A stretch of 45,539 nucleotides of DNA. Origin: an uncultured Anaerobiospirillum sp. GTDB lineage: Bacteria > Pseudomonadota > Gammaproteobacteria > Enterobacterales > Succinivibrionaceae. The position numbers and the translations under genes are program-made. This document shows positions 1-45,539 of this stretch, piece after piece; within the stretch, counting starts at the first letter, position 1, and the number at the start of each line of letters is the position of its first letter. The stretch lies in contig CALXNP010000009.1 in NCBI GenBank assembly GCA_944389785.1, positions 1 through 45,539 of the forward strand, in the 5' to 3' direction. A model generated the notes under the pieces. It was not told where the DNA came from and made no database searches. It worked only from the letters and a program-made list of their open reading frames with translations.

Positions 1-48
1 GATGGTAGTGCAACGTACGATTGTGTGAGAGTAGGTCATCATCAGGCT
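1..48 (+). rRNA. rrf: 5S rRNA, 3' end only (partial at window edge)
   Basis: The first 48 bases match the 3' end of gammaproteobacterial 5S rRNA: they open with GATGGTAGTG, have GAGAGTAGGTCATC in the middle and end with CAGGCT. The rest of the gene and probably the 16S/23S genes lie left of the window. A strong terminator follows at once, so this is the end of an rRNA operon read rightward. Confidence 0.9.
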
Positions 49-63
49 AATAATTTAAGCAAG

Positions 64-94
64 ACCACCTAAATTAATTTTTAGGTGGTTTTTT
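64..94 (+). terminator. Rho-independent terminator of the rRNA operon
   Basis: Perfect 10-bp stem ACCACCTAAA (64-73) / TTTAGGTGGT (80-89) with loop TTAATT, followed by a T run. It lies 16 bases after the 5S end. Confidence 0.9.
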
Positions 95-140
95 GCTTTT
101 ATATTTAATTAAAAATTTTATTAATAATCATTTACTATAA

Positions 141-185
141 TAAAACTCTCTTTACTAAATTTAAATTTTGATAAGGAGAGTTTTA
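141..185 (-). terminator. Possible terminator of the helicase operon
   Basis: 10-bp inverted repeat TAAAACTCTC (141-150) / GAGAGTTTTA (176-185), with further pairing inside the 25-base loop. It lies just downstream of the leftward helicase stop codon. The U run is part of the stem rather than a clean tail, so the terminator call is moderate. It could instead be a processing hairpin. Confidence 0.45.
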
Positions 186-207
186 TTTTGTAAAGTTTAA
201 TACATTA

Positions 208-2388
208 TTAATCTTTAATTTGTTTATAAAGTTTATCTAAGAAAGCATAAGCTCCATCAATATCTAAATTTCTAGTAGCATAAGCAAGTTCTTGTAAATG
301 TCTGCATAAGAATTTATCGTTTTTATCCATCTCAAGGCTTTTGACTTTTTTTAGTAATTGAGTAACATCAATTTTAGGTTTATTTAAAATTTCAATTAAA
401 GTATATCTAAGTGTAGCTAACGAGCAATATTCAATTACTATAATGCTGTCATATAAAGTACTTTTGATATTTTCATTTTTTAATAGTAAATAGATAGCTC
501 GTGTAGTCATATTAGACAACCAAGGTGTGATATAGAGATTTTCCATATAAACACAATAGTTATTAATATCAAGCTTTAACTCTTTAAAGCATTTTTGAGC
601 CTCACTAAAAATAAGCTTACTATGTTTACTAAAGTATAAAGGACATTGTGTACTTTGAGCATAGAGTTTATATACTTCTTGGGCAACTTTAGCGTGTAAT
701 TGTGTATAGTTAGCATTAACGTCAAGAGCTTTTGCTATACTTGCAGTAGGCTTTACAGCAATCAAGTTAGTTTTATCATTAATAAAGATAATTTTCCAAG
801 CTTGACCAGAAAGTAAGAATTTATCATCTGTTTCTAAAAAACGGCTAGCAGCTTTTGGAACTCTGCCTATAATTTTATTATTATATTCTACAATCATTTC
901 TTCTACAGTATCAAAAGAGGTATAGAAGCTATGATGGTTAATAAAACGATCTCCTTCATTAGCAATACAGAGTTTGCCATCCTGCATTTGCATAATTAAT
1001 CCATTATTCCCCATATCTTGTAATAAGGTAATAAAGATTTCTTTTGTAATATTATTAAAAGGACCACTTTTACATAATAAGTTATAGAGTGTTTTAGCAC
1101 TTACAGAACCATAAGAGGTTATAACTGAAAGGGTTTGCTGTAATAGGGTAGATAAATATAAATCTTGTTGATTAGTAGGCTCATTCCATTTTTTCAGTAA
1201 TAAATTAATCATGGCAGCACTAATGAAGCTGCTTAAGGCTAATTTAGTTAGCAATGGATCTTGATTACTGGTTGCAAAAATTCTAAGTTTAGCCTGTCCA
1301 TCTCGTCTACCTGATCTACCTAATCTTTGTCTTAAAGAAGCAACAGAAGTGGTATAGTCAATTTGACCTATAGTATCAACATCAGCAATATCAATACCTA
1401 ACTCTAAAGTTGAAGTGCAAATTACAGTAGTAGGTAATTTATTTTGTTTTAGACGTAATTCAAGACTTTTTCTAAAATCTTTGGATAAAAGAGCATGATG
1501 GGGAAAGAACTCATTTGGTACATTATTAATTTCACATAACTTTGAGAGCATACTCGCTATCTTTTCACAATTTTCACGCGAATTAGCAAAGATAAGATTA
1601 GTTTTGCCTCGACATAGTTTAAAGATATCTGCTACTATTTCACTATAATCTTTACTGGTATTTTCTTTAAGATATTCAGTGTGATAACTTTTTACTTGTA
1701 CTGCTAGACTTGAATGTCCTGAGCTAGTTTTTAAGATAGTGGTACCAATATTACAGATATTTACGGGACGTAAATATCTGCTAATGTCTATTTCATTATT
1801 AAATGTAGCTGAAAGAGCAATTCTAATAACACTTTTTCTAATTAAATTTTCAATACGATGTAATTGTGATAATAACTGAATACCTCTATTAGTACCAATA
1901 AAAGCATGAAACTCATCAATAATAATATATTGAAGATTTTTTAAAGCTGTTGCTAGCCATGTTCTTTTATTAATGAGTAAAGCTTCTAAAGATTCAGGAG
2001 TTATTAGGATAATACCACTTGGATTTTTTATTTGTTTTTGTTTACTGCTTGCATTTACATCACCATGCCATGGGGTGACATTTATTTTAAGTTTTTGACA
2101 AATTTCTTGCAAACGTGCAGTTTGATCATCAATTAAAGCTTTAAGAGGGCTTATTGATAAGATCAAAATGCCTTCTTGTGGATTTTGTTTAATTTTAGTA
2201 ATAGCAGGTAAAAATGCAGCTTCTGTTTTTCCACTGGCAGTACCTGCTGCAATTATGACATCTTGCTTTTGCTCAAGTATAGGAGCAATAGCTAATTTTT
2301 GAATTTCTTTTAAATCTTGCCAACCTCTTAGATGTATATACTTTTGTATATCTACATCTAAAAGTGAGTAAGGATCTTTTGTGGCCAT
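208..2388 (-). CDS. DEAD/DEAH-box helicase, Lhr/BrxHI-like
   Basis: Superfamily 2 helicase of 726 aa. Visible motifs in order are a Walker A variant AAGTASGKT (47-55), ITPES (129-133), DEFH (158-161), SAT (193-195), and motif VI QRLGRSGRR (354-362). The DEFH box and the long C-terminal part (about 390-726) resemble Lhr-like helicases, including BrxHI of type 2 BREX phage defence. The start is 2 bases past the stop of the upstream ATPase gene and has no clear ribosome binding site, which implies translational coupling and joint function. The role is probably ATP-driven nucleic-acid unwinding within a defence or DNA-metabolism module; the substrate is unknown. No BREX methylase, PglZ or BrxC homologue is in the window. 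The helicase assignment is firm; the BREX link is inference from the pairing. Confidence 0.8.
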   Translation of the reverse strand: MATKDPYSLLDVDIQKYIHLRGWQDLKEIQKLAIAPILEQKQDVIIAAGTASGKTEAAFLPAITKIKQNPQEGILILSISPLKALIDDQTARLQEICQKLKINVTPWHGDVNASSKQKQIKNPSGIILITPESLEALLINKRTWLATALKNLQYIIIDEFHAFIGTNRGIQLLSQLHRIENLIRKSVIRIALSATFNNEIDISRYLRPVNICNIGTTILKTSSGHSSLAVQVKSYHTEYLKENTSKDYSEIVADIFKLCRGKTNLIFANSRENCEKIASMLSKLCEINNVPNEFFPHHALLSKDFRKSLELRLKQNKLPTTVICTSTLELGIDIADVDTIGQIDYTTSVASLRQRLGRSGRRDGQAKLRIFATSNQDPLLTKLALSSFISAAMINLLLKKWNEPTNQQDLYLSTLLQQTLSVITSYGSVSAKTLYNLLCKSGPFNNITKEIFITLLQDMGNNGLIMQMQDGKLCIANEGDRFINHHSFYTSFDTVEEMIVEYNNKIIGRVPKAASRFLETDDKFLLSGQAWKIIFINDKTNLIAVKPTASIAKALDVNANYTQLHAKVAQEVYKLYAQSTQCPLYFSKHSKLIFSEAQKCFKELKLDINNYCVYMENLYITPWLSNMTTRAIYLLLKNENIKSTLYDSIIVIEYCSLATLRYTLIEILNKPKIDVTQLLKKVKSLEMDKNDKFLCRHLQELAYATRNLDIDGAYAFLDKLYKQIKD

Positions 2389-2390
2389 AA

Positions 2391-3710
2391 TTATAAAGAA
2401 AAATTAACTAAGTCATCATCGTCATCTTCGTTTTCAGAATTTTGACTTTTGATGCTGACAATATCATCATCTGAATCTTGTGTAATCTTAATATTAGATA
2501 ATAAGCTTTGCCAACTAATATCTTTGTTTTGCTCGAGTACAGATAAAAAGTCTACAAAGGCTTTAATAGTATTACGTGGAGTTTTAAAGTAAGCATCACC
2601 TATATGTGATGAGCAATGAGTTAAAAATGCATGTAAAGCTTCATCATCTACTATGTACTTGCTTTTATCACCATTAGCAAAGACATTTCGTATATTGCAC
2701 AATAGTACAAATAGCTCCTCTGGTGAAAGGTTTTCTAGCATAAGTACAGGGCCTTTATAATCTACTACATTTGCAATTTTAGCATAAGTATTTTGAGCAA
2801 GACGTGAGTGCAAAGCTTCATAGCTATATAGACCACGACTTTGATCTTGCAAGAACTCAGGAGTTCCTCCAAGCAAGAAACCGACATGCTCAACACTACC
2901 TTGTAGACAATCATTTAGTATACGTAAAATTTGCTCATAGTTAGCAGAGCGTGATTTTTGATTTGGCAATTTATATAAATTAACCATTTCATCTAAATTA
3001 ACTAATAGGCCTTTAAAGCCTGCTTGTACTATAAAGCGGGCTAATAGCTTAATTCTATCGTAGAAATTAGAATCATCAACAATAGTTCTTACATTAAGAT
3101 CAATTCTAGCTTGCTGCTTTGAGGTATATTCACCTCTTAAATATCTTATAACACAATTTTTTGTGTTTTCATCACCCTCTTGAAAGGCTTTATAATAAGT
3201 TTCAATCACAGAAGCAAAATCATAGCCACCAACAAGTTCAGATAAAGAATGTAATTGCATACGAATAACATCATTTACATCTTTATTTTGTTTATTTGCT
3301 AGGTTAATTTGCTCACTAATAAACTTTTCAACAATGGCACTCATTGCATTACCTTGCATATGAGCCCTTGTGGAAATGTTCTTAGCTAATTCTTGATATA
3401 AAGCACGAGCTTGACCTGCACTTGCATATAAGCGTCTATCAGGTGAGAGATCTGCATTAATTACTACTAAACCTTTTTCTAAAGCTATATAGCGAATTAA
3501 TTGCATGAAAAAGGATTTACCTGCACCATAATCACCTATAATTAATTTAAATGAGCTACCACCATGTGCTATTAAATCAATTTCTTCAATTAAAGCTTTA
3601 ACCTCATTAGCACGTCCTACTTGAATGTGCTCAAGACCAATACGTGGTGTTACACCAGCACGCAATGATTGAATAATAGCAGTTCTTTCGCGTGGTTTGA
3701 TTGATGCCAT
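2391..3710 (-). CDS. BrxD-like P-loop ATPase (DUF2791 family)
   Basis: AAA-type ATPase of 439 aa when started at the ATG at 3710, which has AAAGGAA seven bases upstream. A longer reading from 3743 lacks such a site. Walker A is GDYGAGKS (about 59-66), Walker B is LLVNLDEM (DE about 240-241), and a sensor-like GGTPEF follows (about 281-286). The opening VGR...E segment, the Walker boxes and the GTPEF box fit the BREX BrxD / DUF2791 family. The tail is very acidic (DDDDD near the C terminus). In type 2 BREX, brxD precedes brxHI, the same order as here. As I recall, similar ATPase-helicase pairs also occur beside TerB-domain genes. No third partner is visible here: the 5S gene and an ABC exporter flank the pair. 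Confidence 0.75.
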   Translation of the reverse strand: MASIKPRERTAIIQSLRAGVTPRIGLEHIQVGRANEVKALIEEIDLIAHGGSSFKLIIGDYGAGKSFFMQLIRYIALEKGLVVINADLSPDRRLYASAGQARALYQELAKNISTRAHMQGNAMSAIVEKFISEQINLANKQNKDVNDVIRMQLHSLSELVGGYDFASVIETYYKAFQEGDENTKNCVIRYLRGEYTSKQQARIDLNVRTIVDDSNFYDRIKLLARFIVQAGFKGLLVNLDEMVNLYKLPNQKSRSANYEQILRILNDCLQGSVEHVGFLLGGTPEFLQDQSRGLYSYEALHSRLAQNTYAKIANVVDYKGPVLMLENLSPEELFVLLCNIRNVFANGDKSKYIVDDEALHAFLTHCSSHIGDAYFKTPRNTIKAFVDFLSVLEQNKDISWQSLLSNIKITQDSDDDIVSIKSQNSENEDDDDDLVNFSL

Positions 3711-3745
3711 AGTATTTCCTTTTATTAATTCTAGTTTTTTCATAA

Positions 3746-3779
3746 ATTATACTAAATACTAAAGCTTTTGTTTTAGTAT
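3746..3779 (-). promoter_or_regulatory. Promoter/operator-like region of the BrxD-helicase pair
   Basis: On the minus strand a TATAAT box (plus-strand 3746-3751) lies upstream of the ATPase start. Just upstream of it is a perfect inverted repeat, ATACTAAA (3756-3763) / TTTAGTAT (3772-3779), with an 8-base gap. The repeat would sit between -10 and -35, as an operator does. The -35 match is poor. Confidence 0.4.
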
Positions 3780-3814
3780 ACTTTAAAAATTATTGTGTAA
3801 TTGAAGTTGGCTAT

Positions 3815-4894
3815 TTACTTTAATCTATGCCTAAAAAAGTATGCACACATAGGTAAGGTTACACTAGCATAAAGTATTAAGATTAATATATAAGGAAATA
3901 GGTATAAGAGATCTTTACCTTCAAGATAGATTGCTTGTATACATACAATACCATAGTATAAAGGATTGATGTAAACAATAGGTAAAAGCCAATTAGGTAT
4001 AGCTTCAATAGGAGTAATTAAAGATGATAATACAATACAAGGTAAAATTAAGATAAAAGCAAAAACAATAGATTGTTGTGTGCTTTGGGTTAGTGTTGAG
4101 ATGCTAAGACCAATACCTACAAGAGAAATAGAAAAGATAAGAATACATAAAAATAAATTAATAAAACTACCTATAAAAGGTATATGAAAATAAAAAACAC
4201 AGATTGCAAATAAAGATAAAGATTGCATTAAAGAAACAAATACAGGTGCAGCTGCTTTTCCTATAAGTAAGATTATAGTTGGACAAGGCGTCATTAACAT
4301 CATATCAAAGGTTTTATTTTCTCGCTCACGACTAATACATAAACTTGAGAGTAATAAAACTTGTATCATAGATAAAGCTAAGATCATACCTGATAAAATA
4401 CTGTGACGTGTAATAATATTTTCATTAAAAACAAAACGAGTATTAATTGTATTTAGAGTATGTAGATGTTTTTGATTAAATAAATTTACAAATTCACTTA
4501 AGTAAGATATAGCACTGCTAGCTGAAGCTGTATTTTTAGCATCACTTATAACCTCAATACTATAAGTATCAGTAAAATCTTTATTAATGTAGATAGCAAT
4601 TAAAGCTCGCTCTTGTTCAAGGCTATCACTTAAACATTGAGTATTTAAACATTTATCAACTAATCTAAAGTAGTTATTAGCTATTAACTCTTGTTCAAAA
4701 TCAAAAGCAAGTTTGCTGTTAGCTTGATTTAAAATACTAAAAGGTACATTATTTAAGTTAAAGCTTGCGGCATATCCAAAAACAAGTGCTTGAACTACAA
4801 TTGGTATAATCAAAATTTTTCTAGTGCCACTATCCATAAGCATAAGCAGCAACTCTTTTTTTAGTAAGGCTAATATTTGTCTTAAATATATCAT
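3815..4894 (-). CDS. ybhR: ABC-2 type exporter permease, YbhR-like
   Basis: Inner-membrane permease of 359 aa. It has one N-terminal membrane segment (about 27-47), a periplasmic domain of about 115 residues, then five hydrophobic segments in the C-terminal half with the usual RERENKTFDMMLMTP-type cytoplasmic loop near 190-203. It is the last gene of a four-gene exporter operon. Its ATG overlaps the stop of the preceding permease by one base (TAATG), so the two are co-translated and probably form a heterodimer. Length and order match E. coli YbhR (about 368 aa). The exported substrate is not evident; YbhGFSR relatives handle drugs or cations. The CecR-type regulator known for the E. coli operon is not present nearby. 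Confidence 0.75.
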   Translation of the reverse strand: MIYLRQILALLKKELLLMLMDSGTRKILIIPIVVQALVFGYAASFNLNNVPFSILNQANSKLAFDFEQELIANNYFRLVDKCLNTQCLSDSLEQERALIAIYINKDFTDTYSIEVISDAKNTASASSAISYLSEFVNLFNQKHLHTLNTINTRFVFNENIITRHSILSGMILALSMIQVLLLSSLCISRERENKTFDMMLMTPCPTIILLIGKAAAPVFVSLMQSLSLFAICVFYFHIPFIGSFINLFLCILIFSISLVGIGLSISTLTQSTQQSIVFAFILILPCIVLSSLITPIEAIPNWLLPIVYINPLYYGIVCIQAIYLEGKDLLYLFPYILILILYASVTLPMCAYFFRHRLK

Positions 4895-5958
4895 TAGTGA
4901 AGATCCTTATGTAATTGTCTATTACATATAGCTAAAAAGATAGCACTAACTATAAGTAAGATAAAATCATTAAATAAAATAGTTAAATAGTTAGCATCAG
5001 ATAAAAAACACATTTTAATAGCACTTACAGCATAACGTGGTGGTATTAAATAAGATAGGTAATAAATAGGGCTAGCTGCTGCCTTTAAATCAAAAATAGC
5101 ACCTGACAGCAATAAAGATGGAAGCAGTGAAATGATAATAGCATATTCACTAGCTAAAAATTGATTTTTAACTATAACTGAAATTAGTAGGCCTAAGCAA
5201 TTGGCCATAAAAACATAAATAATTAGGCTAATAATAAAAATTAAAATTGAACCTCTAAAAGGTAATTCAAATAAAATTAGAGCTATTAAGATACATAATA
5301 ATGAACCTAAAAATGAAATGATAAAATAAGGTATAAGCTTAGCTATGATGATATCACTAGCTTTAAGGTTAGCACTTTTTAAAAATAAAATAGTATTTCT
5401 ATCATACTCTCTTGCTATAAGTAAACTTGACATAAAAGTACTAATTAAAGTGATAATACCAACAAGCTGTCCTGGAATTAAAAAGTACGCAGATAAATTG
5501 GCTTCATTATAGCGATTATGTACAACTATATTGATAGCTTGTGTATTATTTAACTTAGCATAATACAAATTTAAAGCTGTTTTAATATAGTTTTCAATAA
5601 TAAAGCCTTTTTGTGAGCTTGCAGCATTGATATAGATTAAATGCCTATTGTGCTCATCTATAAATATTACAGCTGCAACAAGATCTTGATTAAAGGCACT
5701 TTGAGCTTGAGAGTATGGGTTTATTTGTGTAATTTCAAAATATTCACTTCCTTGTAATTGATAGTACAATTGTGAACAATTGCTGTCATTTTGTTTGCAG
5801 CTTAGAGCTATTTTAATATTATTAATATCTAAATTAAGACCATAGCCATAGATAAAAATTAGAATTAAAGGCAAGATAAAAGCTATAATTAAAATAGACC
5901 TATCTTGTTTGATGTGTTCTAATTCTTTTTTGATTAAGGCTTTAATGATCTTAGACAT
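4894..5958 (-). CDS. ybhS: ABC-2 type exporter permease, YbhS-like
   Basis: Second permease of the exporter, 354 aa. The topology is the same as its neighbour: an N-terminal hydrophobic helix (about 23-43), a periplasmic domain, and a C-terminal membrane block with the motif REYDRNTILFLKSANL (about 183-198). It starts with ATG behind AAGGAG, and that site overlaps the stop of the ATPase gene, ten bases away. Together with the YbhR-like partner it should form the transmembrane channel powered by the twin ATPase downstream of the membrane-fusion gene. The family is clear; the substrate is unknown. Confidence 0.75.
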   Translation of the reverse strand: MSKIIKALIKKELEHIKQDRSILIIAFILPLILIFIYGYGLNLDINNIKIALSCKQNDSNCSQLYYQLQGSEYFEITQINPYSQAQSAFNQDLVAAVIFIDEHNRHLIYINAASSQKGFIIENYIKTALNLYYAKLNNTQAINIVVHNRYNEANLSAYFLIPGQLVGIITLISTFMSSLLIAREYDRNTILFLKSANLKASDIIIAKLIPYFIISFLGSLLCILIALILFELPFRGSILIFIISLIIYVFMANCLGLLISVIVKNQFLASEYAIIISLLPSLLLSGAIFDLKAAASPIYYLSYLIPPRYAVSAIKMCFLSDANYLTILFNDFILLIVSAIFLAICNRQLHKDLH

Positions 5959-5968
5959 AGCTATCTCC

Positions 5969-7672
5969 TTAACTGCAAGAGTTTAAAAAGAGCTCATGTA
6001 CACTTATTCTTTGTTTTTTATCATTAAGACAAATATCATCAGGGCGGCCTAAACAAATAATTTTACCTTTAGCTTGAATTAAAAAGCGATCACAAAACTC
6101 AGCTTCTTCTAAAAAGTGAGTAGTAACAATGATAGTAACACCATTTTGCTTTAATAAATTCAAAATTAAAAAGAATTTACGTCTTGCTATAATATCGGCT
6201 CCTGAGGTAGCTTCATCTAAAAATAGAATTTTAGGTTCATGCAGTAAAGCTACAGTCATTGATAATTCTCTTTGTACACCAAAAGGTAATTCTTTAGCAG
6301 CTACTTGCATGTAATCTTTTAAATCAAAGATATTTAATAAAGTATCAAGACGTTTAGCTAATTGCTTATCAGATAAACCATAGCTTTTTGCAAAGTAAAC
6401 TATATTTTGATAGCAGCTAAGATCATTATATAAAGAAAATTTTTGTGAAACATAACCAATTTGTGAGCGCAGTTTAGCTTTTGCTTTAGCTAAATCTTGA
6501 TGCATAATTAGAATTTGTCCATAACTTTTATCTAATAATGCACACATCATTCTAAAAGTTGTAGTTTTTCCAGCTCCATTAGGACCTAATAAACCAAAGA
6601 TCTCTCCTTTTTTTACAGTAAAAGTAGAGCTATCCACTGCTACAAAGTTGTTAAAAACTTTTTTAACTTCATTTAGACTAATAATATCTTCAGTTTGGAA
6701 CTCATTATTTAAAACTTGATCTGCATTTTGTATATTTTGATATTTTTCATAAATTAAAAAATCTTTTTGTTTCAATGTTAATAAATATAGATCATCAAGT
6801 TTGGCCTCACGTTTTAATAAAATAAATTCATAAGAACATATTTCTTGTAAAAATTTACTAAAATCAGCAGCTGTTACTTGTTTTTTTAAGACTATCTGCA
6901 ACATACCTAAGCTTAAGGATAAATCACATAAATATTTTTCAAAATTACATTTGAGTAATTGATGATATATATCAAGATAGTGTGAGGATTTAACGTAGTA
7001 GCACAAGTTTTGTATTTGCTCTATATCTGCTTTAGTAAATTGTAAACATTTATTGTTGCTTAATACTAAGCATACATCAGCCTCTTGAGCCTCTTCTAAA
7101 TAGGCTGTTGTATAAATACAATAATTGTTATGACTTAGATATTCATTTACAATATCCCAAAGAGCATTGCGTGAAATAGGATCAACACCAACAGTAGGTT
7201 CATCTAAAATTAAAATTTTAGGATCTTTTACAATAGTACATAAAAGTGCAAGCTTTTGACGCATACCTCCTGAGAGTTGATTCACTCTGTAATTAGCAAA
7301 ATTTTTAAGCTCAAGATAAGAAAGCATTTCATATAGTTGTGTTTGGCTTTTGTTATCTTGATTAAATAAGCTATTGGCTAAGGATAAATTATCTATAACA
7401 CTAAGATCTTCATATAAGCAAGAATCTTGGGGCATATAGGATAGCTGTGGTCTAATTTGCTTTAATTCTTGATTGAAAAACTTTATTGAACCACTATTTG
7501 GTTTGAGCAATGCAAATAATAATTTTAGTAAAGTAGATTTACCTATACCATCAGGTCCTACTATACTAATAGTATGTATATTATCTAAAAACTCTAGTGT
7601 TAATTCTTTAAAAATAAATGAGTTTTTAGTATAGGCAAAATTTAAGTTAGTAATACTTAAAAAGCTATTCAT
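5969..7672 (-). CDS. ybhF: Twin-domain ABC exporter ATPase, YbhF-like
   Basis: Two fused nucleotide-binding domains in 567 aa. NBD1 (about 1-225) has Walker A GPDGIGKST, MPQ Q-loop, signature LSGGMRQ, and Walker B LILDEPT, but Ala in place of the H-loop His (TTAYLEEAQ). NBD2 (about 330-560) has GPNGAGKTT, a degenerate signature (LPFGVQREL), Walker B LFLDEAT and an intact TTHFLEEAE H-loop. The two sites are therefore complementary and asymmetric, a trait I associate with the YbhF/RbbA family. The chosen ATG (7672) overlaps the end of the fusion-protein gene (ATGAATAG). A GTG at 7684 would add four residues. It powers export through the two permeases encoded next. Confidence 0.8.
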   Translation of the reverse strand: MNSFLSITNLNFAYTKNSFIFKELTLEFLDNIHTISIVGPDGIGKSTLLKLLFALLKPNSGSIKFFNQELKQIRPQLSYMPQDSCLYEDLSVIDNLSLANSLFNQDNKSQTQLYEMLSYLELKNFANYRVNQLSGGMRQKLALLCTIVKDPKILILDEPTVGVDPISRNALWDIVNEYLSHNNYCIYTTAYLEEAQEADVCLVLSNNKCLQFTKADIEQIQNLCYYVKSSHYLDIYHQLLKCNFEKYLCDLSLSLGMLQIVLKKQVTAADFSKFLQEICSYEFILLKREAKLDDLYLLTLKQKDFLIYEKYQNIQNADQVLNNEFQTEDIISLNEVKKVFNNFVAVDSSTFTVKKGEIFGLLGPNGAGKTTTFRMMCALLDKSYGQILIMHQDLAKAKAKLRSQIGYVSQKFSLYNDLSCYQNIVYFAKSYGLSDKQLAKRLDTLLNIFDLKDYMQVAAKELPFGVQRELSMTVALLHEPKILFLDEATSGADIIARRKFFLILNLLKQNGVTIIVTTHFLEEAEFCDRFLIQAKGKIICLGRPDDICLNDKKQRISVHELFLNSCS

Positions 7673-8633
7673 CAAAATATACACTCACTGATTGCCCATC
7701 ACGCAAATTATTATTTGCGGTAGTTAATAGTAAATGAACTTCATAGACTAAAAATCCACGCAATTCATTAGTAATGACATTTTTAGGGGTAAAAATAGCA
7801 GTATTTGAAATATAGCTAATTTTAGCTTCAAAATGATCTTGTGCTTGGTTAACTATTATAAAATTTGTGTCTTTATCAATTAAAGCAAGTTGACTCTCAC
7901 TAAAGTAGGCAATAATTTTTTTTGAAGCAGTGTCACTTAATTCAAGCACTGTATCTTGAATATTAGCCATATCACCTACATTTTTATTTTTTGAGCGCAC
8001 AAAGCCGTCAAAAGGAGCTCTAATTATAGATTGTTCTTGTAATTGATAATCTAGATAATCAATTTGAGCAAGACATTGCTCATATTTATATTTAGCCGCA
8101 TCAATTTGTTCGGCTCTGTAACCCTTTTGCATTTCATTACAAGAAGCTTTTGCAGCTAAAAGCTGATTGTAGCTCATAGCTTGATTAAGTACAGCTTCAT
8201 CATATTCTTGATTAGAAATTTGTTTGGCTTTATATAGTTTTTCTAGTCGTTTTAAAGTAATAGTAGCAAGCTCATAAGAATTGCTTAGAGCTTTATAGTT
8301 ATAACAGCTTTTATCTATTTGCTCTTGAGTATAGCCTGTTTGCATCTCTTGTAATGATGCTTGTAAGGCTTGGCAAGTTGCTATTTGTTGGCGTTTTTGA
8401 ATAAGTAGGTCATCACTATTTAGTTTTGCTAGAATTGTCCCTTTTTTTACTTCTTGACCTGACTGCACATAGATATCACTAATTTGACCTGAGCGTAAAA
8501 AAGTTAGACTGCTAGTATCAATATCTACAAAACCATAAGCAATATTGTCTTGTTGGCTAGATTTAAAGAATAAAAATATACCAAAGCTTATACCTAATAT
8601 AGCAATAAGACTAAATATGATTTTAGGTTTCAT
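7665..8633 (-). CDS. ybhG: HlyD-family membrane fusion protein, YbhG-like
   Basis: Periplasmic adaptor of 322 aa for the ABC exporter. It has one N-terminal membrane anchor (about 5-23), a half lipoyl domain (SGQISDIYVQSGQEVKKG), a long alpha-hairpin (about 75-200) and a C-terminal barrel (APFDGFVRSKNKNVGD). The hairpin carries two similar segments, LQEMQTGYTQEQID and CNEMQKGYRAEQID, typical of YbhG/YhiI adaptors. It is the first gene of the operon, started by ATG behind AGGTG, and overlaps the ATPase gene by eight bases. It probably links the inner-membrane pump to an outer-membrane channel; no TolC-type gene lies in the window. Confidence 0.78.
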   Translation of the reverse strand: MKPKIIFSLIAILGISFGIFLFFKSSQQDNIAYGFVDIDTSSLTFLRSGQISDIYVQSGQEVKKGTILAKLNSDDLLIQKRQQIATCQALQASLQEMQTGYTQEQIDKSCYNYKALSNSYELATITLKRLEKLYKAKQISNQEYDEAVLNQAMSYNQLLAAKASCNEMQKGYRAEQIDAAKYKYEQCLAQIDYLDYQLQEQSIIRAPFDGFVRSKNKNVGDMANIQDTVLELSDTASKKIIAYFSESQLALIDKDTNFIIVNQAQDHFEAKISYISNTAIFTPKNVITNELRGFLVYEVHLLLTTANNNLRDGQSVSVYFDE

Positions 8634-8775
8634 AGCTACACCTCATATTTTTTTAAGTTAAATTTAGTATACTAGATTTAGTTTAAAAAGTGTGTGACCA
8701 TGAATATATACATAACTTTATTTAAAATAATACAAGTTATAAATATTAGGTTAAAGTTTGGTATTAAATAAGCTG

Positions 8776-9648
8776 TTATTTTTTAATGCCACAAACTAAA
8801 AGCCATCCATCTTGTACTTTAGTATCATAAATATCAAAATCTTTTGAGTAGGCTTGAATAATTTCATCTCGTTGTTCTTCAATCAAGCCACTTAGAGCAA
8901 GTTTGCCTCCTGAAACTACTTTTGAAGCTATAACATTTTCAAGTTCACACAATGGTCCTGCTAAAATATTTGCAACAAGTACGGGGCAAGCCTTTAAATC
9001 AGCACTATTTTTTGTTAAAAATAGCTTAGTATCAACACCATTGCGCTTAGCATTATCAAGACTAGCACTTAAAGCTTGATCATCGATATCTATAGCATAA
9101 ACTTGTTTTGCACCTAAGATTAAAGCTGCAATACCTAAAATACCAGAACCACAACCATAATCTACTACTTCTTTGTCTTTAAGATCTAGGCTATCTAAAA
9201 ATTCAAGACATAAAGCAGTAGTAGGGTGTGTTCCTGTACCAAAAGCAAGACCAGGATCTAACATAACTACAGCTTTTGATTTATCTTCTATAGTATAGGT
9301 ACTTGGACAAATGCACAAACGCTTTCCAAAATTCATAGGTTTAAATTGATCCATCCAAGCTCTAATCCAGTCTTTATCCTCAAGGCTAGAGTCGCTAATT
9401 GGAGTATTATCTCCAACTAAGGCAATTAAAGCATCTTTTATAGAAGTAATATCAACATTATTATCAAATAAACCTGTAACTACAGTTTGTGGCCATAGCC
9501 TAACTTCTCCTGGAAGAGGTTCTAAAATAGGTGAATCTTTAGCATCCTGATAGGTGACAGCCATAGCACCTAAGGCACTTAATGTATCTGATACTTCATC
9601 AGCTTTTTGTGATGGTACAATTAATTTAATTTCAATATAATCTGACAT
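8776..9648 (-). CDS. prmA: Ribosomal protein L11 methyltransferase PrmA
   Basis: SAM-dependent enzyme of 290 aa that trimethylates lysines and the N terminus of ribosomal protein L11 in the cytoplasm. The N-terminal L11-binding domain is followed by the linker-active-site segment DPGLAFGTGTHPTT (about 131-144), SAM motif VVDYGCGSGILG (about 160-171) and the NILAGPL motif. The length matches the family (about 293 aa). It starts with ATG behind AAGG, 39 bases after the stop of the upstream PTS-like membrane gene, so the two are probably co-transcribed. In E. coli prmA follows panF instead. Confidence 0.95.
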   Translation of the reverse strand: MSDYIEIKLIVPSQKADEVSDTLSALGAMAVTYQDAKDSPILEPLPGEVRLWPQTVVTGLFDNNVDITSIKDALIALVGDNTPISDSSLEDKDWIRAWMDQFKPMNFGKRLCICPSTYTIEDKSKAVVMLDPGLAFGTGTHPTTALCLEFLDSLDLKDKEVVDYGCGSGILGIAALILGAKQVYAIDIDDQALSASLDNAKRNGVDTKLFLTKNSADLKACPVLVANILAGPLCELENVIASKVVSGGKLALSGLIEEQRDEIIQAYSKDFDIYDTKVQDGWLLVCGIKK

Positions 9649-9687
9649 ATCTTAACCTTGTTTATTTAGTATTAGGTAAATGTAAAT

Positions 9688-11082
9688 TTATTGTTTAGGG
9701 ATAATAAAAGCAGGTGCAAGGCTTATTTCTTGAAAGCTTTGACCTAAAAAATCACCAAGTAATTTGATTAATTTATCATGTAAAATTGTATTATTTAGTC
9801 CAAAATTACATCTATAAGCTTTTTTAACCTTATCAAAACCTGCTTTTTTATAGCGACACATACTAGCAAGCGTTTGATAAGAAACTTCTTGTTGATTGTA
9901 AACATGGATAAATAAATAATTATCTTGTAACTTAATAAATTTAATATTATCAATACCGCCTAAGGCTCGTAAGAGCACAATAACCTGTAAATCAGGATCT
10001 AAATTCTTATCATAATTAAAACGTTTTCTTTTTCTTTTATCTCTTTGATATTCAAGATTAGTAATACTGGTATTAAAAAAGATTAGCAGCAATGTGATAG
10101 GTAAAATTATAGCTAACATAGCAAAGATCTTAAGCTCTGTTACATTATAAAAAATATTAGTATAACTAAGATTAATATCAGGCCTATAAAAGTTAGTACT
10201 ACGTATTAGTGAACTAAAATTACAATGTAAGGAAATAAAAAATAACATTATTTCACTTAAAATAATGCTAAAAAATGTTCCTGGAAAAAAAATTAAAAGA
10301 AAGATTAAGATAAAAGAAAGACTAGTACCAATAGAGGCACATAATATACAGCAAGCTCCCAAGAATATTAAAAAGATACGTAAAGTGTTTTGTGTGAATA
10401 AAGATTTCATAAAAATAGCTACAGGTAATACTACAAAATTTGTAATCAAAATAGTATTATGAAAAGCTGTGTTAATAGAGGGTTTAAAATCACTATTGAT
10501 AAGCATAGTTAGTTCATTATGACACCCAAACGCTTGTAAGACAGTAAATAAAGGTACAATAATAAAGCTATAATTAGTGTTGATAATATTAGAATTGAAG
10601 ATAGCTTTAATAAATATATTAATTTGTGCTAATACAGAATAAATTAATATAGCGATAAGAATAGGTACAAATAGTGCTAAACACCATCTTATTAGTGTAC
10701 CGCTAACTTTATTGTTTTCAGAGCTTTTTGATAAAAATACTAATACATTGCTAGCTGCGCTAATAGTGCAAATTATCGTATAATCAATATCATTATATGT
10801 AAAATGATGCATAATATAGACTAAAATTAAGTAAGCACAAGCTGTTGTAGTTAATTGCTGTGATCTGTTTTTTATAGGCACTATTAAAGTTATTAACAAA
10901 GCTAACACTCCAGGTAAGAGTGTATTTGTCACATGCAGAATCATTTGCCTAGTATTAGCATCTAAAAAAGGAGTATTTTTGCGATCGAAAAACCAAATCA
11001 CTACTGCAAGTAAGAGTAATGGTGCTAATAGTATCAAGATTCTTTGTTGGTAATAGTGATTTTGTATTCTTTTCAAGATCAT
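9688..11082 (-). CDS. Degenerate PTS EIIC-EIIB-like membrane protein lacking the active cysteine
   Basis: A 464-aa protein with about ten hydrophobic segments (from about 15 to 338), a basic linker (DKRKRKR near 348-354) and a soluble C-terminal domain (about 366-446). The C-terminal domain follows the glucose-family EIIB pattern: LRALGGIDNI (371-380) matches the GGKENI turn, and NFGLNN with an amphipathic end helix (about 426-442) matches the end of EIIB. Where the phosphorylated Cys of the CITRLR motif should be, the sequence reads KLQDNYLF, with Gln386 at the Cys position. The membrane part has no GITEP sugar motif. It may be a sensor or a non-phosphorylating carrier rather than an active PTS permease. 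ATG is preceded closely by GAGG; a TTG two codons on is better spaced. The homology is from motif reading only. Confidence 0.5.
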   Translation of the reverse strand: MILKRIQNHYYQQRILILLAPLLLLAVVIWFFDRKNTPFLDANTRQMILHVTNTLLPGVLALLITLIVPIKNRSQQLTTTACAYLILVYIMHHFTYNDIDYTIICTISAASNVLVFLSKSSENNKVSGTLIRWCLALFVPILIAILIYSVLAQINIFIKAIFNSNIINTNYSFIIVPLFTVLQAFGCHNELTMLINSDFKPSINTAFHNTILITNFVVLPVAIFMKSLFTQNTLRIFLIFLGACCILCASIGTSLSFILIFLLIFFPGTFFSIILSEIMLFFISLHCNFSSLIRSTNFYRPDINLSYTNIFYNVTELKIFAMLAIILPITLLLIFFNTSITNLEYQRDKRKRKRFNYDKNLDPDLQVIVLLRALGGIDNIKFIKLQDNYLFIHVYNQQEVSYQTLASMCRYKKAGFDKVKKAYRCNFGLNNTILHDKLIKLLGDFLGQSFQEISLAPAFIIPKQ

Positions 11083-11243
11083 ATCCTCATATACTTGGTT
11101 TATTCTATCAGCATTATTAGGCTATAAGCTAGTTACATGTAAAAAAATATGTTGTCAGAATGTAGCTTTAGGTGATATTGATTATTAATAATAGCTAAAA
11201 ATGCATACGTGGTAGTATAATTTTATGAATTTAGGTAATTTAG

Positions 11244-12947
11244 GTGAAGCAGGTGAAAATAGTAGCACGTGACATAATAAATAGTAATTGCTTAGATACA
11301 GTTGTCTCTAATAGCATAATGCGCAATGTTTTATTAAGTAGAGGCATTGATGATATTAAGGATCTTGATTTAAGCTTAAAACACCTACTTCATTACAAGG
11401 ATCTAAAAGATATAGATAAAGCTGCTGTAATTTTAGCAGATGCTATCATTAATAATCGTTCTATCGCTATAAGTGGTGATTATGATGTTGATGGCATGAC
11501 TGGCACAGCTTTAGGAGTCTTGATTTTAGATGATTTTGGAGCTAAAAATGTTCATTATCATATGCCATCGCGTTATGATGATGGCTATGGTCTATCTACT
11601 AAGGCTGTAGAAAGTTTATATGCTAAGGGTACTAATTTAATTATTACTGTAGATAATGGTATTAGTGCTTATGAATCTATAGCTTTAGCAAAAGAACTTG
11701 GAATGCAGGTGATTATTACCGATCATCATGAATGTCAAGCTACCTTGCCACAAGCTGATGCTATAGTTAATCCAAAGCAAAAAGACTGTAAATTTAGCTC
11801 AAAAAATTTATCAGGTGTAGGTGTCTTATTTTATTTATTTATAGCAACACGCCAGGTTTTAATAGATAAGGGTTATTTTAAAGAAATTAAGCCTAATTTA
11901 TCTATGTATTTGGATTTAGTGGCTTTAGGTACTGTAGGTGATTTAGTTCCACTTGATGCAAATAATCGCCGCATTGTAAAAGCAGGTTTGTCCTATATGC
12001 AAAAAGGTTTTGCTCAAGTTGGACTTAAAGCTTTAGCTAAGATTTGTCGCAGTAGTTTAGATAGAGTAAGTGTTAGTACTTTTGCTTTTGAGTTTTGTCC
12101 AAGATTAAATGCTGCTACTCGTTTAAATATTGATACTAATTATGCTTTATTACTATTGCTTGAGAAAAATTATGTTAAAGCTATAGAGTATGCAAGACAG
12201 CTTGATTTTTGCAATAAAAGACGTAATGACTATGAAAAGGTTATGTATAACGATGCTATGTCAATGCTTGCTGAATATGAAAAAGATAATAGTGTAGTTT
12301 TATATAAAGATAGTTTTTTAGAAGGTGTTTGTGGCTTAATTGCCAATCGTATTAAGGACAATACAAATAAACCAAGTTTTATTTTTGCCAAACATCATGA
12401 GTTATTAACTGGATCTGGTCGTTCTATTAACAAAGTGCCTTTAGCCAAAATTTTACAAGAAATAGATACAGAACATCCTAGTTTACTTGAGCGTTTTGGT
12501 GGTCATAATATGGCAGCAGGTTTATCTATACAGCCCCAAAAGTTAGAGGTGTTTTCTCAAATTTTTGACGATAAAGTTAAAGCTTATTTAATTCAGGATA
12601 TAGGTGAAGATATAGTTTATACAGATGGACATTTAGCTATTAAGGATATAAATTTAAATTTTGCTAGGTTGATAAGCAGCTATGGACCTTATGGTCAAGG
12701 CTTTGAAGAACCTTGTTTTGATGGAATATTTGAAGTTGAAGATGCATCAATTGTTTCAGATAGGCATATGCGTTATAAGCTTAAAAATAATGAAGGCAGT
12801 TTTGATTGTATCTTATTTAGAGCTACTAAAGAGCAAATGAATATTCATAGTGGTCAAAATGTACACATTGTTTATACTTTAAGTGTATCTCATTATATGG
12901 AGCAAGATAGGTTAAGTGTAAAGGTTTTACATTTAATTAAAGCTTAG
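11244..12947 (+). CDS. recJ: Single-stranded-DNA exonuclease RecJ
   Basis: 5'-3' ssDNA exonuclease acting in RecF-pathway recombination and mismatch repair. The 567-aa protein has the DHH-family motifs DYDVDGMTGTA (about 79-89), the DHH box in ITDHHEC, SGVGVLF, and the DHHA1 region with GRSINKVPL and RFGGHNMAAG (about 415-425), then the OB domain. Length matches E. coli RecJ (577 aa). The start is GTG at 11244 (a second GTG lies three codons on); neither has a strong site. A terminator shared with the convergent glucokinase gene follows. It is transcribed divergently from the PTS-like gene. Confidence 0.95.
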   Translation: MKQVKIVARDIINSNCLDTVVSNSIMRNVLLSRGIDDIKDLDLSLKHLLHYKDLKDIDKAAVILADAIINNRSIAISGDYDVDGMTGTALGVLILDDFGAKNVHYHMPSRYDDGYGLSTKAVESLYAKGTNLIITVDNGISAYESIALAKELGMQVIITDHHECQATLPQADAIVNPKQKDCKFSSKNLSGVGVLFYLFIATRQVLIDKGYFKEIKPNLSMYLDLVALGTVGDLVPLDANNRRIVKAGLSYMQKGFAQVGLKALAKICRSSLDRVSVSTFAFEFCPRLNAATRLNIDTNYALLLLLEKNYVKAIEYARQLDFCNKRRNDYEKVMYNDAMSMLAEYEKDNSVVLYKDSFLEGVCGLIANRIKDNTNKPSFIFAKHHELLTGSGRSINKVPLAKILQEIDTEHPSLLERFGGHNMAAGLSIQPQKLEVFSQIFDDKVKAYLIQDIGEDIVYTDGHLAIKDINLNFARLISSYGPYGQGFEEPCFDGIFEVEDASIVSDRHMRYKLKNNEGSFDCILFRATKEQMNIHSGQNVHIVYTLSVSHYMEQDRLSVKVLHLIKA

Positions 12948-12955
12948 AGATGTTT

Positions 12956-12988
12956 AAATTTAGGTGATGATATATCACCTAAATTTTT
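12956..12988. terminator. Bidirectional terminator between recJ and the glucokinase gene
   Basis: Perfect 13-bp stem AAATTTAGGTGAT (12956-12968) / ATCACCTAAATTT (12974-12986), loop GATAT, with T runs in both reading directions. It lies between convergent genes. Confidence 0.85.
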
Positions 12989-13006
12989 AAAGTATGAATT
13001 ATTAGA

Positions 13007-13762
13007 CTAATCTTGTTCTTTGAGCAGACAAGTTTCGCCATAACATGCTGCACCTATGATGCCAGCTAAATTTAGTGTTACAGCTGCAATTACAGGAGTT
13101 TTAACCTCAAGTTCATCTTTGAATTTTTCAAACTTTTTAGAGGCACCACCACCTAAAATAAAAACATCAGGTTGTAATACAAATTCAATTAAGGATAGAT
13201 ATTCATTAAAGCGTTTACCAAATTGTTTCCATTTTAAGCCCTCACGCTCTTTTGCAGCTTCAGAGCAATAACGTTCAGCGCTATCACCATGTAACAATAC
13301 ATGACCTAATTCTGAATTAGTATAAAGTACACCATCATTAAAGATAGCAGAACCAATACCTGTACCTATAGTTAAGAAAATAACTTTGCCTTTTTTATGT
13401 TTAATACCAGCTCCAAACTGCATTTCAGCAAGGCCTGCTACATCAGCATCATTAGCTACAAAGACTTTTTGTCCTAGTTTTTGAGAAAAAAGCTCCTCAA
13501 CTTGAGTATTGATCCAAGATTTATCAATATTAGCAGCAGTATGTACTATACCATGAGCTACACGGGCAGGAAAACCACAAGCTACAGGTCCACTATAGCC
13601 TATAGTATCTACTAATTCTTTTAATGTTTGAGCTACAGCTTCAGGAGTTGCAGGGTGAGGGGTTTTAATTCTTACACGCTCAGTTAGTAGCAAACCTGTT
13701 TTTGTATCAACAATTGCACCTTTAATACCTGTACCACCAATATCTACACCTAAAATTTCCAT
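13007..13762 (-). CDS. ppgK: Polyphosphate-type glucokinase (ROK family)
   Basis: ROK sugar kinase of 251 aa. It opens with the phosphate-binding loop GVDIGGTGIKGAIVD, has NDADVAGLAE (catalytic Asp) and the adenosine/phosphate loop LTIGTGIGSAIF. The C-terminal signature SELGHVLLHG, a long ERY...W..FGKRFNEYL stretch and ILGGGASKKF match polyphosphate:glucose phosphotransferase (PpgK), best known from Actinobacteria, more than E. coli Glk or NagK. It would make glucose-6-phosphate from polyphosphate and/or ATP. The chosen ATG has AAGGAG eight bases upstream; a TTG two codons earlier is too close to that site. It is a single gene, convergent with recJ. The donor preference cannot be read from the sequence. 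Confidence 0.8.
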   Translation of the reverse strand: MEILGVDIGGTGIKGAIVDTKTGLLLTERVRIKTPHPATPEAVAQTLKELVDTIGYSGPVACGFPARVAHGIVHTAANIDKSWINTQVEELFSQKLGQKVFVANDADVAGLAEMQFGAGIKHKKGKVIFLTIGTGIGSAIFNDGVLYTNSELGHVLLHGDSAERYCSEAAKEREGLKWKQFGKRFNEYLSLIEFVLQPDVFILGGGASKKFEKFKDELEVKTPVIAAVTLNLAGIIGAACYGETCLLKEQD

Positions 13763-14104
13763 ATGCAAATCTCCTTATATCAATAACAATTTGATTAAAC
13801 AAAAGCTAGAGATGCTTGTCAATACTTTATTGTTAGTCATGCCAAGATGATCTCTTTTTAGTTATATAATTTAGCTAAAAAGCTTGTTATCTTAATGTTT
13901 ATGTTAAAAACATTAATTAGATATTATAGTGTAATTAATTGTTGAGTGTTCACCTTATTCAAGTTGCATTTGTTAGGATAGTTCTATACTATCAAAATAT
14001 GGTAATATACTCGATAATCTGCTATCTATTGATAAGATAAGATCTGTTGGTCATAGATAGGATTTTTATATAGCTACAACCACTGACTTTAGGTAAAAAG
14101 GTAT
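13763..14104. other. 342-bp intergenic region between ppgK and nnr
   Basis: Divergent promoter region. It contains a 9-bp inverted repeat TTAATGTTT (13892-13900) / AAACATTAA (13908-13916) and, nearer nnr, the 27-bp element also found before hfq (13990-14016). No open reading frame of note is seen. Confidence 0.6.
13990..14016 (+). promoter_or_regulatory. 27-bp conserved element, copy 1 (upstream of nnr)
   Basis: Element beginning TATCAAAATATGG and ending ATACTCGATA. It differs at 3 of 27 positions from the copy before hfq (21080-21106). The inner dyad ATAT-GGTA-ATAT corresponds to ATGT-GGTA-ACAT in the other copy, a compensating pair of changes. It lies 88 bases before the nnr start; a GATAGTT lies just upstream in both cases. 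The function is not known. Confidence 0.55.
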
Positions 14105-15622
14105 ATGCAAAATAACATCCTTACCAATCATGTGTTTAAAAGTAATGAAGTCAAAGCCATAGAAGCAATTTATGCTCAAGCTCATCACGGTTCTTGTTTT
14201 GATCTTATGCAAAGAGCAGGAAGAGCTGTTTTTGATGAAATTTTAAAAACTAAACGTGAAGATATTAATGTATGGATATTTGTAGGTAAGGGTAATAATG
14301 GTGGTGATGGTTATATAGTTGCTTCTTTATTAGATGAAAGTAATATTCAATATCGTGTTTTTGCTTTAGGTGAACCTAAAGAAGGTACAGAGGCTTATTT
14401 AGCTTATGAATATTATCTATCTATAGGTGGCAAGATTGAAAATAGTTTGCCAAATTATGATGAAAACCCTCCTGATATTATTGTAGATGCTTTATTAGGT
14501 ACAGGTTTAAATAGTGCTCCAAAAAGTCCATGTGATGAGTGGATCTTATTTATTAACAGAATGCGTACCTATACTATTTCTATAGATGTGCCATCAGGTG
14601 TTGATGCTGATACTGGTAATGTACCAGGAGATTGTGTTAAAGCTAGTGTTACTGTATGTATGTTAGCTTTAAAGATTGGTTTATTAACTTCTGATGCTTT
14701 AGATTATGTTGGTAGATTAGTTTTTGCTAATTTACAATTTAATGTAGCTAATTTTTGGGGTAATAAAAGTCCTTTATATAATGAGACAATGCTACCTATT
14801 AGACAAAAACAATATATTGATATTATTGAGGACTTACCTGTTAGATCTAAAAACTCTCATAAAGGTGACAGTGGTAAGGTTTTAGCTATATGTGGCAGCT
14901 TAGGTACAGGTGGTGCTGCCTGTTTATGTGCTATGGGTGCTTTAAGATGTGGGGCAGGTCTTGTTAAGGTAGCTACTTTTAAAGATAATATTACAGCTAT
15001 AAATGCCTATAGTCCTGAGCTTATGACTATAGATTATGCTAATGCTGATATGTTAAGGCAAGGACTTAATTTTGCTGATGTTATCGCAATAGGTCCTGGT
15101 CTTGGAGTTGATAATAATGCAATATTATTAGTAGATTCTTTAAGCAATATTGATAAACATGTAATTTATGATGCTGATGCTTTGAATTTAATTGCAAAAG
15201 GCTATGTAAAACCTAATAAAAAGTGTATTTTAACGCCTCATCCACTTGAATGTGCTAGACTTTTAAATGTAAGTTTAGATTATATAGCAGCAGATAGGGT
15301 TAGAGCTTGTAGTGAACTACAGCACAAATATGGAGGTATTGCCTTGTTAAAAGGTGCAGGTACCATTGTTTGTGATGGTAAGTTTATTACTATTATTAAT
15401 GAAGGCTCTGCAGCAATGGCAACAGGAGGTATGGGAGACGTACTAACTGGTATGATAGCCTCTTTAATAGCTCAAGGCTTAAATCCTCGCGATGCTGTAG
15501 TTAGTGCTGCATGTATTCATGGTAGAGCTGGTTTTTTAGCGGGGCAAGAGCATGGTATGATAGGTACTATAGCAAGTGATCTTTTTGTTTATATACACAA
15601 ATTGGTAAATAATCATGTATAG
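14105..15622 (+). CDS. nnr: Bifunctional NAD(P)HX epimerase / dehydratase
   Basis: Metabolite-repair enzyme of 505 aa. It re-forms NAD(P)H from its hydrated, damaged forms. The N-terminal YjeF_N epimerase domain (about 1-215) has VGKGNNGGDGYIVA and DALLGTGL. The C-terminal ribokinase-like dehydratase (about 235-500) has the GPGLG loop, YDADALN, ILTPHPLE, LLKGAGTIV and GGMGDVLTG. This is the full two-domain form seen in E. coli YjeF/Nnr (515 aa). ATG follows AAAAAGG. It is the first gene of the nnr-tsaE-amidase-mutL-miaA run and overlaps tsaE by eight bases. Confidence 0.95.
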   Translation: MQNNILTNHVFKSNEVKAIEAIYAQAHHGSCFDLMQRAGRAVFDEILKTKREDINVWIFVGKGNNGGDGYIVASLLDESNIQYRVFALGEPKEGTEAYLAYEYYLSIGGKIENSLPNYDENPPDIIVDALLGTGLNSAPKSPCDEWILFINRMRTYTISIDVPSGVDADTGNVPGDCVKASVTVCMLALKIGLLTSDALDYVGRLVFANLQFNVANFWGNKSPLYNETMLPIRQKQYIDIIEDLPVRSKNSHKGDSGKVLAICGSLGTGGAACLCAMGALRCGAGLVKVATFKDNITAINAYSPELMTIDYANADMLRQGLNFADVIAIGPGLGVDNNAILLVDSLSNIDKHVIYDADALNLIAKGYVKPNKKCILTPHPLECARLLNVSLDYIAADRVRACSELQHKYGGIALLKGAGTIVCDGKFITIINEGSAAMATGGMGDVLTGMIASLIAQGLNPRDAVVSAACIHGRAGFLAGQEHGMIGTIASDLFVYIHKLVNNHV

Positions 15623-16085
15623 TTGTAATTTATGTTTAGATAATGAAGAGCAAACTGTGCTCTTAGGCAGAAAATTAGCTCAGTTTTTAAAGGAACTGCA
15701 CAAGAGTAATCAAAATAATTTTTGTGTATATTTACAAGGTGATTTAGGAGCTGGAAAAACTACTTTATCACGTGGTTTTTTACAAGAGCTAGGTTATAAT
15801 GGTAATGTAAAATCACCTACCTATACTCTAGTTGAAACTTATAAATTTGATGTTTTAACTGTATATCATTTTGATTTATATCGTCTAAATGATCCTTTAG
15901 AACTTGAGTATATTGGTATTAGAGATTATTTTGCTAAAAATACTATAGCTTTGATAGAGTGGCCACAAAAAGCTTGTGGTTTACTGCCACCGCCTAACTT
16001 AGATATTAGTTTAAGCTATGATGATGATCAAAGATATGCTGTTTTAAGCAGTGAAATCTTTGATGTAAGTCTGCTTAAACTTTAA
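15615..16085 (+). CDS. tsaE: tRNA t6A biosynthesis ATPase TsaE
   Basis: P-loop ATPase of 156 aa. With TsaB and TsaD it completes N6-threonylcarbamoyladenosine at position 37 of ANN-decoding tRNAs. Walker A is GDLGAGKTTLSRG (about 42-54), followed by the family motif SPTYTLVETY (about 72-81), HFDLYRL and IEWP. The start overlaps the nnr stop, so translation is coupled. Its place between nnr and an AmiB-type amidase matches E. coli. Confidence 0.95.
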   Translation: MYSCNLCLDNEEQTVLLGRKLAQFLKELHKSNQNNFCVYLQGDLGAGKTTLSRGFLQELGYNGNVKSPTYTLVETYKFDVLTVYHFDLYRLNDPLELEYIGIRDYFAKNTIALIEWPQKACGLLPPPNLDISLSYDDDQRYAVLSSEIFDVSLLKL

Positions 16086-16094
16086 TTACTAGAT

Positions 16095-17723
16095 TTGATT
16101 AGAAATAAAGTGAATAGATTTATTAAATTTTTAACCATATTTTGTTTAGTAATTTTTTGTCAGCAAGTTTTTGCTGATAAGATTACTAATTTGAGAGCAT
16201 TTTCTAATGCAGATAAAACTCGTGTAGTAGTTGATTTAGATTTTAAGCCACAATATTCTACTGATTTTAGTAAGGATGGCAAAAGTTTCGTTGTACGTAT
16301 TAAGAATGTAGATAACTATAAAACTGCTAAATCTAATTTAAGTTTTGAAAGTAGAAGTGCAGTTAAAAAATTACAAAAGAAGTTAGATGCTAAAGATGTA
16401 CGTTATGTGTTTACTTTAAACGGATCCGGTCAGCCCAATGTATTCGTACTAGCTCCACAATCTAATTATAATTATAGATTAGTTATCGATTTTCCGCATA
16501 CTGCTACTAATAGAGATAAGAGCTCTTATAATGCTGTTAAAGTTATAGATCAAAGTACAGCTAATAAGCTTAAAGGTACAGGAGGTGGTTCTGGTATTCC
16601 TCCTGTTCGTGTAATTACTGTACATGAAGCTGATAATGCAGAGCAAGCTTTATTAAATTCTTTAAGCTCTGTAGGTAAAGATGGCTTGCGTACTATGACA
16701 CCTCAACAAGCTGCAACTTATGCTCAAAAGAAAAAAGAGATGGAGCGCTTAAAGGCTTTAAATAAAAAAGAACCTGAAGTTGTAGCTGACACTAATGCAC
16801 CACCTCCTCCTAGCATTAACTATAAAACTACTCATGATCCATTTATCATAGCAGTAGATGCTGGCCATGGTGGTAAGGATCCAGGTGCTATTGGTAAAAG
16901 AGGTGTAAGAGAAAAAAATGTCACTTTATCAATATCATTAGAGCTGTCACGCTATATTAACTCTAATTCTAAGTTTAAAGCTGTATTAATTAGATCAAAA
17001 GATGTTTTTGTAGAGCTCAACAAACGCTCTGAAATAGCAAGAGCTCACAAAGCTGATTTATTAATTTCAATACATGCAGATTCTGTAGCTTCAGGTAATT
17101 CTGCTCGTGGTGTGTCTGTATGGGTTTTATCTAATAATAGAGCTGTACGTGAAAATAAAAAGTTACTTGGACAGAATAATAAATCTACCTTATTAGGAGG
17201 AGCTGGTGAGGTTTTATCACAAGCTGATCAAAATCCATATTTAGCTGCCACTATTTTAGATATGTCATCAGATGTTGCAAGATCTCATGGTTATCAATTA
17301 GGTCAAGAAATATTAGATAAGCTAGGTAAATTCACTCGTGTACATAGGAAGACTCCAATACATGCTTCTTTAGCAGTACTTACTTCACCTGATATTCCTT
17401 CATTGTTGATTGAAACTGGCTTCTTATCAAATCAATATGAAGAAATTCAACTAAATCAGCCAAATTACCAAAAACAAATAGCTTATTCTATTTATCAGGG
17501 TATTAAAAGCTATTATGAAAAATATCCTGCTCAAATGTTGCAGTCACGACAAGATTCAGCTATGCGTGCTCAAAATAAGGAAAAGTTACACATTGTCAAA
17601 AAAGGTGAGTATTTAGCTAAGATTGCAAAGAATTATGGTGTTAGTATTAGTGCATTACGTTCTCGTAATGCTTTAAAAAGTGATGTATTAAAAATAGGTC
17701 AAGAGTTAATCATTCCTAAATAA
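16095..17723 (+). CDS. amiB: N-acetylmuramoyl-L-alanine amidase, AmiB/AmiC type
   Basis: Periplasmic zinc amidase of 542 aa that cleaves septal peptidoglycan stems during cell separation. It has a signal peptide (about 6-27, ending FADK), an AMIN domain (about 29-125), a linker with a proline patch, an Amidase_3 catalytic domain (about 250-475; AVDAGHGGKDPGA with Zn His, REKNVTL with Glu, SIHADS with Zn His, and a C-terminal IETGFLS with the catalytic Glu), and a LysM domain (about 497-541). The LysM tail and the position before mutL favour AmiB. The start is TTG at 16095; a GTG at 16110 gives an equally good signal peptide, and neither has a clear ribosome site. Confidence 0.9.
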   Translation: MIRNKVNRFIKFLTIFCLVIFCQQVFADKITNLRAFSNADKTRVVVDLDFKPQYSTDFSKDGKSFVVRIKNVDNYKTAKSNLSFESRSAVKKLQKKLDAKDVRYVFTLNGSGQPNVFVLAPQSNYNYRLVIDFPHTATNRDKSSYNAVKVIDQSTANKLKGTGGGSGIPPVRVITVHEADNAEQALLNSLSSVGKDGLRTMTPQQAATYAQKKKEMERLKALNKKEPEVVADTNAPPPPSINYKTTHDPFIIAVDAGHGGKDPGAIGKRGVREKNVTLSISLELSRYINSNSKFKAVLIRSKDVFVELNKRSEIARAHKADLLISIHADSVASGNSARGVSVWVLSNNRAVRENKKLLGQNNKSTLLGGAGEVLSQADQNPYLAATILDMSSDVARSHGYQLGQEILDKLGKFTRVHRKTPIHASLAVLTSPDIPSLLIETGFLSNQYEEIQLNQPNYQKQIAYSIYQGIKSYYEKYPAQMLQSRQDSAMRAQNKEKLHIVKKGEYLAKIAKNYGVSISALRSRNALKSDVLKIGQELIIPK

Positions 17724-17727
17724 GATT

Positions 17728-19647
17728 ATGGCAATTAAAAAATTACCTCCTTTTTTATACAATCAAATAGCAGCAGGTGAGGTGGTTGAAAGACCCTCAT
17801 CTGTAGTTAAAGAGTTGCTTGAAAATGCCAAAGATGCAAAAGCTAAACATATTATTCTTGAGGTACAAAAAGCAGGTAAGGCTTTAATCTTAGTTAAAGA
17901 CGATGGTTTAGGTATTAGCTATGAGGATATGCCACTTAGCATAGAGGCTCATGCTACATCAAAAATTGCAACACAAGCAGATCTTGAAGCTATTACTACT
18001 TTAGGCTTTAGAGGTGAGGCTTTAGCTTCTATTGCTGCTGTAAGTAAGTTTAAACTTTCATCTAAAACTCAAGATCAAGATCATGGTTATAGTATCAGTA
18101 CTAATGGTTTGCAAGATACAGCAACACTTAAACCATGTGCTCATACTCAAGGTACTAGTGTAGAAGTACGTGATCTTTTTTTTAATACTCCTGCTCGCAG
18201 ACGCTTTTTAAAAGCAGATAGAACCGAACTTGCACATATTAAAGATATTTTTATTCGCCAAGCTTTAGTAAATGACGACATTAATTATACTTTTATTAGT
18301 GATTCTAAAACTATAATCAATGTTAAAGCTTGTAGTGATGAGCAAAATAAACTATATAGATTTTCAAAGTTATTATCCAAAGATTTTGTATGTAATACTC
18401 AAGCAGTAATTAGTGAATTTGATAAGTTGCATATTGAAGGTTTTATTCTAGAACCAACTAGGTTAGAACAAGCTATTGCTGATAATATCTATATTTTTTT
18501 AAATTCTCGTCCTATTGCTGATAAAATGGTTATGCATGCTATTAAAAGCGCCTATACTAGAGCTAATTTTGATAAAAGTGCTGTACGAGGTGTTTTGAAG
18601 TTAAGTATTAATCCTCATGAGGTTGATATTAATGTACACCCAAGAAAGGATGAGGTGAGATTTCATAATAGTAATGAAATTCATCATATTATTGAAACTA
18701 GTATATATACAGCTTTAATGCGTTATACACAACATAGCAAACAAGAGCTTATAGAGGATTTAGATAATCTTGATGATTTAGAAGACTTAGAGAAAGATAG
18801 CACAATAACAGAATTTAAAACACAAACAAGGGCAAAATATCTGCAGTCATCTAAACCTGCTTTTAAACATAGTTTTACAGCTAAAGAGTCAAGCAAAATT
18901 AATTATGATGAATTTGATGATAAAGAACATGAGTCTATTAGTAAGTTTCATGTTTTTAATCAAAAAAATTTAAATCTTAATGAGATAGATAAGAGTTTAC
19001 AGCGACAAAACACTTTTTATTCAAAACTTAATAAGGAAAATAAATTACATCAAGTTATAAATTATAACAATACCCAACTTGAGACTAATTTTAAAAGTTT
19101 AAGTTTATTATCAAGAATAAATGCTAATTATTTATTGCTTTTATATGATTGCAAATATTATTTAGCTCAAGTAGATTGTTTGTATCACTATCATTTAGCA
19201 TCATTATATAGACAAGATTATAGCGCTGATCAAGTACCTCGTACTAGTTTGTCTATACCTATTTTGCTAAAACCTGAGCAAAATTTATATAAGAATATAC
19301 AAAAATATACAAAGGTTTTAGAGCGCTTAGGTTTTGACCATGAGTTTTCAAGTAAAAACATATTAATACATAGTTATACAAGTTATTTTAGTTCTGAGCA
19401 ATTAAATACAAAGTTAATTCATGTTCTAAAATTTTTAGCTGAATTTAAAGATATGGACTCTAATTTAGAGTTAGATGATTTTGCTAAATTATGTAGTTAT
19501 GAGCATCTTATACTTGATACAAAAGATAAAGCCATAGAGTTTGTTGCACAATTACAAAAAGATAATATTTTTTTATGCATACATAAGGGTATTAAATTTT
19601 TAGATTTAGCTAAGATTGCAGATGAGGCTTTTAATGACAATAACTAA
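17728..19647 (+). CDS. mutL: DNA mismatch repair protein MutL
   Basis: GHKL ATPase of 639 aa that couples MutS mismatch recognition to MutH/UvrD or other repair steps. Motifs: IAAGEVVERPSSVVKELLENAKDA (about 13-36; the Glu and Asn for ATP/Mg), DDGLGI (about 57-62), GFRGEALASI (about 93-102), and a TPARR/FLK segment. The Asp/Glu-rich linker (about 340-460) is poorly conserved. The C-terminal dimerisation domain has no DQHAxHERI-type endonuclease motif, as in E. coli MutL. It starts 4 bases after the amidase stop and ends inside miaA. Confidence 0.95.
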   Translation: MAIKKLPPFLYNQIAAGEVVERPSSVVKELLENAKDAKAKHIILEVQKAGKALILVKDDGLGISYEDMPLSIEAHATSKIATQADLEAITTLGFRGEALASIAAVSKFKLSSKTQDQDHGYSISTNGLQDTATLKPCAHTQGTSVEVRDLFFNTPARRRFLKADRTELAHIKDIFIRQALVNDDINYTFISDSKTIINVKACSDEQNKLYRFSKLLSKDFVCNTQAVISEFDKLHIEGFILEPTRLEQAIADNIYIFLNSRPIADKMVMHAIKSAYTRANFDKSAVRGVLKLSINPHEVDINVHPRKDEVRFHNSNEIHHIIETSIYTALMRYTQHSKQELIEDLDNLDDLEDLEKDSTITEFKTQTRAKYLQSSKPAFKHSFTAKESSKINYDEFDDKEHESISKFHVFNQKNLNLNEIDKSLQRQNTFYSKLNKENKLHQVINYNNTQLETNFKSLSLLSRINANYLLLLYDCKYYLAQVDCLYHYHLASLYRQDYSADQVPRTSLSIPILLKPEQNLYKNIQKYTKVLERLGFDHEFSSKNILIHSYTSYFSSEQLNTKLIHVLKFLAEFKDMDSNLELDDFAKLCSYEHLILDTKDKAIEFVAQLQKDNIFLCIHKGIKFLDLAKIADEAFNDNN

Positions 19648-20599
19648 ACATGCTCTTGTAATATTAGGACCAACAGCTACAGGTAAAACTAATTTAGCTA
19701 TTAAGTTAGCTAAGCAGCTTGATGCTGAAATAATTTCTTTAGATAGTGCTTTAGTTTATAAATATATGGACATAGGAACAGCTAAGCCAAGCTTAGCTGA
19801 ACAAGATGGTGTAGTACACCATTTAATTGATATTTGTTTACCAACACAAAGATATAGTGCAGCTGACTTTAGGCAAGATTGTATACGCTTAGTAGATGAT
19901 ATAACAAGCCGTAATAAGAGAGTTATTATTTGTGGTGGTACTATGCTTTATTATAAAGCTTTAGTAGATGGTATTGATAATATTCCAAAAAGTACAGATG
20001 AAGCAAGAGCCTATGTTAAAGATAAGCTTGATAAATATGGTATACAGGCTTTGCATCAAAGCCTTGAGCAAGTTGATCCAATTTCATATCAAAAACTAAA
20101 TCCTAACGATAAACAACGTGTATGCAGAGCCTTAGAAGTTTATTATATGACTAATAAGGCAATTAGCTCTTTTTATAATTCAAATGCTCAAAAATGCCCT
20201 TTTGCACTTGATGAATATGTGCTTATGCCTCAAGAAAATAGAGAGTATTTAAGAGAGTTGATTAAGCTTAGATTTTTAAAAATGCTAGATTTAGGTTTAA
20301 TAGATGAGGTTGAGAGTTTAGTTAGACGCTTTGATTTAAATTTAGATTATCCATCATTAAGAGCTGTAGGTTATAAACAAGTTTATGAGTATTTACAGCA
20401 AGAATGCAGTTATGAGCAGATGATCGATAATGCACTTATTGCTACAGCTCACTTAGCTAAACATCAAATGACATGGTTACGAGGAGCTTTAAAGCAGCGG
20501 GGTAAGGCTTTAAATGTTGGAGACGAACATAATTGTCAATTAATTTTAGATTCTTATCATAATTTTTTAACTAATAATGAAAAAGATGAAAGTTTTTAG
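19634..20599 (+). CDS. miaA: tRNA dimethylallyltransferase MiaA
   Basis: Adds the isopentenyl group to A37 of tRNAs reading UNN codons. The protein is 321 aa from the chosen ATG, which has GATGAGG six bases upstream; earlier in-frame starts (19616, 19622) would overlap this site. Motifs are the P-loop GPTATGKTNLA, SLDSALVYKYMDIGTAKP (substrate loop), DICLPTQRYSAADF, GGTMLYYKAL, NDKQRVCRALEV, LRAVGYKQ and TWLRG. It overlaps the mutL end by 14 bases. In E. coli hfq follows closely; here about 590 bases intervene. Confidence 0.95.
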   Translation: MTITKHALVILGPTATGKTNLAIKLAKQLDAEIISLDSALVYKYMDIGTAKPSLAEQDGVVHHLIDICLPTQRYSAADFRQDCIRLVDDITSRNKRVIICGGTMLYYKALVDGIDNIPKSTDEARAYVKDKLDKYGIQALHQSLEQVDPISYQKLNPNDKQRVCRALEVYYMTNKAISSFYNSNAQKCPFALDEYVLMPQENREYLRELIKLRFLKMLDLGLIDEVESLVRRFDLNLDYPSLRAVGYKQVYEYLQQECSYEQMIDNALIATAHLAKHQMTWLRGALKQRGKALNVGDEHNCQLILDSYHNFLTNNEKDESF

Positions 20600-21032
20600 A
20601 AATTTTTTGTACTTATAGCCATAAACTTATATAAGTTTTTATATGAACTTTTTATAAGTTATCTCCTTGCAATTCATAGTTATTTTTTTATAATTAACTA
20701 TATATTTGTATTTTTTATAGTACAATGATAGGACATAGTGCAATGTAGGCTATAAATTATAAATATGTATTTTAAAAAGATTATTTGCATAAAATCTTTT
20801 TAGTATAAAAGAATTGATAAGAAATAAGCATTTATAAATAGTATAACTAATGTCTTGGACTAAATTTATACACTTAGCTTAAATACTAGTTAGTAATTAA
20901 GATAGAAATTACTATAGATTATAAATTTTATCTATTCTTTTTAGTAAAAACGCATCACCATTAAGATCTAAATGCAAGTATAAATATTATAAAAAATATT
21001 GTAAACTTTGCTTTAGAAATTGATAATAGATC

Positions 21033-21048
21033 TTGGGTAATTACCCAA
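21033..21048. promoter_or_regulatory. 16-bp perfect palindrome upstream of hfq
   Basis: TTGGGTAATTACCCAA reads the same on both strands. It is GC-richer than its surroundings and lies about 145 bases before the hfq start. It looks like a binding site for a dimeric regulator; no regulator is assigned. Confidence 0.45.
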
Positions 21049-21079
21049 AATTGAGCTTGTGAAGATAGTTTAAATAAGA

Positions 21080-21106
21080 TATCAAAATGTGGTAACATAC
21101 TTGATA
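21080..21106 (+). promoter_or_regulatory. 27-bp conserved element, copy 2 (upstream of hfq)
   Basis: Element beginning TATCAAAATGTGG and ending ATACTTGATA, matching copy 1 before nnr at 24 of 27 positions. The ends TATCAA and TTGATA are inverted, and an inner dyad ATGT-GGTA-ACAT is present. It lies 86 bases before the hfq start, against 88 for nnr. TTGATA could also serve as a -35 box. Confidence 0.55.
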
Positions 21107-21192
21107 TTAGGCACTGTTTTCACTGCAATAAACCTAGATGTTAACAACAATTAGGTGCTTTACAATAATTACAACAATAAAGGATGGCAATT

Positions 21193-21450
21193 ATGTCTAA
21201 AGTACAATCCTTACAAGACCCTTTTTTAAATGCTCTACGTAAAGAGCGTGTCTTAGTTTCTATTTTTTTAGTTAATGGTATTAAGCTTCAAGGTCAGATT
21301 GAATCATTTGATCAATTTGTAGTATTGTTAAAAAACCAAGTTAGTCAAATGGTTTATAAGCATGCTATTTCAACAATAGTTCCTGCAAGATCTGTGAATT
21401 TGAACTTAAATAATCAAGACACAGAGAATAATGAGAATAACGCACAATAA
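21193..21450 (+). CDS. hfq: RNA chaperone Hfq
   Basis: Sm-like hexameric protein of 85 aa that pairs small RNAs with mRNAs. Sm1 includes [28 protein letters not shown] (with the proximal-face Gln and Asp). Sm2 includes the conserved [10 protein letters not shown] (Tyr-Lys-His). A short Asn/Glu-rich tail follows, less extended than in E. coli (102 aa). The chosen ATG (21193) is eight bases after AAGGA. The ATG at 21184 overlaps that site and is not likely to be used. hflX follows 12 bases on, as in E. coli. Confidence 0.95.
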
Positions 21451-21462
21451 TATAAATAATTT

Positions 21463-22863
21463 ATGTTAGAAAAAGAGTTTGAGCCTCTAGGCCCAACTCT
21501 CTTAGTTCATGTCGAATTACCGCGAGCTGAATCACGAGAGGATTTAGAGGAATTATATCGTTTAGCACAATCAGCAGGAGCTCAAATTGTTGAAGCTATT
21601 GTGTGTAAAAGAGAGTTTGTTGATCCTAAAACTTTTATAGGTAAAGGAAAGGTTTTAGAAATACAAAGTGCTGTCAATGCTACAGAAGCTGCAGTAGTCA
21701 TTTTTAATAGTAGTTTATCCCCAGCACAAGAGCGTAATTTAGAAAGAGAGTTTAAAGTTAGAGTTATGGATAGAATAGCTCTAATTTTAGATATTTTTGC
21801 TCGAAGAGCTCGTACTTATGAGGGTAAATTACAAGTTGAGCTAGCTTTATTGCGTTATGAGCAGGCTCGTTTAGTACGAGGTTGGACTCACTTAGAAAGA
21901 CAAAAAGGTGGTTTTGGTTTACGAGGTGGTCCTGGTGAAACTCAGATTGAGTTGGATAGACGTGCTTTAAAAGAAAGAATTGCTGCTATTAAAGAAGATT
22001 TAGAAATAGTTTCTAAGCGCAGAACACAAAATCGTCAAAAACGTGCTAAAAATGCTGTACCATTAGTTTCTTTTGTTGGCTATACTAATGCTGGTAAATC
22101 AACCTTATTTAATTTACTAACAGACTCTCAAGTATATGCTGCTGATCAATTATTTGCTACTTTAGATCCAACTTTACGTACTTTAAATATAAAAAATGTA
22201 GGTAAGGTAGTATTTGCTGATACTGTAGGTTTTATTAGGCATTTACCTCATGAATTAGTAGCTGCTTTTAAATCAACTTTAGAAGAAAGTGCATTAGCTA
22301 CCTTACAATTGCACATAATTGATGCCTCAGATCCTAGAGTTAATGAAAATATTGAAGCTGTAGATGCTGTATTGAAGCAAATAGGGGCTTATGATGTGCC
22401 TCGTTTATTAGTTTTTAATAAAGCAGATTTAGTTGAAGATGTAAGTGATGCTATTGTCTATGATAGTGATAATAGACCAATAAGAGTAAATGTATCTGCT
22501 AAAACTAAATTTGGAATTGATGAACTTTTATCATGTATTAGCTATTATTTGACTTCAAATGTATGTTATTTTACTGTTAAGCTAAGTGCTGCTGATGGTA
22601 AATTACGCTCTTTGCTTTATGCAAGCTGTGCTGTAGAACAAGAAAGCTATGATGAAGAAGGTAATGCTATTTTAGAGCTTAAGCTTAATAAAGAAGAAGC
22701 AAGGAGAATAGATAAGCAGACATTAGGCAAATTGACACAAGCATGCCTTGATGAAAAAGTGCCTTATCTTGAAGATGAAGAAGATAATGATAGCAATCGT
22801 GATTCATCTTCAAAGGATACAGATTTTAATTTTGATATTTTTGATTATAGTAAGGACCTATGA
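21463..22863 (+). CDS. hflX: Ribosome-associated GTPase HflX
   Basis: GTPase of 466 aa that splits or rescues stalled ribosomes under stress. The N-terminal HflX domain has the glycine-rich GGFGLRGGPGETQIELDRR segment. The G domain (about 203-370) has P-loop GYTNAGKST, switch DTVGFIRHLP and base motif NKAD. The C-terminal end is acidic. It lies between hfq and hflK, and its stop overlaps the hflK start (ATGA), so it is translationally coupled to the HflKC genes. Confidence 0.95.
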   Translation: MLEKEFEPLGPTLLVHVELPRAESREDLEELYRLAQSAGAQIVEAIVCKREFVDPKTFIGKGKVLEIQSAVNATEAAVVIFNSSLSPAQERNLEREFKVRVMDRIALILDIFARRARTYEGKLQVELALLRYEQARLVRGWTHLERQKGGFGLRGGPGETQIELDRRALKERIAAIKEDLEIVSKRRTQNRQKRAKNAVPLVSFVGYTNAGKSTLFNLLTDSQVYAADQLFATLDPTLRTLNIKNVGKVVFADTVGFIRHLPHELVAAFKSTLEESALATLQLHIIDASDPRVNENIEAVDAVLKQIGAYDVPRLLVFNKADLVEDVSDAIVYDSDNRPIRVNVSAKTKFGIDELLSCISYYLTSNVCYFTVKLSAADGKLRSLLYASCAVEQESYDEEGNAILELKLNKEEARRIDKQTLGKLTQACLDEKVPYLEDEEDNDSNRDSSSKDTDFNFDIFDYSKDL

Positions 22864-24101
22864 AAGATACAAATATAGATAAGATGGCTTGGAATAGTCC
22901 AGGTTCTAATAATAATGGCAATAAGGGCAATGGTGATGAGCCAAAGCAGGATCCTTTTGGCCGTAATAATAATGATCCTTGGGGTAGGAAAAAACAACAA
23001 GGATTTAATAGTGATAATGTTTTAAAAGCCTTAAAAGAGTTTTTTTTAGGAAAAAGTGGAGGCTCTAATAATAACAATAGCAATAAAAAACAAAGTTATT
23101 CATTGGTGTATTTATTAGTAATTGTTTTATTAGGCTTTTATATCTTTTCAGGTTTTTATACTGTAAAAGAAGCAGAAAGAGGTGTGTTATTACGTTTTGG
23201 TAAGCTTAATCAAATAGTAGAGCCTGGTTTATCTTGGAAGTTTACAGGTATTGATGATGTAACTATTGTGGATGTAGAACAGGTACGTGCTATACAATCA
23301 TCTGGTTCTATGTTAACTGAAGATGAAAATGTTGTTATAGTGGAGATGGATGTACAGTATCGTATTTCAGATCCATACAAATATTTATATTCAGTAACAG
23401 ATCCAGATAATTCTTTACTTGAAGCTACAGATTCTGCTTTACGTTACGTAGTGGGTCACACCATTATGGACGATATCTTAACTTCAGGTCGTGAAATGGT
23501 AAGACAAAATACAAGAGATCTTTTAGTTTCAATTATTGAACCATATGATTTAGGTTTAACTATTGTGGATGTAAACTTCTTACCTGCACGTGCTCCTGAG
23601 CAGGTAAAAGCTGCTTTTGATGATGCAATTGCTGCCCAAGAAGATGAGCAAAGATACAAAAGAGAAGCTTATGCTTATGCTAATGAAGTGTTACCAAAAG
23701 CAGATGGTACAGTACAGCGTATTAAGCAAGAAGCTGAAGCTTACAGATCACAAATAGTATTAAAAGCTCAAGGTGAGGTTGCTCGTTTTGAACAAGTTTT
23801 ACCAGAGTATTTAAAAGCACCAGAGATTACTAGAACTCGTATTTATCTTGAAACTATGCAGGAAGTTTTAGCTAAATCACGTAAGGTGGTAGTAGATACT
23901 AAAGATGGACAATCTCCATTATTATATTTACCTATTCCTCCTAGCAATAATGTGACAATGCCTGTTACACAAACACAAGACAATACTAAGAGTGAGTATA
24001 ATTATACTAATAGTACAGTCGATACAGTTCCTACTACTAATAGTAATACAAGAACTAACACTAGATATGGCAATGACAACTATCAAAGAGGAGTAAGATA
24101 A
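22860..24101 (+). CDS. hflK: HflK, membrane-bound SPFH protein (FtsH modulator)
   Basis: Stomatin/prohibitin-type protein of 413 aa. With HflC it forms the large periplasmic cage around FtsH. It has a cytoplasmic Asn/Gly-rich N terminus containing MAWNSPGSNNN and DPWGRKKQQ, typical of HflK, one membrane helix (about 78-100), an SPFH domain (about 100-290; ERGVLLRFGKL) and a Thr/Asn-rich C-terminal tail. The start at 22860 has AAGGA three bases upstream. The alternative ATG at 22884 (MAWNSPG), which matches the E. coli N terminus, has no visible site. Confidence 0.93.
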   Translation: MKDTNIDKMAWNSPGSNNNGNKGNGDEPKQDPFGRNNNDPWGRKKQQGFNSDNVLKALKEFFLGKSGGSNNNNSNKKQSYSLVYLLVIVLLGFYIFSGFYTVKEAERGVLLRFGKLNQIVEPGLSWKFTGIDDVTIVDVEQVRAIQSSGSMLTEDENVVIVEMDVQYRISDPYKYLYSVTDPDNSLLEATDSALRYVVGHTIMDDILTSGREMVRQNTRDLLVSIIEPYDLGLTIVDVNFLPARAPEQVKAAFDDAIAAQEDEQRYKREAYAYANEVLPKADGTVQRIKQEAEAYRSQIVLKAQGEVARFEQVLPEYLKAPEITRTRIYLETMQEVLAKSRKVVVDTKDGQSPLLYLPIPPSNNVTMPVTQTQDNTKSEYNYTNSTVDTVPTTNSNTRTNTRYGNDNYQRGVR

Positions 24102-25057
24102 TGCGCTCATCATCTTTAAATATCATTTTAGCCCTGGTGCTAGTGTTTGCTTTTGCTATTTTTAATTCTGTTTTTATCTTAAAAGAGGGTTCTGTAGGCA
24201 TTGTTACCCGTTTTGGTAAGGTTACTCGTGCTGCTGATGAGGGGTTAAATGTCTCACAGCCAGGTCTACATTTTAAGATACCATTTATTGACAAGGTAAG
24301 AGTATTAGATTCAAGAATACAAACTTTATCTGCTAATGCAGATAGATTTGTAACAGCAGAGAAAAAGGATCTTATTATTGATTCTTATGTAAAGTGGAAG
24401 ATTAAAGATCCTGCAACTTATTATTTAACAACAGCAGGTGGTAATAAGTTACAAGCTGAAGAATTATTACGTCGTCGTATTACCAACTCTTTACGTAGTC
24501 AAATTGGTAAACTGACTATTCATGAGATAGTTTCAGGTCAGGGTAAAGAAGCCTTAATCAATAATTTTGATGTAGAAGAGCCAGCCGTGATTGGAGCAAG
24601 TAAGCGTGATGAAGTTATGCAAAATGCTCTCAAAGATATAGGTGAAAGTGCTATTGAACTTGGTATTGAAATTGTTGATGTGAGAATTAAACAAATTAAT
24701 TTACCTCCTGAGGTTTCAGGTTCTATTTATCAGCGTATGCGAGCTGAGCGTGATGCTGTAGCTAAATTACATCGCTCTCAAGGTCGTATGGAGGCTGAGA
24801 CTATACGTGCTCAAGCAGATAGAGAAGTTATTGTTAAAGTAGCAGAGGCGGAAAAGCAGGCAAGAGAGCTTAAAGGTGAGGGTGATGCAGAAGCTACACG
24901 TATTTATGCTCAAGCCTACAGTAAAAATCCAGAGCTATTTAATTTCTTAAAGAGTATGGATGCTTATAGACAATCTTTACAATCTGGAAATGATGTAATT
25001 GTTTTAAGTCCTGATAATGACTTCTTTAATTACTTTAATAATGCTAAAGGTCAATAG
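24101..25057 (+). CDS. hflC: HflC, membrane-bound SPFH protein (FtsH modulator)
   Basis: Partner of HflK in the FtsH-HflKC complex; 318 aa. It has an N-terminal membrane anchor (about 7-27), then an SPFH domain opening with EGSVGIVTRFGKV, and a long alpha-helical region (about 215-285). The ATG overlaps the hflK stop by one base and is preceded by AGGAG. E. coli HflC is 334 aa. A strong terminator follows 15 bases after the stop. The small yjeT gene found next in E. coli is absent. Confidence 0.95.
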   Translation: MRSSSLNIILALVLVFAFAIFNSVFILKEGSVGIVTRFGKVTRAADEGLNVSQPGLHFKIPFIDKVRVLDSRIQTLSANADRFVTAEKKDLIIDSYVKWKIKDPATYYLTTAGGNKLQAEELLRRRITNSLRSQIGKLTIHEIVSGQGKEALINNFDVEEPAVIGASKRDEVMQNALKDIGESAIELGIEIVDVRIKQINLPPEVSGSIYQRMRAERDAVAKLHRSQGRMEAETIRAQADREVIVKVAEAEKQARELKGEGDAEATRIYAQAYSKNPELFNFLKSMDAYRQSLQSGNDVIVLSPDNDFFNYFNNAKGQ

Positions 25058-25072
25058 TTAGCTGACAGGATA

Positions 25073-25098
25073 AAAAAAGGCGAGTTATCGCCTTTTTT
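25073..25098 (+). terminator. Rho-independent terminator after hflC
   Basis: Stem AAAAAAGGCGA (25073-25083) / TCGCCTTTTTT (25088-25098), loop GTTA. The T run forms the 3' arm. It separates the hfq-hflXKC unit from purA. Confidence 0.9.
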
Positions 25099-25356
25099 AT
25101 GTATGCAGTTTAAGTTTTTTTAATTAAATTTTAAAATTAAAAATTTTTTTAATATCACTTATAAGCCTAAAGTTTAAGGTACTTATTAAATTTAATTGGA
25201 GTAGCAAACAATTAATAGATAAAAGCTTAAAGCTTGGATTTTTAGTGTATAATCTACTTTTGGGTAAAATTTTTTCTTGAAAATATTACTAATTCAAGCT
25301 CATAGGCTAAAGCTTTGTGGGTGCTTATTTTGTTTTTAACTCAAGGAACTGTAAAA

Positions 25357-26655
25357 ATGCCAAAAAATGTTATTGTTCTTGGAACTCAATGGGGTGATGA
25401 AGGTAAGGGTAAGGTAGCTGACCTTCTTACAGCTAAAGCTTCAATTGTAGTCCGCTCTCAAGGTGGTCACAATGCAGGACATACTTTAGTTGTAGGTGAT
25501 AAAAAAGTTGTAGTTAGATTAGTACCATCAGGCATTTTACATAAAGAGTGCTTGTGTTTAATAGGCTCTGGTGTCGTAGTTAGCCCTGAGGCTTTATTTG
25601 CAGAAATTGAAGAGTTAAAAAATGCAGGTTTTAGCGATGCTGAGCAAAGAATTAAGCTATCTGCAGCTTGTGCTTTACTATTACCAATACATCCTGCTAT
25701 TGATAAGGGAGCAGAGTCTTTACGTGGTAAAAATGCTATAGGTACTACAGGTCGTGGTATTGGTCCTTGTTATGAGGATAAGGTTGCAAGACGTGGCCTA
25801 CGTATAGGTGATCTATATGATATGGATGCTTTTGCACAAAAATTAAAAGCTCTTTATGATTATCGTAACTTTATGTTAAAGAGTTATTACAATTGCCCTG
25901 AAGTTTCTTATGAAGAAACATTACAAAGCATTAGTACAATGCGTGATAGAATTTTAGCAATGGTTGCAGATGTATCTGATATTATTGCTAAAGCTTCAAA
26001 AGAGAATAAGAAAGTATTATTTGAGGGTGCTCAAGGCACTTTCTTAGATATAGATTATGGTACATATCCATTTGTAACATCTTCTAATACTGTAGCAGGT
26101 GGCTGCACAACAGGTTCAGGTGTTGGTCCTTTAGCTATTGATTATGTTTTAGGTATTGCTAAAGTTTATACTACACGTGTAGGCGGAGGCCCATTCCCAA
26201 CAGAGCTAACTGATGAGATAGGTAAAGGTATTTGTACTCGTGGTAAAGAATTTGGTGCTATAACTGGCAGACCTCGTCGTGCAGGCTGGTATGATGTTGT
26301 AGCTATGAGACGTGCTGTGACTATTAACTCTTTATCTGCTTTAGCTTTAATGAAGCTTGATGTTCTAGATGGTATGGACGAAGTTAAGATTTGTGTAGCT
26401 TATAAAGATGAGAAGGGTAATATTTTAGATTTGCCTCCACTTGCTGCTTTTGAATATGCAAAGATGACTCCTGTTTATGAAACTATGCCAGGTTGGAGCG
26501 AGAGTACATTTGGTGTAACTAAATTTGAGGATCTGCCAATTAAAGCTCAAAAATATATCAGAAGATTAGAAGAGCTATCTAATGTTAAGATTGCTATCTT
26601 ATCAACTGGTCCAGAGCGTGAACAGACAATTATGTTAGAAGATCCATTTGCTTAA
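25357..26655 (+). CDS. purA: Adenylosuccinate synthetase PurA
   Basis: GTP-dependent first committed step from IMP to AMP. The protein is 432 aa, the same length as E. coli PurA, when begun at the ATG at 25357 behind AAGGAACTG. An upstream GTG reading adds 14 non-homologous residues. Motifs are [10 protein letters not shown] (IMP/GTP loop with catalytic Asp), GGHNAGHT (catalytic His), [29 protein letters not shown] (split across about 235-255), [12 protein letters not shown] and [15 protein letters not shown] box at 25248-25253 may belong to its promoter. A terminator follows. Confidence 0.97.
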
Positions 26656-26691
26656 AATTTAAGTTAATTGATAAGTATTCAGCTTATACAT

Positions 26692-26726
26692 AAAAAATCC
26701 TTAAGTGATATGCTTAAGGATTTTTT
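26692..26726. terminator. Bidirectional terminator between purA and ispB
   Basis: Perfect 14-bp stem AAAAAATCCTTAAG (26692-26705) / CTTAAGGATTTTTT (26713-26726), loop TGATATG. T runs on both strands suit the convergent genes. Confidence 0.9.
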
Positions 26727-26750
26727 AATGATATTTATTAACAGTTTATA

Positions 26751-27728
26751 TTAAGCTTTTCTATTTAAGCTCATATCAAGAAGAGTGATTAAAGATTGTT
26801 TATATGGGCTATCTTTCAAACAATCTAAATTATGTTTAGCAGCAAGTACAGCATTAGATGCTAGTTCATAGCATTTATCTAAAGAATGAGTTTTGAGTAT
26901 AAAACTTTTTACTTTTTCAAAATTAGCATCTTCAATAGCCAAAATTAGCTCATTTTTAGAATTTGTATCAACTTGTTCTAAAGCGATAATTACAGGTAGA
27001 GTAATTCTTTGATCGACTAGATCTTCACCTACATTTTTACCTAAAGTTTGGCTGTCAGAACTATAATCTAGCATATCATCTACAATTTGAAAGGCTATAC
27101 CTAAATTTTTGCCATATTCTTTTAGGTTTTCAATAATAGTTTCTGGAGCATTAATTGTAGTAGCAAAAGCAGCTGAAGAAAGTTCAAATAAAGCTCCTGT
27201 CTTACAATAAATAATATTGTAATAGTCTTTTAGACCAATATCTAAAAAACCTTCATGTTTTAATTGCTCAATTTCACCTGCAACTAATGTAGCAATGGTA
27301 TTATTTAAAAAACGTAAAAAATCAAAGTTTTCAATTCTAGTGGATAGATCAAAGCAGCGAGTGAACATATAGTCGCCTGCTAATACTGCAACATGATTAC
27401 CCTCTGTTTCATTTAAAGTAGTAACACCACGTCTAGTTGTAGCTTTATCTATTACATCATCATGCATTAACGTTGCTGTATGCAATAATTCAACTATAGC
27501 TGCAATTAAACAAGCTATATGCTCATGTTTTGTTTTGTCATAGCTATTTATAGCTAAGGCAGATAAGAGTGCAAGCTTTGGGCGCATTCTTTTACCACCA
27601 GCACTAACTAAGAATTGACACATATTATTAACATGTTCTTCTTGTTTGGTGCCAGTTAAGGTTGTAGCTAAAATATCTTCAACTTTATTTAGCTCATCTT
27701 TTAATAATATATTTAGATCAACTGTCAT
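26751..27728 (-). CDS. ispB: Octaprenyl diphosphate synthase IspB
   Basis: Trans-polyprenyl synthase of 325 aa that makes the quinone side chain. It has the first Asp-rich motif in MHDDVIDKATTRRG (about 88-101), GDYMFTRCF, and the second Asp-rich motif QIVDDMLDYSSD (about 215-226). The length equals E. coli IspB (323 aa). It is divergent from rplU-rpmA, the usual gammaproteobacterial layout. Chain length cannot be read with certainty from the motifs. Confidence 0.93.
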   Translation of the reverse strand: MTVDLNILLKDELNKVEDILATTLTGTKQEEHVNNMCQFLVSAGGKRMRPKLALLSALAINSYDKTKHEHIACLIAAIVELLHTATLMHDDVIDKATTRRGVTTLNETEGNHVAVLAGDYMFTRCFDLSTRIENFDFLRFLNNTIATLVAGEIEQLKHEGFLDIGLKDYYNIIYCKTGALFELSSAAFATTINAPETIIENLKEYGKNLGIAFQIVDDMLDYSSDSQTLGKNVGEDLVDQRITLPVIIALEQVDTNSKNELILAIEDANFEKVKSFILKTHSLDKCYELASNAVLAAKHNLDCLKDSPYKQSLITLLDMSLNRKA

Positions 27729-27953
27729 TTTCTACTCACTTTATCTACAGTGGCTAGATTTTAACATTTTTTACTTTATATAAGTGCTAAATTAGCCATA
27801 ATAGTGAGAAAAATTTTATTATTTGTTATTTAGCCCAAATAAATTTTAAATATGAAAACAATATCAATAGATATAAAGATAAGAAAATTTATGGCAAAAT
27901 AAAAAGCTTAGGTTAGAGTATCATACAAATATATAATTATTACTTAAAAACAC

Positions 27954-27982
27954 TTGATTTGTCAAAATAAAAGTTGTAAAAT
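27954..27982 (+). promoter_or_regulatory. rplU-rpmA promoter
   Basis: -35 TTGATT (27954-27959), 17-base spacer, -10 TAAAAT (27977-27982), followed by a GC-rich discriminator GCGGGCTC. A GC-rich discriminator is typical of stringently controlled ribosomal promoters. Confidence 0.6.
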
Positions 27983-28034
27983 GCGGGCTCACATCAGCCT
28001 TTGTTTGGCTATTATGTATTGAAATTTTATAAAT

Positions 28035-28057
28035 TGTAGGAGCAAAAAACTCCTGCA
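28035..28057 (+). promoter_or_regulatory. Hairpin in the rplU leader next to the ribosome binding site
   Basis: Stem TGTAGGAG (28035-28042) / CTCCTGCA (28050-28057), with one G-U pair and loop CAAAAAA. It ends 13 bases before the CGGAG ribosome site of rplU and itself contains AGGAG. It might be a translational control element; unproven. Confidence 0.45.
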
Positions 28058-28082
28058 CATTTAATGTTACGGAGTTTGAGCA

Positions 28083-28394
28083 ATGTACGCAGTTGTTTTT
28101 TGCGGCGGAAAGCAGCACAAGGTCTCCGAGGGCGACGTGCTAAGCGTTGAGCTCCTCGATGGTGAAGTTGGTAGCACTGTTGAATTAGATAAAGTCCTTT
28201 TAATTTCTGATGGTACTAATGTAAAAGTTGGTGCACCTTACTTAGAGGGCGCTAAGGTTAGTGCTAAGATTCTAGGCGCACACGGTGGCGAGAAGATTAA
28301 GATTGTTAAGTTCCGTCGTCGTAAGCATCATCAAAAGGTTACCGGTCACCGTCAGTGGTATACTGATTTACAAATTACCGGAATTTCCGAGTAA
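28083..28394 (+). CDS. rplU: 50S ribosomal protein L21
   Basis: Ribosomal protein of 103 aa, the same length as E. coli L21. It starts MYAVVFCGGKQHKVSEGD and carries the conserved KFRRRKHHQKVTGHRQ stretch (about 77-92) that contacts 23S rRNA. ATG follows GGAG by eight bases. The first part of the gene is markedly GC-rich (about 62% over 28101-28160) compared with the rest of the window. It is the first gene of rplU-rpmA. Confidence 0.97.
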   Translation: MYAVVFCGGKQHKVSEGDVLSVELLDGEVGSTVELDKVLLISDGTNVKVGAPYLEGAKVSAKILGAHGGEKIKIVKFRRRKHHQKVTGHRQWYTDLQITGISE

Positions 28395-28407
28395 GGAGTA
28401 GGAATAG

Positions 28408-28671
28408 ATGGCACATAAGAAAGCTGGCGGTTCAAGCCGCAACGGACGTGACTCCCAAGGTCAACGTCTTGGTGTAAAGCGTTATGCAGGCGAGTTAGTT
28501 AGTGCAGGCAGCATTATCGTTCGTCAACGCGGTACTCATTTCCACCCAGGTGAGAATGTTGGTATCGGTCGTGATGATACTCTTTTTGCAAAGAAAGACG
28601 GTAAGGTTGCTTTCGTAACTCGTGGTCCTAAGGGCCGTAAATACGTTCAAATCGTTGAACAAGCTGCTTAA
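28408..28671 (+). CDS. rpmA: 50S ribosomal protein L27
   Basis: Ribosomal protein of 87 aa. The N terminus [16 protein letters not shown] reaches the peptidyl-transferase centre and needs no processing, unlike the Firmicutes form. It contains [20 protein letters not shown] and the FHPGENVG turn. It begins 13 bases after rplU behind AAGGAG. The terminator after it separates it from obgE. Confidence 0.97.
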
Positions 28672-28687
28672 TAGCAAATAAATTATG

Positions 28688-28709
28688 AGCCCCGCTTGCG
28701 GGGCTTTTT
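28688..28709 (+). terminator. Rho-independent terminator after rpmA
   Basis: GC-rich stem AGCCCCG (28688-28694) / CGGGGCT (28699-28705), loop CTTG, then TTTTT. Confidence 0.92.
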
Positions 28710-28789
28710 AGCATACACTTCTTTTTTTTCATATCTTTTTCTTTTAATTTTAAGTCCAGCTTGTAAGTTTTATGTTTTATACAGACTAA

Positions 28790-29974
<1,185 letters not shown>

Positions 29975-29985
29975 GGTAATGTATA

Positions 29986-30471
29986 ATGGATATTGAGATA
30001 GTTGTAGCTTTAGCACAAAATTTTGTGATAGGAAAAGATAAAAATATTCCATGGCATTTGTCTGAGGATTTAAAACATTTTAAAGAAATTACTTCTAACC
30101 AAACAGTAGTTATGGGGAGACGTACTTTTGAGTCTATAGGTAAGCCTCTGCCAAACAGAGAAAATATTGTAGTAACCTCAGATATAAGCTTAGCAAAACA
30201 AGGTGTAATGGTAGCAAGCAGCCTGCAAGAAGCTATTGATAAGTGCTCAAGACCTAAGCTTATGGTTATAGGTGGGCAAAGACTATATGAAGAAGCTTTA
30301 CCTATAGCTAAAGTTTTGCATTTAACTAGAATTTTATGCCGTTTTGATGGTGATACTTTATTCCCAGATTGGAGTACTTTACCATATGTGATGGTAAATC
30401 AATCAGAAACCTTTTATAGTGAAGAAAATAGTTTCGAGTTTGTATTTGAAACCTGGGAAAAAAATAATTAA
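29986..30471 (+). CDS. folA: Dihydrofolate reductase
   Basis: Reduces dihydrofolate to tetrahydrofolate with NADPH; 161 aa (E. coli 159). Motifs are VVALAQNFVIGKDKNIPWHL (with the catalytic acidic residue following in SEDLKHFK), VVMGRRTFESIG, PLPNRENIVVT, and the conserved GG of VIGGQRLYEEALP. It starts 11 bases after obgE, behind AAGG. Its end overlaps the convergent apaH by four bases, with no terminator between. Confidence 0.96.
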   Translation: MDIEIVVALAQNFVIGKDKNIPWHLSEDLKHFKEITSNQTVVMGRRTFESIGKPLPNRENIVVTSDISLAKQGVMVASSLQEAIDKCSRPKLMVIGGQRLYEEALPIAKVLHLTRILCRFDGDTLFPDWSTLPYVMVNQSETFYSEENSFEFVFETWEKNN

Positions 30472-31316
30472 TCCTTAATTTTTTTATAACCTTTAGATAC
30501 AACCTGATAAAGCTTATTATTATCTACACAATAAGCGCTAAGAGCTCCTCCCCAAATACAGGCTGTATCTAAAGCTATGATATTGTTTACCTTACATTGT
30601 CCTTGCAATGCAGCCCAATGTCCAAAAAATACTTTATACTTTTGACCCTTATAATTAAATTTATTTTTAAAATCAAACCATGCTGCTAAGTTTTTATTAG
30701 TGTTAGTTTGAGGATTTTGAGTTTTAACTTTAAAATCAAGTTTATAATCTTTAGTAATAAAACGAGTGCGAGTAAAAGCATTTAAGCAAAAACGCCATAA
30801 GGCTAAACCTGATAAATGTCCATTATCATAATCAGGGCTGTCTGCATACATATTAGTAAATAAAATCTTAGTTAAGATTTCATCTTTTAAGACTTTTTGA
30901 ACTTGATTTGAATAAGTTAAAGCTTGTTCAAGTGACCATAAAGGATAAATACTAGCATGACATACAACAATAGCTAATTTTGTATCTATTAGACATAAAG
31001 GACTTGCTTTAAAGTAATTTACATAATCATTAAGTTTATTTGAATCTAAAAGTACTTGAATATTATCTTTAGCTTTAGGTTCAACACCTTTATAATATGC
31101 ACATAAAAAATTTAAATCATGGTTACCAAGAACACTCTTAATACAATTTTGATGATCAAGAAGGAAATCCATAGTCTCAACAGGCATAGGTCCTCGTCCT
31201 ATAACATCTCCTGTAAGATAAATAGTATCCTTGTTTTTATCAAAATTTATATTTTTTAGTAATTGCATAAACTCTAAAAAACAAGCATGAATATCACCAA
31301 TACAATATGTAGCCAT
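30468..31316 (-). CDS. apaH: Diadenosine tetraphosphatase ApaH
   Basis: Symmetrical Ap4A hydrolase (metallophosphatase), 282 aa, as in E. coli (280). Motifs are IGDIHACFLEF (Asp, His metal ligands), LTGDVIGRGPMPVE, LGNHD (Asn, His), VVCHASIYPLW, FGHWAALQG, and ALDTACIWGG near the end. It clears Ap4A, including caps on RNA. ATG follows AAGG. It is convergent with folA, the same neighbours as in E. coli. Confidence 0.93.
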   Translation of the reverse strand: MATYCIGDIHACFLEFMQLLKNINFDKNKDTIYLTGDVIGRGPMPVETMDFLLDHQNCIKSVLGNHDLNFLCAYYKGVEPKAKDNIQVLLDSNKLNDYVNYFKASPLCLIDTKLAIVVCHASIYPLWSLEQALTYSNQVQKVLKDEILTKILFTNMYADSPDYDNGHLSGLALWRFCLNAFTRTRFITKDYKLDFKVKTQNPQTNTNKNLAAWFDFKNKFNYKGQKYKVFFGHWAALQGQCKVNNIIALDTACIWGGALSAYCVDNNKLYQVVSKGYKKIKD

Positions 31317-31418
31317 AGTTCTACCTTATATTTTTTTTACTGTGTATGCATTATTATAATAGTAAATTAGCATTTGCTATAATAAAACATTAATTTTAAA
31401 TCACAATATGGAAATAAC

Positions 31419-33221
31419 ATGTCTTATATTAAACGCTCATTTATTACAGATACACTTTTACCTGCTATAAACATTGAAGATTATATTAAAGGTTTTGTAA
31501 ATTTAAAAAAGTCTGGTTCTAATTATGTATGCTGCTGTCCTTTTCATCAAGAAAAAACACCATCTTTTAGTGTAAGTCCTAGCAAGCAAATTTTTTATTG
31601 TTTTGGTTGTCATGAGCATGGCAATGTTATTGATTTTGTCATGAAGTATAAGAATTTAAACTTTGTAGAGGCTATTGAAGATATAGCTAAAAGCTGTGGT
31701 TTAGATGTTGAATATGAGGAGGGCTTTAATAAACAGCAAAACTCTCATAATGCTAAATTATATGAGATTTTAGATAATTTAGCTCATTTTTATGAGGTGC
31801 AGTTATATAAAAATAAACAAGCTTTAGATTATTTCATCAAAGAGCGTTTTTTAACTAAAGAGACTATAGTTAAGTATCGTTTAGGCTTTGCTCCTGATAG
31901 TTATGATTATATTAAAAAGCATGTAATTAAAAGTGAGGATGATTTTAAAGGTTTTATTGAATTAGGTTTAGCTTTTGATAAAGGTAATTACTCTTATGCT
32001 CTGTTAAAAAATAGAGTTATTATACCTATTATTGATCTTAAAGGCAGAATTATCGCTTTTGGAGGCAGAGCTTTTGGTGATGAAAAACCAAAATATATAA
32101 ATTCAGCTGAAAGTACTGTCTTTAAAAAACGTTATGAGTTATTTGGTTTGTATGACGTTTTAAAAGCTAATAATAATAGACCTAAACGTATTGTTATAGT
32201 TGAAGGCTATATGGATGTTATAGCATTAAATCAAGCAGGTATTGATTATGCAGTAGCTTCATTGGGCACAGCTACTACAGTTGATCAATTTAAATTGATG
32301 TTTCGTTATACTGATGAAATTGTATGCTGTTATGATGGTGATAGTGCTGGCTTAAAAGCTGCTTTCCATGCTCTTGAGACTATAAGTCCTATATTAACAG
32401 AGCAAAAGCAGGTACGTTTTGCTTTTATGCCTCAAGAACATGATCCAGATTCCTTAGTAAGAGCTCAAGGTAAAAAAGGTTTTATTGAAATTTTAGATAA
32501 ATCAAAAAGTTATTCAGAATTTTTGATAGATGAAATTAAAAGCAGATACAATTTAGCTGATAGTAATGCTTTGATTGCTTTTATTGGCAGTGTATTAAGC
32601 TATGTTGCAAGGCTTAATGTAGATTCTATCAAGTTAGTTACTATTACCATGCTTGCTAATGTAACAAAAACTGATAAAAATAAGCTTTTTGATATGTTAA
32701 ATAGCAAAATTATTTCACAGCAAAAAGAATATACTCAACTTAAAACAGAGCAAACAGAAGATATTTTAACCACACCAATGCGTCGTTTAGTTGCTTTTGT
32801 GTTACAACAGCCTGCTTTGATTAATATTTATCAAGAACAATTAGCTTTAGATAGGTTTGTTAAGTTATGTTATCAGCTTGATGTTAAAGGTATTGATAAT
32901 CTATGTTATTTTTTAGATTTAATTAAAGATAAGAGCAATATTAATTCTGCTACTTTTAGTGAAATTTGTCGTGATAGTAAATATGCTAATATGGTTAATC
33001 AGTTAATTTATGCTAATTTAATTTCAAAAAAAGAAGATGGAGATCTGATTTCATTTGAAGCACGATGTGAATTAGTAATTAGATTATTAAAAAATGTTTT
33101 ATTTGAAAGATTAGAGCAGATAAGCCGCAGTATTAGTCTAAATAAAACTAATTTGACTAGAGAAGATGAGATGATAATAGTTAAAATTAACAAAATTTTA
33201 TCAAAAAAGCTTGCAAAATAG
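31419..33221 (+). CDS. dnaG: DNA primase DnaG
   Basis: Makes RNA primers at the replication fork; 600 aa (E. coli 581). The N-terminal CHC2 zinc domain has CCCPFHQEKTPSFSV and YCFGCHEHGN (about 39-70). The TOPRIM core has IVEGYMD (Glu) at about 262-268 and CYDGDSAG (Asp pair) at about 307-314. The C-terminal helicase-binding domain is about 440-600. It starts with ATG behind ATGGAA. rpsU upstream and rpoD downstream, the usual neighbours in the macromolecular-synthesis operon, are missing: apaH precedes it and a tRNA gene follows 33 bases later. Confidence 0.96.
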   Translation: MSYIKRSFITDTLLPAINIEDYIKGFVNLKKSGSNYVCCCPFHQEKTPSFSVSPSKQIFYCFGCHEHGNVIDFVMKYKNLNFVEAIEDIAKSCGLDVEYEEGFNKQQNSHNAKLYEILDNLAHFYEVQLYKNKQALDYFIKERFLTKETIVKYRLGFAPDSYDYIKKHVIKSEDDFKGFIELGLAFDKGNYSYALLKNRVIIPIIDLKGRIIAFGGRAFGDEKPKYINSAESTVFKKRYELFGLYDVLKANNNRPKRIVIVEGYMDVIALNQAGIDYAVASLGTATTVDQFKLMFRYTDEIVCCYDGDSAGLKAAFHALETISPILTEQKQVRFAFMPQEHDPDSLVRAQGKKGFIEILDKSKSYSEFLIDEIKSRYNLADSNALIAFIGSVLSYVARLNVDSIKLVTITMLANVTKTDKNKLFDMLNSKIISQQKEYTQLKTEQTEDILTTPMRRLVAFVLQQPALINIYQEQLALDRFVKLCYQLDVKGIDNLCYFLDLIKDKSNINSATFSEICRDSKYANMVNQLIYANLISKKEDGDLISFEARCELVIRLLKNVLFERLEQISRSISLNKTNLTREDEMIIVKINKILSKKLAK

Positions 33222-33239
33222 ATTAAATAAAATTATAAT
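33211..33239 (+). promoter_or_regulatory. Promoter of the CAU-anticodon tRNA gene
   Basis: -35 TTGCAA (33211-33216), exactly 17 bases, then -10 TATAAT (33234-33239), 15 bases before the tRNA. The -35 lies inside the last codons of dnaG. Confidence 0.65.
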
Positions 33240-33254
33240 TCTTTACCGTTATGT

Positions 33255-33331
33255 GGCCCATTAGCTCAGTTGGTTAGAGCAAACGACTCATAATCGTTGG
33301 GTCTCCCGTTCAAGTCGGGAATGGGCCACCA
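33255..33331 (+). tRNA. ileX: tRNA-Ile2 (CAU anticodon), possibly tRNA-Met
   Basis: 77-base cloverleaf with encoded CCA. The acceptor stem is GGCCCAT / ATGGGCC; the D loop contains AGCTCAGTTGGTTAGAGC; the anticodon stem AACGA/TCGTT encloses CTCATAA, with CAT at 33289-33291; the T arm is CCCGTTCAAGTCGGG. The GGCCC acceptor stem and GACTCATAATCG anticodon arm resemble E. coli ileX (which sits near rpoD, close to dnaG) more than elongator tRNA-Met, whose acceptor begins GGCTACG. If it is Ile2, C34 must be changed to lysidine by TilS to read AUA codons. Confidence 0.85.
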
Positions 33332-33369
33332 CTTCAAAAGTCTTACGTTTCCTTTTAATCCAGTTTTAT

Positions 33370-33867
33370 TTAATTACATTTAGTGTCATAGCTTACAGTT
33401 TTGTAGCTGTTGCCATTTTTAACCTGTACTTGTGTTGAGCCGTCTTTTTGTTTAATCATTCTGATTTCTTTACCTACTTTAAGGTCACATGAATATGGTT
33501 GATCTAATAAAATAGTACCATTATCAGTTTTTACACTAAGACGCATACCCTCACCACGGTCACCTATATATGAGCCTAAAAGACCAGCTCCTGCACCAAT
33601 ACCTGCACCAATTAATGTACCTTTTGTGTCTTTTCCAATAAGCTGACCTGCTACAGCTCCAACTGCTGCTAAAATACCAGTATTTGCTAAAGTATCTGTA
33701 TTATTCTTTTTTACATCAATTTTTTCTATACCGACAATAGTACCTGTAGTAAAGTACATAGTTTGACCTACAGAACCTGTACTATTAGTACAAGCACTTA
33801 AACTTAATATTGCACCTAAGGATATTGCAAGAATACTTGCTTTTACTTGTTTTAATTTTATGTACAT
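33370..33867 (-). CDS. slyB: SlyB-like glycine-zipper outer-membrane lipoprotein
   Basis: Lipoprotein of 165 aa. The signal peptide ends in a lipobox LSLSAC (Cys about 26). The middle holds a glycine-zipper hairpin of two hydrophobic helices (about 66-105; repeated GxxxG/GAGIGAGAG). The C-terminal domain has the pattern of the SlyB/PcP family (GMRLSVKTDNG, KVGKEIRM). E. coli SlyB is 155 aa and guards outer-membrane proteins in PhoP-induced stress. It starts with ATG behind AGAGGAT. It is convergent with the tRNA gene and divergent from the rRNA methyltransferase gene. Confidence 0.82.
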   Translation of the reverse strand: MYIKLKQVKASILAISLGAILSLSACTNSTGSVGQTMYFTTGTIVGIEKIDVKKNNTDTLANTGILAAVGAVAGQLIGKDTKGTLIGAGIGAGAGLLGSYIGDRGEGMRLSVKTDNGTILLDQPYSCDLKVGKEIRMIKQKDGSTQVQVKNGNSYKTVSYDTKCN

Positions 33868-33929
33868 AGTTTTGATCCTCTGTATAATAATAGACAGATT
33901 TTATTTAATTATACAATGGTGTCAGTAAA

Positions 33930-35267
33930 GTGGTCAATAAAGACAAAGAGCTTATACTAAAGGTACAAGAGCTCTCAGATAAGGGAGTGGGTATTAGCTA
34001 TTATCAAGATAAACAAATTTATACACAAAATACATTAGTAGGAGAAACTATTAAAGTTAAGCTCAAAGATAGCTTTGCAAAAGGTTCAAAGCGCTATGAT
34101 AGCAGTTTAATTGAGATTATACAAAAAAGTAGTGACAGAGTAAGTGTTAGCTGTCCTTATTATATAAATTGTGGAGCTTGTCATTTAATGCATATGAGTA
34201 CATCTGCTCAAGCAATATATAAAAGCTCTTTAATTGATAATGCTCTTTGTTCTATAGGTATAAACTTTACACAAGATAAATTTGTATATATATCTAAGCC
34301 CTATATAGCTCGTTATAAAAGTATACGTAATTATGCCTATATTGATGGACAGATAATAAGTGGTTTCTATCAAAACTACACACATAGTTTGGTTAAAATT
34401 GATGATTGTTTACTTGAAGATAGCTTATTTTCAAAGCTTACTCTAAGTTTAGATAAGCTTTTTAATTGTTATAGTGAGCTTTTACTTATTGATAACAACT
34501 TAATTATAAAAAACTTAATGCTAAGAAGTGCAAGTAATCAAATAATGCTTGTACTAGTAGTTACTAAAGATTTACCTCAAATTGTAAAAAATGAGCTTAA
34601 AACTTGGGGTAAAGAGCATAATATTACTAGTTTTAATTTAAGTATTAAAAAAGATATTGGTAATAAAATTTTAGGAGATAGATCTTATGTGCTATATGGT
34701 AAAGATAGTATAGAGGCAAATTTTTTAGACTTTAAGTTTATCCTTAAAGCTAATTCTTTTTTACAAGTAAATTATGCAATAGCTGCAAAGCTTTATAAAA
34801 GAGCTATTGAATTTTGTGCAAGTGGCAATACTAATTTAGCTTTAGATTTATGCTGTGGAGTTGGTACTATGACTTTAGGTCTTAGTCGTTATTTTAAGCA
34901 GGTTATAGGTGTTGAAATTGTTGCAGAAGCTATTGAGTGTGCAAATGAGAATAAGCTTTTAAATAAGGTTGAAAACGTTGAGTTTATAGCAGCAGATGTT
35001 AAAGATGTTATAAACTCTTTAACAAAAGAAAAAATTGATGCAATTATTGCAGATCCTTCACGTGTTGGGTTGGGTACAAATGTAATTAAAGCTATATCCA
35101 AGATTAAAGGACCATTAAGGCTTGCTTTAATTTCTTGCTCATTAAAAGGTTTATGTCGAGATTTAAAGGATTTGCTTGATTGTGGTTTTAAAATAGAGGC
35201 TGTACAAGGTTATGATATGTTTGTACATAGTACACATGTTGAGACTTTAGTATTATTATCAAAATAG
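33930..35267 (+). CDS. rlmD: 23S rRNA (uracil-5-)-methyltransferase, RlmD family
   Basis: SAM-dependent enzyme of 445 aa forming 5-methyluridine in 23S rRNA. It has an N-terminal TRAM domain (about 5-60), an Fe-S ligand set CPYYINCGAC (about 75-84), SAM motif LDLCCGVGTMTLG (about 307-319), DPSRVGLG (about 371-378), SCSLKGLCRDL with the catalytic Cys, and HVETLVLL with the catalytic Glu near the C terminus. The last two segments look somewhat more like Firmicutes RlmCD than E. coli RlmD, so the target (U747 and/or U1939) is uncertain. The start is GTG with no strong ribosome site. Confidence 0.82.
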   Translation: MVNKDKELILKVQELSDKGVGISYYQDKQIYTQNTLVGETIKVKLKDSFAKGSKRYDSSLIEIIQKSSDRVSVSCPYYINCGACHLMHMSTSAQAIYKSSLIDNALCSIGINFTQDKFVYISKPYIARYKSIRNYAYIDGQIISGFYQNYTHSLVKIDDCLLEDSLFSKLTLSLDKLFNCYSELLLIDNNLIIKNLMLRSASNQIMLVLVVTKDLPQIVKNELKTWGKEHNITSFNLSIKKDIGNKILGDRSYVLYGKDSIEANFLDFKFILKANSFLQVNYAIAAKLYKRAIEFCASGNTNLALDLCCGVGTMTLGLSRYFKQVIGVEIVAEAIECANENKLLNKVENVEFIAADVKDVINSLTKEKIDAIIADPSRVGLGTNVIKAISKIKGPLRLALISCSLKGLCRDLKDLLDCGFKIEAVQGYDMFVHSTHVETLVLLSK

Positions 35268-35284
35268 AGCAAATATTTAACATT

Positions 35285-35312
35285 AGGATCATAGTTTAGT
35301 GTCTATGATCCT
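35285..35312. terminator. Terminator-like hairpin between rlmD and the PfkB kinase gene
   Basis: Perfect 10-bp stem AGGATCATAG (35285-35294) / CTATGATCCT (35303-35312), loop TTTAGTGT. It lies between convergent genes; the U tail is weak. Confidence 0.6.
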
Positions 35313-35334
35313 TATACAAATTTATTTAATTTTC

Positions 35335-36243
35335 TTAAAGATTTTTATTTTTTAAAACTTCATCAATATTATAGTTTGGCATAGCACCTCTTTGCTCACA
35401 AACAAAGGCAGCAAGTTTTACAGCTTTGTTATGAGCTGTAAATAGATCATCACCTTTTAGTAAGCTTGCAATAAAGGTTGCAGTAAAGCTATCACCGGCA
35501 CCTACAGTATCTACTACTTTAACTTTTGGAGTTTTGATGCAAGAGAAGCTATCATTTAAAAATATTTGTGATTCATCTGCTCCTTTAGTAAAAATAAAGC
35601 AGTTTACATTTAAGTTTTGAAGTTTTGCAAAAAGATCTGAACTTGTGTTATTACATTCTAAATAATTACAAATAATATCAATTTCATCTTCATTACATTT
35701 AAAAACATTGGCTCTATGTAGTGATTCTAAAATTACTTCTTTATTGTAAAATTTTTGTCTTAGGTTAATATCGTAGATTTTTATACTATTGTCATCCATA
35801 GCATCTAAAAAAGCATAGATACTTTGACGAGAGACTGTATTTCTTTGAGCAAGTGAACCAAAGCATACTACATTAACACTTTTAGCAATTTCTAGTAACT
35901 CATCAGTTAAAGGTATATTGTCATAGGCACTATCATTACTAAAAGTATAATTAGCAATACCATCAGCATCAAGTTTTACATCTACATAACCAGTTTGCTC
36001 TTTAACTGTTGGAATATAATTAGGTAAAAAACGCAAAGCAAGTTTTGCTCGTGCAATTTGACCTAGTTTATCATCTCCTAAAGCACTTACCACCATAGAC
36101 TCAAGGCCTTGTTGTTTGCAATGGTAAGCAAAGTTAGCAGGAGCACCTCCTAATTTTGGATTATTTTCAAAAATATCAAATAAAACTTCACCTAGACCTA
36201 CACATCTAATTTTTGAGTTGATAATATTTTGTAAATTTAGCAT
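35335..36243 (-). CDS. PfkB-family sugar kinase, probable fructokinase
   Basis: Ribokinase-fold kinase of 302 aa. The N terminus has GEVLFDIF and the substrate-loop GGAPANFAYH (about 33-42), typical of fructokinases. It also contains GDDKLG, YDINLRQKFY, FKCNEDE and the ATP/anion-hole motif DTVGAGDSFTA (about 248-258) with catalytic Asp. It starts with ATG behind a full AAGGAGG, overlapping the stop of the LacI-type regulator by seven bases, so the two form an operon and the regulator probably controls it. No transporter or hydrolase is next to it, so the sugar remains inferred. Confidence 0.82.
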   Translation of the reverse strand: MLNLQNIINSKIRCVGLGEVLFDIFENNPKLGGAPANFAYHCKQQGLESMVVSALGDDKLGQIARAKLALRFLPNYIPTVKEQTGYVDVKLDADGIANYTFSNDSAYDNIPLTDELLEIAKSVNVVCFGSLAQRNTVSRQSIYAFLDAMDDNSIKIYDINLRQKFYNKEVILESLHRANVFKCNEDEIDIICNYLECNNTSSDLFAKLQNLNVNCFIFTKGADESQIFLNDSFSCIKTPKVKVVDTVGAGDSFTATFIASLLKGDDLFTAHNKAVKLAAFVCEQRGAMPNYNIDEVLKNKNL

Positions 36244-37241
36244 AAAACCTCCTTAGCTTTAGCTGTTGAAGAACGAGGAATAAGCATAGGATCTAAAATA
36301 GTAGTAACAAAATCTTTTTTGGGATTATTGATACGATCAAGTAAATGATTAATAGCAGTTTGACCTATTTGCTCAACAGGTTGATTTATAACACTAATAG
36401 CTTTAGGATAAAAACGAGCCCACCTACTATCACCAAAACAGATAAAAGATATATCTTCACCAAGTTTTATATTATTTAAAGAAAGAGCATAAAGTACACC
36501 TGCAGCTATTGCATCATTTGCTGCAAAAATGGCACTATAAGTTTTAGCATTTGTTGAGTGATAAATTGTATTTACATACTCAAAAGCACCCATATAAAGT
36601 TCATCATAGCGTAATTTATTAAGCTCTACTCTATTAATATGTAAATTATCATATAAGACTTCAGCAGCAGCTTCATATCTTTTAGCAAAGGTATAAATTT
36701 GACTGCTGCCACTTAAAAAAAGTATATTTTTATGTCCAAGTTCTTTTAAATATTCAATACCTAATTGAATGCCTAACGCATTATTAACTAACACTTTATC
36801 TGCATTAATATTTTCAATATCTCTATCTATAATTACAGTAGGAGTTGTCAAAGCAAATTCTTGAATATTTTTTGACTGAAGAGCAGGAGGCATAGCAATT
36901 AATCCATGTAAATTGCAATTGTTCCATTGTCTTAGAATTTGGCTTTCATTTATAGGACTTTCATTTGTACAAGATAAAAGAGTTTGATAATCAGATAAAC
37001 TCAAAGAATCCATAATGTAATGGATTATACTATTAGAGAAAAAACTTGTTAGATCAGCAACCATAATACCAAGTAATGGTAAATTGTTGTTTTTTTGTTC
37101 TTTAATATAGCCTTGTGCTATAGCTTCTTTAATAACTAACTCATGAGTCTTAGTTGAGACTAAATGTGGCTTTTTTATAGCTCGAGAAACAGTTGAGGCA
37201 CTAATACCAAGCTTATTTGCTATAGTAGATACATTTGCCAT
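36237..37241 (-). CDS. LacI-family transcriptional regulator
   Basis: Repressor of 334 aa. The N-terminal helix-turn-helix with hinge reads VSTIANKLGISASTVSRAIK (about 4-23). The periplasmic-binding-protein-like sensor domain (about 60-330) ends with the usual IPRSST. It is co-transcribed with the sugar kinase, so the effector is probably a sugar or sugar phosphate. ATG follows AGAGGT. Its upstream region contains a perfect 26-bp palindrome and an overlapping inverted repeat (37304-37357), candidate operators for self-control and perhaps for the divergent gene. Confidence 0.88.
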   Translation of the reverse strand: MANVSTIANKLGISASTVSRAIKKPHLVSTKTHELVIKEAIAQGYIKEQKNNNLPLLGIMVADLTSFFSNSIIHYIMDSLSLSDYQTLLSCTNESPINESQILRQWNNCNLHGLIAMPPALQSKNIQEFALTTPTVIIDRDIENINADKVLVNNALGIQLGIEYLKELGHKNILFLSGSSQIYTFAKRYEAAAEVLYDNLHINRVELNKLRYDELYMGAFEYVNTIYHSTNAKTYSAIFAANDAIAAGVLYALSLNNIKLGEDISFICFGDSRWARFYPKAISVINQPVEQIGQTAINHLLDRINNPKKDFVTTILDPMLIPRSSTAKAKEVLC

Positions 37242-37303
37242 ATTTACCTCTTATTGATAGGATAACAATATATAATTTGATAGAGTTTATCTTAATTGTT
37301 TTA

Positions 37304-37357
37304 GCAAAATATTTCAATTAATAGCAATATTTTGCAATTTTTATATAAAAATTGCAA
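37304..37357. promoter_or_regulatory. Overlapping palindromes between lacI-type gene and threonine aldolase gene
   Basis: Two linked dyads. GCAAAATATT (37304-37313) and AATATTTTGC (37326-37335) are inverted. Overlapping this is a perfect 26-bp palindrome at 37332-37357 whose half site is TTGCAATTTTTAT. The shared TTGCAA ends suggest one regulator; the adjacent LacI-type protein is the first candidate. Confidence 0.55.
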
Positions 37358-37524
37358 TGCCTGTGTTTTATAGCTTATATTCAATTTGTTGATAGTCATC
37401 AAATTTTGTAAGGATAGATTTTGCATACAATATTTTTTTATTAGTATTTTTTACAGTAGTTGATTTTTATTTACCAAAGATTTTATATAATCAAGCTTAA
37501 GCTAAAATAAAAAAAGGAGCATAT

Positions 37525-38547
37525 ATGCTTGTATTTGATAGTGATTATACAGATGGTGCCCATCCTTTAGTTCTAAAGGCTTTAGTAGATAGTAATAAAG
37601 AAATATTAGGTACATATACTTTAGATAAGTATTGTAAAGAAGCTTCAAAAAAGATTAAAAAAGCTTGTAACAAAAAAAATGCTAAGATTTATTTTACTGT
37701 AGGTGGTACACAAACTAACAGTATAGTTATAGGCTCAATTTTAAAATCATATCAAGGAGTAATCTCTGTAAACACAGGGCATATTAATTTACATGAGGCT
37801 GGTGCTATTGAGCATGATGGTCATAAAGTTTTAGCACTAGAGGGTAAAGATGGTAAGCTTGAGGCAAATGTTTTAAAAACATATCTTGAAGGTTTTTATC
37901 AAGATGAAAGTTTTGAGCATATGGTTTTTCCTGGTCTTGTATATATTTCCTATCCAACAGAGTATGGTACTTTGTACTCAAAAGAAGAACTTAGTGCTAT
38001 TAAGCAGGTTTGTAATGAATATCATTTACCGTTATTTATTGATGGTGCTCGCCTTGCTTATGCTTTAGGTGTTGAAAATAGTTTGAGTTTAGCTGATATT
38101 GCAAATAGTTGTGATGTATTCTATATAGGTGGAACTAAGTGTGGAGCATTATGTGGTGAAGCTATAGTTTTTACTAACACAAAATTATGTGATCACTTTT
38201 TCACCTGTATTAAGCAAAAAGGTGCTCTATTAGCTAAAGGCCGTTTATTAGGTGTTCAATTTAATGCATTATTTACTGATAACCTATATATAAATATAGG
38301 AAAACAAAGTGTACTTAAAGCAAAACTATTAAAAGATGGACTTAAGGCTAAAGGTTATAAATTCTTTATAGATAGTCCAACTAATTTGATATTTGTCATT
38401 GTAAAAAATACAAAAATTGAAGAAATTAAAGATAAGATAAGTTTTAGTGTTTGGCAAGAATATGATAGTGAACACAAAGTTATACGTTTAGCTACTAGTC
38501 ATGGTACACGTGTAGATGCTATTGATGCTGCACTTAAGCTCTTATAA
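37525..38547 (+). CDS. Threonine aldolase-like PLP enzyme (beta-eliminating lyase family)
   Basis: Fold-type I PLP enzyme of 340 aa. The family splits L-threonine or allo-threonine to glycine and acetaldehyde. Motifs are FDSDYTDGAHP near the N terminus (the usual form is SDNxxxxxP), GGTQTNSI for the PLP phosphate, HINLHEAGAIE (stacking His region), DGARLAYAL with the PLP-binding Asp, and YIGGTKCGAL with Schiff-base Lys205. It has a TATAAT box at 37486-37491 and an AAAAGGAG ribosome site. The low-specificity type is likely; some relatives act on other beta-hydroxy amino acids. It is divergent from the LacI-type gene. Confidence 0.85.
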   Translation: MLVFDSDYTDGAHPLVLKALVDSNKEILGTYTLDKYCKEASKKIKKACNKKNAKIYFTVGGTQTNSIVIGSILKSYQGVISVNTGHINLHEAGAIEHDGHKVLALEGKDGKLEANVLKTYLEGFYQDESFEHMVFPGLVYISYPTEYGTLYSKEELSAIKQVCNEYHLPLFIDGARLAYALGVENSLSLADIANSCDVFYIGGTKCGALCGEAIVFTNTKLCDHFFTCIKQKGALLAKGRLLGVQFNALFTDNLYINIGKQSVLKAKLLKDGLKAKGYKFFIDSPTNLIFVIVKNTKIEEIKDKISFSVWQEYDSEHKVIRLATSHGTRVDAIDAALKLL

Positions 38548-38644
38548 GTGATAATAAAGAGCAAAAGTTAGCAAAAGTATTAAAAACATTTTACTATAAA
38601 CGTAGTTCAGATAAAGATTTTAGTATTTTAAGTAAGGAGATTAT

Positions 38645-38995
38645 ATGTCACAAGTTTATGTTGTTTTTGAAGCCACTATGGATAAGAGCAAAGTTGATAG
38701 CTATTTACAAATTGCTCGTTCTCTTGAAGGTAATTTAAAAAAAGCAGAAGGCTTTGTTAGTATTGAGCGTTATGTTAGTGTAGATAAAGATGGAAAGGTT
38801 GTATCCATTTCTATTTGGGAAGATGAAGCAAGCGTTATGAAGTGGGTACATTCAGCAGAGCATATGCAAGCTCAACAAGAAGGTCAAAAGCTAGGTTTTG
38901 ATGATTATGTTATCAAGGTTTTACACTTAGTTAAAAGTCATAGCTTAAAAGATGGACATGGCTCTTGTGGCTGTAAGTGTTCTTGTGCTAATTAA
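38645..38995 (+). CDS. ABM-fold monooxygenase-like protein with cysteine-rich tail
   Basis: Small protein of 116 aa. Residues 1-95 fit the dimeric alpha/beta-barrel antibiotic-biosynthesis-monooxygenase fold: YVVFEATMDKSKVDSYLQIA, EGFVSIERYVSV, VVSISIWEDEASVMKW, HMQAQQEG. The tail HGSCGCKCSCAN carries four cysteines in CxCxCxC array and a His, a likely metal- or redox-active site not usual in this fold. It starts with ATG behind TAAGGAG. A long hairpin terminator follows. The reaction is unknown; some ABM proteins degrade haem or act on quinones. Confidence 0.7.
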   Translation: MSQVYVVFEATMDKSKVDSYLQIARSLEGNLKKAEGFVSIERYVSVDKDGKVVSISIWEDEASVMKWVHSAEHMQAQQEGQKLGFDDYVIKVLHLVKSHSLKDGHGSCGCKCSCAN

Positions 38996-38998
38996 TAA

Positions 38999-39040
38999 AA
39001 ATATAAAGGTAGGTAAGAACCCACCTTTATATTTATTTTT
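38999..39040. terminator. Terminator between the ABM gene and pyrI
   Basis: 16-bp stem with one mismatch: AAATATAAAGGTAGGT (38999-39014) / ACCCACCTTTATATTT (39019-39034), loop AAGA, then a T-rich tail. It serves convergent genes. Confidence 0.85.
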
Positions 39041-39049
39041 GATACTTGA

Positions 39050-39550
39050 TTAAGACTCAAGACCATTATTTTTTAATACTACTTCTCTTTCAAAAACACG
39101 CTCACAATAGTGACAACGCATCATAACCTGCTCGCCTTCTTTAAAGATTTTGAAACGTGAAGGAGCTTGCTTTTCTACATGAGTAATACAATTGCTATTT
39201 GGACAGGAGAAAGCACCAATAGTCTCATGAGGTAAGCGTAAATGATACTTATCTACAACTTTATAATCTTTAATTTGATTGATGGTTGCATTAGGAGCAA
39301 GGATAGCTAATTGCTGAGTTTCTGTAGGGGAGAAGAATACATCTGCAATTTTAATAATATCCTTATTACCTAGCTCGCCAGACCTCAAATTAAAGCCTAC
39401 AGTAATATGATTGTGCTTACCTAAGAAGTTAAATAAGCGCAAAATATTCATAGCCTGCCCTGGTGGAATATGATCTATTACTGTACCTGCTTCAATAGCT
39501 TCAACAAGGAGATGATCTTTTTGAATTTTTTGTTCTTGATTATCTGACAT
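39050..39550 (-). CDS. pyrI: Aspartate carbamoyltransferase regulatory subunit PyrI
   Basis: Binds CTP/ATP to control ATCase; 166 aa (E. coli 153). It has an N-terminal allosteric domain (VEAIEAGTVIDHIPPGQA) and a C-terminal zinc domain with Cys pairs in CPNSNC and CHYC. The N terminus is about ten residues longer than in E. coli. Its ribosome site AAGGAG lies within the final codons of pyrB, and the ATG is one base after the pyrB stop, so the subunits are co-translated. Confidence 0.96.
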   Translation of the reverse strand: MSDNQEQKIQKDHLLVEAIEAGTVIDHIPPGQAMNILRLFNFLGKHNHITVGFNLRSGELGNKDIIKIADVFFSPTETQQLAILAPNATINQIKDYKVVDKYHLRLPHETIGAFSCPNSNCITHVEKQAPSRFKIFKEGEQVMMRCHYCERVFEREVVLKNNGLES

Positions 39551-39551
39551 C

Positions 39552-40475
39552 TTAAATCTCCTTATTTAATACCATAGAAAGTAAAGCTTGACGAGCATAA
39601 ACACCATTAGCTGCTTGTTTAAAGTAATAAGCATGAGCTGAACTATCTACATCTGTAGTAATTTCATCAATACGTGGCAGAGGATGTAAGATCTTCATGT
39701 TAGGTTTGGCATCTGCTAACATATCTGGGCTTAAAATAAACTTAGAGCGTAAGTGTTGATACTCAGTTTCATCAAAGCGCTCTTTTTGTACACGAGTCAT
39801 ATAAAGTATATCCACTTTTGGCATCACTTCTTCAATAGTATCATGTACAGAGTATTTGATATTATGTTTATCTAAGTGTTTTAAAATGTAATTTGGCATA
39901 GCTAAAGATTGTGGTGATACTAGATAAATTCTAGCATTATACATGGAGAGAGCCTCAGCAAGAGAGTGCACAGTACGTCCATATTTTAAATCACCAACAA
40001 AAGCTATATTTATCTCATCTAATCTACCTTGAGTTTCTTTAATGGTAAATAGATCTAGTATAGTTTGAGATGGGTGTTGGTTAGCACCATCACCAGCATT
40101 AATTACAGGTACTGGTGAAATATCAGCTGCTAATCGTGCAGCACCTTCCATAGGGTGGCGCATAACTAAAGCATCTGTGTAAGATGTGATGATTCTAATA
40201 GAATCAGTTAAGGTTTCACCTTTTTTGCCATGAGAGGTATTAGTAGCATCGGCAAAGCCTATAACTTGACCTCCTAATCTATGAATGGCAGTTTCAAATG
40301 ATAGTCTAGTACGTGTAGATCCCTCAAAGAAAGTTACACCTATTAACTTACCTTTTAAAAGATCATTACGTGGATTGTGTTTAAGTTCAGTAGCTGTTTT
40401 TAAAATTATCTCAATATGCTCACGTGAAAATTCACTGATGGAGATAATATCTTTTTGAAAGAGGGGATTTATCAT
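39552..40475 (-). CDS. pyrB: Aspartate carbamoyltransferase catalytic subunit PyrB
   Basis: Joins carbamoyl phosphate and aspartate in pyrimidine synthesis; 307 aa (E. coli 311). Motifs are the carbamoyl-phosphate loop STRTRLSFE (about 53-61), TSHGKKGET (80s loop with catalytic residues), [32 protein letters not shown] and HPLPRIDEI. It forms the c6r6 enzyme with PyrI. ATG is preceded by AAGGGA. The leader between the promoter and the gene holds several alternative hairpins, suggesting control by attenuation. Confidence 0.97.
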
Positions 40476-40520
40476 TGACGCGGTCCCTTTTTTAACTTTT
40501 GTGAAAGATTAAGAACGGGA

Positions 40521-40579
40521 CATAAAAAATATTTCAGGAGAGAAGTATTTTTTATGCTGCTCCTGAAAACTCAATTATA
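40521..40579 (-). promoter_or_regulatory. pyrBI promoter and leader with mutually exclusive hairpins
   Basis: Read leftward: -10 TATAAT (plus-strand 40574-40579), then TTTCAGGAG (40560-40568) which can pair with CTCCTGAAA (40532-40540). Interleaved with this, CATAAAAAATA (40546-40556) can pair with TATTTTTTATG (40521-40531). The two stems cannot easily coexist. A third weak pairing, GTCCC with GGGAC, lies nearer pyrB. No pyrL-type leader peptide is obvious; the -35 box is weak. Confidence 0.55.
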
Positions 40580-40681
40580 CTCTTAATATGTTGGAAATTA
40601 AAGTCTAAATTTAAGCAAATAAGCACTATCTTATAGATATATCTAAAGATTTTAATAGATACATTATGTATATTTTAGCTA

Positions 40682-41098
40682 TTACATAAGCTTTGTTACT
40701 TGTAAATAAAATAATTCAAGGCCATCAAAATCTTGTTTGCTATAGATACCCTCAACAGTGATAATATCATTATTTTTAATACTATTTAGTAAGTTGCTAT
40801 TACTAAATTGCAGCTCTATAACTTGTACACAGCACATAGTTGTATCATAAATACTAATAGCATAATAATATTCATTTGCACCAATACCTTCATCGGCTTT
40901 AATACGTTCAAATTTACCTCTTACTTTTATAGTGCTGTTTAAATAACTTTCACCATCTAAAGCAAGTTGTGAGGCAAAACTATAGAGCATAATATTATTA
41001 AGCTTAGTTAAATCAATATATTCATTACTGCTTGCATTTAAACTGCAAGTAAGTAATACACTAGCTAATATAAATTTACTAAATACGGACTTTAACAT
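40682..41098 (-). CDS. Exported OB-like protein with CC motif, zinc-operon partner
   Basis: Protein of 138 aa with a signal peptide (about 1-24, cleaved near NASS). The mature part contains VRGKFERIKA, the adjacent-cysteine motif TTMCCVQVIELQF, and IITVEGIYSKQ, a strand pattern that reads like an OB fold. As I recall, similar secreted proteins with a DATACC-like motif occur in Clostridia near metal or transport genes. It is the last gene of the zinc operon and overlaps znuB by 20 bases, so it is expressed with the transporter. It may help bind or deliver zinc in the periplasm; that is inference. No established name is known to me. Confidence 0.6.
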   Translation of the reverse strand: MLKSVFSKFILASVLLTCSLNASSNEYIDLTKLNNIMLYSFASQLALDGESYLNSTIKVRGKFERIKADEGIGANEYYYAISIYDTTMCCVQVIELQFSNSNLLNSIKNNDIITVEGIYSKQDFDGLELFYLQVTKLM

Positions 41099-41927
41099 AA
41101 GAAATTATGTAAAAAATAATAAAGGCCACAATATCTACCATTACAATAGTTGCACCAACAGGAGTTGAATAGATAATTGAAGCAAAGATACCTATCAAAG
41201 AACAAATTATGGATAAAATACAAGATACTATAGTTACATTTAAAAAGCTATTGCAAATACGCATAGCACATAAAGCAGGAAAAATAACTAATGCTGAAAT
41301 TAATAAAGAACCAACTAAATTCATAGCTAGGACTATGATAATAGCAACTATTATAGCTAGAGCTAAATTATAAAATTTAACACTAAGACCTGTAGCTTTA
41401 GCAAAATTCTCATCAAAGGTAATAGCAAAGATTTTATGATATAAGCAGATATAACAAAATATTACCAATATAGATAGGGCAATAGATAAATACATGTCAA
41501 ATTTGCTTAAGGTTAAAATAGCACTTGAGCCAAATAAGGTAGCACAAACATCTCCTGCTATATTTGGACCTGTAGCAAAGATATTCATTAAAAAATAACC
41601 TAAAGCTAATGAACCCACAGATAGCATAGCAATAGCAGCATCACCTCTAATTGATGAGTTTTGTGAGCTTTGCAGTATTAGTACAGCACATAGTATGGTA
41701 CATGCTAAAATAAAGATCATACTATTTGTCAGACTAAATACAGCTGCTAATGCCATAGCACCAAAGGCTACATGAGATAATCCATCACCTATAAAAGAAA
41801 ACTGTTTTAAAACTAGTGTTACACCTAATAAAGCTGAGCACAATGATATTAATACAGCTACAACAATTGCATAAATAACAAAAGGGTATTGTAGGTATAA
41901 GATAATTTGATCAAATATTTGCAACAT
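41079..41927 (-). CDS. znuB: Zinc ABC transporter permease ZnuB
   Basis: ABC-3 family inner-membrane permease, 282 aa, with about eight hydrophobic helices. It has the family segment FIGDGLSHVAFGAMALA (about 45-61) and FDENFAKATGL, the loop that contacts the ATPase. It starts two bases after the znuC stop. It forms the importer with ZnuC and receives zinc from ZnuA. Similarity by eye is closer to Firmicutes zinc permeases than to E. coli ZnuB, in line with the rest of this operon. Confidence 0.88.
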   Translation of the reverse strand: MLQIFDQIILYLQYPFVIYAIVVAVLISLCSALLGVTLVLKQFSFIGDGLSHVAFGAMALAAVFSLTNSMIFILACTILCAVLILQSSQNSSIRGDAAIAMLSVGSLALGYFLMNIFATGPNIAGDVCATLFGSSAILTLSKFDMYLSIALSILVIFCYICLYHKIFAITFDENFAKATGLSVKFYNLALAIIVAIIIVLAMNLVGSLLISALVIFPALCAMRICNSFLNVTIVSCILSIICSLIGIFASIIYSTPVGATIVMVDIVAFIIFYIISYVKVRI

Positions 41928-41929
41928 TT

Positions 41930-42619
41930 TTACATACCCTGTAGATATTGATAAAGCTTAGAGTTTGCAAACTCATCTACATTTCCATAAAAGACTTTTT
42001 TACCTAAATATAAGATATGCTTAGCTTGTTTTACTGCACTATCTAAATCATGACTTATCATCATGATGCTGATACCATCTTCTTTATTTAATTTTTCAAT
42101 AAGCTTATACATATTGTGTGTGGCTTTAGCATCAAGCCCATTGACAGGCTCATCTAAGAGCAAAATAGATCTTGAGGCTAAAAGAGCACGTGATAAAAGT
42201 ACACGCTGTTGTTGTCCTCCTGATAAGCTTTTAAAGCTTTTATCCTTTAAATGAGTAATATCAAGTTTTTCTAAAGCATTTAAAGCTTTTAATTTTTGCT
42301 CTTTAGAATAAAAGGGCCACAAACTTTGATTTGCAAAGGCAGATAGCACTACTTCAAATACTTTAGCAGGAAAGTTTTTTTGTATAGTACTTTGTTGAGG
42401 TAAATAGCCAATATCACTGCCTTTAATTCCATTTAGTTCAATTGTGCCTGAAATTGGTTTTAAAAGATGTAATAAAGTTTTAACTAAGGTCGATTTACCA
42501 GAGCCATTTTCACCTACAATACATAAATAATCTTGTTCTTCTAATTTAAAATTAATATTATGGGCTATGATTTGACCTTCATAGCCTATATCTAAATTTT
42601 GCACATTAATTAAATTCAT
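41930..42619 (-). CDS. znuC: Zinc ABC transporter ATPase ZnuC
   Basis: ATP-binding subunit of 229 aa. It has Walker A GENGSGKST (about 37-45), Q-loop YLPQQ, signature LSGGQQQR, Walker B ILLLDEP and switch His in ISHD. The phrases QDYLCIVGENGSGKST and IGYLPQQSTIQKNFPA resemble the zinc/manganese ATPases of Clostridia. ATG follows AAGGT. It is the third gene of zur-znuA-znuC-znuB. Confidence 0.9.
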   Translation of the reverse strand: MNLINVQNLDIGYEGQIIAHNINFKLEEQDYLCIVGENGSGKSTLVKTLLHLLKPISGTIELNGIKGSDIGYLPQQSTIQKNFPAKVFEVVLSAFANQSLWPFYSKEQKLKALNALEKLDITHLKDKSFKSLSGGQQQRVLLSRALLASRSILLLDEPVNGLDAKATHNMYKLIEKLNKEDGISIMMISHDLDSAVKQAKHILYLGKKVFYGNVDEFANSKLYQYLQGM

Positions 42620-42638
42620 GTGTAACCTTATAACGTTT

Positions 42639-43637
42639 CTAGTTTAAAGCTTTATCTAAATTCTTTAAATTTTGCTGCATAATACTCAAATAACTAATAC
42701 CATTAGCTATTTGTGCGTTAGTTACAGCCTGCATAGAGTCAAGAACTAAAACTTGAGCTTGTTTTTTATTAGAGTTGCCAATTACAGCATTAGCTACTTT
42801 ATTGTCGGAACGCTCTAAAGTTAACAATGTATTATTTGGATTTTTATTCAACTTATCAGCTAAATAGGCAATAGTATTAAAGCTAGCATTAGTTTCAGCA
42901 GAGCATGATGGGAAAGCTGCAGCATAATTTAGATTATAATCTTTAACTAAATATACAAAAGCAAATCGATCTGCCACTATGATTTCTTTATATTTGCTAT
43001 TTTCGATAGTTTTGCCATATTGCTCATCTAAAGCGTCAATTTTAGCAATATAGTCTTTAGCATTATTAATATATAGTGTGGTATTAACACTATCTATTGC
43101 AGTTAATTGTTTAGCAATTTCATTGACCATAACCTTAGCATTTTTTAAAGATAACCAAATATGTTCATCAATTAAATTTTCATTAGCTACAGTAGGTTTG
43201 ATTAAATCATGTTCATGATTATGCTCATGCTCATGATGATGTCCATGATGATCATGCTCATCATATTGCATACCCTCAACAATCTCTTCATTATGTAAGC
43301 TTAGACCTATAGTATCTATTAGTGGTATATGTAATTGTGTTTTGTTATTGTTGGTTAAAGCATCATTTAGCCATTTATCAGATGGACCTCCAATATAGAT
43401 TACAGCATCAGCATTTAATATTTCTACCATGTCTTTGGCACTAGGAGCAAAACTGTGTAAATCGGCACCATTTTGCATTAAAAGTTTAACTTTAACCTCA
43501 TCATTGCCCTTAGTAATATTATTTACGAAGTCATATATAGGGAAAATTGTAGTTACAATAGTGAGTTCTTTTGCTTGAGTATTAAAACTTAAAATACTTA
43601 CAAACAAAAGTATGACTAAGTTTTTTAATTTAAACAT
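42639..43637 (-). CDS. znuA: Zinc-binding periplasmic protein ZnuA
   Basis: Cluster A-I solute-binding protein of 332 aa. The signal peptide spans about 1-22. Metal-site residues include His61 (ADLHSF), His159 (DEHIWLS), and a late acidic residue (LLTLERSD). The usual third His region reads VADRFAFVYLVKDY, without the His of E. coli ZnuA; the DRF form is one I associate with Firmicutes members. A loop at 127-143 carries ten histidines alternating with Glu/Asp/Gly, a zinc-gathering feature. ATG follows GGAG. It delivers zinc to ZnuBC. Confidence 0.9.
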   Translation of the reverse strand: MFKLKNLVILLFVSILSFNTQAKELTIVTTIFPIYDFVNNITKGNDEVKVKLLMQNGADLHSFAPSAKDMVEILNADAVIYIGGPSDKWLNDALTNNNKTQLHIPLIDTIGLSLHNEEIVEGMQYDEHDHHGHHHEHEHNHEHDLIKPTVANENLIDEHIWLSLKNAKVMVNEIAKQLTAIDSVNTTLYINNAKDYIAKIDALDEQYGKTIENSKYKEIIVADRFAFVYLVKDYNLNYAAAFPSCSAETNASFNTIAYLADKLNKNPNNTLLTLERSDNKVANAVIGNSNKKQAQVLVLDSMQAVTNAQIANGISYLSIMQQNLKNLDKALN

Positions 43638-43658
43638 GATAAGACTCCAAAAAATATA

Positions 43659-44078
43659 TTAAGACTTAGTTTGGCATTTTTCACAAATACCAATTAATGT
43701 AGTTTGTGTTAGATCTAAAGCAAATTTATGTTCGTTTTGTAAATATTGTTTTAATTCTTCAAAAATAGAGCTTTTAATATGCAGAATATCTCCACAAATT
43801 TTGCATTTACAGTGATAGTGATGGTCTTTATGATTACTGTGGGGTTTTACATATTCAAAACAAGCTGGATGATTTTTATCAATGATATATTTAATTACAT
43901 CACCACTTTTAATTAATTTATCAAGATGTCTGTAAATAGTGGTAACACCAATATTTACATTGTGTTCTTTTAAATGCAGGTAAATATCGTTAACAGTAAA
44001 GTGAGAGCTTTCTTTATGCTCAAGAAAGTCTATTAAATACTGCATTTGCTTAGTTTTATAATTACTTTTATTTACCAT
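43659..44078 (-). CDS. zur: Fur-family zinc regulator, Zur-type
   Basis: Regulator of 139 aa. The N-terminal winged helix includes TTIYRHLDKLIKSGDV (about 46-61). The C-terminal metal domain has HHYHCKCKICGDI and a final CEKC, the two CxxC pairs of the structural zinc site (about 92/95 and 132/135). Its place as first gene before znuACB, with two palindromic boxes just upstream, indicates a zinc-sensing repressor of its own operon. The SPACFEYV-like segment (HPACFEYV) resembles Clostridial Fur proteins. Fur or Mur specificity cannot be excluded from the sequence. Confidence 0.85.
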   Translation of the reverse strand: MVNKSNYKTKQMQYLIDFLEHKESSHFTVNDIYLHLKEHNVNIGVTTIYRHLDKLIKSGDVIKYIIDKNHPACFEYVKPHSNHKDHHYHCKCKICGDILHIKSSIFEELKQYLQNEHKFALDLTQTTLIGICEKCQTKS

Positions 44079-44095
44079 AACGATGCCTGTAACTA

Positions 44096-44118
44096 AATTT
44101 GAAAATGGTTTTCATTTT
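44096..44118. promoter_or_regulatory. Zur-type operator, box 1
   Basis: Imperfect palindrome AATTTGAAAA-TGG-TTTTCATTTT, with two mismatches between arms. It lies 18 bases upstream of the zur start. Its core GAAAATGGTTTTC is identical to box 2. Confidence 0.7.
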
Positions 44119-44146
44119 AAATTTGCTTTTATAATAAGTCAAGCAT

Positions 44147-44169
44147 AATTTGAAAATGGTTTTCAAATT
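44147..44169. promoter_or_regulatory. Zur-type operator, box 2
   Basis: Palindrome with perfect arms AATTTGAAAA and TTTTCAAATT around TGG; pairing extends to 12 bases per arm (44145-44171). Its centre is 51 bp from that of box 1, about five helical turns, so two dimers would bind the same DNA face. It also lies 60 bases before the divergent glycerate kinase start. Confidence 0.75.
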
Positions 44170-44229
44170 ATACGTACTTTTTGTTAAACTAATCATTATT
44201 GTCATTGGCTTGTTGGGAGTGTTCTTATC

Positions 44230-45375
44230 ATGAAGATTGTAGTTGCACTAGACTCTTTTAAGGGTAGTATAAGTGCAAGTGATGCTTGTAATGCGGTTAT
44301 TAGTGGTATACATAAGTGTGATAGTAATATAGAGTGTATAGCTTGTCCTATTTCAGATGGAGGTGAGGGATTTATTGATTCTTTAGCAGCTGTATTACAG
44401 CATCAAGGTTATGAAATAAAGAATATAGAGGTTTTATCTGCCTATCAGCAACAAGTAAATGCTAAGATTTTAGTTAAGGATGAATCTTGTATAATTGAAA
44501 TGGCTCAAAGCTGTGGTCTTGAGTTACAAGATATTTCTAAAAGACGCTGTTTACATGCTACAAGTTATGGTTTGGGACAAGTAGTCTCTTATGCTTTAAG
44601 TTTAGGTTGTACTGATATAAAAATAGGCCTAGGTGGTAGTGCTACTAATGATGGAGGTATTGGTTTTGCTCAAGCTTTAGGAGCTATATTTTATGATCAA
44701 AATGACAATAAACTAGATCATATTTTAACAGCACAAGATCTAGCTTTAATAGCTAAAATTGATGCAAGTGCCTGTTTAAATAGATTTAAAAATGTAAAAG
44801 TTGTTGGTACTTGTGATGTAGCAAATCCTTTAATTGGAGATAATGGTGCAACATATGTTTTTGGTCCACAAAAGGGCATGAAAGATGGTGATTTGCAATT
44901 ATTAGAAAATGCTATGCAAAATTATGCTAGGGTTTTAGTTAAAGATTTAAAAAGTGATTTTATCAATGTAAGTGGTGCAGGTGCAGCAGGTGGTATGGGT
45001 GCTGCTTTAATGTATTTTTGTAATGCTCAATTAGAAAGAGGTATTGAGGTCGTTTTAGATACATTGGATTTTGATCAAAAATTACAAGATACAAACTTAG
45101 TTATTGTAGGTGAAGGCTGTATGGATGGACAAAGTGCAAAAGGTAAAGCACCTGTAGGAGTTGCAGCACATGCTAAAAAATATAATTTACCTGTAATTGG
45201 ACTTTGTGGCTGTATAAAAGATGATGCAGATATACTATATAAGCACAATATTGATGCTATCTTTAGTATTTGTAACAAACCTATGAACTTGCAGGAGTCT
45301 ATGCAAAATGCTTATACTTTGTTAGAGAAGATTTCTGAGAATTTAAGTAGATTTTTCTTAAGGTTTAACTCATAG
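44230..45375 (+). CDS. Glycerate 2-kinase (GarK/GlxK type)
   Basis: Class II glycerate kinase of 381 aa (E. coli GarK/GlxK 381). It phosphorylates D-glycerate to 2-phosphoglycerate, feeding glycolysis from glyoxylate or galactarate breakdown. Motifs are VALDSFKGSISA at the N terminus, CPISDGGEGFID, the glycine-rich GLGGSATNDGGIGFAQALGA (about 138-157), GAGAAGGMGAAL and GEGCMDGQSAKGKAPVGVA. ATG follows GGGAGT. It is divergent from zur and shares a 150-bp promoter region with the Zur-type boxes. No other glycerate-pathway gene is in the window. Confidence 0.92.
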   Translation: MKIVVALDSFKGSISASDACNAVISGIHKCDSNIECIACPISDGGEGFIDSLAAVLQHQGYEIKNIEVLSAYQQQVNAKILVKDESCIIEMAQSCGLELQDISKRRCLHATSYGLGQVVSYALSLGCTDIKIGLGGSATNDGGIGFAQALGAIFYDQNDNKLDHILTAQDLALIAKIDASACLNRFKNVKVVGTCDVANPLIGDNGATYVFGPQKGMKDGDLQLLENAMQNYARVLVKDLKSDFINVSGAGAAGGMGAALMYFCNAQLERGIEVVLDTLDFDQKLQDTNLVIVGEGCMDGQSAKGKAPVGVAAHAKKYNLPVIGLCGCIKDDADILYKHNIDAIFSICNKPMNLQESMQNAYTLLEKISENLSRFFLRFNS

Positions 45376-45539
45376 TAATAAAACATAGTTTTAGGTATTG
45401 CATCACAACTTAAGAATAATAATATAACTACATTGAAGGAATTTTAATTGTTATATAGTTTTTTTTATGGCGAACTAACCTACATGGTTAACTTCACATT
45501 TTTATAAATTAGAAATAAATATACACTAAAACCACTAGT

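What the first reader, a model, noticed from the sequence alone, without database searches (positions are those of the whole stretch)
208..3779. Stand-alone BrxD-like ATPase plus BrxHI/Lhr-like helicase beside an rRNA operon
The sequence shows a DUF2791/BrxD-type ATPase (Walker A, Walker B, GGTPEF) followed two bases later by a DEFH-box helicase. In type 2 BREX the same two genes occur in the same order. Here there is no methylase, PglZ, BrxC or TerB gene: the 5S gene is on one side and an ABC exporter on the other. The pair may be a minimal two-gene defence or DNA-processing system, or the remnant of a larger one. This is the best candidate for an undescribed system in the window.
Basis: partly seen in the sequence, partly recalled or inferred. 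Interest (0 to 1): 0.7.

Follow-up and report, generated by a model that had tools for sequence, protein, structure and literature searches.

The report
Split, inherited Shango ATPase-helicase pair
The two genes are the ATPase and helicase of Shango, a known bacterial anti-phage system, but in this branch of gut bacteria they are fixed, single-copy chromosomal genes passed down from parent to offspring, and the third Shango gene appears to have moved elsewhere in the genome, which suggests that a mobile defence system was turned into permanent cell equipment.

Summary
The gene pair is real: helicase 208-2388(-), ATPase 2391-3743(-) (start probably 3710), two bases apart. It is not BREX. The best profiles are SngC (1e-211) and SngB (4e-171), full length, far above BrxHI (1e-109) and BrxD (9e-48). 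The BrxD equivalog cut-off is missed (155 of 350 bits), and the genome has no PglZ and no second BrxC/BrxD-type ATPase. So this is sngBC of Shango.

The pair is not a minimal system or a remnant. It is single-copy core DNA of one Succinivibrionaceae clade: SngB is in 49/57 species of the family, and in 36/36 well-assembled genomes outside two sister genera. It usually lies in one neighbourhood (recJ-membrane gene-prmA-sngBC), forms one clade, and is under strong purifying selection. Elsewhere Shango is sporadic (2 of about 360 sampled species of the same order), and sngA lies directly upstream in 66/66 evaluable loci; in this clade it never does.

A TerB-C protein homologous to the C-terminal half of SngA lies elsewhere (own genome: between tig and xseA) and has the same clade distribution. 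Best reading: a split, vertically inherited Shango. That the unlinked protein works with SngBC, and whether the job is still phage defence, are inferred.

The parts
2391..3743 (-). sngB: PF10923 AAA+-type ATPase of Shango (start probably 3710, 439 aa)
   Evidence: PADLOC SngB 3.6e-171 over 13-449; BrxD 8.9e-48; BREX_BrxD 155 bits against a cut-off of 350; start judged from relatives and AAGGAAA
208..2388 (-). sngC: Lhr/MrfA-like SF2 helicase of Shango, 726 aa
   Evidence: PADLOC SngC 1.3e-211 over 6-718; BrxHI 1.3e-109; predicted fold (pLDDT 88) nearest to Mycobacterium Lhr 5v9x, then MrfA 6znp
1..47 (+). 3' end of a 5S rRNA gene, convergent with sngC; same layout in relative G012
   Evidence: alignment with three 5S genes; rRNA beside sngC in G012
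61..92 (+). intrinsic terminator-like hairpin after the rRNA operon
   Evidence: 2 found, 1.5 expected by chance, so its position matters more than the score
3815..8633 (-). ABC-2 exporter with HlyD subunit that separates sngB from prmA in this genome
   Evidence: in most relatives prmA is next to or near sngB
8776..9648 (-). prmA, conserved upstream neighbour of sngB across the clade
9688..11082 (-). unnamed membrane protein of the same conserved block
   Evidence: no Pfam match
11244..12947 (+). recJ, end of the conserved block; recJ-membrane-prmA also exists without sngBC in the sister genus

Best explanation
The pair is sngB-sngC of a Shango system that entered the chromosome once, in the ancestor of the main Succinivibrionaceae clade, downstream of prmA, and has been inherited vertically since. 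Its third component is probably present in trans: a fast-evolving protein of about 1,000-2,200 aa whose C-terminal half is homologous to that of SngA (TerB/TerB-C), usually coded next to xseA or tig-clpPX. Proposed working: SngB (AAA+/ORC-like ATPase) assembles on DNA and, through the TerB-C protein, loads or gates SngC, an Lhr/MrfA-type helicase that unwinds aberrant or foreign DNA. Shown: identity of the parts, intact motifs, vertical inheritance, absence of linked sngA, co-distribution of the unlinked protein. Inferred: that the three act together, and how. I lean slightly (about 55:45) to a standing housekeeping or genome-surveillance role over a dedicated anti-phage role.
For: SngB/SngC are the best profiles by large margins; canonical Shango SngB scores equally low on the BrxD model (146 bits). 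SngB in 49/57 species of the family, nearly always single copy, in 36/36 well-assembled species outside genera g12/g13; only 2 of about 360 sampled species of the rest of the order. sngC follows sngB in the family loci examined. recJ-membrane-prmA-sngB-sngC block across most genera, and the same block without sngBC in g12. Family SngBs form one clade (SH-aLRT 99); carriers are a clade in the RpoB tree with g12+g13 as sister (100). dN/dS 0.02-0.06 for the closest pairs, like prmA. sngA directly upstream in 66/66 evaluable loci of other bacteria and 0/12 here; 0/45 in whole-genome loci. The unlinked TerB-C protein matches SngA colinearly over 361 columns (hhalign 99.3%, E 1e-20), occurs in 47/57 species with the same clade absences (both/SngB only/SngA-like only/neither = 46/3/1/7), and sits at conserved loci beside xseA or tig-clpPX.
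Against: No functional data. The co-distribution rests on one phylogenetic event, so it is weak proof of a link. The unlinked protein has no detectable TerB_N domain and only about 13% identity to SngA; it could be an unrelated TerB-C protein. Rate covariation is positive among the three (rho 0.35-0.54), but a control pair scores higher (rpoB-membrane gene 0.62), so it is not decisive. Synonymous sites are near saturation in many pairs.
Confidence: 0.72

Rival explanations
1. A fully active anti-phage Shango that happens to be fixed: same job as mobile Shango, kept because phage pressure on gut Succinivibrionaceae is constant; the split of sngA only changes regulation.
For: Shango blocks phages in Pseudomonas and, modestly, in E. 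coli (PMC10250203); catalytic motifs are all kept; the TerB-C protein evolves fast, as expected of a sensor in an arms race (about 20% identity or less across genera; higher dN/dS).
Against: Defence genes are normally patchy, horizontally moved and often lost; here there is no loss in 36 good genomes and no sign of movement among lineages.
Confidence: 0.35
2. SngBC works as a two-protein DNA-repair machine on its own (Lhr-like helicase plus loader), and the TerB-C protein next to xseA is unrelated.
For: SngC's nearest solved folds are the DNA-repair helicases Lhr and MrfA; the TerB-C protein shares only its C-terminal half with SngA; three SngB carriers lack a detectable TerB-C protein (G038, G039, G041).
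Against: Those three assemblies are only 69-89% complete; in all 36 well-assembled carriers both are present, and both are absent from the same sister clade.
Confidence: 0.2
3. One reading: a minimal two-gene BREX-derived system (BrxD plus BrxHI).
For: PF10923 membership and a BrxHI-related helicase; same gene order as in type 2 BREX (own knowledge).
Against: SngB/SngC profiles win by hundreds of bits; BrxD equivalog cut-off missed; no PglZ and no other BrxC/BrxD ATPase in the genome; PglZ over the cut-off in only 3 of 57 species of the family.
Confidence: 0.02
4. A decaying remnant of a mobile Shango that lost sngA.
For: No sngA next to the pair.
Against: Present in about 50 species with intact motifs, strong purifying selection and conserved position.
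Confidence: 0.03

Closest known systems
Shango (SngA TerB-domain protein, SngB ATPase, SngC helicase)
   Same: SngB and SngC full length, same order and strand, all motifs; a TerB-C protein exists in the genome
   Different: sngA is never adjacent; the TerB-C protein is unlinked, larger, and lacks a detectable TerB_N; the locus is a vertically inherited core locus instead of a mobile island gene
BREX type 2 BrxD-BrxHI
   Same: related ATPase family PF10923, related helicase, same gene order
   Different: far lower profile scores; no PglZ and no second PF10923 ATPase in the genome; methylase and PglY were not searched genome-wide
Lhr and MrfA DNA-repair helicases
   Same: overall predicted fold of SngC, TM 0.70 and 0.60 by query length
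   Different: sequence falls far below the Lhr-type equivalog cut-offs (223 of 850 bits); I know of no PF10923 partner ATPase in those systems
Hachiman HamAB
   Same: helicase-based DNA surveillance idea (PMC12278908)
   Different: HamB is a Ski2-type helicase with a HamA nuclease; no HamA-like nuclease was seen here. That paper puts SngC with BrxHI, DruE and DpdJ in a possibly distinct helicase clade

Membership tests
Shango | SngB ATPase, full-length profile match as best hit | tested here: met
   3.6e-171, next best BrxD 8.9e-48
Shango | SngC helicase, full-length profile match, directly downstream of sngB | tested here: met
   1.3e-211, two bases downstream
Shango | sngA (TerB_N-TerB-TerB_C) directly upstream of sngB | tested here: not met
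   absent in the window and in 45/45 family loci with room; present in 66/66 evaluable loci of other bacteria
Shango | SngA-type protein somewhere in the genome | tested here: inconclusive
   C-terminal half homologous (hhalign 99.3%), N-terminal half not recognisable
Shango | reduces phage plating | not testable with these tools
   needs a plaque assay
BREX (type 2 or other) | BrxD at equivalog level | tested here: not met
   155 bits, cut-off 350
BREX (type 2 or other) | PglZ in the genome | tested here: not met
   no match in own genome
BREX (type 2 or other) | BrxC ATPase in the genome | tested here: not met
   only one PF10923 (BrxC/BrxD) protein in the genome, the one in the window; PglY was not searched on its own
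BREX (type 2 or other) | PglX-type methylase | not tested
   not searched genome-wide; none seen beside the pair
Lhr helicase | equivalog-level match | tested here: not met
   best Lhr-type model 223 bits, cut-off 850; fold similar

The most novel reading that the evidence does not exclude
A mobile anti-phage system (Shango) was domesticated: in one clade of gut gammaproteobacteria its ATPase and helicase became clade-wide core genome-maintenance genes, while its third gene moved next to the exonuclease VII gene xseA, was rebuilt, and works in trans.
Probability: 0.4. Interest if true: 0.75.

Novelty: new variant of a known kind. Interest (0 to 1): 0.57.

Why it matters
Defence systems are described as mobile, patchy and quickly lost. 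A Shango pair that is single-copy, syntenic and lost in none of 36 good genomes of a clade gives a natural test of what the ATPase and helicase do without a linked SngA, and of whether a defence system can become housekeeping equipment. It also shows that annotation by adjacency will miss or misname such split systems. The mechanism of Shango is not settled in the papers I could read, and named strains of Succinivibrio, Succinatimonas and Anaerobiospirillum carry this form.

Tried and rejected
BREX membership: rejected by profile scores and by absent PglZ and BrxC/BrxD ATPases. Remnant: rejected by conservation. Coincidental capture beside rRNA: rejected, since the rRNA neighbour recurs in a relative (G012) and the prmA block is conserved. 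The two PF05099 TerB hits on contigs C63 and C5 are other proteins that the SngA profile does not match. Rate covariation gave positive but non-decisive values, since a control pair scored highest. The SngB fold search gave only generic AAA+/STAND/ORC matches (best E 1e-4, TM about 0.3-0.4). ApsAB (a two-gene antiplasmid system) was checked as a possible relative: it is an Argonaute-like protein plus a nuclease-helicase, unrelated, though Shango can sit in the same islands. The original Shango paper by Millman et al. is not held.

Full report
Observation. The helicase is 208-2388(-), 726 aa. The ATPase is 2391-3743(-), 450 aa; ATG 3710 behind AAGGAAA is the likelier start, because relatives begin there. 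Two bases separate the genes. Walker A GDYGAGKS, Walker B LVNLDEM, GGTPEF and DEFH are present and largely conserved across relatives. Bases 1-47 are the end of a 5S gene. Long intact ORFs with these scores are not chance.

What the proteins are. PADLOC gives SngC 1.3e-211 against BrxHI 1.3e-109, and SngB 3.6e-171 against BrxD 8.9e-48. NCBIfam's BrxD equivalog is missed by far (155 of 350 bits), just as for a canonical Shango SngB (146 bits). PF10923 is met, but that family covers BrxC, BrxD and SngB alike. No PglZ and no second PF10923 protein exist in the genome. The pair is therefore sngBC of Shango, the three-gene TerB/ATPase/helicase system shown to act against phages in P. aeruginosa and, modestly, in E. 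coli (PMC10250203).

Distribution. The window's family is Succinivibrionaceae (named relatives: Succinivibrio, Succinatimonas, Anaerobiospirillum). SngB is found in 49 of 57 species, nearly always once; among genomes at least 90% complete it is in 36 of 41, and all five misses belong to genera g12 and g13. In a sample of 395 species of the order, only two outside the family carry it at E <= 1e-60. sngC follows sngB in the family loci examined; one secondary, divergent SngB copy in G056 lacks it.

Position. Clustering of neighbours shows one chromosomal block, recJ - membrane gene - prmA - sngB - sngC, in most genera. In the window an ABC exporter (3815-8633) lies between sngB and prmA. The sister genus g12 has the recJ/membrane/prmA block without sngBC, so sngBC was added beside prmA, or lost there. 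In G012 sngC converges on a 5S/23S rRNA operon as in the window; several other contigs end just past sngC, which would fit rRNA repeats but was not shown.

History. In an RpoB tree the carriers form one clade, with g12+g13 as its sister (SH-aLRT 100); one row, G021, has a very long branch there. In a tree of 118 SngBs the family's proteins are one clade (SH-aLRT 99) beside mobile proteobacterial SngBs, and its main groups repeat those of RpoB. One acquisition followed by vertical descent explains this best; acquisition earlier and loss in g12/g13 is not excluded. dN/dS of the closest pairs is 0.025-0.053 for sngB and 0.022-0.059 for sngC, like prmA (0.037-0.049), with synonymous sites often near saturation; one more distant pair, G034/G048, gives higher values for every gene.

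The missing sngA. In 66 of 66 evaluable loci of other bacteria sngA lies directly upstream of sngB (two more are cut by contig ends); in 12 of 12 named Succinivibrionaceae loci it does not (one of these has no upstream DNA). A profile built from these SngAs finds nothing in 45 family loci with at least 2.5 kb upstream, and finds both positive controls. Elsewhere in the window's genome, between tig and xseA (contig C61; L005:4040-7105), lies a 1021-aa protein whose only PADLOC match is SngA (5.7e-7) and whose only Pfam match is TerB_C at the cut-off. Its family aligns colinearly with the C-terminal half of SngA (361 columns, probability 99.3%, E 1e-20). TerB_N, present in canonical SngA, is not detectable. 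With a profile of its own it is found in 47 of 57 species, in 36 of 36 good carriers, and in none of g12/g13. The discordant species are three incomplete assemblies with SngB only, and G009 with the TerB-C protein only; G009 does hold sngC at a contig edge. It lies beside xseA or tig-clpPX in most genera, and about 0.9-1.4 Mb from sngBC in two nearly closed genomes.

Mechanism. SngC's model (pLDDT 88) is closest to Lhr (5v9x) and MrfA (6znp), both DNA-repair helicases. SngB's model (pLDDT 79) gives only generic AAA+/STAND/ORC matches. My proposal is that SngB assembles on DNA and, with the TerB-C protein, loads or gates the SngC helicase. The parts and their inheritance are shown; the joint action is inferred. 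Rate covariation is in the right direction but a control pair scored higher, so I give it no weight. The retention pattern makes a standing genome-surveillance role slightly likelier than pure phage defence.

Novelty. Shango is known. No paper held mentions it together with Succinivibrionaceae. A clade-fixed, split Shango is new to me; I rate it a new variant of a known kind.

Noticed in passing
RpoB of the family, loci L315-L376: RpoB of the sngBC-carrying clade is about 1,480-1,520 aa, against about 1,345-1,385 aa in g12/g13 and 1,342-1,379 aa in outgroups; a likely insertion of about 110-150 residues shared by the same clade.
   Followed up: no
L142:4344-7802 and relatives (genus g2, cluster 9): A 760-1,150 aa ORF sits between prmA and sngB only in genus g2 and shows weak methyltransferase matches below the Pfam cut-offs.
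   Followed up: partly
G005, G006, G003, G004, G007, G008 TerB-C proteins (L254, L274, L261, L270, L271, L276): In genus g2 the SngA-like protein is about 1,740-2,200 aa, nearly twice the length in other genera.
   Followed up: no
L154:7968-9293 (G056): A second, divergent SngB-like protein (42% identity to the window's) without sngC beside it, in a species that also has the core copy; partly masked region.
   Followed up: partly
G033, G047, G027 (L390-L392): PglZ over the cut-off in three of 57 species, as expected of sporadic BREX-like systems and in contrast to the fixed sngBC.
   Followed up: no
window 3815-8633: ABC-2 exporter (two permeases, a double ATPase, an HlyD-type subunit) placed between prmA and sngB in this genome only among those compared.
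   Followed up: partly
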